Shown piece after piece: positions 1 through 64,000 of a stretch of 64,000 bases of DNA (position 1 is its first letter; each line of letters starts with the position of its first letter). The position numbers and the translations under genes are program-made. A model generated the notes under the pieces. It ran no database searches. It was given only the letters and a program-made list of their open reading frames with translations, and was not told the origin of the DNA. The stretch is from Protonemura montana (lineage: Eukaryota > Arthropoda > Insecta > Plecoptera > Nemouridae): positions 28,497,351 to 28,561,350 of the forward strand of contig OX387604.1 of assembly GCA_947568835.1 (NCBI GenBank), read 5' to 3'.

Positions 1-542
1 TCTCTGCAGCACAAAGCGCCTTTTCTTTTCTCCAAGCCTGAAACTCACTTAAGTTTCTAAAAGCAGTCCCGCGTCATTTGTATTAACCCTTGACGGCGCT
101 TTCGCTGCCCCAGGTAAGACGGCGTCCCCACACTTATTCCTCAACCACCCCTCGCAAATCATCCCCCCCCCCCCCCGTCACGCCCCTTCCCAACCCACAC
201 CGAGATCCCCATTCCACTGACACAACAAGGAACATTAAATTAAACCCAGATATGAAAGAGCAAATCTGCTGCAGGAGAGAGCTAATTTCTTTTCTATCTA
301 AATTTGTGCGCTATGCCTGGTAAATTATCACAATAAATAAATTTATAATCATGAATTAAACTGTCAGATTTTAAAGCATTGGAGCATAATTCTATCCGCG
401 AAGATATCTACTATAAATCATATCGCGCGAATAGTACCCGAAGGATTATAGAATGAACGTTGAAGCACCGCTCCATCAGCTGATGGCAACGGCCAAGGAA
501 GATATGTCCACATTTGCAGATGTTACAAAATGTTGGTATCTT
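1..542. other. Unique AT-rich sequence with a C14 run
   Basis: I see no gene here. A run of 14 C lies at 163-176. The short open frame across it is interrupted-looking, proline-rich and low in complexity, so it is not called. Confidence 0.5.
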
Positions 543-626
543 GTGATGATACTGTGATGATACTGTGATGATTCTGTGATGATACTGTGATGATACTGTG
601 ATGATACTGTGATGATTCTGTGATGT
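543..626. repeat. 11-bp minisatellite, about 7.6 copies
   Basis: The unit GTGATGATACT repeats head to tail. Two units carry an A-to-T change (ATTCT instead of ATACT). There are no indels. Confidence 0.9.
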
Positions 627-2268
627 ATTTATTAGTTTTTAAAATGCGTCAACATTTGTTACCAGGTGCATTTCAACGGATAACGATTATCAAAGAAAAT
701 CGCTTGGTGGGAACCCGCACAGAAAAGCGATTTAATCCAATTGGAAAGGTGGGAAATGTAATTTAAAGTATTTTCTTTTACTTTATTCCAGTTTGAACCA
801 TCTATCTTGCTATGATCAAACTTCAGGATTCATTTGGAAATAAGTGGAAACTCTTGGACGTGCCACCTTTTCTACGGATAGAAAATCAACCATTTTGAGT
901 GATGAAAATGTCTTCCATTAGCAGTAAAATCTATAAAGAATCAATAAATGTTGAGAAACTGCATACAGAGTTCAATCAGTTGTTCAGTAAATCTAGCAGA
1001 AGCATGCTTATAGCAGCAAACATCTAACAGCGTATTCGCGTTCAACCAACTCGCTATTGTCTTTTTATCCGAACCATCTTTTCATGCAGCACGTATTTCC
1101 TATTAGCTGAAGCGACAAATATGCGACTCTCATGCAGTGGTAGCTTACAATCATTTTACGAACCTAAACATGTCGTTTGATTCTAGCTTGAGCTTTGACA
1201 ATCGCATAGAATCGTTGATGGTAACCGAGCGACTAAAAGCAATTGCCTCTAATGCGAGCCTATTCCTCTTGCCAAGATCCAAACTAAATTAATATTGGAG
1301 AGACTGAGACATGGTCCATAGAGGAACCAGAATCACTTAAAGGAAAACACAATTAAAATCGTTTTCTTTCGTTTTCAAAGTCGTTTCAAGCCATTGCTTG
1401 AAAATTAGTACCCTATCTTTCCGAACAGAAGAGGATCACTCCAACCGTTTAGCTATTGCCTGCACTGAAATCATTTTAACTATCTTGGCGAAGAAAGGAG
1501 CATGGTTCATAAAGTTTAGTTAAATTTGAGATATCTCTTAAAAGCAGCAAACACTTGTGCAAGTCTTGCAGTTTAATAATAATATGTGCACTGACTGCGA
1601 CAGCTTTTCATATGCATGCAAGTTCTGTGTGGAAGTATCTGCTACTCCGTGATTCTGAAAAACTTCTCATTTTATTAACCGCTGGCGAAAACTGCAAATT
1701 CTTCCATGCAGCGTCACTTCAAAGGAAGCAGTTAAAGAGAAAGAATATAATCCCAATGCCGCTTTTGATTCAAACAAACCAGCAAAGAAACAAATAAATA
1801 AACAAGCTGTAGGAGGATGGCGTGACAAGATCTTTGAAGAATCGCGGGAAGATGAAATGAACTTTGTTTAGCCAAAGCGACAGACCGATTTGGCCAGGCC
1901 CGGGTTGCACATCGGGCCCAGTGCCCACGTGTCAGCTGATTTATATCAATTCGCTTGCGCTCGTTCCTAATTAATGATGGATACCGCCTTGTCGTGTGAA
2001 CGTGCCAGTAAAATTCCTAATTTTCAAGCAAGCCTAAACATAACAACTCTTACATGAGATCACTGGTGACAAGATTCACAGCAAATTGGTTAGGAACTAC
2101 ATTGAAAAAAAAAAACACGTAAGACGGTTCCTTTGGCGTAAAAATGAATGCATATTATGATAAGCTTTGATATGAAGTGTCAGGACAGATAGTTCCCATC
2201 ACATCTCCAATCAGAACGCTGTTTTTTCCTATATTTCAAAATCAACCTATCACCATTTAGCATCCTCA
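627..2268. other. Unique AT-rich stretch, nothing recognised
   Basis: No repeat, RNA gene or convincing coding signal is visible. The longest open frame (1555-1797, plus) has no ATG at its start, no splice context and no recognisable motif. Confidence 0.5.
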
Positions 2269-2540
2269 TACCTCCTATGTTAGCACAGGTCCACGTCTTG
2301 ACTACCTCCTATGTTAGCACAGGTCCACGTCTAGACTACCTCCTATGTTAGCACAGGTCCACGTCTTGACTACCTCCTATGTTAGCACAGGTCCACGTCT
2401 TGACTACCTCCTATGTTAGCACAGGTCCACGTCTAGACTACCTCCTATGTTAGCACAGGTCCACGTCTTGACTACCTCCTATGTTAGCACAGGTCCACGT
2501 CTTGACTACCTCCTATGTTAGCACAGGTCCACGTCTAAAC
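2269..2540. repeat. 34-bp minisatellite, 8 copies with a 3-unit pattern
   Basis: Eight head-to-tail units of 34 bp start with TACCTCCTATGTTAGCACAG. They differ at the junction (CTTGAC or CTAGAC, the last CTAAAC). The order of the variants is T, A, T, T, A, T, T, A, which is a 102-bp higher-order period of three units. This suggests that the array grew by copying blocks of three units. Confidence 0.93.
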
Positions 2541-3299
2541 ACTTTTAGGGGTAAAAAATTATTCTAAGCGATCTAAAAAAAAACCAGTGTGTAAAAGAAG
2601 AGCGTGTCTGGGATTGCTATCGGATCAAATTTTGATAGTTTGAAAAACGTAGACGGGGCGAGTTTTTGAAACTGTTTAAAAAAAGCATCGATTTGGGTTT
2701 TTGGAAATATTTCAATAATATTAAAGAACTAACCTCTTACACATTACGATTGATTAATTTTATTGCTGCTTGCCTACCTCATCAACTTTGCTCGCAGATT
2801 GCTGACAAGAATTATCACTAACGTTTTGCCGCATGGCTTGAAAATAAAATTAAAGTGGAGTCTTTTGCTGCAAACTAAAATTATCATAAAGTCGGTAATT
2901 CACGAACGACAAGTGTGATTCAACATCGTTAAAAATCAGCTTTTAGAATCGAATCTAATAGAATCTAATTGAATCAATAAAATGACAAGAAATATGAAAT
3001 GAGTTTTCTTTATTTGATGGTTTGATGTCATGCTGACTGCGTCATTTATAAAACAAGTGTACGATAACACTGATATTAAATTCTACCAGATTCTGAATTT
3101 GATGCGCGTGTTTCAATGTCTTATCAATGTGAAGATAACAGATTAATCGCTGAAAGGATGCTCAATCGCAACATGGATCCCCTACACCTATTCTACATTT
3201 TTAATCTTATCTGAAACACTTTGAAAGCCGCTAAAAAAATGCCGTTTTTATGAGGATGAGAATAGGACAGGCAAAAGCTGCGAAAGAAGCCGTGATGAC
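2541..3299. other. Unique AT-rich stretch, nothing recognised
   Basis: No coding or RNA features seen. Confidence 0.5.
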
Positions 3300-3339
3300 T
3301 GAGGAATGATTGAGGAATGATTGAGGAATGATTGAGGAA
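3300..3339. repeat. 11-bp minisatellite, 3.6 copies
   Basis: The unit TGAGGAATGAT is repeated without change. Confidence 0.85.
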
Positions 3340-3704
3340 ACCGAGGGGACGAAGCATAGCCTATAAGCAGCATCCTATAATCAAAGCCTACGATGATGAG
3401 TATCACCTGTCGCTGCTTTATTTGTGATAACGTGTATCGAAGGGAAATCCTGATTCAATACGAAGATGCTAATATGTTTTACAGGAAAAAGCCAGGAGTA
3501 TTTAATGGCGATTGGCAATCATAAAGTAAATTGACACAAGGGAATCATTGCACCGTGATAACACGATTATTTTGCGTTACACAACAGTTCAATTATTTTC
3601 TCATAATTTGGGAAAAACGATGAAGGTGCTATATTTCACCTTTGGGAAGTGGCGGTTCTACGCACAGATGCCTAGTCATTGGTAAGAGAGCTAGAGGTGC
3701 TAGA

Positions 3705-3840
3705 GGGGGGGGGGGGGGGGGGGTGTAGGTGTAGGTGGTGAATCGAGTCAGCCATGGGCCCAAGACAAGCATACAAAAGAAGGGGCGCCTACCAGGCCAA
3801 GGGTTGCGCCCTGCCCTGCCCTTGCCACCCCCCCCCCCCC
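3705..3840. repeat. G19 tract facing a C13 tract
   Basis: A run of 19 G (3705-3723) is followed 104 bp later by a run of 13 C (3828-3840). The two tracts are complementary, so this is an inverted pair that could form a stem; the G tract could also form a quadruplex. The glycine- and proline-rich frame across it (minus, 3629-3856) follows from the homopolymers and is not called as a gene. Confidence 0.85.
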
Positions 3841-5465
3841 TCAACCCAAATAGCATACAGTGAACTTACTACGAGAGGCTACAGCACGAGGTGGTGTTCT
3901 CAATCGTATGAACACCAATAACTAGGCTAGACCCCAACAGAGCATCTCGTAATGAGATTGAAAATTTACCCTTGGCGCATAGACATAAAAAGAAAATGTA
4001 CAAAGAACTACTGTTCAAAAAATCCGCCAAAGAGCGAACTTGCATATTTCGTACATAGCAAAAACAAATAATCAGAAATTGTGCTGTTTACTTCATCATT
4101 TCAGCACGGCATTCACAAAAGAGTTCGCTCTTTGGCTCACATAGATCTCTGAAATGGCAAGGTACACGTGTCCCCTAGTTATTTCCACAATGATTAAAAC
4201 GAAGGACACCTTACTAATTGTGTTCACCGGGATATTTCTCTTGCGTGGAAATCTTTTGAAAGAAAACCTGTAACTTAACAGATAACTATAGTTTTCTTGT
4301 TTCCTTTTTCGCCTGTTATTTTTTTTTTTTCTATCTTTCACCGGAAACGTCCGCCGATCTTAGTCCCGTTAGTCCGTGAGGCCAACCGTTAAACTCTAAT
4401 ACCGAAGCCGTCGGCCATCAAAGTAGCTTCTCGATGAAGCGAACCAGAAAATTGAGTGTCTTCACAGATTCCTGATATATAAATAAGTAAGCATCCTTCC
4501 CTTAATAGTATGTCACACCACGTGGAGTTGGTTTCTTTGTCTAGTCGATATATACGTGTAGAGATAACTAGGGTACCATGATCTCAGGGCCAACTGCCTA
4601 CAGAAGTGAAGGGAATTGGCTGGCTCCCAAATTAGCCCGCAACGGACATACGCACAGAATGCTCGCACATATCACGCGTATTTTCACTTGGTCCAAGATC
4701 ACAATAACTGCAAATGACCAATGGAACACCCACATCATTTAGCTACAAACTGTACTCATTGCACGCTGCATTTAGTGCTAATCAATTCTTTCCAAATGAT
4801 ACAATATCGTTATCCCATGGGAGAGTTAACACTTTTAGCGACTTGAATAATCAAACCTGATAAAATGAGATATCATTTTCCAGATAAGAAATTGTAAGTG
4901 CAATGATAACATGGTTTCGATAACGAGAGTTACAAAACTGACGGTAGAGTGTCAGATATTGGAAGCATCGAGGAACCACGATAATAAATGATTGCGAAGC
5001 CAAACAGTCGAGAGCAAATATCGTTACCTACCAAAAGTTAGCTACAAATCACTTTCATCTGAACATTGGGGACAGATAAAATGATCAGCGACCAGCGCGC
5101 TACATGCAAGGCGACCGACACGCTCCTAGCGTCATGGGACTGTAGATGATCAACGTTTCTCCCAGCTTCTAGCTAATGTCACACCACTAGCTACACGTAA
5201 AGCCAAAACAAACACGCCAACAGACAAGGACTGCTGATTTCATTAAATGCTATCAGTATTAAAGTACAATCGATCACACCACACTTATTATCTCTGTGCC
5301 AAAACGTGTTAAAATACTTTAACGATTTGTAGTAAATTGTACGGCAGATAATTAAATTTGTATGCTTGGTGATTGAAAATACAAATCGGTACATGTACTC
5401 GTTTTGTCGTTTTTGTCGACACGATATCAGATCGAGCATTTCACTTCGCATTTGATCAGTTACTC
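3841..5465. other. Unique AT-rich stretch, nothing recognised
   Basis: Only short lysine-rich or low-complexity frames are present. No splice-supported exon was seen. Confidence 0.45.
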
Positions 5466-5518
5466 GTGCTGATGGTGCTGATGGAGCTGATGGTGCTGAT
5501 GGTGCTGATGGTGCTGAC
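5466..5518. repeat. 9-bp minisatellite, about 6 copies
   Basis: The unit GTGCTGATG repeats, with one unit carrying GAGCTGATG. On the minus strand the period of nine reads Ser-Ala-Pro repeatedly inside a 123-codon frame, which is most simply a by-product of the repeat. Confidence 0.85.
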
Positions 5519-5895
5519 GATACAAAATAATCAACCTCGCAATTCTTCGGGTCGCTTATCATTCGTTAGCGCAGAATGAAAATCACGGAGACATGCAGGC
5601 TGAGAAACAGTCTCATATTCAAAGGCCACTCTGAATCCGGCTTCGGGAATTTATGCTCTTGTATATATTCTTTCAAGAGATTTTGTTCCCCTCTCAATTA
5701 GTTTGTTGGGAAGATTTTACAGGTCTTTATACTTGCGTTTATTAAATTGGGAGGGCTTATATCGTATTCTTTCTAAAGTTCACTTTTCGCAGCCCTTAAA
5801 TTAAATGTCGAAACCTTGCTCAAAGGTACCACTACCAACGAATGTGTGCCACAGTGGGTGTCATTTGCTCCCACCCATCCCTCTATGCACTCCCA

Positions 5896-5907
5896 CCCCC
5901 CCCCCCC
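5896..5907. repeat. C12 homopolymer
   Basis: Twelve consecutive C within a C/A-rich patch. Confidence 0.85.
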
Positions 5908-8333
5908 TCACCAACAACAACCACCCGCACCACTCACCATGCCAATGCATTGCAAGTATGCGATAAAAAATAGATTATCGAGAGGCAGAAACAGCGAATT
6001 GCTAGTTAATAATGTGCATTATCGGTCACTGGAATAACAAATGAACCGTATACTTAGATCCATATTCAAGTTGGGTGAATTATAGTACATTACCTCAGTC
6101 CCATACTCTGTATTTTGTAATCCTCTTAAAACACGCTCATTTGATATAGAAGGGTAAGCCTTTGCCTCCCCAAAATCGCTCTGCCGGCTCTTCGGGCGTG
6201 ATCATTTTTCCAACTGGATCAGCATACAAAGGGGCATGGGAAGGTGGTAGGTACCTTGTCTTGATATCCCTGTAACTGTCTTCTGATGTATGTGTACCAG
6301 TTAAACGCTCTGTTCCAAACCAGGGGTCGAGTACATTTCAGTCACCAGCCGAGCCCCGTTACAGGATAAGGTGGATGGAGCTACAAACTTACTCGAGTAG
6401 AAAATCCAACCAGATAAAAATATATAATACCAGAATAATAGCTTCCGTTTCGTGCAATGTCTAAAGGCAGGGTTTGAAAACAGGCGAGCTCATCTCCCCA
6501 CTCTACTCGGCTATTAGGAGTTTTCGCGATGTGATACGAGTTTGGCTAATTTTGTTTGAATCCGTACGTCCCTTTCAGTAAAGATTTTGAGTCGAATTGG
6601 ACAGCGCCTTCAGTGATCCGTAGCAAATCTTCATTTATCTAAGCGTGTCCTTAGCCTTAGGAGCATTTTGATCAAAAGCCAAATGGCTGGTAGTGTTTTA
6701 GCTTGCGATACAGTCGAAACTGTGACAAGCTAGGTTGGATTTACGCTAGACTATATTTAACATGCGTATGAGTATGACAAAACCACAGCACCTAATCCGC
6801 TCATCAGCCAGGAGAGGAAGGCTACTGCACCCTACAAATAATCAAGGGTGCGCCGGAGCTTGCACTCAAGCAATGTCCTGCATTCCATTCATTTCAAATC
6901 GGCTTAACTAATTACCAAAAAGGTTTTTGCTCTCTCTTCGACACACTGTGTCCTTCGTGGAGCCTCGCTGTTCATGCGTTCCCTCTCCGCTACTCACAAT
7001 CCCAACCCAAACCAAGCACTTCGTTCCGGTTCCAGCCTCTCATTGTATGGACGCAAAATAGGCAACATAATCCAATGGAAGGGAATTAAAAAATACTCTC
7101 TTATCCAGTCGAATACCCTCCCCTCTTTTCCACCCACCCCTCTTGATTAAATACAAAAGCCACATTCAGCTTTTAGATAGAGTAAATATCAATTTTGTGC
7201 AAATATTTTTGCTTGTATCAAGGAAGTAAATAACTCTGAAAAGGGTTTTAAACTCATAAAACATAATGGCTGAAATTGTGTTGCTTTTCAGTGGAGGCCG
7301 GGTCGAAGGTATGTTGAATTAAAGCATGCAGAAAATTATTTTTCCATCCGTTAGGAAATATGTGTTTGTGTTTGTGGTAAAAGAAAAAAAAACAACGAGA
7401 TTTGTTTAATGGAAATATTTGAAAAATTGGAGTTCAGAAAGTAGAGGGTAATAAAAATACGAAATTCTTTGAGTAACAAAATAAAAAAAAAACCTGCAAA
7501 ATAATTTCTCTGCAGTATGAAAGTCCTACAAAAGCACAGCTTCAAAACCACTTAAACAAGCAATTGCATCCATAATGGCATCCTTGGATTAAAAAATGTC
7601 GGGTTTCCTGACAAATATATTCTCTTATATGTAATCTTGTACATGTAATTATAAAGCAAACCTCCTCATTTCGGCAGTTGGGAAGACCGCTTGATGCCAG
7701 CGTGTACCTTGGCGCATCAGGATGCAATGATGTCTGAAGCATGCAAATCGAGACGAGGAGAGGACGACTCATAGAATATGGGCGGTGTAGTAACAAGTAA
7801 TTGAAGTTGTAAACATCGCGACAACCCATAACCTTTATCTATCCCCTGAGTAGAAAGCTGAGCTGTTAAAAGTCAAGCCATGTGTTAGCATGGAAGAACA
7901 TTAGCAGTAGTACCAAGTAGTACCAAGTAGTACTCATGCGAGCAGTCGGCGTGTCCGCATCTGATCGTAAACTAGCAACCAGAATGCCTAATCAGCCATT
8001 CAGGCACCTTCTGAAAATTAGTGACATTTTAACTTTGTTAATGTTGTTAATGTTCGAGCCGAAAAAGCCTGTCTGTTGCTTAGTTACGGCCCCTTCCAGC
8101 TACACCACAAGAGTAAAGAAACGTGTCACGTCATTATCGATTAGCAGTGCTTAATAATATTACGACAAATCTAATTAACTGGAATGAAAAAATGACAGCC
8201 ATTTAGACAGGCTTGACTTATCGCCCACAAATGGCTTAAATGTACAATAAATAGCTTTCGTGTGTTCACGCTGCTTTTCAGTTAGGAGAACAATTTAAAG
8301 GCACGTGACGTGACCAAGCGCCCTGGAACGGGG
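5908..8333. other. Unique AT-rich stretch with a small 10-bp repeat
   Basis: AGTAGTACCA is repeated about three times near 7905-7933. A 95-codon ATG frame on the minus strand (7542-7829) has no recognisable domain and no splice context. No other feature was found. Confidence 0.4.
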
Positions 8334-8467
8334 ATCAAGGAATGTGAAACAAGGAATGTGGAACAAGGAATGTGGATCAAGGAATGTGGAACAAGGAATA
8401 GAAACCTTGCTGTGAAACAAGGAATAGAAACCTTGCTGTGAAACAAGGAATAGAAACCTTGCTGTGA
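8334..8467. repeat. Two adjoining minisatellites sharing an AACAAGGAAT core
   Basis: From 8334 to about 8400 a 14-bp unit (AACAAGGAATGTGG) repeats about 4.7 times. It runs directly into about three copies of a 26-bp unit that keeps the AACAAGGAAT core and adds AGAAACCTTGCTGTG. CAAGG and CCTTG inside the 26-bp unit are complementary. The shared core suggests that the second array grew from the edge of the first. Confidence 0.88.
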
Positions 8468-8538
8468 AATGGCGGAGACTCCATTTTCAAGCCTCTAGAC
8501 GAAAGGCTCCGAAATATAAATTAGTTGGAAACGCGATC

Positions 8539-9072
8539 GAGTGTTCTAGGGCAGGCTGGAAAGGGGGTGGAGTGTATTTGAGTGTTCTAGGGCAGGCTGG
8601 AAAGGGGGTGGAGTGTATTTGAGTGTTCTAGGGCAGGCTGGAAAGGGGGTGGAGTGTATTTGAGTGTTCTAGGGCAGGCTGGAAAGGGGGTGGAGTGTAT
8701 TTGAGTGTTCTAGAGCAGGCTGGAAAGGGGGTGGAGTGTAATTGAGTGTTCTAGGGCAGGCTGGAAAGGGAGTGGAGTTTATTGAGTGTTCTAGGGCAGG
8801 CTGGAAAGGGGGTGGAGTGTATTTGAGTGTTCTAGAGCAGGCTGGAAAAGGGGTGGAGTGTATTTGAGTGTTCTAGGGCAGGCTGGAAAAGGGGTGGAGT
8901 GTATTTGAGTGTTCTAGGGCAGGCTGGAAAGGGGGTGGAGTGTATTTGAGTGTTCTAGAGCAGGCTGGAAAGGAGGTGGAGTGTATTTGAGTGTTCTAGA
9001 GCAGGCTGGAAATGGGGTGGAGTGTATTTGAGTGTTCTAGGGGCAGGCTGGAAAGGGGTGGAGGGTATTTGA
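8539..9072. repeat. 41-bp minisatellite, 13 copies, Jeffreys-like GGGCAGG core
   Basis: Thirteen copies of a 41-bp unit contain GTTCTAGGGCAGGCTGGAAA followed by a GGGGGTGGAG block. Units differ by single substitutions (AGAGCAGG for AGGGCAGG, AAGGGG for GGGGG) and a few 1-bp indels. GGGCAGG is the heart of the classic hypervariable human minisatellite core. That resemblance is established knowledge; any recombination role here is inference. Confidence 0.93.
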
Positions 9073-10699
9073 GCGAGTGTTGGTTTGCCTGATATTTTAT
9101 TCGGGTAGGCAGAGATCGAGCTCTAATAGGGATCAGTTGCTTTGGGGGAATCGCTCCTACCGCATGGTATGTAGTCGCCAGTAATCCGGCACAGCATCAT
9201 TCAATTCCACAGCAATTATTTCAATAATTAAATTTTGTGCTAAAAATGTAATTAAATTACCAAAGTTGAAAATAGACCGCAAACAATAGCGGTCACATCA
9301 TGGGCATTAAATGAGCATCTAAATGATAATATAGGTATATTCCGGTCGAGCCTGCAGTAGGTGTTGTATTCGTTATAAAACTCTACGCTACAACATTTAA
9401 ACAATGAAGACCACACAAACATCAACTCAAATCAAACAATGCACGGGCTATGTGTTATAAAGAATGCAATGTAGAAGCTAATTAATCGAAATGTGGAATT
9501 ATTCACATTTTTATAAACGACAAACTATTTGCGAGCATTCCCAGAACCGATTCTTTATGCTAAGCATGACTGTGGCCAGACACCAATTTTATTGGAAATT
9601 CAATTTCTAATAATCGACGGATCACTTCTATTTGTTATTTTCAATAAACAATAAGGAACGTATATTCCTTTCTATCACTTCGTGCCAGCATGCAAGCCCA
9701 ATCAATAATAAATCTTTGGATTTCGATCGAATTTTGGGAAATCTTGAATAAATAATGTGTGATTCCTCGAAACCTAATGATCTTCTTGAACGAATTGTGG
9801 CTCTACTCGAGCAAGAGTGATAATACCGCATTGAAATCGAAATCAATATTACTAGTTTGATCGCAGGGAACGGGAACTGGCTGTAATGTATTCGAGTTTC
9901 GGCTTGACTGGCTTGGAGCATTTCACTTCTACTAAAACATTTCCCGAAAAGAAAATCAATGAAAGAATTACGTAATTCTGTAGAATTTAAAAAAAAGCAT
10001 GCACATGCCGTTCGCCGGCTCCCACTTTTGGGGTGGATGGCAATTGCGTCAATAAATAGGGGCTCTTTTTAATCATTGATTACATTCACGGAAGGTCCCA
10101 GCTAAAAATTGCGATCTACGTGATTACGTATATGCCAAAAGCAATAACCCTTTATCAAAGATAAACAAGGGGTGTTGAGTTTAATCAGCACCTCCTCCCT
10201 ACCACAATCACCTTTGCTGCATCTAGGTTTGATAAGAGAAATAGCGTCCAGCAAATCATAACCAAAGAATCTATCCGTTATTAAAATTAACTTGGCTACT
10301 GAAATATCACATTAGCAGGAAATAGGACTCATCGGTGGTGACATTTCCCGTGCAATTTTTGGGAATGTCACGTGTCTTTCCAGAAGAACGTGAAGCTTGA
10401 TAGGGAACGTCACCATGCAATGGGGTGTCGCGACGCATTTGTAAAGCAAGCAGCTTATTCAGAAATAATTTAACATTTTCTTACCTTGGCTCAGTTTTGT
10501 TTTGTTAATATTAGCATCATTATTAAACCGGACTATTTTTATTTCCTCCCGCCCAAGAATTCATAGTCGTCTCATAAAAAAAAATATATAAATATAATAA
10601 AGATCCACCACAGTTCAGGTAAACCTAACGATGAGCGCGGATTTTTTCAATTGAATACATTTCAATAAAATGTGTCATGGCTTTCGTCGCGTTTCTCTT
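9073..10699. other. Unique AT-rich stretch, nothing recognised
   Basis: No tandem repeat or RNA gene. The 97-codon minus frame at 9628-9921 has no recognisable motif. Confidence 0.45.
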
Positions 10700-12283
10700 A
10701 ACTGCTAGTGCTACTAGCTGCCAGTGGTACAAGCTGCCAGTGGTACTAGCTGCCAGTGGTACTAGCTGCCAGTGGTACTAGCTGCCAGTGGTACTAGCTG
10801 CCAGTGGTACTAGCTGCCAGTGGTACTAGCTGCCAGTGGTACTAGCTGCCAGTGGTACTAGCTGCCAGTGCTACTAGCTGCCAGTGGTACTAGCTGTCAG
10901 TGATACTAGCTGCCAGTGGTACTAGCTGCCAGTGGTACTAGCTGCCAGTGGTACTAGCTGCCAGTGGTACTAGCTGCCAGTGGTACTAGCTGCCAGTGGT
11001 ACTAGCTGCCAGTGGTACTAGCTGCCAGTGGTACTAGCTGCCAGTGGTACTAGCTGTCAGTGATACTAGCTGCCAGTAGTACTAGCTGCCAGTGGTACTA
11101 GCTGCCAGTGGTACTAGCTGCCAGTGGTACTAGCTGTCAGTGATACTAGCTGTCAGTGGTACTAGCTGCCAGTGGTACTAGCTGCCAGTGGTACTAGCTG
11201 TCAGTGATACTAGCTGCCAGTGGTACTAGCTGCCAGTGGTACTAGCTGCCAGTGGTACTAGCTGCCAGTGGTACTAGCTGTCAGTGATACTAGCTGCCAG
11301 TGGTACTAGCTGCCAGTGGTACTAGCTGCCAGTGGTACTAGCTGCCAGTGGTACTAGCTGCCAGTGGTACTAGCTGCCAGTGGTACTAGCTGCCAGTGGT
11401 ACTAGCTGTCAGTGGTACTAGCTGCCAGTGGTACTAGCTGCCAGTGGTACTAGCTGCCAGTGGTACTAGCTGCCAGTGGTACTAGCTGTCAGTGGTACTA
11501 GCTGCCAGTGGTACTAGCTGCCAGTGGTACTAGCTGCCAGAGGTACTAGCTGCCAGTGGTACTAGCTGTCAGTGGTACTAGCTGCCAGTGGTACTAGCTG
11601 CCAGTGGTACTAGCTTTCAGTGGTACTAGCTGCCAGTGGTACTAGCTGCCAGTGGTACTAGCTGCCAGTGGTACTAGCTGCCAGTGGTACTAGCTGCCAG
11701 TGGTACTAGCTGCCAGTGGTACTAGCTGCCAGTGGTACTAGCTGCTAGTGGTACTAGCTGCCAGTGGTACTAGCTGTCAGTGGTACTAGCTGCCAGTGAT
11801 ACTAGCTGCCAGTGGTACTAGCTGTGGGTGGTACTAGCTGCCAGTGGTACGAGCTGCCAGTGGTACTAGCTGCCAGTGGTACTAGCTGCCAGTGGTACTA
11901 GCTGCCAGTGGTACTAGCTGCCAGTGGTACTAGCTGTGGGTGGTACTAGCTGCTAGTGGTACTAGCTGCCAGTGGTACTAGCTGCCAGTGGTACTAGCTG
12001 CCAGTGGTACTAGCTGCCAGTGGTACTAGCTGCCAGTGGTACTAGCTGCCAGTGGTACTAGCTGCCAGTGGTACTAGCTGCCAGTGGTACTAGCTGCCAG
12101 TGGTACTAGCTGCCAGTGGTACTAGCTGCCAGTGGTACTAGCTGCCAGTGGTACTAGCTGCCAGTGGTACTAGCTGCCAGTGATACTAGCTGCCAGTGGT
12201 ACTAGCTGCCAGTGGTACTAGCTGCCAGTGGTACTAGCTGCCAGTGATACTAGCTGCCAGTGGTACTAGCTGTCAGTGGTACA
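10700..12283. repeat. 16-bp minisatellite, about 99 copies
   Basis: The consensus TACTAGCTGCCAGTGG runs for almost 1.6 kb. Variants recur along the array (GTCAGTGG, GTCAGTGATAC, GTGGGTGG, GCTAGTGG), in scattered blocks that indicate repeated duplication of multi-unit segments. It has no sustained open frame and is not coding. It is followed after about 165 bp by an unrelated 10-bp array. Confidence 0.97.
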
Positions 12284-12450
12284 AGTAGATATATACGGGT
12301 CTTCAGTGTACTAGGAATGTTTTAGTGTCCAGGAATTTAATAATATATCGTATATAGTCAGCCACAAAGACAGACCGCAAGACCCGAGACCAAGGAGACG
12401 GAACACCACGTGACCACTTTGAAATCAGGACAAGTCACTGGAGTAATTGC

Positions 12451-13570
12451 TAGTACAGTGACGTACAGTGACGTATAGTGTAGTACAGTGACGTACAGTG
12501 ACGTACAGTGACGTATAGTGTAGTACAGTGACGTACAGTGTAGTACAGTGTAGTACAGTGACGTACAGTGACGTACAGTGACGTACAGTGTAGTACAGTG
12601 ACGTACAGTGACGTACAGTGACGTACAGTGACGTACAGTGACGTACAGTGACGTACAGTGACGTACAGTGACGTACAGTGTAGTACAGTGACGTACAGTG
12701 ACGTACAGTGACGTACAGTGACGTACAGTGACGTACAGTGACATACAGTGACGTACAGTGACGTACAGTGACGTACAGTGACGTACAGTGACGTACAGTG
12801 ACGAACAGTGAAGTACAGTGAAGTACAGTGACGTACAGTGACGTACAGTGTAGTACAGTGACGTACAGTGACGTACAGTGTAGTACAGTGACGTACAGTG
12901 TAGTACAGTGACGTACAGTGACGTACAGTGTAGTACAGTGACGTACAGTGACGTACAGTGACGTACAGTGACGTACAGTGACGTACAGTGACGTACAGTG
13001 ACGAACAGTGACGTACAGTGATGTACAGTGACGAACAGTGACGTACAGTGATGTACAGTGACGTACAGTGACGTACAGTGAAGTACAGTGTAGTACAGTG
13101 ACTTACAGTGTAGTACAGTGACGTACAGTGTAGTACAGTGACGTACAGTGACGTACAGTGACGTACAGTGACGTACAGTGAAGTACAGTGTAGTACAGTG
13201 ACGTACAGTGACGTACAGTGAAGTACAGTTTAGTACAGTGACGAACAGTGACGTACAGTGATGTACAGTGACGTACAGTGACGTACAGTGAAGTACAGTG
13301 TAGTACAGTGACTTACAGTGTAGTACAGTGACGTACAGTGTAGTACAGTGACGTACAGTGACGTACAGTGACGTACAGTGACGTACATTGAAGTACAGTG
13401 TAGTACAGTGACGTACAGTGACGTACAGTGAAGTACAGTGACGTACAGTGACGTACAGTGACGTACAGTGACGTACAGTGACGTACAGTGACGTACAGTG
13501 TAGTACAGTTTAGTACAGTGACGTACAGTGACGTACAGTGACGTACAGTGACGTACAGTGACGTATAGTG
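12451..13570. repeat. 10-bp satellite, exactly 112 units, no indels
   Basis: The consensus ACGTACAGTG is repeated 112 times over 1,120 bp with every unit exactly 10 bp. Variants are substitutions only (TAGTACAGTG, AAGTACAGTG, ACGAACAGTG, ATGTACAGTG, ACTTACAGTG, ACGTATAGTG). A 21-unit block of variants at 13031-13240 is repeated 210 bp later from 13241. Each consensus junction reads TGACGTAC, a CRE-like half site. The minus frame at 12358-12744 is a repeat artefact. Confidence 0.97.
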
Positions 13571-14219
13571 TTGGTTTTTATCTGTCTTTGCGGAAATTGC
13601 CGGACGATTGCTGATATACTAACAAAAGAATCGCCAAGATGTAGAAACTCCGTCATTAGATGTTAAGAAATAACATACCGATAACTATCGCAGATAACTT
13701 GCATTTGACACTGGTCAGCTCTTAATAAATCTTTGTTAATGCAGAACCAACGAATGTTATAGATGTATATGCATATATGTATGTCATAATGTAGATGCTT
13801 GTTTAAAATGACATGGCAAGTAGTGCCATCGGGTGGCTACAAGGGTTAATACGTGTTGAAGGCTCGTTTGCTAGTAGAATGTTTATCATAAGCGATGTGA
13901 CTCTGACCAACTAAAACTCCAATGCTCAAATCATCCACCGACAGCCACCAAATAACACTAATCACTGCTAGGAAATTAAGATCGGAGCTGTTCGTTGCAT
14001 GACGATATACTTTTATTGGGACACAAGCTGGCGCCGGGGATGGAAAACGCAGCGGGGAAATTTAACATTTTAAGTTGTAGGTAAAAACGAGCCTGTAGAC
14101 CTTTACTTTTAAGAAGTTAGGAAGATTATGGGTATAGACATACTTTACAAACGCAAACTAAAAGTAGGAGTAAATTTAAAAAAAAATCTAATCTCTCTAA
14201 ATTAAAATCGTGGAAACTG
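13571..14219. other. Unique AT-rich stretch, nothing recognised
   Basis: No feature supported. Confidence 0.45.
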
Positions 14220-14284
14220 AATCAGTACGTTCAATCAGTACATTCAATCAGTACATTCAATCACTACATTCAATCAGTACATTC
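14220..14284. repeat. 13-bp minisatellite, 5 copies
   Basis: The unit AATCAGTACATTC repeats with two single-base variants (ACGTTC, CACTAC). Confidence 0.9.
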
Positions 14285-14658
14285 TCTGTACTCGACAAGC
14301 TGGCTTGCAAATACATCCTGGTCTTTTCATGTTGATCAAAACTAGCTCTGTCAATGTCACTGAACTTTCATCGACTGCTGAAATATTGGATGAGGTAACG
14401 GCAATAATACTAGACTGACATAATATCGAAATGACAACCTTTTAAATAACAAGACGGTCTGACGAAACGCCAAGAGGAGGCAATAGTGAGCTGGGATTAA
14501 AACTGCAAGACGTTCTCCACAATTATGTAGATTAGTACATGAGTATGACACGTATCAATAAATGTATCGTGCAGGATTGTAATGCATGAGTATCGAGACT
14601 GCATTTACCTGCACATGATTAGGTTAAGGTACCTTAAAGTCCCCATTAGGATCCCAGA

Positions 14659-14739
14659 CCCAGCCTTGGCCCAACCCTGGCCCAGCCCTGGCCCAGCCCT
14701 GGCCCAGCCCTGGCCCAGCCCTGGCCCAGCCCCCCCCCC
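14659..14739. repeat. 11-bp C-rich minisatellite, about 6.5 copies, ending in C9
   Basis: The unit CCCAGCCCTGG is repeated and runs into a C homopolymer. The Ala-Gln-Pro-Trp-Pro frame that results is a repeat shadow. Confidence 0.9.
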
Positions 14740-14911
14740 TGCCCATCACCCACTCATCGTTATCAAAGACAGGGGTGCAGATCGATCCCTTGCCAGCATC
14801 GGTGGCAAATGGGGAAAGATCAAACGGTGAGTCGCGAAGATTGGAAAAGAAGCTGAGAAATGTATGAGGAAAGGAAGATAGAAAATGATGGTTTCAGTCG
14901 TCGGACGTTGA

Positions 14912-14925
14912 GGGGGGGGGGGGGG
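14912..14925. repeat. G14 homopolymer
   Basis: Fourteen consecutive G in an otherwise AT-rich setting. Confidence 0.85.
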
Positions 14926-15305
14926 ATAAAAAATAATAGCAAATAAAATAGGTTTCGATTGAAATAGACATTTTCTGGAAGAGAATAAAAAAGAGGCGGT
15001 CGAGAGGATGTGGATTCTGATCGTGAAAATGTGTATTGCTATCGGATCCTTTGTGCATGTTTGAATGCAATCGGGAATATTGATCGAATCAAATTGTTTT
15101 GCCTACAGATAACAGGAAGGTAAAGTAAAATTAATATCATAATTAATTTGTTGGTTCCTTGTGAATAAAATCCGACACAGACATGAGAAGTGTTTTTGGG
15201 GAATTCAACCGCGACTCCAATTTATGAAACTTTTAGGCGAGTGTGGAACTTTTAGACAACAATAGTTGACAGATTTTTCATTTACATGTTGTTGGAGAGG
15301 ATGGG

Positions 15306-15621
15306 TGGATATTATTATTATTATTATTATTATTTGTGGTGTTTAACGACGCACTGTTTTGACATCTGGTCAAGCGGCACTGGTCTAATGGCGTCGGTGA
15401 ATGAGTGGATGATGATGAGGATGATGATGAACCTAATCTAGCCTAGAAGGGAGGAGGGGAAACCCGGTGCCGGCAAGTAGCCTACTCCTGTCGAAGAGCA
15501 CCAAGAGGACCACCGGCTAACGTCCCTTCCGAAGGACGGTACAACGCGAACAACAGGATTCCTCCACAAATCCATGCTGTCGAGAGGTTGATAATCAAGG
15601 CGAGTGATGTTGCTGTACTAA
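15306..15621. mobile_element. Possible dispersed element fragment beside the 5S-like array
   Basis: The stretch begins with an ATT trinucleotide run (about 15306-15334) and then has moderately GC-rich DNA quite unlike its flanks, with GAT repeats near 15409-15430. It leads straight into the 5S-like tandem array. A microsatellite abutting a GC-richer block is typical of an inserted retroelement tail, but no coding remnant, terminal repeat or target duplication is visible. The call is inference. Confidence 0.3.
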
Positions 15622-16228
15622 CTTTCATCCCTCCAACCTCTCTCCCAAACAGAACTGGTCATGTGTATGATGGTCATCCATCCAATACCTGACTCAGCGC
15701 AGTGTTGCTTAACTTTCATCCCTCCAACCTCTCTCCCGAACAGAACTGGTCATGTGTATGATGGTCACCCATCCAATACCTGACCCAGCGCAATGTTGCT
15801 TAACTTTCATCCCTCCAACCTCTCTCCCAAACAGAACTGGTCATGTGTATGATGGTCACCCATCCAATACCTGACCCAGCGCAATGTTGCTTAACTTTCA
15901 TCCCTCCAACCTCTCTCCCGAACAGAACTGGTCATGTGTATGATGGTCACCCATTTAATACCTGACCCAGCGTAGTGTTGCTTAACTTCGGTGATCTCAT
16001 GAGAACCGGTGTTTCCAACACGGCAAACCGTTCGGTGGTCACCCATCCAATACCTGACCCAGCGCAATGTTGCTTAACTTCGGTGATCTCATGAGAACCG
16101 GTGTTTCCAACACGGCAAACCGTTCGGTGGTCACCCATCCAATACCTGACCCAGTGTAGTGTTGCTTAACTTCGGTGGTCTCACGAGGACCGGTGTTTCC
16201 AACACGGCAAACCGTTCGGTGGTGGGTG
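15622..16228 (-). repeat. 5S rRNA-derived tandem repeat (91-92 bp unit, about 6.7 copies)
   Basis: On the minus strand the last three units contain ACACCGGTTCTCATGAGATC, ACCGAAGTTAAGCAACATTG and TATTGGATGGGTGACC in order. This matches the middle of animal 5S rRNA, including the box A region and the box C region. The GGTC landmark recurs at 15672, 15763, 15854, 15945, 16037, 16129 and 16221, giving periods of 91, 91, 91, 92, 92 and 92. The first four units keep only the promoter-like half (roughly 5S positions 40-85) and carry about 48 bp of unrelated filler. A full 5S is about 120 nt, so no unit is an intact gene. It could be a 5S pseudogene array or a 5S-derived SINE-like family. Confidence 0.8.
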
Positions 16229-16246
16229 GATGGGTGGGTGGATGGA

Positions 16247-16440
16247 ATAAATAAATGCACTGGGAATTAATAGACTGGGTAACGAAATATTACCAAATTG
16301 AATTGAAAGTTAGATTTTGTGAAAATAAGGAATTTGTTTGGCCTTGCCTCAACAAGAACGGTAGCGAAAGCCACGAGTTTTTCCTGCCAGCAACGTGTAT
16401 CGCTTCGAATGAAATGGTTGGGTAACATTTATTTATTCAA
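16247..16440. repeat. 194-bp direct repeat, copy 1
   Basis: This sequence recurs at 18122-18315 without indels and with two substitutions (AAATTGAAT versus AAATCGAAT, and CAACGTG versus CAATGTG). It starts a few bases after the 5S-like array and its short GGTG/GGATGG tail. No coding content is recognised; the open frame that begins inside it (16319-16504) does not continue in copy 2. Confidence 0.95.
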
Positions 16441-17587
16441 TCTTCACCTGAACTCTCTTGGTCTACTAATTTGCTTGGTGTCAGCGTCAAGGCTTCGTTA
16501 CTAACAACACACGTGGCGAGCAGTCCCCAACAACACTATAATATCATTCCAGGAATACACTCGCTCGTTCTAATATAATGAAAAAAAGAAAAATTCACGG
16601 CAAGCAATTAAATGTTTATTTCGCCCAACCGTAAATTTAAATGAAGAACTACATTCACCTACATGTGTCGCAAATTAGAGAATGAAATACAATTTTAATT
16701 ACTTGACATCAATTATTATTCTTCAGTTTTATTATATGTTTTACTGTAACCAAATGTGAAAGTTTTCTAAAAATATAAATTATGTTCCAAATATGAAACG
16801 TCTGGATGGTGTTTGGAAAGATAGGAATGAAGATAACAATGACAAAAATGACAAGAATTTGAATAAATTATCTAAAAGATAGTCACTTCGACTTCGGAAG
16901 GGAGGACGAATTAAAAACAGACATCAAATCTTTCCGAGTAGCGGTTGGAAGTGAGAAAAAGTTGCTGCAATCTTGTGAACCACTTTAAATAATTAATTAA
17001 TTAAAATGTGAAGAAAAGAGTAAAATTGAAGAAAGAAGTGGCGGGAGCGTTGGCTCGAGCCAAGATGGTGTATTGATGTTTCCATTAGCAGTCCGTGGAA
17101 AGGAGGTAAAGCTAACGTGGAAATGTTCATTACATTACTGGTAAGGGAAGCCTACGAGAAGATGGCCATGTTAAATTACTTGAAATATGCAACAAAAAAG
17201 AAGAGATCGTTGAAATCCTCACACAAAAGCTTTTTCAAGTACTTTTTATATCGCCTTCCAGTTTGCGTCCAGTTTCAACTTGCGTTACGAGCTTTTTCCC
17301 CAAATTTATACTCTATTAGTGTAGTTCCACATTTCTTTTTTCATTTCAGGTTTAACGATGTACTTGACGCACCTAAAGGTCCCGATAAATTATTCACAAA
17401 TATCTGAATACAAAAAGTGATGGTTCATCATCAGCATTAGATTTACTTATGAAATTAACATCTCGAATGAAAACGAGTCCCTCCCCTCCCCCCACCCCCC
17501 TTTCACCCAGTTTTCCTATGTAAATGTATGATGAAACGATCTGGTCGAGATTCGTAGCGTCTCGACCTTGGTATGGAGAAGACAGGT
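16441..17587. other. Unique AT-rich sequence between the two 194-bp repeats
   Basis: No reverse transcriptase, integrase or gag-like frame is visible. A 96-codon frame at 17117-17407 (plus) starts with GTG, has its first ATG two codons later, is lysine- and phenylalanine-rich and is unrecognised. A strong GTAAGG follows ATTACTG near 17141, but no upstream exon was found. Confidence 0.4.
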
Positions 17588-17601
17588 CATGTTTAAACAT
17601 G
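17588..17601. repeat. 14-bp perfect palindrome CATGTTTAAACATG
   Basis: The palindrome lies 17 bp from the start of the 20-bp minisatellite and is followed by a near repeat of itself (GTTTAAAACATG). Confidence 0.8.
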
Positions 17602-17618
17602 TTTAAAACATGTCTCTA

Positions 17619-17999
17619 GGAACAAGATTGCAGACCAAGGAACAAGATTGCAGACCAAGGAACAAGATTGCAGACCAAGGAACAAGATTGCAGACCAAGG
17701 AACAAGATTGCAGACCAAGGAACAAGATTGCAGACCAAGGAACAAGATTGCAGACCAAGGAACAAGATTGCAGACCAAGGAACAAGATTGCAGACCAAGG
17801 AACAAGATTGCAGACCAAGGAACAAGATTGCAGACCAAGGAACAAGATTGCAGACCAAGGAACAAGATTGCAGACCAAGGAACAAGATTGCAGACCAAGG
17901 AACAAGATTGCAGACCAAGGAACAAGATTGCAGACCAAGGAACAAGATTGCAGACCAAGGAACAAGATTCACCAAGGAACAAGATTGCAGACCAAGGAA
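17619..17999. repeat. 20-bp minisatellite, about 19 near-identical copies
   Basis: The unit GGAACAAGATTGCAGACCAA is repeated with essentially no substitutions. One truncated 12-bp unit lies near the right end. Such uniformity means recent expansion or strong homogenisation. All long frames through it on both strands (120-151 codons) come from the lack of stops in the unit and are not genes. Confidence 0.97.
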
Positions 18000-18121
18000 C
18001 GACACGTGGCAGCTTGTGGTTTGTGTTAAACCTAGTAACACAGATCACAATTGATCAGCTTTTTATTTCAGACACCTAAAGTATTCGTCCAGACAATAAG
18101 TCAAATATGCGCATGCAAGTC

Positions 18122-18315
18122 ATAAATAAATGCACTGGGAATTAATAGACTGGGTAACGAAATATTACCAAATCGAATTGAAAGTTAGATTTTGTGAAAA
18201 TAAGGAATTTGTTTGGCCTTGCCTCAACAAGAACGGTAGCGAAAGCCACGAGTTTTTCCTGCCAGCAATGTGTATCGCTTCGAATGAAATGGTTGGGTAA
18301 CATTTATTTATTCAA
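18122..18315. repeat. 194-bp direct repeat, copy 2
   Basis: The partner of 16247-16440, in the same orientation 1,875 bp away and 192/194 identical. The flanks beyond both ends differ, so the homology breaks sharply. Confidence 0.95.
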
Positions 18316-18335
18316 GTGAACTCGGTGGGGCTTGA

Positions 18336-18398
18336 GGTCCTTTCTCCGCGGTCCTTTCTCCGCGGTCCTTTCTCCGCGGTGCTTTCTCCGTGGTCCGT
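18336..18398. repeat. 15-bp minisatellite, about 4 copies
   Basis: The unit GGTCCTTTCTCCGCG repeats, with decay in the last copy. It starts about 20 bp after the second 194-bp repeat. Confidence 0.88.
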
Positions 18399-18626
18399 GG
18401 TCCCGATGCTTTCAGCAAGGTTCATATACAACCGTGGGAGCATGTCAACCCAACATACAATCCGACACGCAAAAGCTCAGTAAATTAGAAGAAATAGCAA
18501 TAGTAGTTTTTAGAAGGGATGTTCTGGATTAAATTACTGCAGCTTTGATATTAACACGCATTTCATTTCATTTCATGTAGAATATTACGCTTGTTACGTT
18601 TATTAAACTTCAAAAAACGTTAATAG

Positions 18627-18680
18627 AGTGAAAAATGTTTGCAGTGAAAAATGTTTGCAGTGAAAAATGTTTGCAGTGAA
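18627..18680. repeat. 16-bp minisatellite, 3.4 copies
   Basis: The unit AGTGAAAAATGTTTGC is repeated three times. Confidence 0.88.
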
Positions 18681-20167
18681 TCCTGTATGTATACCGACGT
18701 ACAGTGGGTGAGACTTTGCTATGATGTCACCAAATAAGCTGCAAATATGCGTCGTTATTATTGCAAAAGGTAAATGCTTTAATTAATGAAATTGCAATGA
18801 AATTACTATTAACATTTTACATATGTTGCTAGTTAAATATCAATTAATAAACATACATACTTGATGAGTAAATATTTTCATACATTTTTCAAATGTATCT
18901 GCGCAAATGTACGTGCCTGTAATGTTTTATGCAATGTATGTGCATGCGTATTACTGCCATCGTTTTATCACAAACTCAAAATGTTATCATAAAACGCGTT
19001 ACAATTATATTTCAATCTCAAAAGCGATGGACATTGATTTGCAACAAGCAGTAATTTGACATCGGAAATATTTTTAATTGTGAACAAACTTTAGGTACAT
19101 GGATTGTACGGAAGTGCAGTTCAGTTTAAATGGACTTCTCGACAGTGCATTTGGTTGGCACCACTTGCACGTGCGGAATCCATTTCATGCACTTTGCTAA
19201 AATGCTTCTCCCCACATCAACAAATTTGTGTGATTTTCAGTTCAATGCAGTCTTTTGTGCAGATCAACTTTATAATAGATGTCCGCTTTAGTTTCTTGTA
19301 TTTAGAATAACATTTCGCCGCGGTCAATTTTGTCGCAAACGCGTCGATCGCTTTTGTGCAAGGAGATGACACGTTACCAAATGTAAGAAAGTGACTTTAG
19401 TGCTTTTCAAAAGACTCGCTGCGTACACAAAGATCTGTTTCTCATTCAGAGCGGAAACAATTTCTCGGCCAATTTCTTATTTGTCTGCTTGAGACAATTT
19501 TGGCCATTGCAGTGTTTGTACACCACTTACCGCTTAACGCTCAGCGACAGCTGCTAGATAGTTTTAAAGCTTATGTGAGCTTATATCGGCTTCCCTGAGA
19601 AAAACTATTTTTTGTAAAAAAATATCTAAATGGTACTCGGTACAAGTAGGTAGGTACTTATTTAGCCATACAAAAACTAGCTTCACTCGCAATCGGCTTC
19701 GCAAAGCAATTTCTTAAACGTGGATAAAAGTGGCCGCAGGCGTGTAAAGAAAATGTTCATTCTATTATTTAAGAATATGTACAGCGAGTGTTCGAGGAAA
19801 ATATATTTTCAGAAAATTTTCCCAAAAAGATAAGCTCATACAAAGATTTGTTTCCACGAGAAGGGGACTGAAAGGTAACGTAAAACTGAACACCTTGCCT
19901 TGGTAACGCGAGAATCGCGATGAATTTTAGTCTTAGAACCAGAACTCCTCACGACTGACACCGTTCTGTACTGCGTGTTCTCTTTGGTATTTACATTGAA
20001 ATGTTTGAGCTAGCTCAAATATTTTGAGAAGAAAACACATGGTGTAAAATCATTTGGAGTTTAGAGCGTATAATATTCTGTTCACGACTGGAAGGTAATT
20101 CAGAGGGATTTGTTATGGCATGAAAAAGCTTTTCTGTCGCGGCGCAAACATCACATGATATCACAGT
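18681..20167. other. Unique AT-rich stretch, nothing recognised
   Basis: No repeat or supported gene seen. Confidence 0.45.
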
Positions 20168-20239
20168 TAGTATCATTCGTAGTATCACCCGCAGCATCAC
20201 CCGCAGTATCACCCCCAGTATCACCCGTAGCATCACCCA
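20168..20239. repeat. 12-bp minisatellite, about 6 copies
   Basis: The unit AGTATCACCCGC repeats with substitutions. It reads as Val-Ser-Pro repeats in one frame, which is a by-product. Confidence 0.88.
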
Positions 20240-20800
20240 GCAGGCACTGCGAGCCTCCTACCCGTCATCAGATGAATGTGGCATCTGTATCCAGATAAAA
20301 CCATGATAAAACTAGGCAGTGTCCGTGTTTTGTGGGACAGTATCGCCCCCTGGGGAGGTGACAGCTCTGGACCGCCAAATTAAAGGGCCTACGCTCTAGC
20401 AAGGGCGGATAAAACGGAAACATCAAAAACGACCGAAACTCCCAGAGATTCTTCGATTAGGTTTGTTTATAATTGTGTATAAAAGTTAAAAAGCAAAACT
20501 AAGTTTGCTTTAGGTGCGGATAAAGTGGTTAAGTTTATAATATCGAGTGCACAAGTGTAACAAAAATGAGACCATTTCATCCCCGCACATGTAAAGCCAC
20601 GAAAATATTTTGCAAGTTTAATCTAGTCTTCTTGTAACGGCATTAGCAAAAAGGGGCTTGTGGTTTCTGATACATGAAGGCAATTTATTCGCAGCAGTGC
20701 TAGCGTTTCAATCCCGGGCTACGCTGTAACTTTGCTTCGCTTTTTGGCACCCCTGATATCGTGGGGGCTATAAAATATGCTATGAGAGGAAGAGAGAAAA
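20240..20800. other. Unique stretch, nothing recognised
   Basis: No supported feature. Confidence 0.4.
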
Positions 20801-20858
20801 GCGGGGGACGGAGCGAGTGCGGGGGTGGGGGAGGGTGGCGGGGGCGGGGGCGGGGGGG
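20801..20858 (+). repeat. G-rich block with quadruplex potential
   Basis: Many runs of 4-7 G separated by 1-3 bases (for example GGGGGTGGGGGAGGGTGG) make a strong four-tract quadruplex candidate on the plus strand. Confidence 0.8.
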
Positions 20859-21364
20859 ATGAGTGAAAAAGTCACGGGCGTTAACTTTCATTAGTTAATT
20901 ACTGTACCATGTCATCGGCGTGGAAATATTCTCGGCGGAGTTTCCAGCGCATGCCAGCCCGCTAGGTGCTAGGTGCTTATAATAATAATGATCATTATGT
21001 GATCATAGTTCATAGTAATACTAATACGCTCCGACTTCTAGTCCAGCCAGAACAGCCTCCTTTTATGACACAAACTCGGAACTAACGCTGGCTTTGTCCT
21101 CCTGCTCTAGCTCATCAATATTATTGTAAAAGCGGAATTTATTAAGGGCAGCTTGGTCAGCGCAGAATTATAACAAACAATCCCCATGAGAGCCCCAATG
21201 GCCAGACAAACCCTGTGTGCTTTCATCGAGAAACCAACAGCTTCGAGGTACGAATGGTGTGGTTGGTACTGGTACACTGACACTAGGAGGACGTCAAGTC
21301 ATAATCCAATTTCGAAATTGCCATCCGGTTGAGTGGTTAGCCTGAAAAACGGGCATCCGGATGA

Positions 21365-21610
21365 CAAAAAATAACGAGTAGGTACATAGCCCTTACACAG
21401 CCCTTTGCTGCGATTGGTTTGGAGAATGTTCGGTGGCAGGTCCCTCTCAAGGCATCGTTCGCTCAGAAGGGGATGGCGGATACCGGTGGAGGTGCCGCAC
21501 CCGAAAGCAAACAGCGCCAGATCAGTGCCAACGATCGCAGGGGTGAAAATATACGAGCGCAAGGATTAATTGAATACAACAAATCAACGGTGCATATATT
21601 TTCCGCATAA
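21365..21610 (+). CDS. Unrecognised 81-residue open frame, low-complexity-free
   Basis: The frame is stop-free from 21365 to the stop at 21608-21610. The first ATG is about 38 codons in (near 21473), so an ATG-initiated product would have only about 45 residues. It has mixed, globular-looking composition (the middle reads KGMADTGGGAAPESKQRQIS) but no family match that I recognise. The minus strand is also open here (21299-21562). There is no clear acceptor or donor. Chance opening is quite possible. Confidence 0.12.
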   Translation, partial: QKITSRYIALTQPFAAIGLENVRWQVPLKASFAQKGMADTGGGAAPESKQRQISANDRRGENIRAQGLIEYNKSTVHIFSA

Positions 21611-21984
21611 ATACATTAATAACGATTAATTAGCCATTCCGTTGGCTGTGGTGGCAAGGTTTGAAACAAGCAGTGGAGGCGCCGGGTTTGATGGAAAACG
21701 CAGCTATGCATAAACGTACAAAAAATCTACTTACACGTTCGAACTAATTACTAATTAGACAATTGTCACCATTGTGATCCCTTAAATGCTATTACATGGC
21801 GGCTATAAGTATTGACATGGCACCTTCTGTTCTACTATAAATGATAATGTTATCCATTTCATCGCAATAAATAGACCCTGGGGAGCACATGGTAATGATT
21901 TGTCAATTATTTATTACACCTTTGGCTGGTAGAATTAACGCGCGAGGAGCGGGCGAGTGGCCTGTGTTGGTGGGATGTTTGGGT

Positions 21985-22056
21985 CACGTGGTCAGGGGCA
22001 GCAGCGGGGGCAGCAGGGGGGGGTGGCAGCGCGGGCCGAGAGGGGGCGGTGGGGAA
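21985..22056. repeat. G-rich, CpG-containing block after a CACGTG motif
   Basis: CACGTG at 21985-21990 is followed by GGGGCAGCAGCGGGGGCAGC and further G runs to 22054. The GC content contrasts sharply with the AT-rich flanks. It could be a regulatory CpG-rich patch, but no transcript start is evident. Confidence 0.4.
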
Positions 22057-22183
22057 GCTCCCAGCGGCCACGTTATCTCTGTTCACTTGTTAACTATTTA
22101 GGGCAAGTGTTGACAATATGACGACATACTATACGTTGAGTTGTCATTTCATTAAAGTGCGTTCCAGCGATAAAGGGATGGCG

Positions 22184-22252
22184 AGTCCTGGCAGGTCCTG
22201 GCAGGTCCTGGCAGGTCCTACCGAGTCCTGCCGGGTCCTGCCGGGTCCTGGC
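22184..22252. repeat. 10-bp minisatellite, 7 copies
   Basis: GTCCTGGCAG is repeated, the later units changing to GTCCTGCCGG. There are no indels. Confidence 0.9.
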
Positions 22253-22873
22253 CGCACTTGCTGGGCTAGGCGAGCCCTGTACCTGCGTTTGATGGTATCA
22301 ATAGCTTCCGTGCTGCACGCGGTCTGCATTAGAATGTCCTCCCCCTTTTCACACGCACTCTGGAACGGTTAATTGAATTTAACGTTTTTTGATTTTTTGA
22401 TTAAGATCGTCACGTGAAATGATACCAATTGATATGTTTGTATTCTGATTATAGGTTTTAATTACTCCCGATGTTTGCTTATTGGTGATGAGTCGTGGAT
22501 GATTCTGGGACCGCCATGGCACTGCCATGACTTAATGATTATCACGTTTTCCAATCAAAACTATTGGTATTGGAAAGTAAAAACTCGGTTGATAACGTCA
22601 CTGTTGAACTGCTGGTACATTTCAACTGAACATCCAGAATCCCTCTCATCATTCTTTCACACACAAAAAGGCAATGTGTTTTTGTTGATACTATTATTAC
22701 TTGATGGTTAACTGGAACGAGTACTGCTGAGTGTTTGGCTATCTCTTATGGTGACAAATTTGATAGGGTCAAATCCCCTTCTGCCACATCCTAAAACTCG
22801 TAGCCTTTCGCCTACATGCGTTCATTTGAGTTGCTTTGTGTAGACGCCATAGCCTCGAGTGAAAAGTGTACTC

Positions 22874-22941
22874 GTTGGTTTGTTGGTTTGCTGGTTTGCT
22901 GGTCGGCTGGTCGGCTGGTCGGCTGGACGGTTGGACGGCTG
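22874..22941. repeat. 8-bp minisatellite, about 8 copies, two sub-blocks
   Basis: Units drift from TGGTTTGC to TGGTCGGC to TGGACGGT. This gradient shows successive local expansions. Confidence 0.88.
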
Positions 22942-25153
22942 TTGTCTCTGCAAAGGGGCTCACATTTTATGTGCTCATTCATGGGACATTGTTAAAATGA
23001 ATATCGAATTACGTAGCTGTTACGCCAGTAGTACGCATGTTGAATAACAAGTCGCCCAAAGCAAGCTTTTGACGGGCAAAATATCGGGATTTATTTTACC
23101 TTTCTGGTACAAACACTGAAAATAAATGAAGCTATATTTGCACATATTATACAAATATATATTCGTAAATAGGAAGTTGGTATTTTTTTAATCAAATCAG
23201 GAAGTAATATTACGTGGAAGATCATGAGAAGATATCGACACAGATATGCACATGTTAGTGTTACGAAGCAAGCAAATATACACGAGTTATTTAGAAAGCA
23301 CGTTAACAGAAGCAACACAAATGTCAGGTGCAATTTAATTTTTCATAACAGGGTGGAGCGTGCCATGCTGTCTGCTGACTGCTGTCTGCTGACTGCCAAG
23401 CTGTGTTTCCTGTCGCTCCAAGTTCAGAGCTCCCAAGTTTAGAGCTCCGAGTTCAGCCTGCTTTGACCAAGCAATTTTGTCTCCTCTAAAGAGTACATAA
23501 TAAAACTGTGCTATCCTCCGCGCCCTATCACCGGCTTAACGGAAAAGCAACTACCTGGCCGAACCAAGAGGTGAACAGCTAGTAGTGCTCCTAGTTTCCC
23601 AGCGTGTACCCCCGTAATGTGCCAGCTACCCCTACTCATGCCCTTACACATAGGTGTATGTACGTACTGTGTACTGTTCGCGAATGCTTGTCATTAAAGT
23701 TTTACGATGTTTAGTTCATGTCCTAGGCCCTTTGTGTCTCCTAGCTCGAATTCCTTGTCATCTACCACCCACCCCCGGCCCCCCTTAGCGGCACGAACGA
23801 GACTGAATTTATAAAAGAGGACACTTCTGTAGTGTGGTCCACGGGTATGTGGTGTCAGGGTAACTAAGAAGAGGTTAGATTGCCTATTAGCTGCAATATC
23901 ATTCTTAGCCAATGGTGGCAAGCGTTTGTTTTGCATGGGTGGAGTGGGATGGAGTGGGTACGTTGGTGGGCGGAGATAACAGCCATCAAACAGCACAGAA
24001 TTAGCTTCAGTTCTAAATGTTTCATGTTGACAAAACAAAAACTGTCCCGCTCACAGTTCAAGGGATGATGGGTGGACATTTCAACAGTATGCAGCAGGCT
24101 GCGGCAGACCACGAACAAAAATTACATGCATCCGTCCCAAATCATCACATCTATTATTTAAAAAAGGAGCCAATTTGGCGTCAAAGCATTGTCGACTCGT
24201 AAATAGCGACCGGTTATCAAGTGTTATACCCTATCGCGTAATAAAATATGCAGTAATTCGTTCATTGCATTGTGAGATTCAGGTTAATTCTTAATTGTCA
24301 CTAGCACCGGTCATTGTAAGTTAATTATGCACACTGCATTCATTGTTCATCAGTTCCGTATAAATGGGCGATGTTCCGACTTCCGTCGAGGGCGTTCTCG
24401 GCGTCAGAACTAGTGCACTGGTAAATTGCGGAATGGTTTCTACTGATGCCATTAAATTACCGAGACTAATTGGATATATGCAATTAAATTATTTTATTCC
24501 CTTCGTCAAAGCGTACTTTAATGCTACGTGTTTTTATCGTTCAGTAGATTGAGCCACCATAACAGGAGCTTATAATTTCATTGAGGGAGTTGAATTCAGG
24601 TATCACAGACATCACTCGATTTGCCATCAAGCGGAAGTCTTTCAACATTTCCATCCGGATTGAGAAGCCAAAAACACGTACACTGACCTTGTTCTGACCT
24701 TGTTCTGACCTTGGCACAAAATCATTAACAATTGACTTCTCACTCGTGGAATAGCAACAGAACGAGTAGAGATGATTGTTGTCTTTCCTAACCAAGTAAG
24801 AAATTGCAACAATGATTTAATTGCTGGTTTACAACGCAAGGTAACGTAGTTGTAATAAGCTAAATTAAGAACGCATGCTACCTTTATCAGGATACTTATA
24901 ATTAGACTTGAACGTTAAGAACGACCATGATGATACTAAACGATTTTTTGATAAGATCTTGAAATGCTCGAGTGAAAAATGTTCAGTTTTCATTAAAAAA
25001 AACCTCGATTTATGAGTGAAATGAAATAATTACTTGACTTTTCTAGGATCTGTCTTGAAGACACTTTACTTGTTATCACAGATGCACGATTTTACGTAGC
25101 TTCCGGTCATTTATCAGTTTCAAAATAACCTCGAATAAATCGTTTGAAGCCGC
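22942..25153. other. Unique AT-rich stretch, nothing firmly recognised
   Basis: Short duplications occur (GCTGTCTGCTGACT twice near 23368-23396; GACCTTGTTCT two to three times near 24686-24713). The open frames, including one of 114 codons at 23694-24038 on the minus strand, have no identifiable motif. Confidence 0.4.
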
Positions 25154-25178
25154 GGGGGGCGGGGGGGGGGGGGGGGGG
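25154..25178 (+). repeat. G6-C-G18 tract
   Basis: Six G, one C, then 18 G. Confidence 0.85.
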
Positions 25179-25461
25179 AGATTTCGCTGTAACATACGCA
25201 GGATATCCAGGTTGGCAGGGGTGGAATGTACGCAGAGCACATTGCTTAAAAATAACCGTCCATATTTCGAAAGATCAACAAAGTAATAAAATAATATTAT
25301 GGTGCGCATGGCTCCTTGAATGGAAGGGGGTGGGGTATATACAAGCACTAATGTGCACATGTACCTTTGCATAAATATACGCCTAGTTTTAATATAAATA
25401 AAATCACGAATATCCAATTCATGACTTCAGAGCTGCAATTCCTAGAAATTGTTGATGGTTG

Positions 25462-25485
25462 GGTTGGTGTGGTTGGTGTGGTTGG
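25462..25485 (+). repeat. Two overlapping copies of GGTTGGTGTGGTTGG
   Basis: The 15-mer GGTTGGTGTGGTTGG occurs at 25462-25476 and again at 25471-25485. It is identical to the well known synthetic thrombin-binding DNA aptamer, which folds as a two-tier quadruplex. The match is to structure-forming DNA; no function is implied. Confidence 0.9.
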
Positions 25486-25501
25486 AAAGAGGGTGAGTTG
25501 G

Positions 25502-25541
25502 TGAGAGGGGGAGGGGGGGGGGGGGAGGGGGGGAGGGGGGT
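25502..25541 (+). repeat. G-rich tract with a G13 run
   Basis: Runs of G (the longest 13) are broken by single A residues. Confidence 0.85.
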
Positions 25542-26172
25542 AGCACAAAACCTACTGTGATTTCTTCCTGATTTGGGTTGTAGCGTAGCGTGCCTACGTA
25601 TATTTTTACTTTTTTTTTATGGGGTGGAGGATTCATAAAGTCAAACATTATATTGCCCGCAAGCAGAAAGTGGCGCTATCACGATAAAGAAAAGGTAATA
25701 ATTAACATGTACGTTACGATTTCACTCCTTTGTTCAGTTAAACAGTTGTCAAAACGCAAGTATTGAAGAAATTCAACTAACGCGGGATAAAACAGGAACC
25801 AAAGCCGACGATTACGCATTTGAACGCAGTTTTTAGTATAGAACGGGTACTCACGAAAACACCCAGGGAATTTCAATTTGGTCGCAAACAAAAATCAAAA
25901 TGGATTGATGTTTGATATCATTACTCACCTAAAAAGAAAAGAAATGCAATTAATACCAGTGGATAAAATATGGCCAATCAACTAACAAACTGAAATAACA
26001 GAAATAAAAATAATTGAACCCCATAAAAGTCGGAGTAAAAATCACTAGGCCATAAAAACAAAATCTGTAAACTTGCGACATTCTGAGGTTTGGCACAGAA
26101 GAAAGAAATAAGTAATAGTTAGTTCGGCACAGGTTGAATCTTAGTGCTCAATTCAGTTGGTGACTGGCCAGC
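25542..26172. other. Unique AT-rich stretch, nothing recognised
   Basis: No feature supported. Just right of it a 14-bp motif (GGCAGGACCCATGG) is repeated about 2.5 times before the large 8-bp array. Confidence 0.45.
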
Positions 26173-26251
26173 TTGGCAGGACCCATGGCAGGACCCATGG
26201 CAGGACCAGTGAAGATTCTAATGATATCAACCACATTATATGAACCATACC

Positions 26252-27980
26252 GTCACACAGTCACACAGTCACACAGTCACACAGTCACACAGTCACACAG
26301 TCACACAGTCACACAGTCACACAGTCACACAGTCACACAGTCACACAGTCACACAGTCACACAGTCACACAGTCACACAGTCACACAGTCACACAGTCAC
26401 ACAGTCACACAGTCACACAGTCACACAGTCACACAGTCACACAGTCACACAGTCACACGGTCACACAGTCACACAGTCACACAGTCACACAGTCACACAG
26501 TCACACAGTCACACGGTCACACAGTCACACAGTCACACAGTCACACAGTCACACAGTCACACAGTCACACAGTCACACAGTCACACAGTCACACAGTCAC
26601 ACAGTCACACAGTCACACAGTCACACAGTCACACAGTCACACAGTCACACAGTCACACAGTCACACGGTCACACAGTCACACAGTCACACAGTCACACAG
26701 TCACACAGTCACACAGTCACACGGTCACACAGTCACACAGTCACACGGTCACACAGTCACACAGTCACACAGTCACACAGTCACACAGTCACACAGTCAC
26801 ACAGTCACACAGTCACACGGTCACACAGTCACACAGTCACACAGTCACACAGTCACACAGTCACAGTCACACAGTCACACAGTCACACAGTCACACAGTC
26901 ACACAGTCACACAGTCACACAGTCACACAGTCACACAGTCACACGGTCACACAGTCACACAGTCACACAGTCACACAGTCACACAGTCACACAGTCACAC
27001 AGTCACACAGTCACACAGTCACACAGTCACACAGTCACACAGTCACACAGTCACACAGTCACACAGTCACACAGTCACACAGTCACACAGTCACACAGTC
27101 ACACAGTCACACAGTCACACAGTCACACAGTCACACAGTCACACAGTCACACAGTCACACAGTCACACAGTCACACGGTCACACAGTCACACAGTCACAC
27201 AGTCACACAGTCACACAGTCACACAGTCACACGGTCACACAGTCACACAGTCACACGGTCACACAGTCACACAGTCACACAGTCACACAGTCACACAGTC
27301 ACACAGTCACACAGTCACACAGTCACACGGTCACACAGTCACACAGTCACACAGTCACACAGTCACACAGTCACAGTCACACAGTCACACAGTCACACAG
27401 TCACACAGTCACACAGTCACACAGTCACACAGTCACACAGTCACACAGTCACACGGTCACACAGTCACACAGTCACACAGTCACACAGTCACACAGTCAC
27501 ACAGTCACACAGTCACACAGTCACACAGTCACACAGTCACACAGTCACACAGTCACACAGTCACACAGTCACACAGTCACACAGTCACACAGTCACACAG
27601 TCACACAGTCACACAGTCACACAGTCACACAGTCACACGGTCACACAGTCACACAGTCACACAGTCACACAGTCACACAGTCACACAGTCACACAGTCAC
27701 ACAGTCACACAGTCACAGTCACACAGTCACACAGTCACACAGTCACACAGTCACACAGTCACACAGTCACACAGTCACACAGTCACACAGTCACACAGTC
27801 ACACGGTCACACAGTCACACAGTCACACAGTCACAGTCACACAGTCACACAGTCACACGGTCACACAGTCACACAGTCACACAGTCACACAGTCACACGG
27901 TCACACAGTCACACAGTCACACGGTCACACAGTCACACAGTCACACAGTCACACAGTCACACGGTCACACAGTCACACGG
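26252..27980. repeat. 8-bp satellite, about 216 copies, with a 510-bp higher-order duplication
   Basis: The consensus is CACACAGT. Variants are CACACGGT and five short units CACAGT. Variant landmarks at 26661, 26721, 26741, 26811, 26861 and 26941 recur at 27171, 27231, 27251, 27321, 27371 and 27451, each exactly 510 bp on (64 units minus the 2 bp lost in the short unit). Two roughly 625-codon frames reading His-Thr-Val-Thr-Gln-Ser run through it. They are open because the unit has no stop and shift frame at the short units, so no gene is called. Confidence 0.97.
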
Positions 27981-29039
27981 GCGGCACATGGGCATGGACC
28001 AAAGAACGAACACTTTTGTTTACTTGGAATCCAATGTATGGATATTTGTATGACCATGGAAGGGACGGAATTTTAGGATACAAAATTCCAACACAAAAAC
28101 TTAATTGGAAATAAGCGTTTTTTTGTCGCATCTTTCCTTAGATACCCGTTTACTGAAACTTTCACCTTCAAATTATGGTTTTTACCAGAAAAAATTAGTT
28201 TTACATTTCAAATCGGAAATCGGAAAGTTGCTCGTCAGTAATTATTGGCATAGAAACAGGAAAAGCTTCGGAAAATTGTGAATCAACAGAATTGCTAAAT
28301 AAATAGACAGAACAGGAACCAACAGGGATGCGATAATATTCTTTTATGAACATTAAACTAAAGCACACTGAAAGAAAACGAAGATAAAAACCAGTGCCGG
28401 CGGTCAAAGTATGAAAGCCACACACGTTCGGAGATTTTATTAAAACTTCTCGCTTTGCGTAATTATAGGGCAGAAAAACTGAAATGCGTCGAGTAATATT
28501 ACATTTTCAAAGCACACATTTTTTTCTCCGTGTAATCATTTTACATAAATAATTCGTGATACACTATGTATACATACTATACATTAGGGAAAATCAATTC
28601 TTGTTACAGATTCTACAGAGGAGAGATTTCAATTATGCATTTCACCATTTGTGTGTGGTTTGGAAGGGGTGTAAATGCAGTCCACGAATAATGAACAGTC
28701 TGATTTTATCACACTGCCTGATTCGATAAGTACGGCCTGCTCACAGACCGTAGACGTTACCCCATAGCTCAGTAGTGGAAGTATTTGATAACGCTGCAGG
28801 GGAAAAACATGTAAATGTTTAGTTAAACTGACCTAGATATTGCCATGTCTTTGTGGTGACGTTTGCTTGGAAAAATGTTTCTCGTGTTTCAAATGGATTG
28901 TCACAAATAACAACTTAAAGGAAAAAAAGAAAACAAATCGCGTTTGATAAATCTAGATTGATTTCAAGTGTTTCTTAGTTTTGTCGGCTTTCAATGTCAA
29001 AGAGGCAGTCATTAGCGCAGTATTTGAGTAAGCAGGGCA
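27981..29039. other. Unique AT-rich stretch, nothing recognised
   Basis: A tRNA A-box-like TAGCTCAGTAG lies near 28765 but no B box follows, so no tRNA is called. Confidence 0.45.
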
Positions 29040-29098
29040 TATGAAGACGCGTATGAAGACGCGTATGAAGACGCGTATGAAGACGCGTATGAAGACGC
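29040..29098. repeat. 12-bp minisatellite, 5 copies
   Basis: The unit ATGAAGACGCGT is identical in every complete copy and contains the palindrome ACGCGT. Confidence 0.9.
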
Positions 29099-29460
29099 AC
29101 TGGGAGAGAACTGTTTGGTTGACCGAATTGCAAGTAATTGTGTTTGTGTAAAAGAATAAAAGATCTGTTTGAAAATTTAAAAATATCTCCTTCCAGCTCC
29201 GCTATCATTCGTTTCCGCATAGATTTTTTATCAGCTAGGTACCAAAATAATTTTTAAGAAATACAAAAAAAAAATCAAATCTCACGTCCAGAGAAATAAG
29301 TAAGGAAATAATAGTAATATAAGTCGGAGGCCCCAACTTCATTGCTAATGAAGTACGCGAGCTCACATAAACAAAAGATTCAGAAAACCCCTTTCGTGTA
29401 CATTATGGTATTTTGGTTTAAATTATACCGAACAATGTCTATAAGTTAGAATTGAGCAAG

Positions 29461-29526
29461 AGAGAGGTGGAGAGGTGGAGAGGTGGAGAGGTGGAGAGGT
29501 GGAGAGGTGGAGAGGTGGAGAGAGAG
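29461..29526. repeat. 9-bp purine-rich minisatellite, about 7 copies
   Basis: The unit GAGAGGTGG is repeated and runs into a GA dinucleotide tract. Confidence 0.9.
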
Positions 29527-30424
29527 AGAATGAATCGTGTCTTGATTCACGTAGCTATGCAAATATGAATCTCTACAGCTGAACATCTATTATCATTCAT
29601 TTAACATTTTGGTGGCAAGTTAATTTAAAACATATACGTTATTCAGTGCATGTGTGGCTTCCATACGTTTCATATGTATTAGCAACTATTACACTATACA
29701 ACCAAGGAATGACATTTTCAAAGAGGCTCAAATTACGCATGGGAAACTGGCCAAACTTTTCAACTACATCCAAGATGTCTCGACTTTTGACACATGTAAG
29801 TGACCTAATTGTCTGCTTGTATCCGACAGCCTTCAATCCTGTGTGGAATACAATATGTTTTCAGATATTATTCACCATGTTTCTTAAATACAAGTAATGT
29901 TCTGTTTTCAGGGGCGAGTTTCAAGCCAACTCATTTTTAAGATCAATTTCCAACATCCAGTCGTAGCTATCAAAAAAGGGGTGCATGTGAAAAGCCATTG
30001 TGAACAAAAATGCACCAGTTATAAAAAAAAAAAGTTGAAATTCTAGGTGTGTTGGTACTTTTGCAAAGAAGGAGACAAATCCATAATGAAAAAGTGGGTC
30101 GTCAGGGAAAAACGACAAGAATGGAGAAAATGATTGAAGTTGATAGATTTCTAGCTCAATATTTGATTCGTCACAATATCATGCATCCCATTTGAGCGCG
30201 TTTCTTTGTTTTGCTGAGATGGAACTGGGATATTGCAGCGTTCACGGACAGTAATTTGGAATAACTACACAAGGTGTGTTATTCGAAAACATACCTTGAT
30301 ATCGCAACATCTACAAGAAAAATGCGGAAACACTTTTCTTTCCCTTCTGGTCCAGATCGGACGTCGAAGGAGTTTCGCCCGAAAGATGGGTTGAGGTGGG
30401 TGGGTAGGTGTGGTAGGTGGGGTT
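29527..30424. other. Unique AT-rich stretch, nothing recognised
   Basis: Open frames are on both strands at 29639-29897 and none is recognisable. Confidence 0.4.
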
Positions 30425-30440
30425 GGGGGGGGGGGGGGGG
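30425..30440 (+). repeat. G16 homopolymer
   Basis: Sixteen G. The 126-codon plus frame beginning here (30417-30797) starts in the homopolymer and has no recognised domain. Confidence 0.85.
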
Positions 30441-31056
30441 ACGAATAGGCCTGGAGAGCGTGAGAGGCGTATGGTTAGAAATAGAATATGGTGTTATGAT
30501 GGTATAGACGATATCTGTATTCATTGGAAGCGGGCTGGCGGCATGGGTTCTATCAAATCACCATTGGGATATAGAAAACTGAAATTGAGGAATGACAAGT
30601 CCGGTATTCGTCTGATTTCCCTCAGGAAAGAGTGTAATGACGCAACTTGCCAACACTCGGCTGCTTCCTGCGTCATGGGACAGGCAATTCTTTTAACAAA
30701 TACTAGCGAAATAAACCAGGCTGGCATTGCACCTTTTAATGGGACAGTAATGAACTCGATACTAGCCATTTCAAGTAAACGAAAAGTCGGTTTCTAGGAT
30801 AATCTTAGCTGCCAATGTAGAGCAAGTATTTCATAAGATGGTCATCTGATTAACCTTGCCTTCACATTATAAAGTCTTTCAGCCACCCTCGTTAGTACAA
30901 TTAGTAATAATTAAGAATTAGTAATGCACCTTCAAGAAAGCGATCACCTGAACGTAGGTCCCACGGATTAATCAATTGATCAACACACATGACAAAACCA
31001 TGACTTCCTATTGAGATTATTTACATTTTTGCGTATACACTTTAAGGTGCTTTAGT

Positions 31057-32150
31057 GGGACAGGACAACTGCATGAGCTGTCCTAGTAGTTGGTGCCTGT
31101 ACAAGGTGGTCCACCTGGGACAGGACAACTGCATGAGCTGTCCTAGTAGTTGGTGCCTGTACAAGGTGGTCCACCTGGGACAGGACAACTGCATGAGCTG
31201 TCCTAGTAGTTGGTGCCTGTACAAGGTGGTCCACCTGGGACAGCACAACTGCATGAGCTGTCCTAGTAGTTGGTGCCTGTACAAGGTGGTCCACCTGGGA
31301 CAGGACAACTGCATGAGCTGTCCTAGTAGTTGGTGCCTGTACAAGGTGGTCCACCTGGGACAGCACAACTGCATGAGCTGTCCTAGTAGTTGGTGCCTGT
31401 ACAAGGTGGTCCACCTGGGACAGCACAACTGCATGAGCTGTCCTAGTAGTTGGTGCCTGTACAAGATGGTCCACCTGGGACAGCACAACTGCATGAGCTG
31501 TCCTAGTAGTTGGTGCCTGTACAAGGTGGTCCACCTGGGACAGCACAACTGCATGAGCTGTCCTAGTAGTTGGTGCCTGTACAAGATGGTCCACCTGGGA
31601 CAGCACAACTGCATGAGCTGTCCTAGTAGTTGGTGCCTGTACAAGATGGTCCACCAGGGACAGGACAACTGTATGAGCTGTCCTAGTAGTTGGTGCCTGT
31701 ACAAGGTGGTCCACCTGGGACAGGACAACTGCATGAGCTGTCCTAGTAGTTGGTGTCTGTACAAGGTGGTCCACCTGGGACAGGACAACTGCATGAGCTG
31801 TCCTAGTAGTTGGTGCCTGTACAAGATGGTCCACCTGGGACAGGACAACTGCATGAGCTGTCCTAGTAGTTGGTGCCTGTACAAGGTGGTCCACCAGGGA
31901 CAGGACAACTGCATGAGCTGTCCTAGTAGTTGGTGCCTGTACAAGGTGGTCCACCTGGGACAGCACAACTGCATGAGCTGTCCTAGTAGTTGGTGCCTGT
32001 ACAAGGTGGTCCACCAGGGACAGCACAACTGCATGAGCTGTCCTAGTAGTTGGTGCCTGTACAAGGTGGTCCACCTGGGACAGCACAACTGCATGAGCTG
32101 TCCTAGTAGTTGGTGCCTGTACAAGATGGTCCACCAGGGACAGGACAACT
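31057..32150. repeat. 60-bp minisatellite, 18 full copies, open in three frames
   Basis: Each unit is exactly 60 bp and starts GGGACAGGACAACTGCATGA. Polymorphic sites are few: GGAC or GCAC, AAGGTGG or AAGATGG, ACCTGGG or ACCAGGG, plus two rare C-to-T changes. AGGTGG and CCACCT flank a single T in each unit, a 13-bp hairpin. Because 60 is a multiple of 3, one plus and two minus frames stay open for about 380 codons. In the plus frame (GQDNCMSCPSSWCLYKVVHL) the three common variants change the residue, which argues against protein selection there. Confidence 0.97.
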
Positions 32151-32830
32151 GTGTGTGTGTAATTTCTTCTAAAAGTGACAATTCTCGTGTTGTTAATATA
32201 TGAGAAAATCAATAACTTTGTGGTAATGCGCCCTGACCTGACAGAACACGGTTAATATTCTGATTTAACCAAGTTCCCAATGAACTGACGATTAGGGGTG
32301 TAGCTCGGAACAAAAATGTCTCCATTCTTTGGCTATATTCTGTATACCTATATCCGTTGGAATTTAAACTCACAAGTTAAACTTACAATCTACCCTGCAT
32401 CAAACATATTACATAGCACTGTGATTAGTTGCTCTTGATTTTATTTTATGCCCGGCAGATTGCTTTTGCCACACAACTTTATTTGATTTTGCTTTGTCAA
32501 ACATACTTTTAGTATAAATACGGTAAAAATGTGAAATCTGGCGACCTGATTTTGTTCCATCCTTTCCACCTTTCAACCATCAACACCGTATCAGAAATCG
32601 TTATTAAAAAAATAAAGTTAAATAAAATAAATAGACATTTTCGAAGATGTTCCGTAGTCACTGTATCGTCTCCGCTGTGACTTGAAAGTTGAAAATGACC
32701 AGACGGTTTCACCATTTGATTACTTCTCTTCAGAACAGCTTTGTGGCCGAGAGGGAAATGATAGTGGATAACGTTTGAAAAGTGCCAGTCAAAAGCTTCC
32801 GCTATAAAAGCGCACATCCCCCTTCCGCGC
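32151..32830. other. Unique AT-rich stretch, nothing recognised
   Basis: No supported feature. The minus frame at 32509-32844 is unrecognised. Confidence 0.4.
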
Positions 32831-33054
32831 GGCGGCCAGGGCAAGGCGAGACAGGGTAGGACAGGGCGAGACAGGGCAGGACAGGGCGAGACAGGGCGAG
32901 ATAGGGCAGGCCAGGGCGAGACAGGGCAGGCCAGGGCGAGACAGAGCAGGACAGGGCAGGACAGGGCGAGACAGGGCAGGACAGGGCGAGATAGGGCAGG
33001 GCGATACAGGGCGATACAGGGCGAGACAGGGCGAGACAGGGCAGGCCAGGGCGA
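32831..33054. repeat. 10-bp minisatellite, about 22 copies, no indels
   Basis: The unit GCGAGACAGG alternates with GCAGGACAGG. All units are in register at 10 bp. Confidence 0.93.
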
Positions 33055-33128
33055 TTGAGAGTACAGAAAATGTCGCCAGTTTGAATAATGTTGGCCGTTC
33101 GCCCTGGATTATCCACCATCACAACCAA

Positions 33129-33190
33129 TCAAAACAGATTCACAAGCAAACCCAATGCAAAACAGATTCACAAGCAAACCCAATGCAAAA
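33129..33190. repeat. 28-bp direct duplication
   Basis: A block beginning AAAACAGATTCACAAGCAAA is present twice in tandem. Confidence 0.85.
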
Positions 33191-33537
33191 CACGTGGTCA
33201 GGTTATTAATGGAATTGAAACAAGAAGACGAAAATCGTAAATCGTTCTCACGTCTCCGCTTCGAAGACATTTATTCGTTATTTTTCAAACAAACATCAAC
33301 GTTTTAAGACTTATGTGGGTTAATCATCTGAAAATTGAACAAGTTTCTGGTTCGTAAAGGAGCTACTAAAAGAGATCACTGATATATAATTAGCGTAAGT
33401 GCGTAGATTTGTGCGGGAGCCTCTGTTCTGACTGGCCTGACACAATTGTGAAGAAGAGCTTGGAAGTGTGAGCTTGGGTACCTTAATATATTATACGACA
33501 ATCATAAATCAGTCCCCAAGGATGGCGTTGGGAGGGT

Positions 33538-33566
33538 GGGGGGGGGGGGGGGGGGGGGGGGGGGGG
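33538..33566 (+). repeat. G29 homopolymer
   Basis: This is the longest mononucleotide run in the window: 29 consecutive G as assembled. The true length may differ, because such runs are hard to sequence. Confidence 0.8.
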
Positions 33567-33613
33567 TAGGTGGAGTTGGATGCTCGGATGTAAAGGAGCA
33601 GTCGTTATTTTAG

Positions 33614-33692
33614 GTGAAACCTACGACACCGAGAAACTAACGGAAGTCGAAAGGAAAGCAGAAATTGTCTTGCGAGAGAAGTACGAACAACT
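33614..33692 (+). CDS. Possible small internal exon encoding a charged helix
   Basis: An acceptor-like GTCGTTATTTTAG ends at 33613. The frame then reads ETYDTEKLTEVERKAEIVLR followed by EKYEQL, a strongly charged stretch likely to be helical or coiled-coil. A weak donor GTAGGA begins at 33693; without splicing, a TAG follows directly. Downstream codons continue in a similar style (EEGKNEEKIS) after that stop, so a decayed coding fragment is an alternative. The protein family is not recognised. No neighbouring exon was identified. The call rests on composition plus the acceptor. Confidence 0.2.
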
Positions 33693-34645
33693 GTAGGAGG
33701 AAGGGAAGAATGAAGAGAAAATTAGCAATTTGCACCACAGCGGTGACTTACTGAGCTCTAGTGGGATAATAGGGTGAAGAGCATGAAAACTTCTCCCAAC
33801 TGGCTGAACGTAGCAACTATTGGACAAACCAACTGAAAACTTGTGGAATCTACCAATGGACGAAAGTAGATTTTGAAATGTCCCTTGACAGGTTAGGTTA
33901 GGTTAGGCTTAGCGAGTAACTATTTTGTCAGTGGAGATATTTTGACATAAGCTTTCAACTGTCACAAACTGATTTTGAATAATAACGACGTGGCAAGTTT
34001 ATTTTAAAAGTTTGGTGGAGGAGCCATGTTCACGTTTAATGCTGCCAAGCTGTAAAGCAGGAATTACGTTAAACGCTTCATTGAATTTTCTTTCAACTAA
34101 TGAATCCAATCTTCCTGATTTAAGAAGCAACATACAGCAAGCCATCTTTAATCTTCCGCGAAGATGTCGCAGTTAAAACAATTGCGAAATAAGTACCTAA
34201 AGCTGCAAATGGTAGCAAAAGCTTCTAAACATTTCGCTAGTTCACAACTCGTCTCTTTTTTTAATTAAAAGACGATGGCAAATTGTGAAGATAAAATCTC
34301 GATTTCTGACCCATTTCTTTAGCGGGTCGCTGGTGCATAATCTTAGCGACTAGAAACGGTTTCACTTTGAATTCCTTACCGCAGTTCTAACATAGCAATA
34401 TCACGGTAAGTGTGCTTAATGTATTGCCCCTGGAAAACTTGCTCGGATATGTTTTACGCAGCAGTGCCAGTTGAATTAATCTGTGCACATAAAAACATTA
34501 ACGGTTTAAGTGGACGTTTTCGTTGTAACAACACGTAGTGTTCGCTCCTGTGGCTCTGTCTGCGTTTGGTACATACGAACAGACCCACCCACAAAGAGGC
34601 GGGGAGGTTCTCCCTTACTCTCGCAGTTCTCATCCATCCGGTACC
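33693..34645. other. Unique AT-rich stretch with a short GGTTA repeat
   Basis: Three to four copies of GGTTA at about 33891-33907 resemble arthropod-type telomere repeats but are too few to interpret. Nothing else seen. Confidence 0.4.
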
Positions 34646-34704
34646 CCGTTACCCTAGTGTTACCCCAGTGTTACCCCAGTGTTACCCCAGTGTTACCCCA
34701 GCGT
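34646..34704. repeat. 12-bp minisatellite, 5 copies
   Basis: The unit GTTACCCCAGTG repeats with small changes at both ends. Confidence 0.9.
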
Positions 34705-35170
34705 TCACGCCGAGCAAGACAAAGAGAGACCGCGCTTATAACAACGGTTATAACATTTACATAATTGGACTATCAATGCTATACAACTCTTGGTATTAAT
34801 AAAAAATGCCCTTCACACACAAATCTTAGTTAATTGGAAGCTCTAAGCATCTCACAAGTCGTTCTTCGCTGAACTCCTGGACTGTTCGCATATAGTGTTG
34901 AAATTACAATGCATCATCCTGGCATCTTAGGAATTCAATCGAAGAATAAATCATTCATTTTGTTTCTTTTCGTTCAGATTTACACCCCGATCGTTCTCCT
35001 ATTGGAAATGATATTCAGGTATTTATTTTTACAGCTCAGTGAATCTAGAATCGAACTTTCAATTATTGTTATTTGAAACTTGAATCTTGTCGCTGCCGTC
35101 TATCTGCCGGAAACTTTTGCGTCGGTCGTTAAATATTTGAAAACTGCTTTGGAGGTTTTAACTCGCATAG
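34705..35170. other. Unique AT-rich stretch, nothing recognised
   Basis: No supported feature. Confidence 0.45.
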
Positions 35171-35560
35171 CGTTTTGCCGCGTTTTGGCGCGTTTTGGCG
35201 CGTTTTGACACGGTTTGGCGTGTTTTGGCGCGTTTTGGCGCGTTTTGGCGCGTTTTGGCGCGTTTTGGCGCGTTTTGGCGCGTTTTGGCGCGTTTTGGCG
35301 CGTTTTGACACGGTTTGGCGTGTTTTGGCGCGTTTTGGCGCGTTTTGGCGCGTTTTGGCGTGTTTTGGCGCGTTTTGGCGCGTTTTGGCGCGTTTTGGCG
35401 CGTTTTGGCGCGTTTTGGCGTGTTTTGGCGCGTTTTGACACGGTTTGGCGTGTTTTGGCGTGTTTTGCCGCGTTTTGCCGCGTTTTGCCGCGTTTTAGCG
35501 TGTTTTGGCGTGTTTTGCCGCGTTTTAGCGCGTTTTGGCGCGTTTTGGCGCGTCTTGGGT
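35171..35560. repeat. 10-bp CpG-dense minisatellite, 39 units, no indels
   Basis: The unit CGTTTTGGCG repeats in perfect 10-bp register, giving a CGCG or TGTG junction in every copy. The three-unit block ending in TGACACGG-type variants (CGTTTTGACA, CGGTTTGGCG, TGTTTTGGCG) recurs at 35201, 35301 and 35431, which marks duplicated segments. Multiple frames on both strands are open and are repeat shadows. Confidence 0.96.
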
Positions 35561-35783
35561 TCAACGATCACATCGAGATAGCAGAAACTCGAGGTAGCAC
35601 ACAGATAGATTAGATGTTACTTAAATTGCTCGGGGATAGGAAGAAACAAACATTTACAGACATTAAAAGTTATTATTTGATTCAAAATTCAAATGTGTAG
35701 TGGCATGAATTGTTGCTCGACTCGAGTTTTCAAAGATGTCTACTGTCTGAGATGGCAAGTATATGCAATTGCATTTTACCCTT

Positions 35784-36243
35784 TGCCAGTTAAAGGGCCT
35801 AGTTGCCAGTTAAGGGGGCTACGTGCCAGTTAAGGGGGCTACGTGCCAGTTAAGGAGGCTACGTGCCAGTTAAGGGGGCTACGTGCCAGTTAAGGTGGCT
35901 ACGTTCCAGTTAAGGTGGCTACGTGCCAGTTAAGGGGGCTACGTGCCAGTTAAGGAGGCTACGTGCCAGTTAAGGGGGCTACGTGCCAGTTAAGGAGGCT
36001 ACGTGCCAGTTAAGGAGGCTACGTGCCAGTTAAGAGAGGCTACGTGCCAGTTAAGGTGGCTACGTTCCAGTTAAGGTGGCTACGTGCCAGTTAAGGGGGC
36101 TACGTGCCAGTTAAGGAGGCTACGTGCCAGTTAAGGGGGCTACGTGCCAGTTAAGGGGGCTACGTGCCAGTTAAGGGGGCTACGTGCCAGTTAAGGGGGC
36201 TACGTGCCAGTTAAGGGGGCTACGTGCCAGTTAAGGGGGCTAC
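35784..36243. repeat. 20-bp minisatellite, about 23 copies
   Basis: The unit GTGCCAGTTAAGGGGGCTAC repeats. The G run varies (GGGGG, GGAGG, GGTGG) and one unit has a 1-bp insertion near 36034. A block containing the two GTTCCAGTTAAGGTGG-type units occurs twice, another sign of segmental copying. A residual partial unit follows (GGGGCTACGCAC). Confidence 0.95.
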
Positions 36244-36600
36244 GCACAAAGGGGCTACGCACCCAAATAAGATCACACTGAGCCCCCAACAGCTGCTTTT
36301 TGCTAAAATCACGAGTTTTAGAAACTCTTTTGAAAATCCTGTCGTGACCTTCACAAAGATTGCTCTGCGGGCTGCGTTCAGGGGCACGGATTTTTGATGG
36401 GTTAAAAAATCGTCGTGGTTGTGAACAAATTGCCGACGGAGAGTACGAGCCAAATTGATAATTAGTGATAATTAGTGATAATTAGTGTTTGCTTTTACTT
36501 GATGAGATTTTTCAAGAATAGTTTTAAAAAGCATCGAAATCTTTTGGCTACCACTAGCAACGTTATCCAGAAGCTACGCTGTCTTTTCAGTTTTAGAGAA

Positions 36601-37617
36601 GGTACAAGCACAGGTACCAGCACAGGTACCAGCACAGGTACCAGCACAGGTACCAGCACAGGTACCAGCACAGGTACCAGCACAGGTACCAGCATAGGTA
36701 CCAGCACAGGTACCAGCACAGGTACCAGCACAGGTACCAGCACAGGTACCAGCACAGGTACCAGCACAGGTACCAGCACAGGTACCAGCACGGGTACCAG
36801 CACAGGTACCAGCACAGGTACAAGCACAGGTACCAGCACAGGTACCAGCACAGGTACAAGCACAGGTACAAGCACAGGTACCAGCACAGGTACAAGCACA
36901 GGTACCAGCACAGGTACAAGCACAGGTACCAGCACAGGTACAAGCACAGGTACAAGCACAGGTACAAGCACAGGTACAAGCACAGGTACCAGCACAGGTA
37001 CAAGCACAGGTACCAGCACAGGTACAAGCACAGGTACCAGCACAGGTACAAGCACAGGTACCAGCACAGGTACAAGCACAGGTACCAGCACGGGTACAAG
37101 CACAGGTACAAGCACAGGTACAAGCACAGGTACCAGCACAGGCACAAGCACAGGTACCAGCACAGGTACAAGCACAGGTACAAGCACAGGTACCAGCACA
37201 GGTACAAGCACAGGTACAAGCACAGGTACAAGCACAGGTACAAGCACAGGTACAAGCACAGGTACAAGCACAGGTACAAGCACAGGTACAAGCACAGGTA
37301 CAAGCACAGGTACCAGCACAGGTACAAGCACAGGTACCAGCACAGGTACAAGCACAGGTACCAGCACGGGTACAAGCACAGGTACCAGCACGGGTACCAG
37401 CACAGGTACCAGCACAGGTACCAGCACAGGTACCAGCACAGGTACAAGCACAGGTACCAGCACAGGTACCAGCACAGGTACCAGCACAGGTACAAGCACA
37501 GGTACAAGCACAGGTACAAGCACAGGTACAAGCACAGGTACAAGCACAGGTACAAGCACAGGTACAAGCACAGGTACAAGCACAGGTACAAGCACAGGTA
37601 CCAGCACAGGTACAAGG
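36601..37617. repeat. 12-bp satellite, about 85 copies, no indels; encodes (Gly-Thr-Ser-Thr)n in one frame
   Basis: The unit GGTACMAGCACA (M is A or C) is repeated in perfect register for 1,017 bp. In the plus frame from the first ATG at 36502, a 372-residue product would have a 33-residue lead (starting MRFFKNSFKKHRNLLATTSN), then (GTST)n and a final Arg before the stop at 37618. Nearly all variants (ACA/ACC, ACA/ACG, GGT/GGC) are third-position changes; one is Thr to Ile. The same sites are third positions on the minus strand (Val-Leu-Val-Pro), so the pattern cannot decide. A mucin-like Thr/Ser protein is possible but unproven. Confidence 0.95.
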
Positions 37618-37650
37618 TGATAGATATCGTCCTGCTTGGGAAAATATGAG

Positions 37651-37683
37651 CGGGTGGGGTGGGGGGGGGGTGGGGGGGGGGGG
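37651..37683 (+). repeat. G-rich tract (G10, G12) with quadruplex potential
   Basis: Runs of G separated by T lie directly between two long arrays. Confidence 0.85.
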
Positions 37684-37840
37684 ATACGGAAATGCTAACA
37701 ACGTCATTCGATTTCCAATAACGTGCCTTGGCAGGAATCTCTCCGCTCTCAAAAACCTACTGCTCCGTCACGGGGGATTTCACGAGTGCTATTCACAACT
37801 CTTTTCTATCCTCCTTGCTTCACCCCAAACACCCAACACC

Positions 37841-38334
37841 CACGAGCAACACGAGCAACACGAGCACCACGAGCAACACGAGCACCACGAGCACCACGAG
37901 CTCCACGAGCACCACGAGCACCACGAGCATCACGAGCACCAGGAGCACCATGAGAACCACGAGCACCACGAGCACCACGAGCACCACGAGCACCAGGAGC
38001 ACCACAAGCACCACGAGCACCACGAGCACCACGAGCACCACGAGCACCAGGAGCACCATGAGCACCAGGAGCACCACGAGCACCACGAGCACCAGGAGCA
38101 CCACGAGCACCACGAGCACCAGGAGCACCAGGAGCACCACGAGCACCACGAGCACCAGGAGCACCACGAGCACCAGGAGCACCACGAGCACCAGGAGCAC
38201 CACGAGCACCACGAGCACCACGAGCACCACGAGCACCACGAGCACCACGAGCACCACGAGCACCATGAGCACCACGAGCACCACGAGCACCACGAGCACC
38301 AGGAGCACCACGAGCACCACGAGCACCACGAGCT
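37841..38334. repeat. 9-bp minisatellite, about 55 copies
   Basis: The unit CACGAGCAC repeats, with CAGGAGCAC variants. It reads His-Glu-His, Thr-Ser-Thr or Ala-Pro-Arg on the plus strand, and Gly-Ala-Arg/Gly-Ala-Pro (a collagen-like G-X-Y pattern) or Val-Val-Leu on the minus strand. All five frames are open for 76-230 codons, which shows that openness carries no information here. Confidence 0.96.
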
Positions 38335-38954
38335 CTAACGACCCTGACTAACATTATAAGGCAAGTTTGGTGCACGCTGCATTTCTTAGCTTTCAACTTT
38401 ATTTATGAATATTTTCATTGTGTTCGTAGCGTTCGATTACAATGTGTAAGCAAAATAAAAGCAAACAAATCGACTATATTTTTTGTTATCTATATTATTA
38501 AAACGTTGTTATCGACCTTCCATCAAGTAATTAATCTTTCATTTCAATGCACAATGATGATCGGAACGCTGTGATTTCCGTTTAATCCTAGGAATTGAGT
38601 GACGTGAGTTAAGTGAGTGATGTTAAACCAGGTTTAGAAGAGAATTATTGTGCAACATGCAATAGTGTCCAGAGTGGAGAAGTATTTGACTGCATTTTCC
38701 TGAAATATTTTATTCCGGATATTGAAAAGAATAATTTTAAGTACAGAACAATGAAGTGTTCAGAGACAACAGCGATGGCTTTATCCGAGTCATATTTAAA
38801 CTTTTAAGTTGCAATGCAGTTTTCATTTGTTTCAGAAACCGAGCGGCGAATGTCAATAGAAATGATAAATATTTCAATCAATGGCAATCAACAACGAAGC
38901 TTTATTAGGATGAACTCTTATTTCAATTGCAAACACTTGCAATGCGCGGGGTAT
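38335..38954. other. Unique AT-rich stretch, nothing firmly recognised
   Basis: A 64-codon plus frame at 38613-38807 has protein-like composition (two Cys pairs) but no ATG at its start. No splice-supported exon seen. Confidence 0.4.
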
Positions 38955-39105
38955 TTTATTATTAACAACACTATAACCGTCTCAAAAAGCCAGTGTCCAG
39001 ATAGCTCAATGGTTCAGAGCAACACCCGCGAAAGGTGGAGATCGGGGTTCGAGTCCGCGTTCGTGCATCAATTTTTGAGACGGTTATAGTGTTGTTAATA
39101 ATAAA
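38955..39105 (+). mobile_element. 151-bp element: tRNA-like gene between perfect 34-bp inverted repeats
   Basis: The left arm 38955-38988 and the right arm 39072-39105 are exact reverse complements over 34 bp, and the match stops at once on both sides. They enclose 83 bp that hold a tRNA-like sequence (listed separately). The right arm opens with TTTTT, which doubles as an RNA polymerase III terminator. No clear target-site duplication is visible. It could be a miniature inverted-repeat transposon that carries a tRNA-derived promoter, or a fold-back structure made by template switching. No other copy lies in this window. Confidence 0.75.
38995..39067 (+). tRNA. tRNA-like sequence (degenerate, nominal anticodon CGA)
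   Basis: Box A TAGCTCAATGG (39002-39012) and box B GGTTCGAGTCC (39046-39056) match the RNA polymerase III consensus at every defined position. A 73-nt cloverleaf can be drawn: D stem GCTC/GAGC, anticodon stem ACACC/GGTGG (4 of 5 pairs), T stem 4 of 5, acceptor 5 of 7. The anticodon loop CGCGAAA lacks the invariant U at position 33, and the variable loop is too short for a serine tRNA. It is therefore more likely a tRNA-derived promoter or pseudogene than a decoding tRNA. A T5 terminator follows at 39072. Confidence 0.6.
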
Positions 39106-39396
39106 GCAACGAAACTTCATTGCTGGACAAAAACACAATAACAAAATCAGCATTGAAAAACCTATACCAACAACAGGGCGTGGGGGATTGAGGGATTGAA
39201 AGGGAACTTTTCATAAAACTTAACATATTATACCAACGTTACTAGTGCCTGCCTGAACAAAAGTCAAACACATGCTGTGATTCACAGCGAAAAGCAAAGA
39301 GATACCTGAAATATCATGGGAAACCTTCACGGTTTTATAGATACGGGAAAATTCAAATGTTAAGCATATCGCTTCCCCATCGCAATACGAGAAAAC
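39106..39396. other. Unique AT-rich stretch, nothing recognised
   Basis: No supported feature. Confidence 0.45.
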
Positions 39397-39460
39397 ACCC
39401 AGTCACCCATCCAGTCACCCACCCAGTCACCCATCCAGTCACCCATCCAGTCACCCATCC
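39397..39460. repeat. 12-bp minisatellite, about 5 copies
   Basis: The unit CCAGTCACCCAT repeats, with one CCAC variant. Confidence 0.9.
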
Positions 39461-40050
39461 AAAGAGAGAGATAAGCTAGCTGCACTGTCTCTGCCTATAT
39501 TTTAGGAAATTCTCTTGCATGCCTCTCGAACGCAATCCCCAAGTCGATATCGCTAAGAGGATCAAAAAAAGCCGGACTATCAGGATGATATTTTATTTTA
39601 TATTTCGTTCCCTGTGGAGGTAAAAATATGAAATATAATAGAGAAGTCTCGGAAAGAGACCGTGCATTGGGGTTGAGATACAATTAGAAGTGTTTGCTAC
39701 GTGAATGGTCCTGTACCAGCCAGCCACGAGAATGGCTATGAAGATCCAACCAAGACCAAAGAATTAAAAATAAATAAAAAGAGGAACGAAATTGAAGCAC
39801 GCTGCTACTATTCCTTACTGCTATATAACATGAAAAATGTCCTCCTTGGTTTGTTTTGAAATGGAAAGAGGGGCCTGAGGTTTTACAACCTCTCACGCTT
39901 TCTCCGTGATAGACGTGCCTAGAAATTGAAATAAGAAGAGCTATACCGACCTCGAGGTGACTTTCAATTAATTCCAGTCCGTTTTCACTTTCGAGTCTGT
40001 TTTTCCCTCGAAATAGGTGCGAGAGTGAGCGATGCTGGAAGGGTTTGCTC
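39461..40050. other. Unique AT-rich stretch, nothing recognised
   Basis: Short open frames on the minus strand are unrecognised. Confidence 0.45.
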
Positions 40051-40311
40051 CAACCCGTGTGGGGTAACCCGGGTGGGGTAACCCGTGTGGGATAACCCGT
40101 GTGGGGTAACCCGTGTGGGGTAACCCGTGTGGGGTAACCCGTGTGGGGTAACCCGTGTGGGGTAACCCGTGTGGGGTAACCCGTGTGGGGTAACCCGTGT
40201 GGGGTAACCCGTGTGGGGTAACCCGTGTGGGGTAACCCGTGTGGGGTAACCCGTGTGGGGTGACCCGTGTGGGGTAACCCGTGTGGGGTAACCCGTGTGG
40301 GGTAACCCGGG
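40051..40311. repeat. 14-bp minisatellite, about 18.5 copies
   Basis: The unit AACCCGTGTGGGGT repeats. Each junction reads GGGGTAACCC, a near-palindrome. Only five unit variants are seen (GGGTGG, GGGATA, GGTGAC and the ends). The minus frame across it is a shadow. Confidence 0.96.
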
Positions 40312-40908
40312 ACAGTAATAACGCTATTTGTACTGAGAGTGAAGATCGAGTAAGGCGGCCGATGTGCTTGTCAAGTTCACATGCATCACAACGAACGTTG
40401 TAATGGGTCACTCGAATGATTCAGAAAGCCAACTACGCGCTAGAAATGTGCAAATTGAAAATGAAATTCGTCAAAGTGAACCAAGAGTGAAACATGTACA
40501 GTGGATAATTGGGAGAATCTTTAATTAATCGGTTTCAATTTCAAAGCTCGATGGCATTGTATTATGATCTGGTATACGATGACTTGCACGACATTGTTCA
40601 TCTCAATATTACCCGAATTAGCCGAAAAACAGTTAAACCTGTCAGTGGTACCAATTGTTTAAACCTGAATCCCTGTCATTGAATATCTTTGATTAATAAT
40701 AAATGCTCATATTTAAACTAAGCTGAGTTAATGAAATATATTACCATCGCTGTGTTTCACTTTTAAGAATCCCAGACTTTGTACATTTCAGTTCAGTGCA
40801 TTTATTTTTTAACAATTTGTTAGATATTTTCTTGTTAATGTGATGTGAAACGACCGATGCATGCGCTGGGAAGTCGGTTGATCTAAACTGCGACGGGTAC
40901 AATTTGAG
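40312..40908. other. Unique AT-rich stretch, nothing recognised
   Basis: No supported feature. Confidence 0.45.
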
Positions 40909-43482
40909 CAACAGAGAGCAGAGAGGAGTGCAGAGAGGAGTGCAGAGAGGAGTGCAGAGAGGAGAGCAGAGAGGAGAGCAGAGAGGAGTGCAGAGAGGAG
41001 TGCAGAGAGGAGTGCAGAGAGGAGAGCAGAGAGGAGAGCAGAGAGGAGTGCAGAGAGGAGAGAGGAGAGCAGAGAGGAGTGCAGAGAGGAGTGCAGAGAG
41101 CAGAGAGGAGAGCAGAGAGGAGTGCAGAGAGGAGAGAGGAGAGCAGAGAGGAGTGCAGAGAGGAGTGCAGAGAGCAGAGAGGAGAGCAGAGAGGAGAGCA
41201 GAGAGGAGAGAGGAGAGCAGAGAGGAGAGCAGAGAGGAGAGCAGAGAGGAGAGCAGAGAGGAGTGCAGAGAGGAGTGCAGAGAGGAGTGCAGAGAGGAGT
41301 GCAGAGAGGAGAGAGGAGTGCAGAGAGGAGAGCAGAGAGGAGAGAGGAGAGCAGAGAGGAGTGCAGAGAGGAGTGCAGAGAGGAGAGCAGAGAGGAGTGC
41401 AGAGAGCAGAGAGGAGAGCAGAGAGGAGTGCAGAGAGCAGAGAGGAGTGCAGAGAGGAGTGCAGAGAGCAGAGAGGAGTGCAGAGAGGAGAGCAGAGAGG
41501 AGAGCAGAGAGGAGAGCAGAGAGGAGTGCAGAGAGGAGAGCAGAGAGGAGAGCAGAGAGGAGTGCAGAGAGGAGTGCAGAGAGGAGTGCAGAGAGGAGAG
41601 CAGAGAGGAGAGCAGAGAGGAGTGCAGAGAGGAGAGAGGAGAGCAGAGAGGAGTGCAGAGAGGAGTGCAGAGAGCAGAGAGGAGAGCAGAGAGGAGTGCA
41701 GAGAGGAGAGAGGAGAGCAGAGAGGAGTGCAGAGAGGAGTGCAGAGAGCAGAGAGGAGAGCAGAGAGGAGTGCAGAGAGCAGAGAGGAGTGCAGAGAGGA
41801 GTGCAGAGAGCAGAGAGGAGTGCAGAGAGGAGAGCAGAGAGGAGAGCAGAGAGGAGAGCAGAGAGGAGTGCAGAGAGGAGTGCAGAGAGCAGAGAGGAGT
41901 GCAGAGAGGAGAGCAGAGAGGAGTGCAGAGAGGAGTGCAGAGAGGAGAGCAGAGAGGAGAGCAGAGAGGAGTGCAGAGAGCAGAGAGGAGTGCAGAGAGG
42001 AGAGCAGAGAGGAGAGCAGAGAGGAGAGAGGAGTGCAGAGAGGAGAGCAGAGAGGAGAGAGGAGAGCAGAGAGGAGAGCAGAGAGGAGAGCAGAGAGGAG
42101 AGCAGAGAGGAGTGCAGAGAGGAGTGCAGAGAGGAGTGCAGAGAGGAGTGCAGAGAGGAGAGAGGAGTGCAGAGAGGAGAGCAGAGAGGAGAGAGGAGAG
42201 CAGAGAGGAGAGCAGAGAGGAGAGCAGAGAGGAGTGCAGAGAGGAGTGCAGAGAGGAGTGCAGAGAGGAGAGAGGAGAGCAGAGAGGAGAGCAGAGAGGA
42301 GAGAGGAGTGCAGAGAGGAGTGCAGAGAGGAGTGCAGAGAGGAGAGCAGAGAGGAGTGCAGAGAGGAGTGCAGAGAGGAGTGCAGAGAGGAGAGCAGAGA
42401 GGAGTGCAGAGAGGAGTGCAGAGAGCAGAGAGGAGTGCAGAGAGGAGAGCAGAGAGGAGTGCAGAGAGGAGTGCAGAGAGGAGAGCAGAGAGGAGAGCAG
42501 AGAGGAGTGCAGAGAGCAGAGAGGAGTGCAGAGAGGAGAGCAGAGAGGAGAGCAGAGAGGAGAGAGGAGTGCAGAGAGGAGAGCAGAGAGGAGAGAGGAG
42601 AGCAGAGAGGAGAGCAGAGAGGAGAGCAGAGAGGAGAGCAGAGAGGAGTGCAGAGAGGAGTGCAGAGAGGAGTGCAGAGAGGAGTGCAGAGAGGAGAGAG
42701 GAGTGCAGAGAGGAGAGCAGAGAGGAGAGAGGAGAGCAGAGAGGAGAGCAGAGAGGAGAGCAGAGAGGAGTGCAGAGAGGAGTGCAGAGAGGAGTGCAGA
42801 GAGGAGAGAGGAGAGCAGAGAGGAGAGCAGAGAGGAGAGAGGAGTGCAGAGAGGAGTGCAGAGAGGAGAGCAGAGAGGAGAGCAGAGAGGAGTGCAGAGA
42901 GCAGAGAGGAGTGCAGAGAGGAGAGCAGAGAGGAGAGCAGAGAGGAGAGCAGAGAGGAGTGCAGAGAGCAGAGAGGAGTGCAGAGAGGAGAGCAGAGAGG
43001 AGAGCAGAGAGGAGAGCAGAGAGGAGAGCAGAGAGGAGTGCAGAGAGCAGAGAGGAGTGCAGAGAGGAGTGCAGAGAGGAGAGCAGAGAGGAGTGCAGAG
43101 AGGAGTGCAGAGAGGAGTGCAGAGAGGAGTGCAGAGAGGAGAGCAGAGAGGAGTGCAGAGAGGAGTGCAGAGAGGAGTGCAGAGAGGAGTGCAGAGAGGA
43201 GTGCAGAGAGCAGAGAGGAGTGCAGAGAGGAGTGCAGAGAGGAGAGCAGAGAGGAGTGCAGAGAGGAGTGCAGAGAGGAGAGCAGAGAGGAGTGCAGAGA
43301 GGAGAGCAGAGAGGAGAGCAGAGAGGAGTGCAGAGAGGAGTGCAGAGAGGAGTGCAGAGAGGAGTGCAGAGAGGAGAGCAGAGAGGAGTGCAGAGAGGAG
43401 AGCAGAGAGGAGAGCAGAGAGCAGAGAGGAGAGCTGAGAGGAGAGCTGAGAGGAGAGCAGAGAGGAGTGCAGAGAGGAGAGC
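40909..43482. repeat. 2.6-kb purine-rich array of 12-bp units with higher-order repeats
   Basis: It mixes AGAGAGGAGTGC and AGAGAGGAGAGC units with shortened forms (extra AGAGAGC or AGAGAGGAG pieces). A recognisable block with four AGC units, four TGC units and then GAGAGGAGAGAGGAGTGC recurs with its landmark at 41316, 42165 and 42701; the last two are 536 bp apart. The plus strand is nearly all purine apart from one TGC or GC step per unit. Frames of 771-911 codons run through it on both strands (Arg/Glu/Ala/Ser on plus, Leu/Ser/His/Pro/Cys on minus). Block copies change frame between repeats, so these are not genes. Confidence 0.97.
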
Positions 43483-45191
43483 AGTTTAGAGCCTGCTTTT
43501 GCTTGGATGCTTTGGGACACCAGATTACGAATGCAAACAGCCACTATCTTTTATCTTTTATCAGCGTAGTGGCAAACATCACTGTGTATGTTTGCTTCCT
43601 CCTCTCCTGCTTGGATCTAACGATCTACCTTGCAATGAACAGACCCATGGATTACATCACGTTATTCCGAACAGAACAACTAGGGTTAAGCTAATCAACA
43701 TCTGGGTTTCAGTTTTTTTCATTTATAATAAGTTTCATTGCAGTGAAGCATTTCATGAGGTCCACAACTCGATTAGAGAAATTCATATGTGATCATTTCT
43801 GCTTCCATATCATTTGCGTTTTGTTTGCTTAGAGGTTAGACTTTGCAGAAACCAGCATTTTTACCCTCTGAAAAGCTGAAAGCGGTGTACAGGGATAGCT
43901 GGTTGGCATTCCATATGAATTCATAATTTACAGAGCTTTTTGGAAAATGCCATCATCTAACAAATTAGAACATAACAGCTGGGGTTGTTAATTTTTGCCA
44001 AGAGATTATATTTTCACAGCTTTTAAATTCGAATACGTTTCGAAAATAAATTGACAGCAATATTTCATGGAGTATCAAGAAGCCTACACACTGTATCATC
44101 AATCACAAAGTGTCAACGCCCAATGCATAATATTCGAGTTCGGAAACGTTTTTTTTTTTTCATTTTTTTTTAAATTTTTTATATAAAATCGCTGCATCAA
44201 AATTGAACGCGATAGTGTTAAATTATTTTGCAGCACTGTGTTAAATAAATCAGTGTGTTTAAAAAACTTTGGTGTGACAAAATTTCATTATTGTATTCAG
44301 CTTCCTATGGGGATCGTAATGCGTAACGCATAGTGGGCACCCATTAAATGAATTTCACCCAAATAATTGGCCGTTTTAAAGCCACCGAGCCAAGTTGCAC
44401 ACGCAGATGTAATACAACTTTGGCTTTCTGCGTTTCTCGCTCCCTTGTCCCGTAATCGTGACACGCAATAGATTTAAATAATTGCAATGATTGCCGCAGG
44501 CAGTGTTCGAGTAAGTGACTTTGTTTCTGACATTCATAGGCGCTGGCTTGAATACCTATTTGATATTTTAGTTATATTCCATGGAAGACTGAACTCGCTC
44601 CACAATGAGGCATAGCACAGCGTTCAAAACGAATACTTGCCAACCTTTTTCTGCCGTGACTTGGGAGCAGACTGTTTCCTCTTTTTGCGTTTCTATTTAA
44701 TCTAAAACTGTAAAATCTCACCGTCGAGTTTGCTCAAAAGGTCCAATAGCGGTGGTCGATGAAGGAAGTAATAACGTGTCAGTCAGCATCTCTCAATGTT
44801 AATTAAATACTGGCGAGTGCCTGGCGAGTGCAAGTGATGTAGGTGTAAGTACTTGGGTTCTCGAACTGCATGGAACGCGGGCTATGGTCGTGTTTTAGAC
44901 CCAACACGTGGGTCCCAGCAAGGGGCAGGGGGGTGAACAGGGTGGGGCAGGGAGGGGCAAGGGATAAGACGCTTCGGCACACCATCGTCGTAGTAGTTGG
45001 CTTCAAATTGATGTCACGTGATACATAATAACAGAGACTGTTCTTGAAAGGAGTTTCTTATTTGTTCTTTGGAAAACTGTGAAAAGGACTGTAAAGGAAA
45101 CGGGTTCCGTCGCAATGAAATATTATTGATAAAATTACTCGATTTTCCCAGAGTCACAAGACGAGTTGTGTGATTGAATAATTGGAAACGT
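43483..45191. other. Unique AT-rich stretch with T-rich patches, nothing recognised
   Basis: Runs of T lie near 44149-44178. No supported coding or RNA feature was found. Confidence 0.45.
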
Positions 45192-45280
45192 GCAGGCAGC
45201 GAATGCAGCGAATGCAGCGAATGCAGCAAATGCAGCGAATGCAGCAAATGCAGCGAATGCAGCGAATGCAGCGAATGCAG
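45192..45280. repeat. 9-bp minisatellite, about 10 copies
   Basis: The unit AATGCAGCG repeats, with AATGCAGCA variants. It codes Met-Gln-Arg/Gln on plus or Leu-His-Ser on minus as shadows. Confidence 0.9.
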
Positions 45281-46152
45281 TCGATTTTGAAGGAATCCGA
45301 AATCACCTCAATCAAAAATGACGACTATTTCACAGCACAGATTGGGATGGAAATTTACAAAACTCTTGCATGTGTTTCGCAGGAAATAGCAAGTAATTTT
45401 CGCAGATGGCAGAAATGTTATTTGATTAAATTCAGACAAATCTCGAAATAATTAATGCGTAGTACAGTTGCATATGCATTTCAAATAGGAGAGCTACCCA
45501 AATGAAACACACAAAACAAGCTACGGAAAGTATCATACATAACGCAGGAATTTCCAACAAGCGAATACCATTTTGATTAGGTGAAAATTGAAATTAGATT
45601 TGACTTGGATGGTTGGCGAAAAATGGAGTTTGCTTTTTGAAGTGTGGTTCAGTGGTTGAGGTGAACAGCTGTGGCGGTAATAGCAGCGACCACGTTTATT
45701 TCGCGGTGGTCAGTACGTTGCTTTTAATTGTTTCTCTTTGCTTCCCTTTAAATTAGTGTCGAGGGACACCGACCCCACCCCCACTAACCCCAACCCAACC
45801 CATTCGCTTTCTGTAGAGAAGTAATGTCAAAATATTGCCGTTGTAATATCGTATTGATGAAACAAGCGAAATGTCGGCAATCATTATTTTTAATGATCTA
45901 GACAAACAATGCACAAATGCACAAAGCAGCTGAATGCCGAGATATTCAAGACGGTTAGGCAGTCATTTTCTTCAAATTCTCGTTCGAATTAACGATTCGA
46001 AATCGTCGTAGATGACGCCGAGCAGTTCAAGCATCGGTCGATCTGATCTCCCAGCAATCAATTATTTGCAATTAGGGTGCGTAATGAATGTCCACCCTCA
46101 CAATTCGCAGCGTCCGACATGTTATCGGCGATGCCTGCTACTTGCACCCTCC
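45281..46152. other. Unique stretch, nothing recognised
   Basis: No supported feature. Confidence 0.45.
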
Positions 46153-46225
46153 TCCCAGCCGCCCACCCAGCCACCCACCCACCCACCCACCCAGCCACCC
46201 ACCCACCCAGCCAGCCACCCACCCT
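46153..46225. repeat. (CCAC/CCAG) tetranucleotide tract
   Basis: Repeated CCAC with regular CCAG replacements. It reads Pro-Pro-Thr-His/Gln in one frame. Confidence 0.88.
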
Positions 46226-46511
46226 TCCCAGCGCTAGGGGATATACTTATTGATTGTCATTGCCTAGGGACCCATGACTTGTTTTGCCTGTAATGAGAAG
46301 TTGATAGTAACTTCGTGTTCAAGGTTTAACACATTTCAATTATTAATAATAGTAAAACATTGAACAGACAGGTGACTTTTTTATCAATTATTCAAAGCAA
46401 GCGACACTCCAAGAAAGAATTTGGAAAATGCGGTTGCCGGCAAAAATCAATTGTTATCGGTCTTAGAAGGGATGAAATGATGATGTGAAAATCCCGGCAA
46501 TTGAAGAAGAA

Positions 46512-46558
46512 AGCAGCAGCAGCAGCGAAGAGAAGAGAAGAGAAGAGAAGAGAAGAGG
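46512..46558. repeat. AGC trinucleotide run next to a GAAGA pentanucleotide run
   Basis: About five AGC units are followed by six GAAGA units. Confidence 0.88.
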
Positions 46559-47049
46559 CGGACTCGGGAAAAGGGCCAGAACAAATAATTACAAATGGAT
46601 TAAAAGCTGAGTAAATGACACTGCCAGAAATGACATAATAAATTAAATGCATCGAGATGACGAGAAGTAAGAAAGATAATTAAATAAATACGGTATTTTC
46701 TTTGTCTCGTTTGCCCTGTACTTTCCTTTCTACTTTCACGCGCATATTCCCGTGAAATTTCTAACACAAAATAAACAGGCAGTTATTTACATAAAGGAGG
46801 CATATCTTTGGACAACTGCGAAGACTGGATACAATTTTTGCACGATTTAGCGATTTATTTAATTAATTTAGCGTTTGCTTAAGTCACTTAAACTCATTAA
46901 ATAACGTGCCATTTTTCGGAAATGTAAATAATGGTAAGGAAAATTCTGTTCTCTCTTTCGAAAGCGAACTGTCAAACTTGCATGTTGGGGAACTGTATCG
47001 TAAGCCAAAACTTGCACACTTTCCGAGCGTCGGGTCTGCACCCTCCTCT
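46559..47049. other. Unique AT-rich stretch, nothing recognised
   Basis: No supported feature. Confidence 0.45.
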
Positions 47050-47078
47050 CCCCCCCCCCCCCCCCCCCACCCCACCCC
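47050..47078. repeat. C19 run followed by CACCCC steps
   Basis: Nineteen C (47050-47068), then ACCCCACCCCCC. Three overlapping open frames across it are proline-rich shadows. Confidence 0.85.
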
Positions 47079-47422
47079 CCTCAATTGCCTTTCCCTTCCT
47101 AATTCTCTCGAATTCTCTTTAGTTCCTCTCCACACAAAGAGCTCCCAAAACTGAGCCCCAATTTTTAATCAGTCCGTGCAACACTGAATTCCCTAATGAA
47201 CAATTTTCACAAGAGTTACACTCGATGTTCGCAACTATTTAAAAAAAAAAAGTTTGTTAATTATCAGGATGGACTATAACTTCCAAAAATATTAATTTTA
47301 ATTAAAATACCGTAAAATAATCTGAGTACAATTTCATATAACCATCATAAAATTGAAAAAGTGCTTTTAGCACGTTTTCTTTATTGATAAATAAAATTAG
47401 TTCTAACAAGCATTTTTTCCCT
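47079..47422. other. Unique AT-rich stretch, nothing recognised
   Basis: No supported feature. Confidence 0.45.
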
Positions 47423-48111
47423 GTGAGGCTAGTTCAGTGCTGGCATATGTGAGGTTAGTTCAGTGCTGGCATATGTGAGGCTAGTTCAGTGCTGGCATAT
47501 GTGAGGTTAGTTCAGTGCTGGCATATGTGAGGCTAGTTCAGTGCTGGCATATGTGAGGTTAGTTCAGTGCTGGCATATGTGAGGCTAGTTCAGTGCTGGC
47601 ATATGTGAGGCTAGTTCAGTGCTGGCATATGTGAGGCTAGTTCAGTGCTGGCATATGTGAGGCTAGTTCAGTGCTGGCATATGTGAGGCTAGTTCAGTGC
47701 TGGCATATGTGAGGCTAGTTCAGTGCTGGCATATGTGAGGTTAGTTCAGTGCTGGCATATGTGAGGCTAGTTCAGTGCTGGCATATGTGAGGTTAGTTCA
47801 GTGCTGGCATATGTGAGGCTAGTTCAGTGCTGGCATATGTGAGGTTAGTTCAGTGCTGGCATATGTGAGGCTAGTTCAGTGCTGGCATATGTGAGGTTAG
47901 TTCAGTGCTGGCATATGTGAGGTTAGTTCAGTACTGACATATGTGAGGCTAGTTCAGTGCTGGCATATGTGAGGCTAGTTCAGTGCTGGCATATGTGAGG
48001 TTAGTTCAGTGCTGGCATATGTGAGGCTAGTTCAGTGCTGGCATATGTGAGGTTAGTTCAGTGCTGGCATATGTGAGGCTAGTTCAGTGCTGGCATATGT
48101 GAGGCTAGTTC
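47423..48111. repeat. 26-bp minisatellite, about 26.5 copies, two variants
   Basis: The unit starts GTGAGGCTAGTTCAGTGCTG. The units differ almost only at one site (GAGGCTAG or GAGGTTAG). Long stretches alternate C and T, which points to a 52-bp dimer as the unit of copying, interrupted by runs of C-type monomers in the middle. One unit near 47935 has two extra changes (GTACTGACAT). Confidence 0.96.
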
Positions 48112-48308
48112 TGAACACTGTGTTAGGTTAATCACATCATTGTGCCCTACATACGCTACTTGGTGACTTTTCCAGTCACAAATATATACAAATAAAAAGG
48201 AAATAATTAAATCGATTTACCATTGAAAGTCTGAGAGACTCAAAAAGTGGTATCACAAGCAACAGTTGCTGAGCGATCATATTCATCTTCCAAACCATTC
48301 CTTATATT

Positions 48309-48362
48309 GTTGTCATGGCAACAGCTTTGTTGTCATGGCAATAGCTTTGTTGCCATGACAAC
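48309..48362. promoter_or_regulatory. Three RFX/X-box-like motifs at 20-bp spacing
   Basis: GTTGTCATGGCAAC (48309-48322), GTTGTCATGGCAAT (48329-48342) and GTTGCCATGACAAC (48349-48362) each fit the X-box form GTNRCC-N0-3-RGYAAC with one or two mismatches. The third is the reverse complement of the first. X-boxes are bound by RFX factors and mark ciliary gene promoters in animals (family knowledge). Whether a gene start is nearby is unknown; the closest coding candidate is 3 kb to the right. A 20-bp repeat that happens to be palindromic is the alternative. Confidence 0.45.
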
Positions 48363-48548
48363 AGCTTCAAACGCTGAGCTTTGACACGTCATAGCGCTCT
48401 CTGAAATTATCACAATTGAAAACTACTCCGGTTTCCACGATTCAGAATCGATGCTTAATTTATTTGCCAATTTTTCAAATAATTTTGTAATTAAAACATT
48501 AACTACAAATTCTTATAAAACAAAAACTATTTTAACTGGGGTTTGAAT

Positions 48549-48846
48549 CACAAGGATCGTTCACAAGGATCGTTCACAAGGATCGTTCACAAGGATCGTT
48601 CACAAGGATCGTTCACAAGGATCGTTCACAAGGATCGTTCACAAGGATCGTTCACAAGGATCGTTCACAAGGATCGTTCACAAGGATCGTTCACAAGGAT
48701 CGTTCACAAGGATCGTTCACAAGGATCGTTCACAAGGATCGTTCACAAGGATCGTTCACAAGGATCGTTCACAAGGATCGTTCACAAGGATCGTTCACAA
48801 GGATCGTTCACAAGGATCGTTCACAAGGATCGTTCACAAGGATCGA
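48549..48846. repeat. 13-bp minisatellite, about 23 identical copies
   Basis: The unit CACAAGGATCGTT appears unchanged in every copy. The array ends in a palindrome (48834-48855). The frame at 48543-48941 translates as a perfectly repeated 13-residue peptide and is a shadow. Confidence 0.96.
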
Positions 48847-48855
48847 TCCTTGTGA
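48834..48855. repeat. 22-bp perfect palindrome at the array end
   Basis: TCACAAGGATC is followed directly by GATCCTTGTGA. The left half is the last repeat unit and the right half is its reverse complement, so the array seems to turn back on itself at its right boundary. Confidence 0.9.
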
Positions 48856-48856
48856 T

Positions 48857-49464
48857 CGCAGCATTAAGCCCCAGTGGAGGCGAGATAAAACATTGTAAGC
48901 ATTGTAAACAATCTTCAATCAACTGGAAAGCAATCAACTAATTGTACCTTTGAATTGTAGAGAAGTACTTTGTCTATCAGTAAGCGGACAATGCTTCCGA
49001 ACAAAATAATTAATCCTTTAATTCTCCGATTAAAGTCCTCCACCGAGTCGTCACCCCACCGGACATTTTTGGTGAGTTCAGATTTACCATTAATTAGTCT
49101 AAAATAATCAATCCAATTCCCAATAAATTCCGAAATCAAACTCACTCATTTCAATAATTTCTTCAACAAAGATTCGATGGTCGATAGCAAAATGGGATTA
49201 TAAAAGCGAGTGATAGTAGAGATCCACTAGTACGATCGTGTAATCATAGTTATCAGCGCTTGGAAATCACTCGCACGGAAATACCTTTGATAACATATAT
49301 CGTAAAAACAATTGGAACAAATGAAATACCCTTTATTCTTGTTCCTACAAACAAATTTTTTGCTCTCATGTGAAAGAGAGCTTTTTACACATTTTTATTA
49401 ATGGGGCAGTGGCCGGCAAAGAGGTGGCAGCGGGTGGCAGCGGTGTGGGCTGATGGTATGGGTT
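48857..49464. other. Unique AT-rich stretch, nothing recognised
   Basis: No supported feature. Confidence 0.45.
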
Positions 49465-49573
49465 GGGGGGGGGGGGGGCTTGAGGTGGGTATCGGAAATA
49501 GTCCAAACTACAATCTTTCTAAGTCCGATCTGGCAAATAGAATTTGGGGTTTTTTTTTTGTTGGGGGGGGGGG
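49465..49573 (+). repeat. G14 and G11 runs
   Basis: Two G tracts (49465-49478 and 49563-49573); the second follows a T run. Confidence 0.85.
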
Positions 49574-49774
49574 TAATACAATTCCAAGCCCTGTTTTATT
49601 GTACCTGGGCATGTTACGAACAAATCCTGTATCAAACGCAAGAAGCATGCTACGAACGAACAACCATGCAGTTTGGTGCAAAAAAAAGTGAAAATGATGA
49701 AAATAATAGGCAACATTTAGCCCAAGAGAATGAAAACACCTTGAAACGAATATAACATTAGAATATGGTTGATG

Positions 49775-49838
49775 TTTAGTGTGGTTTAGTGTGGTTTAGT
49801 GTGGTTTAGTGTGGTTTAGTGTGGTTTAGTGTGGTTTA
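49775..49838. repeat. 10-bp minisatellite, 6 copies, no indels
   Basis: The unit TTTAGTGTGG is repeated without change. Confidence 0.9.
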
Positions 49839-51619
49839 ATATGTGTTTATGCAGAGAGGAACTCGATTCATATTGATATCTGAATTAGCCTCTAGCGTCG
49901 TAGGTTATGGACCATCTCTGCATTTCAGGATGGGGCCGTGCTCCACATTTCCGTGGCACAAATTCTGCTTGTGCAAGTCCCGTGCATCTCGATATCATAA
50001 ATCCACACGAGCGCAGTTTATCTTGCTTGAACAACCTCAGAGAGACAGAAAAATGCATGAGAATTCGGTGTATAGCGCGGTTTAATTGCTAAGCTAGAGT
50101 CGGTCTCTGTGTTCGAGCTAAATGTGGTTGCTTTTCACGCGTTGGCACGGTCTATGGTTGGAATAAAACAGAATCTTGCGTTCACTTATTCAAAACTCTG
50201 CTCTTGATTAGAATTTCACGAGCAAATCCGGCACCTCCACCAACAGGGCTGACAAATTGAGAAATGTCTTCATGATCTACTCTCAACATCTTAAAAGTTC
50301 GGAAGTCGTTACGAAAAAAAACCGCAAAAATGGTGCTCGCATCTCGTTTCTTGACTATTGATTTAAATTTCTAGAGGCCAGCCTATTTGCTCGAGAGCAT
50401 ACGACGTAGATTGCAAGGTGTACAAGTAATACAATGTAGGCATGGAGGAGACATTCGCAGAGAAGCCGACACAGTTTTCCACTCCAAACATTGATAATAA
50501 TTGTCTGGTGCGGCAATTTAGTTTCATGTGTGATGAAATACAACGATATTAAATCTACAGATGTCTCTGGTAGAGACATTCCTGAGAGTGCTCTCCACCT
50601 ATACATAACGTTGGTATAGTAACACAGAGCCATTAGCCTAGTTGCAGAAACTGCATCCACAGAGTACGTCGTTAAGCCCTTAAGCAAACCAAAAGAAATA
50701 GATTATATCAACAAAATATTCCTCCCAAAATGACCAGTTTTTGCTACTTTTATTTTTTCCGACAACGTTACTAATTAACTCCGGCCAGCGATTTTAAACT
50801 TGAGCCTAATATCAAACTTTATTTCTCAATAAAGGTGTGCAAAAGCTTTACACTACCGAGAATAAATCCATATTTGCACTCATGGGAGATGGGTGTTGTG
50901 TGATCCAACCATGTAGTATAGATATCCACCTACGTACCAGCGGCTGCCCGCCATCAAGATTAGGTATGAGCTGGGTCATGAATTCTTATCGACTTCCTTG
51001 TCAACTTCCTTGCTATTAGTGAAATGCATAAGTTTGACGCCTTTATTAACCATCCGTTAGCGTGCGCTGATACTTCCGGTTCTCGAACTGGATCCACAGT
51101 TGCAATCCGAGCCTCTTCTCTCGAGGTGCTCTAGCAAATCTGAATACCAAAAACCGTTGTGCTTCTGACTTGATCGTCAGTGTCACCATTCAAGAGTCTA
51201 GAGTCGACCGAAAAGTTATTTGAATTAACGGAGGGATCAACGGCTAAAATAGCACAGTTATACGATGCCTCTGAATCGTTCATCTTTAGTATTTTCAGTT
51301 TAAATCCTGATTACATTTAACAAGGTGTGTAGTGTTAAGGGAGATCCGTTTGAAAAGACGAATGTCTATCTTGGTGCCAACGAGAGGAAGTGATGCGTAC
51401 AAATATCAGAAATTGACTTCTATCTACATCAGTTTTCCCGGATGGAAATGGGCCAAAAATGTCCACCAAACAACGCTAATAACTATGTCTTTTTACTAAA
51501 CTATCTTTTTTTCTACCTCGCTGAGAAATGGATAGCCGTAAAATAAAGTATGATCGAACAAAAATAACATAACAAGTATAATAAGACAGCGAATAAGACT
51601 GAGCATAACTTCATTCGAA
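49839..51619. other. Unique stretch downstream of the minus-strand exon candidate
   Basis: If the gene on the minus strand at 51.6-51.9 kb is real, this would be its first intron. A 110-codon minus frame (50355-50687) is open but lacks an ATG at its start and a recognised domain. Confidence 0.35.
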
Positions 51620-51625
51620 ACTTAC

Positions 51626-51852
51626 ATGTCGTCTGCAAGTGGCTGTACGAGGCATCCATTAGAATGCGTCGAATGTACAGTTGATTTGAGATCTTCAGGC
51701 GGTGGCGGCGGTGGCTTGCTGTAGGGGTGAGGGTGCGTGTTGTTGTTGTTATTGTTGTGATGATGCACTATGATGCTCACTTTATTCGCATTGTTATCCG
51801 TACCACTCTGCGGCGAGATCTTGCCCGCCAGAGCATTTAAACTATGCAACAT
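51626..51852 (-). CDS. Probable first coding exon of an unidentified gene
   Basis: The ATG at 51852 has purine at -3 (GACATG), with an in-frame TAA two codons upstream, so the start is well bounded. The 75 full codons read MLHSLNALAGKISPQSGTDN, then a VSIIV stretch, His3-Asn6, a Pro6 run and a final QPLADD. The exon ends GACAT and is followed directly by GTAAGT (51625-51620), a consensus 5' splice donor, in phase 2; without splicing, translation would stop two bases later. Low-complexity His/Asn/Pro tracts are common in the disordered N-termini of animal regulatory proteins, but I recognise no family. The next exon was not found. Chance ORF plus chance donor remains possible. Confidence 0.45.
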
Positions 51853-52142
51853 GTCAACTTAATAGAACCACGTTTTGTTCACACTGAATACAACAGCTTT
51901 GTTCTTTGCTTGCCGATTTGATCACAATTATTTTATAATAACTTATAAATCCACTGAATGGAATCGAAAAGTCGTGTTATTATTCTTCACTGAATAATGA
52001 CGATGTTTTAGAAGTGACGAACTAGCGCTTGATACGATTGAACTTGTGATGGAGCTGATACGACCCGTTCAGTACTGCTCTGTACGAACAACTGGGTACT
52101 GGATGCTCAGCGCTGCTGGCGCTGCTGGCGCTGCTGGCGCCG

Positions 52143-52379
52143 ATGATAACAAGCCAGCCAGAAGGTGTTCAGATGTTGCTAGATTACCCCCCACCCTGTC
52201 AAGCTGATGCTCATGTATTGGCTGATACCAATGGGAAGTGTCGTTGCCGCGTGACAGACTTGAGACTTGGGTGTGTAACAATTATAGGCCAATCATGTTG
52301 CTATAATGATCTCGAATTCGTCCGTCAGTGCACAACGAACGCTCCCGGGAGAGAAGAGATACAAATAATCACTCATTGA
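52143..52379 (+). CDS. Unrecognised 78-residue ATG open frame, Cys-containing
   Basis: ATG at 52143 to TGA at 52377. The product has seven cysteines (CRCRV, QSCC among them) and no repeat bias. It starts right after GCTGCTGGC triplets, about 290 bp from the start of the minus-strand exon and in the opposite direction, so a divergent promoter could be imagined. The minus strand is open here too (52069-52281). No domain or splice evidence was found. Confidence 0.15.
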   Translation: MITSQPEGVQMLLDYPPPCQADAHVLADTNGKCRCRVTDLRLGCVTIIGQSCCYNDLEFVRQCTTNAPGREEIQIITH

Positions 52380-52688
52380 AGATATTTTCTATGTGTCCAG
52401 TTCAGGGTGAATTTTCTTCGCCTAAGCTTTTATAAACGATCTGAAAAATGAGCACTTGTTAGTAGTAGGTACGTAAACAGTGCATCGAACGATGCACCAA
52501 TCGTTACCTAATTGATTGTTGGCGGGTGAAGCGGGCGCATTTCGGGCACACGATCGCACATTACTGTCGAGTTTCGATGTACTACCTACCAACTGCTTTC
52601 CAAGCAAAGGAAATTTACTGAAGGAAAGTTTTATCAGCACAGCTTTTCCACTACACGGGGAATACAATGGAAATATGATATCGTTTCA

Positions 52689-52889
52689 GACGTTTTCCAA
52701 GCTTACGAAGGCAACATGAGAATCTACTGAGAGAATTTCACCCTCGCAAGAATCTTTCCTCACAAGCCCCACATGGATCAGAGCACACTGCCAACGTGTA
52801 CCAACAAGCACAATATGGTTCCGCCAAGATAGAGTATTGGAAATAAAACCTCTGCCCAATAATATTTCAACGTAGTCGTCGTTACGCAT
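52689..52889 (-). CDS. Unrecognised 66-residue ATG open frame
   Basis: ATG at 52889 with A at -3. Composition is globular (starts MRNDDYVEILLGRGFISNTL). No family is recognised and no donor of quality lies before the stop. A plus-strand frame across the same DNA, behind a TTTCAG acceptor at about 52688, is equally protein-like (RQHENLLREFHPRKNLSSQA), so strand and reality are undecided. Confidence 0.13.
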
Positions 52890-53031
52890 AATATTATAAG
52901 AGTTGAAGGTAGAACTAGGCCAGGTAAAAATGACAAACTTGCTGCCTCACTGTTTACTCTCCTTATCGTGTAGCCTTCTCTCTTCTAACTCATTACACCT
53001 GTTATCTCTTACCCTTGTCACTTGTTATCAG

Positions 53032-53285
53032 ATGACAATCGGGCATACACTCGTTCCAAAGACGAACTAGCAACCATGATTAAAATTCCTCTCTCGTCTA
53101 AATCAGAAGCTCCTCTAGTAACAAGTGGACGTTTTACTAGGCGGCAAGAATCCACCCGCGACAGCATGCCGTCTTTTCTGCAAGCCACCTCATTACGAAT
53201 TACGCTTAACTGGCCCAACACATTCCATCTGTTAATTGGTGAAATACACTTGAAATGTAAACACAGAACTCACGATCAACAGTAG
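53032..53285 (+). CDS. Candidate 3' coding exon behind a strong splice acceptor
   Basis: The 50 bases before 53032 are rich in pyrimidines, include a CTAAC branch-like site near 52986, and end TGTTATCAG. The frame starting at 53034 runs 83 codons to TAG at 53283 (begins DNRAYTRSKDELATMIKIPL and includes RFTRRQESTRDSMPSFL). Composition is balanced, without repeats. The family is not recognised. The upstream exon is not identified; a frame at 52516-52719 and the one ending near 52860 are possible neighbours on this strand. The opposite strand is open across much of the same interval, so this is a moderate guess. Confidence 0.3.
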
Positions 53286-53839
53286 AACAAAACTACAATT
53301 AACGAGTACCCATTAATATAGAGTTATATCAGTTATATCAAATTTCACGCATGGCATTTCATGTTGCCTTTTTCAAGCATCTACCTAACAGATTTTGTCT
53401 GATATGGATGTCGGTTGACATCCAATTGATTTAAAACAATTAACCGAATGGCAGAGAACCGCTAGGTAATGTGTAAATGGTGCATGTGGCTAGTACGCTA
53501 CTGAATTTAGCTGACGAGTGCTATGCTATTGTCCATGACCACCGCATTCTATTTCTGCGACCGACAAAACCTAAAGTTTTGTGGGTTAATTCAAGTTAGG
53601 AAAGGGCGAAGCGTTTCCACCAACGTTCCTACACATAGAAGACTAGCGAACGTAGGAACTTAAGTGTTCTTCAGTAAATAAAACGGATGTGACACCGAAG
53701 GAAAAAATTGAGCGTAAGTATATAGTTTTGATTTGATTGTCGGATCTTGTCTGGAAATAAAGGGGAGTCAGGCAAGGTCGGAGCTCGACGACGCGACACC
53801 ACGAGACTGAGATATCTAGTAAATCACCCTGATAAGAGC

Positions 53840-53935
53840 AAGACAGAGGCGTCGCCGTCGCCGTCGCCGTCGCCGCCGGTTTGCACCCGGGCTGATGGTG
53901 CACCCTCGACTCGTCGTCTTGTCTTGTCTCGCTTC
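53840..53935. repeat. CpG-rich patch with GTCGCC repeats
   Basis: GTCGCC is repeated four times near 53850-53875 and followed by GC-rich DNA. It reads (Arg)n on minus or Ser-Pro on plus. It may belong to a CpG-rich 5' region. Confidence 0.45.
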
Positions 53936-54289
53936 AGCATTCTCCCTACTCAGCTTTACTAGAGACCACCTGAACTGCAACGCGTCGTCTAGATCTAAGT
54001 CTAGATCTAAGTCTAACACACGAGGCATTCATAACCACAATATCAAGTCAAAGATATCGCTGCTGCAGTGCAAGTTATTGCGACATTTTATAGGCATGAC
54101 TACGCTGAAATATGTCATGGCGTGGAATGAGTCAGCTTCGTGTAATTTCTATTTCAATACGCAGTCATTAAATTTAAATTATGGAGTATTTTAAAATTGC
54201 AATCTTGTGGTATGGCTCGTGGAGTTAAGATTGGTTTGTATGGGTAAGATCACTTATACGAGGTTTTATTGATATTTTCTGAACTTTGC

Positions 54290-54562
54290 ATGGAAAGCTG
54301 TAAAAATGTCGGTGATGACGTAAAGGAAATACCTGTGGTACGATTTTTGATGAGCTGGTACGAAAAACTCGAAAGTATTTTGCTAAAGTTCACTAAAATT
54401 GTAGGCACATTTAATCGGTGTCTCGACTGCAAAGTGATGATTGACAGTGAATTAACAAAAAAGAAACTAAATCTTATTTCTCCGATATGTCCTTGCGATC
54501 GGCACAAATCTGTGAATAATATTACTCACAAATATATTCGCCAAGTTTCCACGGATAATTGA
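54290..54562 (+). CDS. Unrecognised 90-residue ATG open frame with CxxC and CxC motifs
   Basis: ATG at 54290 (stop-free from 54248), TGA at 54560. The product starts MESCKNVGDDVKEIPVVRFL, has a helical middle with charged residues, and then NRCLDCKVMID and ICPCDRHKS, a C-x2-C plus C-x-C-x2-H spacing that could bind a metal. No known domain is recognised. The opposite strand is also open (54250-54507). There are no clear splice sites. It could be a small gene, an exon or chance. Confidence 0.22.
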   Translation: MESCKNVGDDVKEIPVVRFLMSWYEKLESILLKFTKIVGTFNRCLDCKVMIDSELTKKKLNLISPICPCDRHKSVNNITHKYIRQVSTDN

Positions 54563-54905
54563 AACACAACAATCACGTGGTCGACAGATCCTGAACAGTG
54601 AGTGATTGTTTGGTATGCAATAATGCACGATATTAACTAAACCAGGAACAGAAGCAATGAATAAACCTAGCACGTGGCGCAACAGAATCCAATGTTTTAC
54701 ATTACAAACAACCCAGTGATGTGTGCCATGTGCCCGTCGCTGCGCCTACTATCTAGGCATCCCGCTCAACGCTCAACACTCGCTACGAAACACAAACTCA
54801 AGACATCACCCACTTTTATTCTAGCCAAAAATTCATTTTTTTACCCGTGTATACTTTTTTTTTTGAAAACAAATATCGTATTGAAGGTAAAAATGTTGCA
54901 CCTGA

Positions 54906-55367
54906 ACAGCGAAAAGCTCACTTAATTTCCTCGTGACAACTGACAACACGTATCTAACAAAAAAAGATAAACACCAATTTAAAAAAAGTCCGTTACAATG
55001 TCGAGAATATACCTTAGATCCGTGGTTTACAACATTTCCGAATTCACCGAATAATAATACTAATCGCGTATTTGAAGTATATCGCGTTGAAGTAACCGAG
55101 ACTGAGACCGAGAGCGCGACCGTCCCCCGCGACTCCACAGATGCAACTGATGTGAACCCTCGCTACTTGCCTTTACTAGATTCCACTCGATATTTGTCAG
55201 CAACGCTCGACGCGCCGACAAAACTTGCTAGGAAACGTGGCGTCGGCGTCGGCGTCGGTAGCGTCGACGTCGGTTCGAGCCGGGATTGCGCGCGCTTTGA
55301 AAATCGCGAACGGATATTATACACCGAGAGACACAGCAATTGCAAACCCACAAGACTGAGAGGGTAA
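54906..55367 (+). CDS. Longest non-repetitive open frame: 153 codons, no ATG
   Basis: Stop-free from 54906 to TAA at 55365. It contains no methionine, so it could only be an internal or terminal exon. Composition is varied (CREYTLDPWFTTFPNSPNNN; later a Thr-Glu run and GVGVGVGSVDVGSS). The last third is CpG-rich with GGCGTC repeats. No acceptor of quality was found at the left end and no domain is recognised. Chance opening over GC-rich DNA is a serious alternative. Confidence 0.2.
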   Translation, partial: TAKSSLNFLVTTDNTYLTKKDKHQFKKSPLQCREYTLDPWFTTFPNSPNNNTNRVFEVYRVEVTETETESATVPRDSTDATDVNPRYLPLLDSTRYLSATLDAPTKLARKRGVGVGVGSVDVGSSRDCARFENRERILYTERHSNCKPTRLRG

Positions 55368-55437
55368 CATCTTCTAGTTGAGCAGGCGACAGCATTCCAC
55401 CCACAACATCGCTTGAAGGGTCGAGGGATGCATACAT
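55228..55437 (-). CDS. Unrecognised 69-residue ATG open frame, start in GACATG context
   Basis: ATG at 55437 with G at -3, the same GACATG context as the exon at 51852. It begins MYASLDPSSDVVGGMLSPAQ, then becomes Arg-rich over the GACGCC repeats. If the minus-strand gene at 51.6 kb is real, this could be an alternative upstream start, but no suitable donor was seen. It overlaps the plus-strand 54906-55367 frame. Confidence 0.15.
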   Translation of the reverse strand: MYASLDPSSDVVGGMLSPAQLEDVTLSVLWVCNCCVSRCIISVRDFQSARNPGSNRRRRYRRRRRRHVS

Positions 55438-56018
55438 GTCAGGGGTATTCTTTCTGTCACCAAGCTGTCGAAATTTCGATGGCGAAATTGCATCGTTTTG
55501 CTTATTTCTTTCTTAATTCGCTGGCTCCATTCGCTGAGTACAGACAGAGCAACACTTGAATTTCAACACGCTTCTCATATGTGAAGCCGTGTCAGTTGAC
55601 TGTAGCAGTAAGACCAGCGAATCACCATTTATAAAATAACTAACATTGTAAAGTTTGTAAGACGTCCGAGCGACATCGCGACCTAATTTCAACTGATTCT
55701 TGGCAAGACTGATCTCAAAGGCTATGATAAGTCAATTAAAATAATGTCTAATCTCTTGACTCCTGCGTGGAGGAAATTCCTACACATTAATACTTGCTTT
55801 GTTATTGTTGTGAAGTCGAACTTTGCTCAATATTAGTGTCGATTTACAACTAAACCCATTTATTAAATGTATATACAAAAGAGTGATCAAATCAATGACA
55901 CTCAAATAGAGCTCAGCTAAATGACAATCGTCAATCAGGATTTCAACCAGTCAACCACAATTTCAGCCACAATATTTTCCGGTTTCCCTAAAGTTTTAAG
56001 GATGGATCAATTATTCCT
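55438..56018. other. Unique AT-rich stretch, nothing recognised
   Basis: No supported feature. Confidence 0.45.
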
Positions 56019-56020
56019 CA

Positions 56021-56195
56021 TTGATCGTTCCTAGGATCGTTCCTTGGATCGTTCCTTGGATCGTTCCTTGGATCGTTCCTTGGATCGTTCCTAGGATCGT
56101 TCCTTGGATCGTTCCTAGGATCGTTTCTAGGATCGTTCCTTGGATCGTTCCTTGGATCGTTTCTAGGATCGTTCCTTGGATCATTCCATTGATCC
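56021..56195. repeat. 12-bp minisatellite, about 14.5 copies
   Basis: The unit TTGGATCGTTCC alternates with TAGGATCGTTCC and TAGGATCGTTTC. The core GGATCGTTC is identical to the core of the 13-bp array at 48.5 kb. Confidence 0.95.
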
Positions 56196-57037
56196 GCTCA
56201 ATGTATACAAATATCGAGCAATAGGCTCACTTTCATGGGTATGTCACATGACCCCATCACGTCCTCGTCATGTTCACCACCATTCGGTGAAAATTTGTTT
56301 TTCAGATTGGCTAATTTTCCACATGACCAGTGGAAAGTGAATCATCATTTATTATTAAACAATTGTGTAGATAAGCTAGATGTTAAACGTAAAGTATGAT
56401 GAAACGTGTTATTTTTGACCCTAGCATGAAATATCTATCGTTTCATCAATCAATAGCTACTAGCTAGCAAATTGTCAGGCTGTTATTAAATTCAAATGGA
56501 TTTATCAATATTTAACCAATGTACGTTATCAAATGGTCTAGCCGAGCTATAAAATACAGACCAGCCATTCTGCTTTGAACTTTAGAGGTTTCCACGAAAC
56601 CCATCGCGTACATACCTGTTCGTGTTCATCACAACTTGTCATCGATAGGTAGGAAGGGAACGGATTCCTCGCCAATTACTATCATCATATGTTCATATCA
56701 AGACAATTAATCGCTCGAATTAAATACACTTCTAGTTCAGGTTCAGTAAAATCCTTCTAATTATCATTCACTTGGTTCTATGTTATGAATCAAACAAACA
56801 CTTGATAAAAAATTAATTTTTTATGGTTTTGAGGTCAAATTGTTTAATGTAACTTTCTGATACGTCGAGTTTTGGCATTGGTTTGGTTCAAGCATGACCA
56901 GATAACGCACGGTTTATTTCTTAACTAATGTTTCATTCAGAATGAAGAGCAAATTGATGTCCACATAATCTTTGCAAGTAGTCCTCGTTAGGCTTGAGTG
57001 CTTTCAAAATGTTCTCCTTAACGTCAATATTAAATAA
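56196..57037. other. Unique AT-rich stretch, nothing firmly recognised
   Basis: A TATAAAA at 56548-56554 has no convincing start site or gene downstream. Confidence 0.4.
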
Positions 57038-57433
57038 CATGTCTCTACCAAAGAGCAAGCAAAAATATTATACGACTTTATCCAATTTCTCTACCAAGAT
57101 TTTCTGAATTGCTTTTCTCCCAACCAATTAAAAAATATAAAGGAGAGATCATCGTATGGTATTTTTAAGAAACTCGTGGAACATCAAAATAATGAGGGCA
57201 ATATCTGTCATTTGTTTATCTCGGTAAATAATTTAACAGTGCCAGTAAAAGTCAGCAGGGAGAACGAAGAAAATGCTTTATCCGTGAATGTACTTTATCC
57301 AAATGTTCGTTCAGTTTCTTTCCATTTATTTTCGTATTTATTTCCAAGATTCTCCGACTCAATGTTGGTGTTGCGCGATCTTGATTTAGACGCATACATC
57401 CCACAGACTTGCAACCCGTCGAGCTACCTATAA
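57038..57433 (+). CDS. Unrecognised 131-codon open frame (possible exon or decayed coding DNA)
   Basis: Stop-free from 57038 to TAA at 57431. The sequence looks globular: VSTKEQAKILYDFIQFLYQD near the start, and VNNLTVPVKVSRENEENALS in the middle. The only Met is late, at about 57361, so it would have to be an exon or a remnant. No good acceptor precedes it. No family was recognised. A random frame of this length is expected a few times in 64 kb of this composition. Confidence 0.18.
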   Translation, partial: HVSTKEQAKILYDFIQFLYQDFLNCFSPNQLKNIKERSSYGIFKKLVEHQNNEGNICHLFISVNNLTVPVKVSRENEENALSVNVLYPNVRSVSFHLFSYLFPRFSDSMLVLRDLDLDAYIPQTCNPSSYL

Positions 57434-57852
57434 ATATCCATCCAAGCTTTAGAAAGAAAGCCCAAATATGAAGGTGTTCCACCAGAAATACTGCTGGATA
57501 TCAATTTGACGATTGGTTAGTAGAATGCAGCATCTGAGTAAGCAAAAAATCTTTCCAGACTTTTCAACATTTTTCGAAGAGTTCTTTTGGGGCGTTAGCA
57601 GCACCCGATGAAGTGGTTCATCATTAGGTCGATTTTTCTGCGTCTTCGCAAAATGTGTTCGCAATACGCTCACGGTCCACGTCTTGTCTCCGAAAGAATC
57701 TCAGCACCAGAAAGTTCAACTACGAATCTAATTTATGGCATTTTTTAATCACCAATGCTAACAATTTCTTGCGCTGCCTCCCCAATGACCGACCAGTCGA
57801 ATGCCTGCATAGCAACGATCAGCAGTCCACTTCCCTGCCATTAATCAGCAGG
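57434..57852. other. Unique stretch before the 19-bp array
   Basis: Nothing recognised. The long plus frame that runs from 57655 through the next array begins with GTG here. Confidence 0.4.
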
Positions 57853-58871
57853 AACGTTCCTTACAAGATGCAACGTTCCTTACAAGATGCAACGTTCCTG
57901 ACAAGATGCAACGTTCCTTACAAGATGCAACGTTCCTTACAAGATGCAACGTTCCTTACAAGATGCAACGTTCCTTACAAGATGCAACGTTCCTTGCAAG
58001 ATGCAACGTTCCTTACAAGATGCAACGTTCCTTACAAGATGCAACGTTCCTTACAAGATGCAACGTTCCTTACAAGATGCAACGTTCCTTACAAGATGCA
58101 ACGTTCCTTACAAGATGCAACGTTCCTTACAAGATGCAACGTTCCTTACAAGATGCAACGTTCCTTACAAGATGCAACGTTCCTTACAAGATGCAACGTT
58201 CCTTACAAGATGCAACGTTCCTTACAAGATGCAACGTTCCTTGCAAGATGCAACGTTCCTTGCAAGATGCAACGTTCCTTACAAGATGCAACGTTCCTTA
58301 CAAGATGCAACGTTCCTTGCAAGATGCAACGTTCCTTACATGATGCAACGTTCCTTACAAGATGCAACGTTCCTTACAAGATGCAACGTTCCTTGCAAGA
58401 TGCAACGTTCCTTACAAGATGCAACGTTCCTTACAAGATGCAACGTTCCTTACAAGATGCAACGTTCCTTACAAGATGCAACGTTCCTTACATGATGCAA
58501 CGTTCCTTACAAGATGCAACGTTCCTTACAAGATGCAACGTTCCTTGCAAGATGCAACGTTCCTTACAAGATGCAACGTTCCTTACAAGATGCAACGTTC
58601 CTTACAAGATGCAACGTTCCTTACAAGATGCAACGTTCCTTGCAAGATGCAACGTTCCTTACAAGATGCAACGTTCCTTACAAGATGCAACGTTCCTTAC
58701 AAGATGCAACGTTCCTTACAAGATGCAACGTTCCTTGCAAGATGCAACGTTCCTTACAAGATGCAACGTTCCTTACAAGATGCAACGTTCCTTACAAGAT
58801 GCAACGTTCCTTACAAGATGCAACGTTCCTTACAAGATGCAACGTTCCTTACAAGATGCAACGTTCCTTGC
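57853..58871. repeat. 19-bp minisatellite, about 53.6 copies
   Basis: The unit AACGTTCCTTACAAGATGC repeats. Most variants are TTGCAAGAT, with rare TTACATGAT and one CTGACAAGAT. The pattern of TTGCAAG and TACATGA units recurs (for example near 58307-58400 and 58480-58560), which suggests block duplication. A 458-codon frame crosses it because 19 bp gives a stop-free 57-bp cycle; it starts with GTG and is not called. Confidence 0.97.
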
Positions 58872-59180
58872 TAACGGAGACATTCAAGACTTTGATCACT
58901 TCATGTTTTCAACTAAAATTCAGATCGTTTACCGGTTGTTACGTAAAATTCACGCTAGACAAGGAGAGGAAATAATTTTGGAATGTTTAATGAGTGGAAA
59001 ACAGTTTGCAGGAGCCAGGATGCGAAAATAGATGCGAAAGTCAACGATGGGATTTTGCTGGTAATGAGCAAGGAGATGGGACTTCAGGAAAATGTGTCAG
59101 CATAACTCTAGTACCTTGAGTAGTATAAGGAGCTAGTTACACCAGAACCATTAAACGCACAAACACAAGCAAAATACCTA
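58872..59180. other. Unique spacer between two arrays
   Basis: Nothing recognised in 309 bp. Confidence 0.45.
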
Positions 59181-60040
59181 GGGACAGGCACGGGCACGGG
59201 CAGGGACACGGGCATGGGCAGGGGCACGGGCAGGGACACGGGCACGGGCAGGGGCACGGGCACAGGCAGGGACAAGGGGACGGGCAGGGGCACGGGCAGG
59301 GGCACGGGCAGGGACACGGGCATGGGCAGGGACACGGGCAGGGGCACGGGCACGGGCAGGGACACGGGCATGGGCAGGGACACGGGCAGGGACACGGGCA
59401 GGGACAAGGGGACGGGCACGGGCAGGGACACGGGCATGGGCAGGAACAAGGGGACGGGCAGGGGCACGGGCACGGGCACGGGCACGGGCAGGGACACGGG
59501 CATGGGCAGGGACAAGGGGACGGGCAGGGGCACGGGCACGGGCAGGGACACAGGCACATGCACGGGCAGGGACACGGGCACGGGCAGGGACACGGGCAGG
59601 GACACGGGCAGGGACACGGGCAGGGACACGGGCACGGGCACGGGCACGGACAGGGACACGGGCACGGGCACGGGCACGGGCACGGGCAGGGACACGGACA
59701 CGGGCAGGGACACGGGCAGGGGCACGGGCAGGGACACGGGCAGGGACACGGGCAGGGGCACGGGCAGGGGCACGGGCAGGGACACGGGCACGGGCAGGGA
59801 CATGGGCACGAGCACGGGCTTGGGCACGGGCACGGGCAGGGACACGGGCAGGAACACGGGCAGGGACACGGGCAGGGGCACGGGCAGGGGCACGGGCAGG
59901 GACACGGGCAGGGACACGGGCAGGGGCACGGGCAGGGGCACGGGCAGGGACACGGGCAGGGACACGGGCACGGGCACGGGCAGGGACACGGGCACGAGCA
60001 CGGGCTTGGGCACGGGCACGGGCAGGGACACGGGCATGCA
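59181..60040. repeat. Hexanucleotide-based GC-rich array with nested 12- and 18-bp units
   Basis: Hexamers GGGCAC, GGGCAG, GGACAC and GGGCAT are combined in varying order over 860 bp. A distinctive block containing GAGCACGGGCTTGGGCACGG occurs at about 59808 and again 186 bp (31 hexamers) later. Five frames are open for 163-336 codons (Cys-Pro, Arg-Ala-Pro, Val-Pro, Gly-His, Gly-Arg), which is expected for stop-free hexamers. Confidence 0.96.
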
Positions 60041-60650
60041 GGAACATGAACACAGACAAGAACAGGTATAGTAACAAAACAACAAGTCGTCACAAGAGAA
60101 ACAAGTGTTAAGAAACACCCTCGTCTAACTTCTCGGAAATAATTAATTTGAAAGTGTTGCCAGTAGGCATTTCTGGGTGAAAAGACCGCGGTAAGGTCCG
60201 CTGGTCGGTGGAGGATTTGGGACCTTATTTGATCAGCTGTGAGAATGACAGTGAACAGTATAGAAGTATGATTCGTGACCTTGGGGGAAAGAACACTTGA
60301 GGTGGGAAATGGGAAAGAAAGTTTTGGGGTATAGAAAGTAAGTTGCGGTGGTATATGATGTCAGCTCATCATGATGTGTGGAAATATTGTTAGCAGCTGA
60401 AGCTATGCACTTGGGCTTGAGACAGGCTTCAAGACAAGATGTGGAACTCACCTCACTTCACGGCAATTCGGTACAAATGACACCGGCTAAAATCTATTCT
60501 TTTGGAGTTAACAACTTAACAGTCCGTTAATTTGATACTTTCTTGGCAAGACCCAATTAGAAAATGTTTTCGTTTGTCACTGGTCTGTTATTTAATGAAC
60601 GTGCTCTGAAAATCCACCGCTAACTATGGTTTGATTATTTTCATATTTAA
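60041..60650. other. Unique stretch, nothing recognised
   Basis: No supported feature. Confidence 0.45.
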
Positions 60651-60741
60651 AACCAGAGCCAACCGACCACAAACCAGAGTCAATCGACCACAAACCAGAG
60701 TCAATCTACCACAAACCAGAGTGAATTCACCAGAAATCAAA
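60651..60741. repeat. 21-bp minisatellite, about 4.3 copies
   Basis: The units resemble AACCAGAGTCAATCGACCAC plus one base, with increasing divergence to the right. Confidence 0.88.
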
Positions 60742-62318
60742 GCAAATGTATCAGAAACTCTAGTCCATCGCACTTTCATCTCCTAAAAGGTGCTAAACGA
60801 CTCATCTCTAACCCAGTGCAAACATCCTGTGCAATTAGAACCTACATTATAAGATAACCCAGTTCCAAACGGCAGAAGTTGACAACACTATTCAGGGGTT
60901 CTGAGTCTGTTTTCGCCGGTTTTTGGCGCTCTTTCATTGGCGTTTCACTGGTTTTTAGTGCGTGTTTCGTGGCTGGCAAGATAGTTGAACGGGTGGAGTT
61001 CGTCTGCCCTCGCGTCTGAGTCGGCATCGCCACAGCCATACCATGGCCATACCATGGTCACAGCCAGTCACAGCCCCCCACGCGGGAAACCAAAACTAGA
61101 CAACAACAAACGTTACGAAACTCAACCAGCTTTCCTTGCCTTTTACTTGGTTTGGCGCAGGCAGCGTTTTACGACATCTACTCGTTTCAGTCTGCTGACT
61201 TTAAAACCATCTGTGTTCTTTCTATTCTCTATTGGGATTTGAATTACACCTCCATATTGTAACCAACACGCAACCTCGTACTCGTCACTCTCGTGTATAA
61301 ACTATAACGACAGATTGACGGGTGAAACCAATGAATGAAATAAGGTTAGACGATGTTAGACTGTATTTTTAATGAAGATAAATTGAAGAAACCATCAAAT
61401 AGGCAAACGTTAATAGCTGTATGCTGCACACAATCAACGCCAAACCTATTATTAGCAAATTTAGATGATTCAGTGTCACTGTTTTGACTTAAAAGAAACT
61501 TTAAGCACGCTCTTTTTCTCTCTTGTTCAAGAAGGTAATATGGTTTTGTAGCCGACATGTATCAGGCTCCAGATGAAACAATCTGAAGCTAATTTCCTTG
61601 GAAAGTTTGTTACATTTGCCAGATCAAAATACACTTTGTCCAAGACACGTTCACCGTAATAATAATGCACTGAGCTCGTATTTACCACGTTATGGCAAAG
61701 ACACAATTGGCAAGGAACTCGGAATACAGGGGTTAGACTGATTTACTGGCAAATACTTAATTCGACAAGCGTCGTAAGTGTAGGTAGGTGAAATAGATGG
61801 TTTCTACGCCATGCAGTTATTTGCTGCATTTATTTGCATCTCGGAGATTGCACTGGACACCGGTCGCTGATGATCAAATGAAGTCACCGACGCCCGTTGG
61901 CTAAATGTATGTCATTAGCTCGTGACTCTTCTTCACCCAAGAGGTATATTTTATCCACTATAAAAAATAGATTGTCTGTTTTTTTAAGTCAATTAGCAAA
62001 CATGTTAGAAAAGAAAACCTCTTCGTACAGGATTTGAACAGCATCTTTGACAATATTGCAGCAAATATTTACTAGCCACACGAGCCATATTCACACTCAG
62101 CGCAACCACGCAAGTTTGAACACAAATTTCACATTTTCTTTTATCGAACGCAAACATTTTTTTTTCGAACTCGAAACAAGTTCCGCAAAAAGTAATCGGT
62201 GAAGTACAGAACAACTTTTCTCTGAAGCTTTATTTGTATACAATTCAATTACCGTAATCCTATCGGTCAAGGCTCTTTGAGCTGTCACCTGGGTTTTCCA
62301 GGGAGAAGGGTTCTCTAT
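60742..62318. other. Unique AT-rich stretch, nothing firmly recognised
   Basis: A short CCATACCATGG duplication lies near 61037-61056. Open frames are short and unrecognised. Confidence 0.4.
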
Positions 62319-63321
62319 GGAGCAGGGGCCCTCCATGAGCAGGGGCCCTCTGTGGGAATAGAGGCCCACTATAGGGCAGGGGCCCGCTATGGAGCAGGGG
62401 CCCACTATGGGGCAGGGGCCCACTATGGAGCAGGGGCCCACTATGGGGCAGGGGCCCACTATGGAGCAGGGGCCCACTATGGAGCAGGGGCCCACTATGG
62501 GGCAGGGGCCCACTATGGAGCAGGGGCCCACTATAGGGCAGGGGCCCGCTATGGAGCAGGGGCCCACTATGGGGCAAGGGCCCACTATGGAGCAGGGGCC
62601 CACTATGGGGCAGGGGCCCACTATGGAGCAGGGGCCCACTATGGAGCAGGGGCCCACTATGGGGCAGGGGCCCACTATGGAGCAGGGGCCCACTATGGGG
62701 CAGGGGCCCACTATGGAGCAGGGGCCCACTATGGGGCAGGGGCCCACTATGGGGCAGGGGCCCACTATGGAGCAGGGGCCCACTATGGGGCAGGGGCCCA
62801 CTATAAGGCAGGGACCCACTATGGAGCAGGGGCTCACTATGTGGCAGTGGCCCACTATGGGGCAGGGGCCCACTATGGGGCAGGGGCCCACTATGGAGCA
62901 GGGGCCCACTATGGGGCAGGGGCCCACTATGGGGCAAGGGCCCACTATGGGGCAGGAGCCCACTATATGGCAGGGGCCCACTATGGGGCAGGGGCCCACT
63001 ATGGGGCAGGGGCCCACTATGAGGCAGGGGCCCACTATGAGGCAGGGGCCCACTATGGAGCAGGGGCCCACTATGGAGCAGGGGCCCACTATGGGGCAGG
63101 GGCCCACTATGGAGCAGGGGACCACTATGGAGCAGGGGCCCACTATGAGGCAGGGGCCCACTATGGGGCAGGGGCCCACTATGGAGCAGGGGCCCACTAT
63201 GGAGCAGGGGCCCACTATGAGGCAGGGGCCCACTATGGGGCAGGGGCCCACTATGGGGCAGGGGCCCACTATAGGGCAGGGGCCCACTATGGGGCAGGGG
63301 CCCACTATGGGGCAGGGGCCC
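62319..63321. repeat. 18-bp minisatellite, about 55.7 copies
   Basis: The unit CACTATGGRGCAGGGGCC (R is A or G) repeats, with GAGGCAG, AGGGCAG and other single changes. Each unit contains GGGCCC. The order of A-type and G-type units repeats in blocks. Four frames stay open (for example 364 codons on plus and 414 on minus) because 18 is a multiple of 3 and the unit lacks stops; none is called. Confidence 0.97.
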
Positions 63322-63461
63322 TCCAAGAAGCCCGCCATCACAGGGAACCCTTACACCCTAAGATCCGCTGAAGAGTGGTTCCTTGTGTAAGATGATGCAA
63401 GCTTCTATCGCTCATAATCCATCACGCCGTGTCAATATCGCTCGCAGGGCGTGTCTTTGCC

Positions 63462-63499
63462 GGGGGGGGTGGGGGGGGGGTGGGGGGAGGGGGGGGGGG
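63462..63499 (+). repeat. G-rich tract (G8, G10, G6, G11)
   Basis: Runs of G broken by single T or A; a strong quadruplex candidate. Confidence 0.85.
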
Positions 63500-64000
63500 A
63501 GACCGTCAATCATTCATCATAACAGTAATCCAATTTACGGCAAACCAGGGGCAGGGGAAACATGTACAGCATCATTGTTATGCACTTGCTGCATGAACAT
63601 TTTCTGATCGCTTTGTAGAAAATGTGGGTGAAAGAAAAGTTAGGTTCTCTCAATTCCTGGATCTGAAAGGTGAAATGTTTGGAGGAAAGTTGAATAATCT
63701 TGTATCTGTAAGTGATTGTGCCGATCCAGAGTATACTTAGAAGATTTTTTAGTTTCAATTGTGATATTGAATTATTTCCATACGATCTGTTTAGTTTTCA
63801 ATTAATCATTATTATTTAGAGAGCTTTTTTATGAACTGTTCAAATGATGGGCTAGAATTATGTGTGATATTTTATGAATTCTTTCACCAGCCAATTCTTT
63901 CACAAGCTTTGGAATTGCGTTCGACACGATTTTGAAAATCATCGATCAATTTTACTATTGCTGTCAAATAACAATCACAGTCAAGTTCTTCCATTCAACG
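63500..64000. other. Unique AT-rich end of window, nothing recognised
   Basis: No supported feature. Confidence 0.45.

What the first reader, a model, noticed from the sequence alone, without database searches (positions are those of the whole stretch)
38955..39105. tRNA-like Pol III unit boxed by perfect 34-bp inverted repeats
Both arms match over 34 of 34 bases and enclose a sequence with perfect A and B boxes. The right arm itself begins with the T5 that would terminate Pol III. I know of SINEs without inverted ends and of MITEs without Pol III promoters; a compact 151-bp element combining both is unusual. Perfect arms imply recent formation or active mobility. It could be a MITE that acquired a tRNA promoter, or a fold-back made by template switching at a tRNA-derived locus.
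Basis: partly seen in the sequence, partly recalled or inferred. Interest (0 to 1): 0.82.

Follow-up and report, generated by a model that had tools for sequence, protein, structure and literature searches.

The report
tRNA-bearing Penelope-type mobile repeat
The mirror-image arms around this tRNA-like sequence look like the footprint of a jumping RNA that a Penelope-type enzyme copies into an animal's chromosomes from both broken DNA ends at once, and its tRNA-like part stands where its relatives carry a self-cutting RNA, which makes it an informative variant of a known kind.

Summary
In detail: 34/34 arms (38955-38988, 39072-39105) enclose a tRNA-like sequence with A box, B box and T5. It is one copy of a dispersed family: a 27-nt diagnostic junction occurs exactly 719 times, 0 in the reversed control. 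The real element is 38905-39105 (201 bp). Copies read, against a cyclic 331-bp unit, as [inverted from about position 281] + [direct to 331], with varying junctions and target duplications of 9-17 bp; so one end has a 50-nt tail and the other has none. That is the published signature of Penelope-like elements (PLEs), whose enzyme extends both DNA strands from two internal RNA start sites. The same animal genome holds PLEs; one uninterrupted copy, and 8 of 8 two-ended mini-copies of its pLTR, follow the same one-tail rule (tail about 47-53 nt). Most likely it is a non-autonomous PLE/retrozyme-like repeat, not a MITE or SINE. The perfect arms arise where two cDNAs joined across a 21-bp RNA stem. 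New: the PLEs carry a minimal hammerhead motif; this unit has none and has a tRNA-like on a stem instead. Which enzyme moves it, and what the tRNA-like does, are inferred.

The parts
38892..38902 (.). left copy of the target duplication (CAACGAAGCTT)
   Evidence: 10 of 11 with the right copy; score 7 is reached by 15 of 388 control pairs, so modest alone
38905..38954 (-).
38955..38988 (-). left arm = unit 281 to 248
38989..39071 (+). tRNA-like module T (unit 165-247)
39002..39012 (+). A box TAGCTCAATGG
   Evidence: consensus recalled
39046..39056 (+). B box GGTTCGAGTCC
   Evidence: consensus recalled
39072..39105 (+). right arm = unit 248 to 281, beginning with T5; its outer end is the tail-less end of the insertion
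39107..39117 (.). right copy of the target duplication (CAACGAAACTT)

Best explanation
This is one insertion of a non-autonomous retroelement of Penelope-like (PLE) type. Its source RNA is read from head-to-tail 331-nt units (X, I, tRNA-like T, C, tail A). A PLE enzyme cuts both strands of AT-rich DNA and both broken ends prime on the RNA: one at the end of the tail (unit 331), the other 50 nt upstream (unit about 281). Each cDNA runs back for a variable distance and the two are joined head to head. In the window copy they joined across the 21-bp stem on which the tRNA-like sits (unit 144-164 with 248-268), giving the 201-bp form with two 34-bp arms. Shown: family, unit, end positions, variable junctions, duplications, predicted stem, coexisting PLEs with the same one-tail rule. 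Inferred: that a PLE enzyme (perhaps of the L072 family) moves it, that both DNA ends prime on one RNA, and any role of the tRNA-like.
For: End rule without selection for ends: 39 of 74 typed clusters are 281/331; in 20 tail sites picked across the first 100 listed, 10 have the other end at 282-287 and 0 have a second tail. Exact duplications of 9-17 bp in 30 of 40 elements; 34 of 67 pairs score 9 or more against 0 of 388 control pairs. 26 of 26 copies outside the stem class have different junctions. Predicted stem: z -6.3, 0 of 200 shuffles as good. Same genome: PLE with uninterrupted 856-aa frame, direct and inverted pLTRs, 50-nt tail; 8 of 8 two-ended pLTR mini-copies with one tail. Published: a PLE protein cuts and extends both strands from two internal starts, and the tail is the stretch between them (PMC11167929, Main text).
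Against: No RT family with a pLTR or tail clearly like the unit was found; tail similarity to L072 is weak (69 of 2000 shuffles as good). The tail region does not fold better than shuffles (z +1.5, 188 of 200 as good), whereas PAc starts in a stem-loop. PAc showed no start-site difference between strands, which alone does not predict a strict one-tail rule. L049:411-624 is a decayed cluster with tail pieces at both ends, a possible exception. No hammerhead in the unit. No RNA or protein experiment.
Confidence: 0.8

Rival explanations
1. A tRNA-derived SINE moved by a LINE, with frequent twin priming making the inverted 5' parts.
For: tRNA-like with A and B boxes, variable duplications, 5' truncation, RT-rich genome (150 RVT_1 matches from 150 scored of 1781 candidates). 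Twin priming is known in L1 (PMC2912911, passages).
Against: The second start is fixed near 281; the same paper reports 5' inversion as frequent for L1 but rare for Alu and SVA. The tRNA-like is not at the 5' end, T5 follows it directly, and it lies in either orientation to the tail.
Confidence: 0.13
2. A MITE or other cut-and-paste DNA element with terminal inverted repeats that took up a tRNA promoter.
Against: Duplications of 9-17 bp instead of a constant length; unequal ends; truncated and tandem copies; inner length from 136 to 1133 bp among 40 elements with varying junctions.
Confidence: 0.02
3. One inverted master copy (or self-primed fold-back) was made once and the copies descend from it.
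For: The stem class recurs (14 of 40 by the script's criterion); PMC3846280 proposes self-priming on an antisense template for inverted Penelope ends (passages).
Against: The stem class splits by tRNA orientation (9 antisense, 5 sense to the tail) and by stem allele, and 26 other copies have 26 junctions. Self-priming does not by itself give a tail at one end only.
Confidence: 0.05

Closest known systems
Penelope-like elements of the Penelope/Poseidon type (PAc of Anolis, PMC11167929 Main text; Pen2a of Adineta vaga, PMC3846280 passages)
   Same: Tandem and head-to-head inverted arrangement, tail on one of two inverted ends, AT-rich targets, variable duplications, tail explained by two internal RT starts.
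   Different: Unit has no ORF and no hammerhead, carries a tRNA-like on a stem; tail 50 nt instead of about 30-40; high copy number; strict pairing of one tailed and one tail-less end.
Metazoan non-LTR retrozymes (PMC7229834 and PMC7761336, passages)
   Same: Short tandem unit (150-450 bp), non-coding, duplications longer than those of LTR elements, coexistence with PLEs that are proposed to move them.
   Different: Retrozymes are defined by a hammerhead; none was found here. Circular RNA not tested.
5'-inverted L1 insertions by twin priming (PMC2912911, passages)
   Same: Two DNA ends prime on one RNA and the cDNAs are joined head to head, often at short homologies.
   Different: There a variant event with a second start that is not fixed; here the commonest form, with a fixed second start.
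tRNA-derived SINEs (recalled)
   Same: Pol III boxes, short length, dispersed copies with variable duplications.
   Different: The tRNA-like is internal, in either orientation, and followed at once by T5.

Membership tests
Penelope-like element, non-autonomous | inverted copy at one end, tail at only one of the two outward ends | tested here: met
   39 of 74 clusters 281/331 and none clearly tail/tail or tail-less/tail-less, L049 doubtful; 10 of 20 in the tail-site sample, 0 of 20 with two tails
Penelope-like element, non-autonomous | variable-length target duplications | tested here: met
   9-17 bp in 30 of 40; control
Penelope-like element, non-autonomous | PLE RT and GIY-YIG protein in the same genome | tested here: met
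   P0001: RVT_1 8e-13, GIY-YIG 18.7 bits which is under its cut-off of 22.6; 94 matches; 856-aa frame in L072
Penelope-like element, non-autonomous | cis sequences shared with the mobilising PLE | tested here: inconclusive
   only end motifs (CATCNTAA, TAAA) and tail length agree; 69 of 2000 shuffles align as well
Penelope-like element, non-autonomous | RT starts at these two sites when tested with protein | not testable with these tools
   needs a biochemical assay
metazoan non-LTR retrozyme | type I hammerhead ribozyme in the unit | tested here: not met
   no Rfam ribozyme up to E = 1 in 5 loci; no CTGANGA core in the doubled unit; 0 of 8 minimal-motif hits in the unit
metazoan non-LTR retrozyme | circular RNA of unit length | not testable with these tools
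   no RNA data
tRNA-derived SINE | tRNA-related promoter at the 5' end driving the whole element | tested here: not met
   T lies at unit 165-247, in either orientation to the tail, followed at once by T5
MITE | two equal inverted ends and a constant-length duplication | tested here: not met

The most novel reading that the evidence does not exclude
The tRNA-like on its stem has replaced the hammerhead ribozyme as the RNA-processing part of a PLE-moved tandem repeat: host RNase P and tRNase Z would cut the concatemer RNA into units, possibly circles, so a mobile RNA would have swapped a ribozyme for the tRNA-maturation pathway. In addition, the pairing of one tailed with one tail-less end would show that the two broken DNA ends prime on a single shared RNA.
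Probability: 0.25. Interest if true: 0.82.

Novelty: new variant of a known kind. Interest (0 to 1): 0.6.

Why it matters
How PLEs insert is only partly known. The in vitro study I read (PMC11167929) found two internal RT starts and no difference between the strands. Here a family of short copies records both ends of many insertions, and they suggest that one insertion uses both starts, one per DNA end; that makes a one-RNA, two-primer model testable by counting. If the tRNA-like stands in for the hammerhead, PLE-type mobile RNAs would be linked to the host's tRNA-processing pathway.

Tried and rejected
MITE, SINE and single-master readings: see rivals. Hammerhead or other Rfam ribozyme in the unit: none. 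A PLE whose pLTR or tail matches the unit: none in family 1 (L071, L073) or family 2 (L072, L074-L079). Special conservation of the tRNA-like: not seen; mean identities X 98.8, I 96.4, T 97.4, C 97.4, A 96.7%, so selection on the fold is not shown. The C+A query returned nothing although its junction is common; I take it that the tool skipped common words. Host species not identified; 41 Wnt matches, 0 of 14 control genomes, make it an animal. Papers on tRNA-bearing PLE-type repeats: searches listed 3, 4 and 15 papers (117 held at least 3 of the 4 terms); none says so in its title or abstract start; I did not read them, apart from works already named, and most subscription journals are not held.

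Rows dropped: in the end typing 86 clusters lie in 69 loci; 8 at locus edges and 4 with a repeated context were left out, 74 typed. In one search, 35 of 102 tail ends had no tail-less end upstream and were set aside, and each of the 67 took the best of its candidates while control pairs had one, which favours the observed side a little. In one search one arm (L039) could not be read. In one search duplicated loci were not removed.

Full report
Observation. The arms at 38955-38988 and 39072-39105 match 34 of 34 and enclose a tRNA-like sequence found by ARAGORN and Rfam (34.1 bits). A box, B box and T5 are there. 43 other places of the 258-Mb genome cover at least 137 of the 151 bases at 91-97% (40 of 1511 candidates scored). 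A 27-nt junction between right arm and tail occurs exactly 719 times (355 + 364), 0 for the pattern read backwards.

Anatomy. Comparing the first 39 loci showed that in most copies one arm continues into a 50-bp stretch and the other meets host DNA. The window element is therefore 38905-39105. A search with an internal stretch (30 loci) revealed a cyclic unit of 331 bp: X 1-90, I 91-164, tRNA-like T 165-247, C 248-281, tail A 282-331. X is preceded by A in 39 of 39 cases, one of them by eye because its tail is mutated, duplicated loci not removed, so the source is repeated head to tail. In RNA the two sides of T pair over about 21 bp with T on top (-50.4 kcal/mol, z -6.3, 0 of 200 shuffles as good). 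These sides are the inner parts of the arms.

End rule. 40 of 40 elements chosen for having both end types read as inverted unit from about 281, then direct unit to about 331 (39 of 40 at each end within a few bases). Without that choice, 86 clusters in 69 loci gave 74 that could be typed. 39 of 74 are 281/331 (32 directly, 7 whose tail end overran by 4-9 nt), none is 281/281, and none is a clear 331/331. Two needed a look: L033 is a 281/331 insertion, shown by its duplication, beside a loose tail piece; L049:411-624 is decayed, has tail pieces at both ends, and may be an exception. The other clusters are truncated, merged or decayed. A further 20 tail sites picked across the first 100 listed places (C1 and C2 only) gave 10 with the other end at 282-287, 1 at 263, 6 that are 5'-truncated, 3 running off the fetched piece, and 0 with a second tail; this sample cannot show 281/281.

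Duplications. Exact duplications of 9-17 bp flank 30 of the 40 elements, most often 12-13 bp. In a scored test 34 of 67 pairs reach 9 or more; 388 cross-locus control pairs reach at most 8. The duplication of the window copy is imperfect (13 of 15, score 7; 15 of 388 controls reach 7), modest evidence alone.

Junctions. By the script's criterion 14 of 40 elements join at the stem (L014 with a 13-nt filler, L021 with extra units); the other 26 have 26 different junctions. In the stem class the tRNA-like lies antisense to the tail in 9, the window included, and sense in 5; the joined arm shows one or the other of two stem alleles, so arms are identical in 4 of 13 that could be compared.

Machinery. 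A weak GIY-YIG match led to P0001, a reverse transcriptase (RVT_1 8e-13) with a GIY-YIG stretch of 18.7 bits, below its cut-off of 22.6. It has 94 matches in the genome. L072 holds an uninterrupted 856-aa frame, two direct pLTRs 98.6% identical, an inverted pLTR, a 50-nt tail and a duplication of about 12 bp. Pieces of this pLTR lie in 13 of 70 loci fetched for other reasons; among them 8 of 8 with two outward ends have one end at pLTR 343-345 and the other at 290-296, a tail of about 47-53 nt, with duplication scores of 9 or more in 4 of 8. PMC11167929 (Main text) shows that a purified PLE protein cuts and extends both strands from internal starts and that the tail is the stretch between two start sites; it saw no difference of start between the strands. 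PMC3846280 (passages) describes a 31-bp tail optionally on one of the inverted pLTRs and duplications of 8-10 bp. Retrozymes, short tandem repeats with hammerheads, are thought to be moved by PLEs (PMC7229834, PMC7761336; passages).

What differs. A minimal hammerhead pattern (recalled) occurs 8 times in 307,346 bases, both strands: 3 in L072, 2 in L010, 1 each in L041 and L069, all in this pLTR, and 1 in L071 just behind the RT frame; none in the unit. The unit has the tRNA-like on a stem instead, ending 13 nt before the first start site; in L072 the hammerhead pattern begins 92 nt before it. Sequence likeness between unit and PLE is limited to end motifs, tail length, and a weak tail alignment (69 of 2000 shuffles as good). 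So I say that it works like a PLE substrate, not that it descends from this PLE.

Limits. Inferred, not shown: that a PLE enzyme moves it, that both DNA ends prime on one RNA, and that the tRNA-like is a promoter or a processing signal. T5 right behind T argues against T driving the whole unit by Pol III. The tail region does not fold better than shuffles, unlike the stem-loop start of PAc. T is not more conserved than its neighbours. No RNA data were at hand.

Novelty. Three paper searches listed none that names a tRNA-bearing PLE-type repeat in title or abstract start. I rate it a new variant of a known kind, interest 0.6.

Noticed in passing
L050-L053, L057, L058, L066 (e.g. L050:1646-2491): Some copies carry long arrays of a 52-bp piece of the tRNA-like that repeats the A box; L050-L053 look alike on different contigs.
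   Followed up: partly
G000 C1: 27 of the 61 listed C1 matches of the family junction lie in the last 3.1 of 33.1 Mb (first 100 places only); the window lies about 1.1 Mb from the end of C16.
   Followed up: no
G000 C5, C11, C12, C13, C14: Eight copies of the 487-aa PLE frame are 100% identical in protein, mostly within about 1.2 Mb of contig ends, as in a recently copied end block.
   Followed up: no
window 15944-16223: 92-bp tandem repeat with 5S rRNA likeness; Rfam 5S match 16022-16117 on the minus strand, 43 bits.
   Followed up: no
window 16255-16422 and 18130-18297: Two nearly identical 56-codon frames (MHWELIDWVTKYYQ...) 1.9 kb apart, a local duplication.
   Followed up: no
window, e.g. 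10702-12282, 26252-27978, 40913-43484: Many long minisatellites of 8-60-bp units (80 rows).
   Followed up: no
L010:2318-2648 and seven other loci: pLTR-only mini-copies of the L072 PLE family, in part with the hammerhead pattern, inserted near copies of this family.
   Followed up: partly
G000 C1:24.70-24.79 Mb: Several Wnt exon matches within 90 kb, a Wnt gene cluster, which marks the host as an animal.
   Followed up: no
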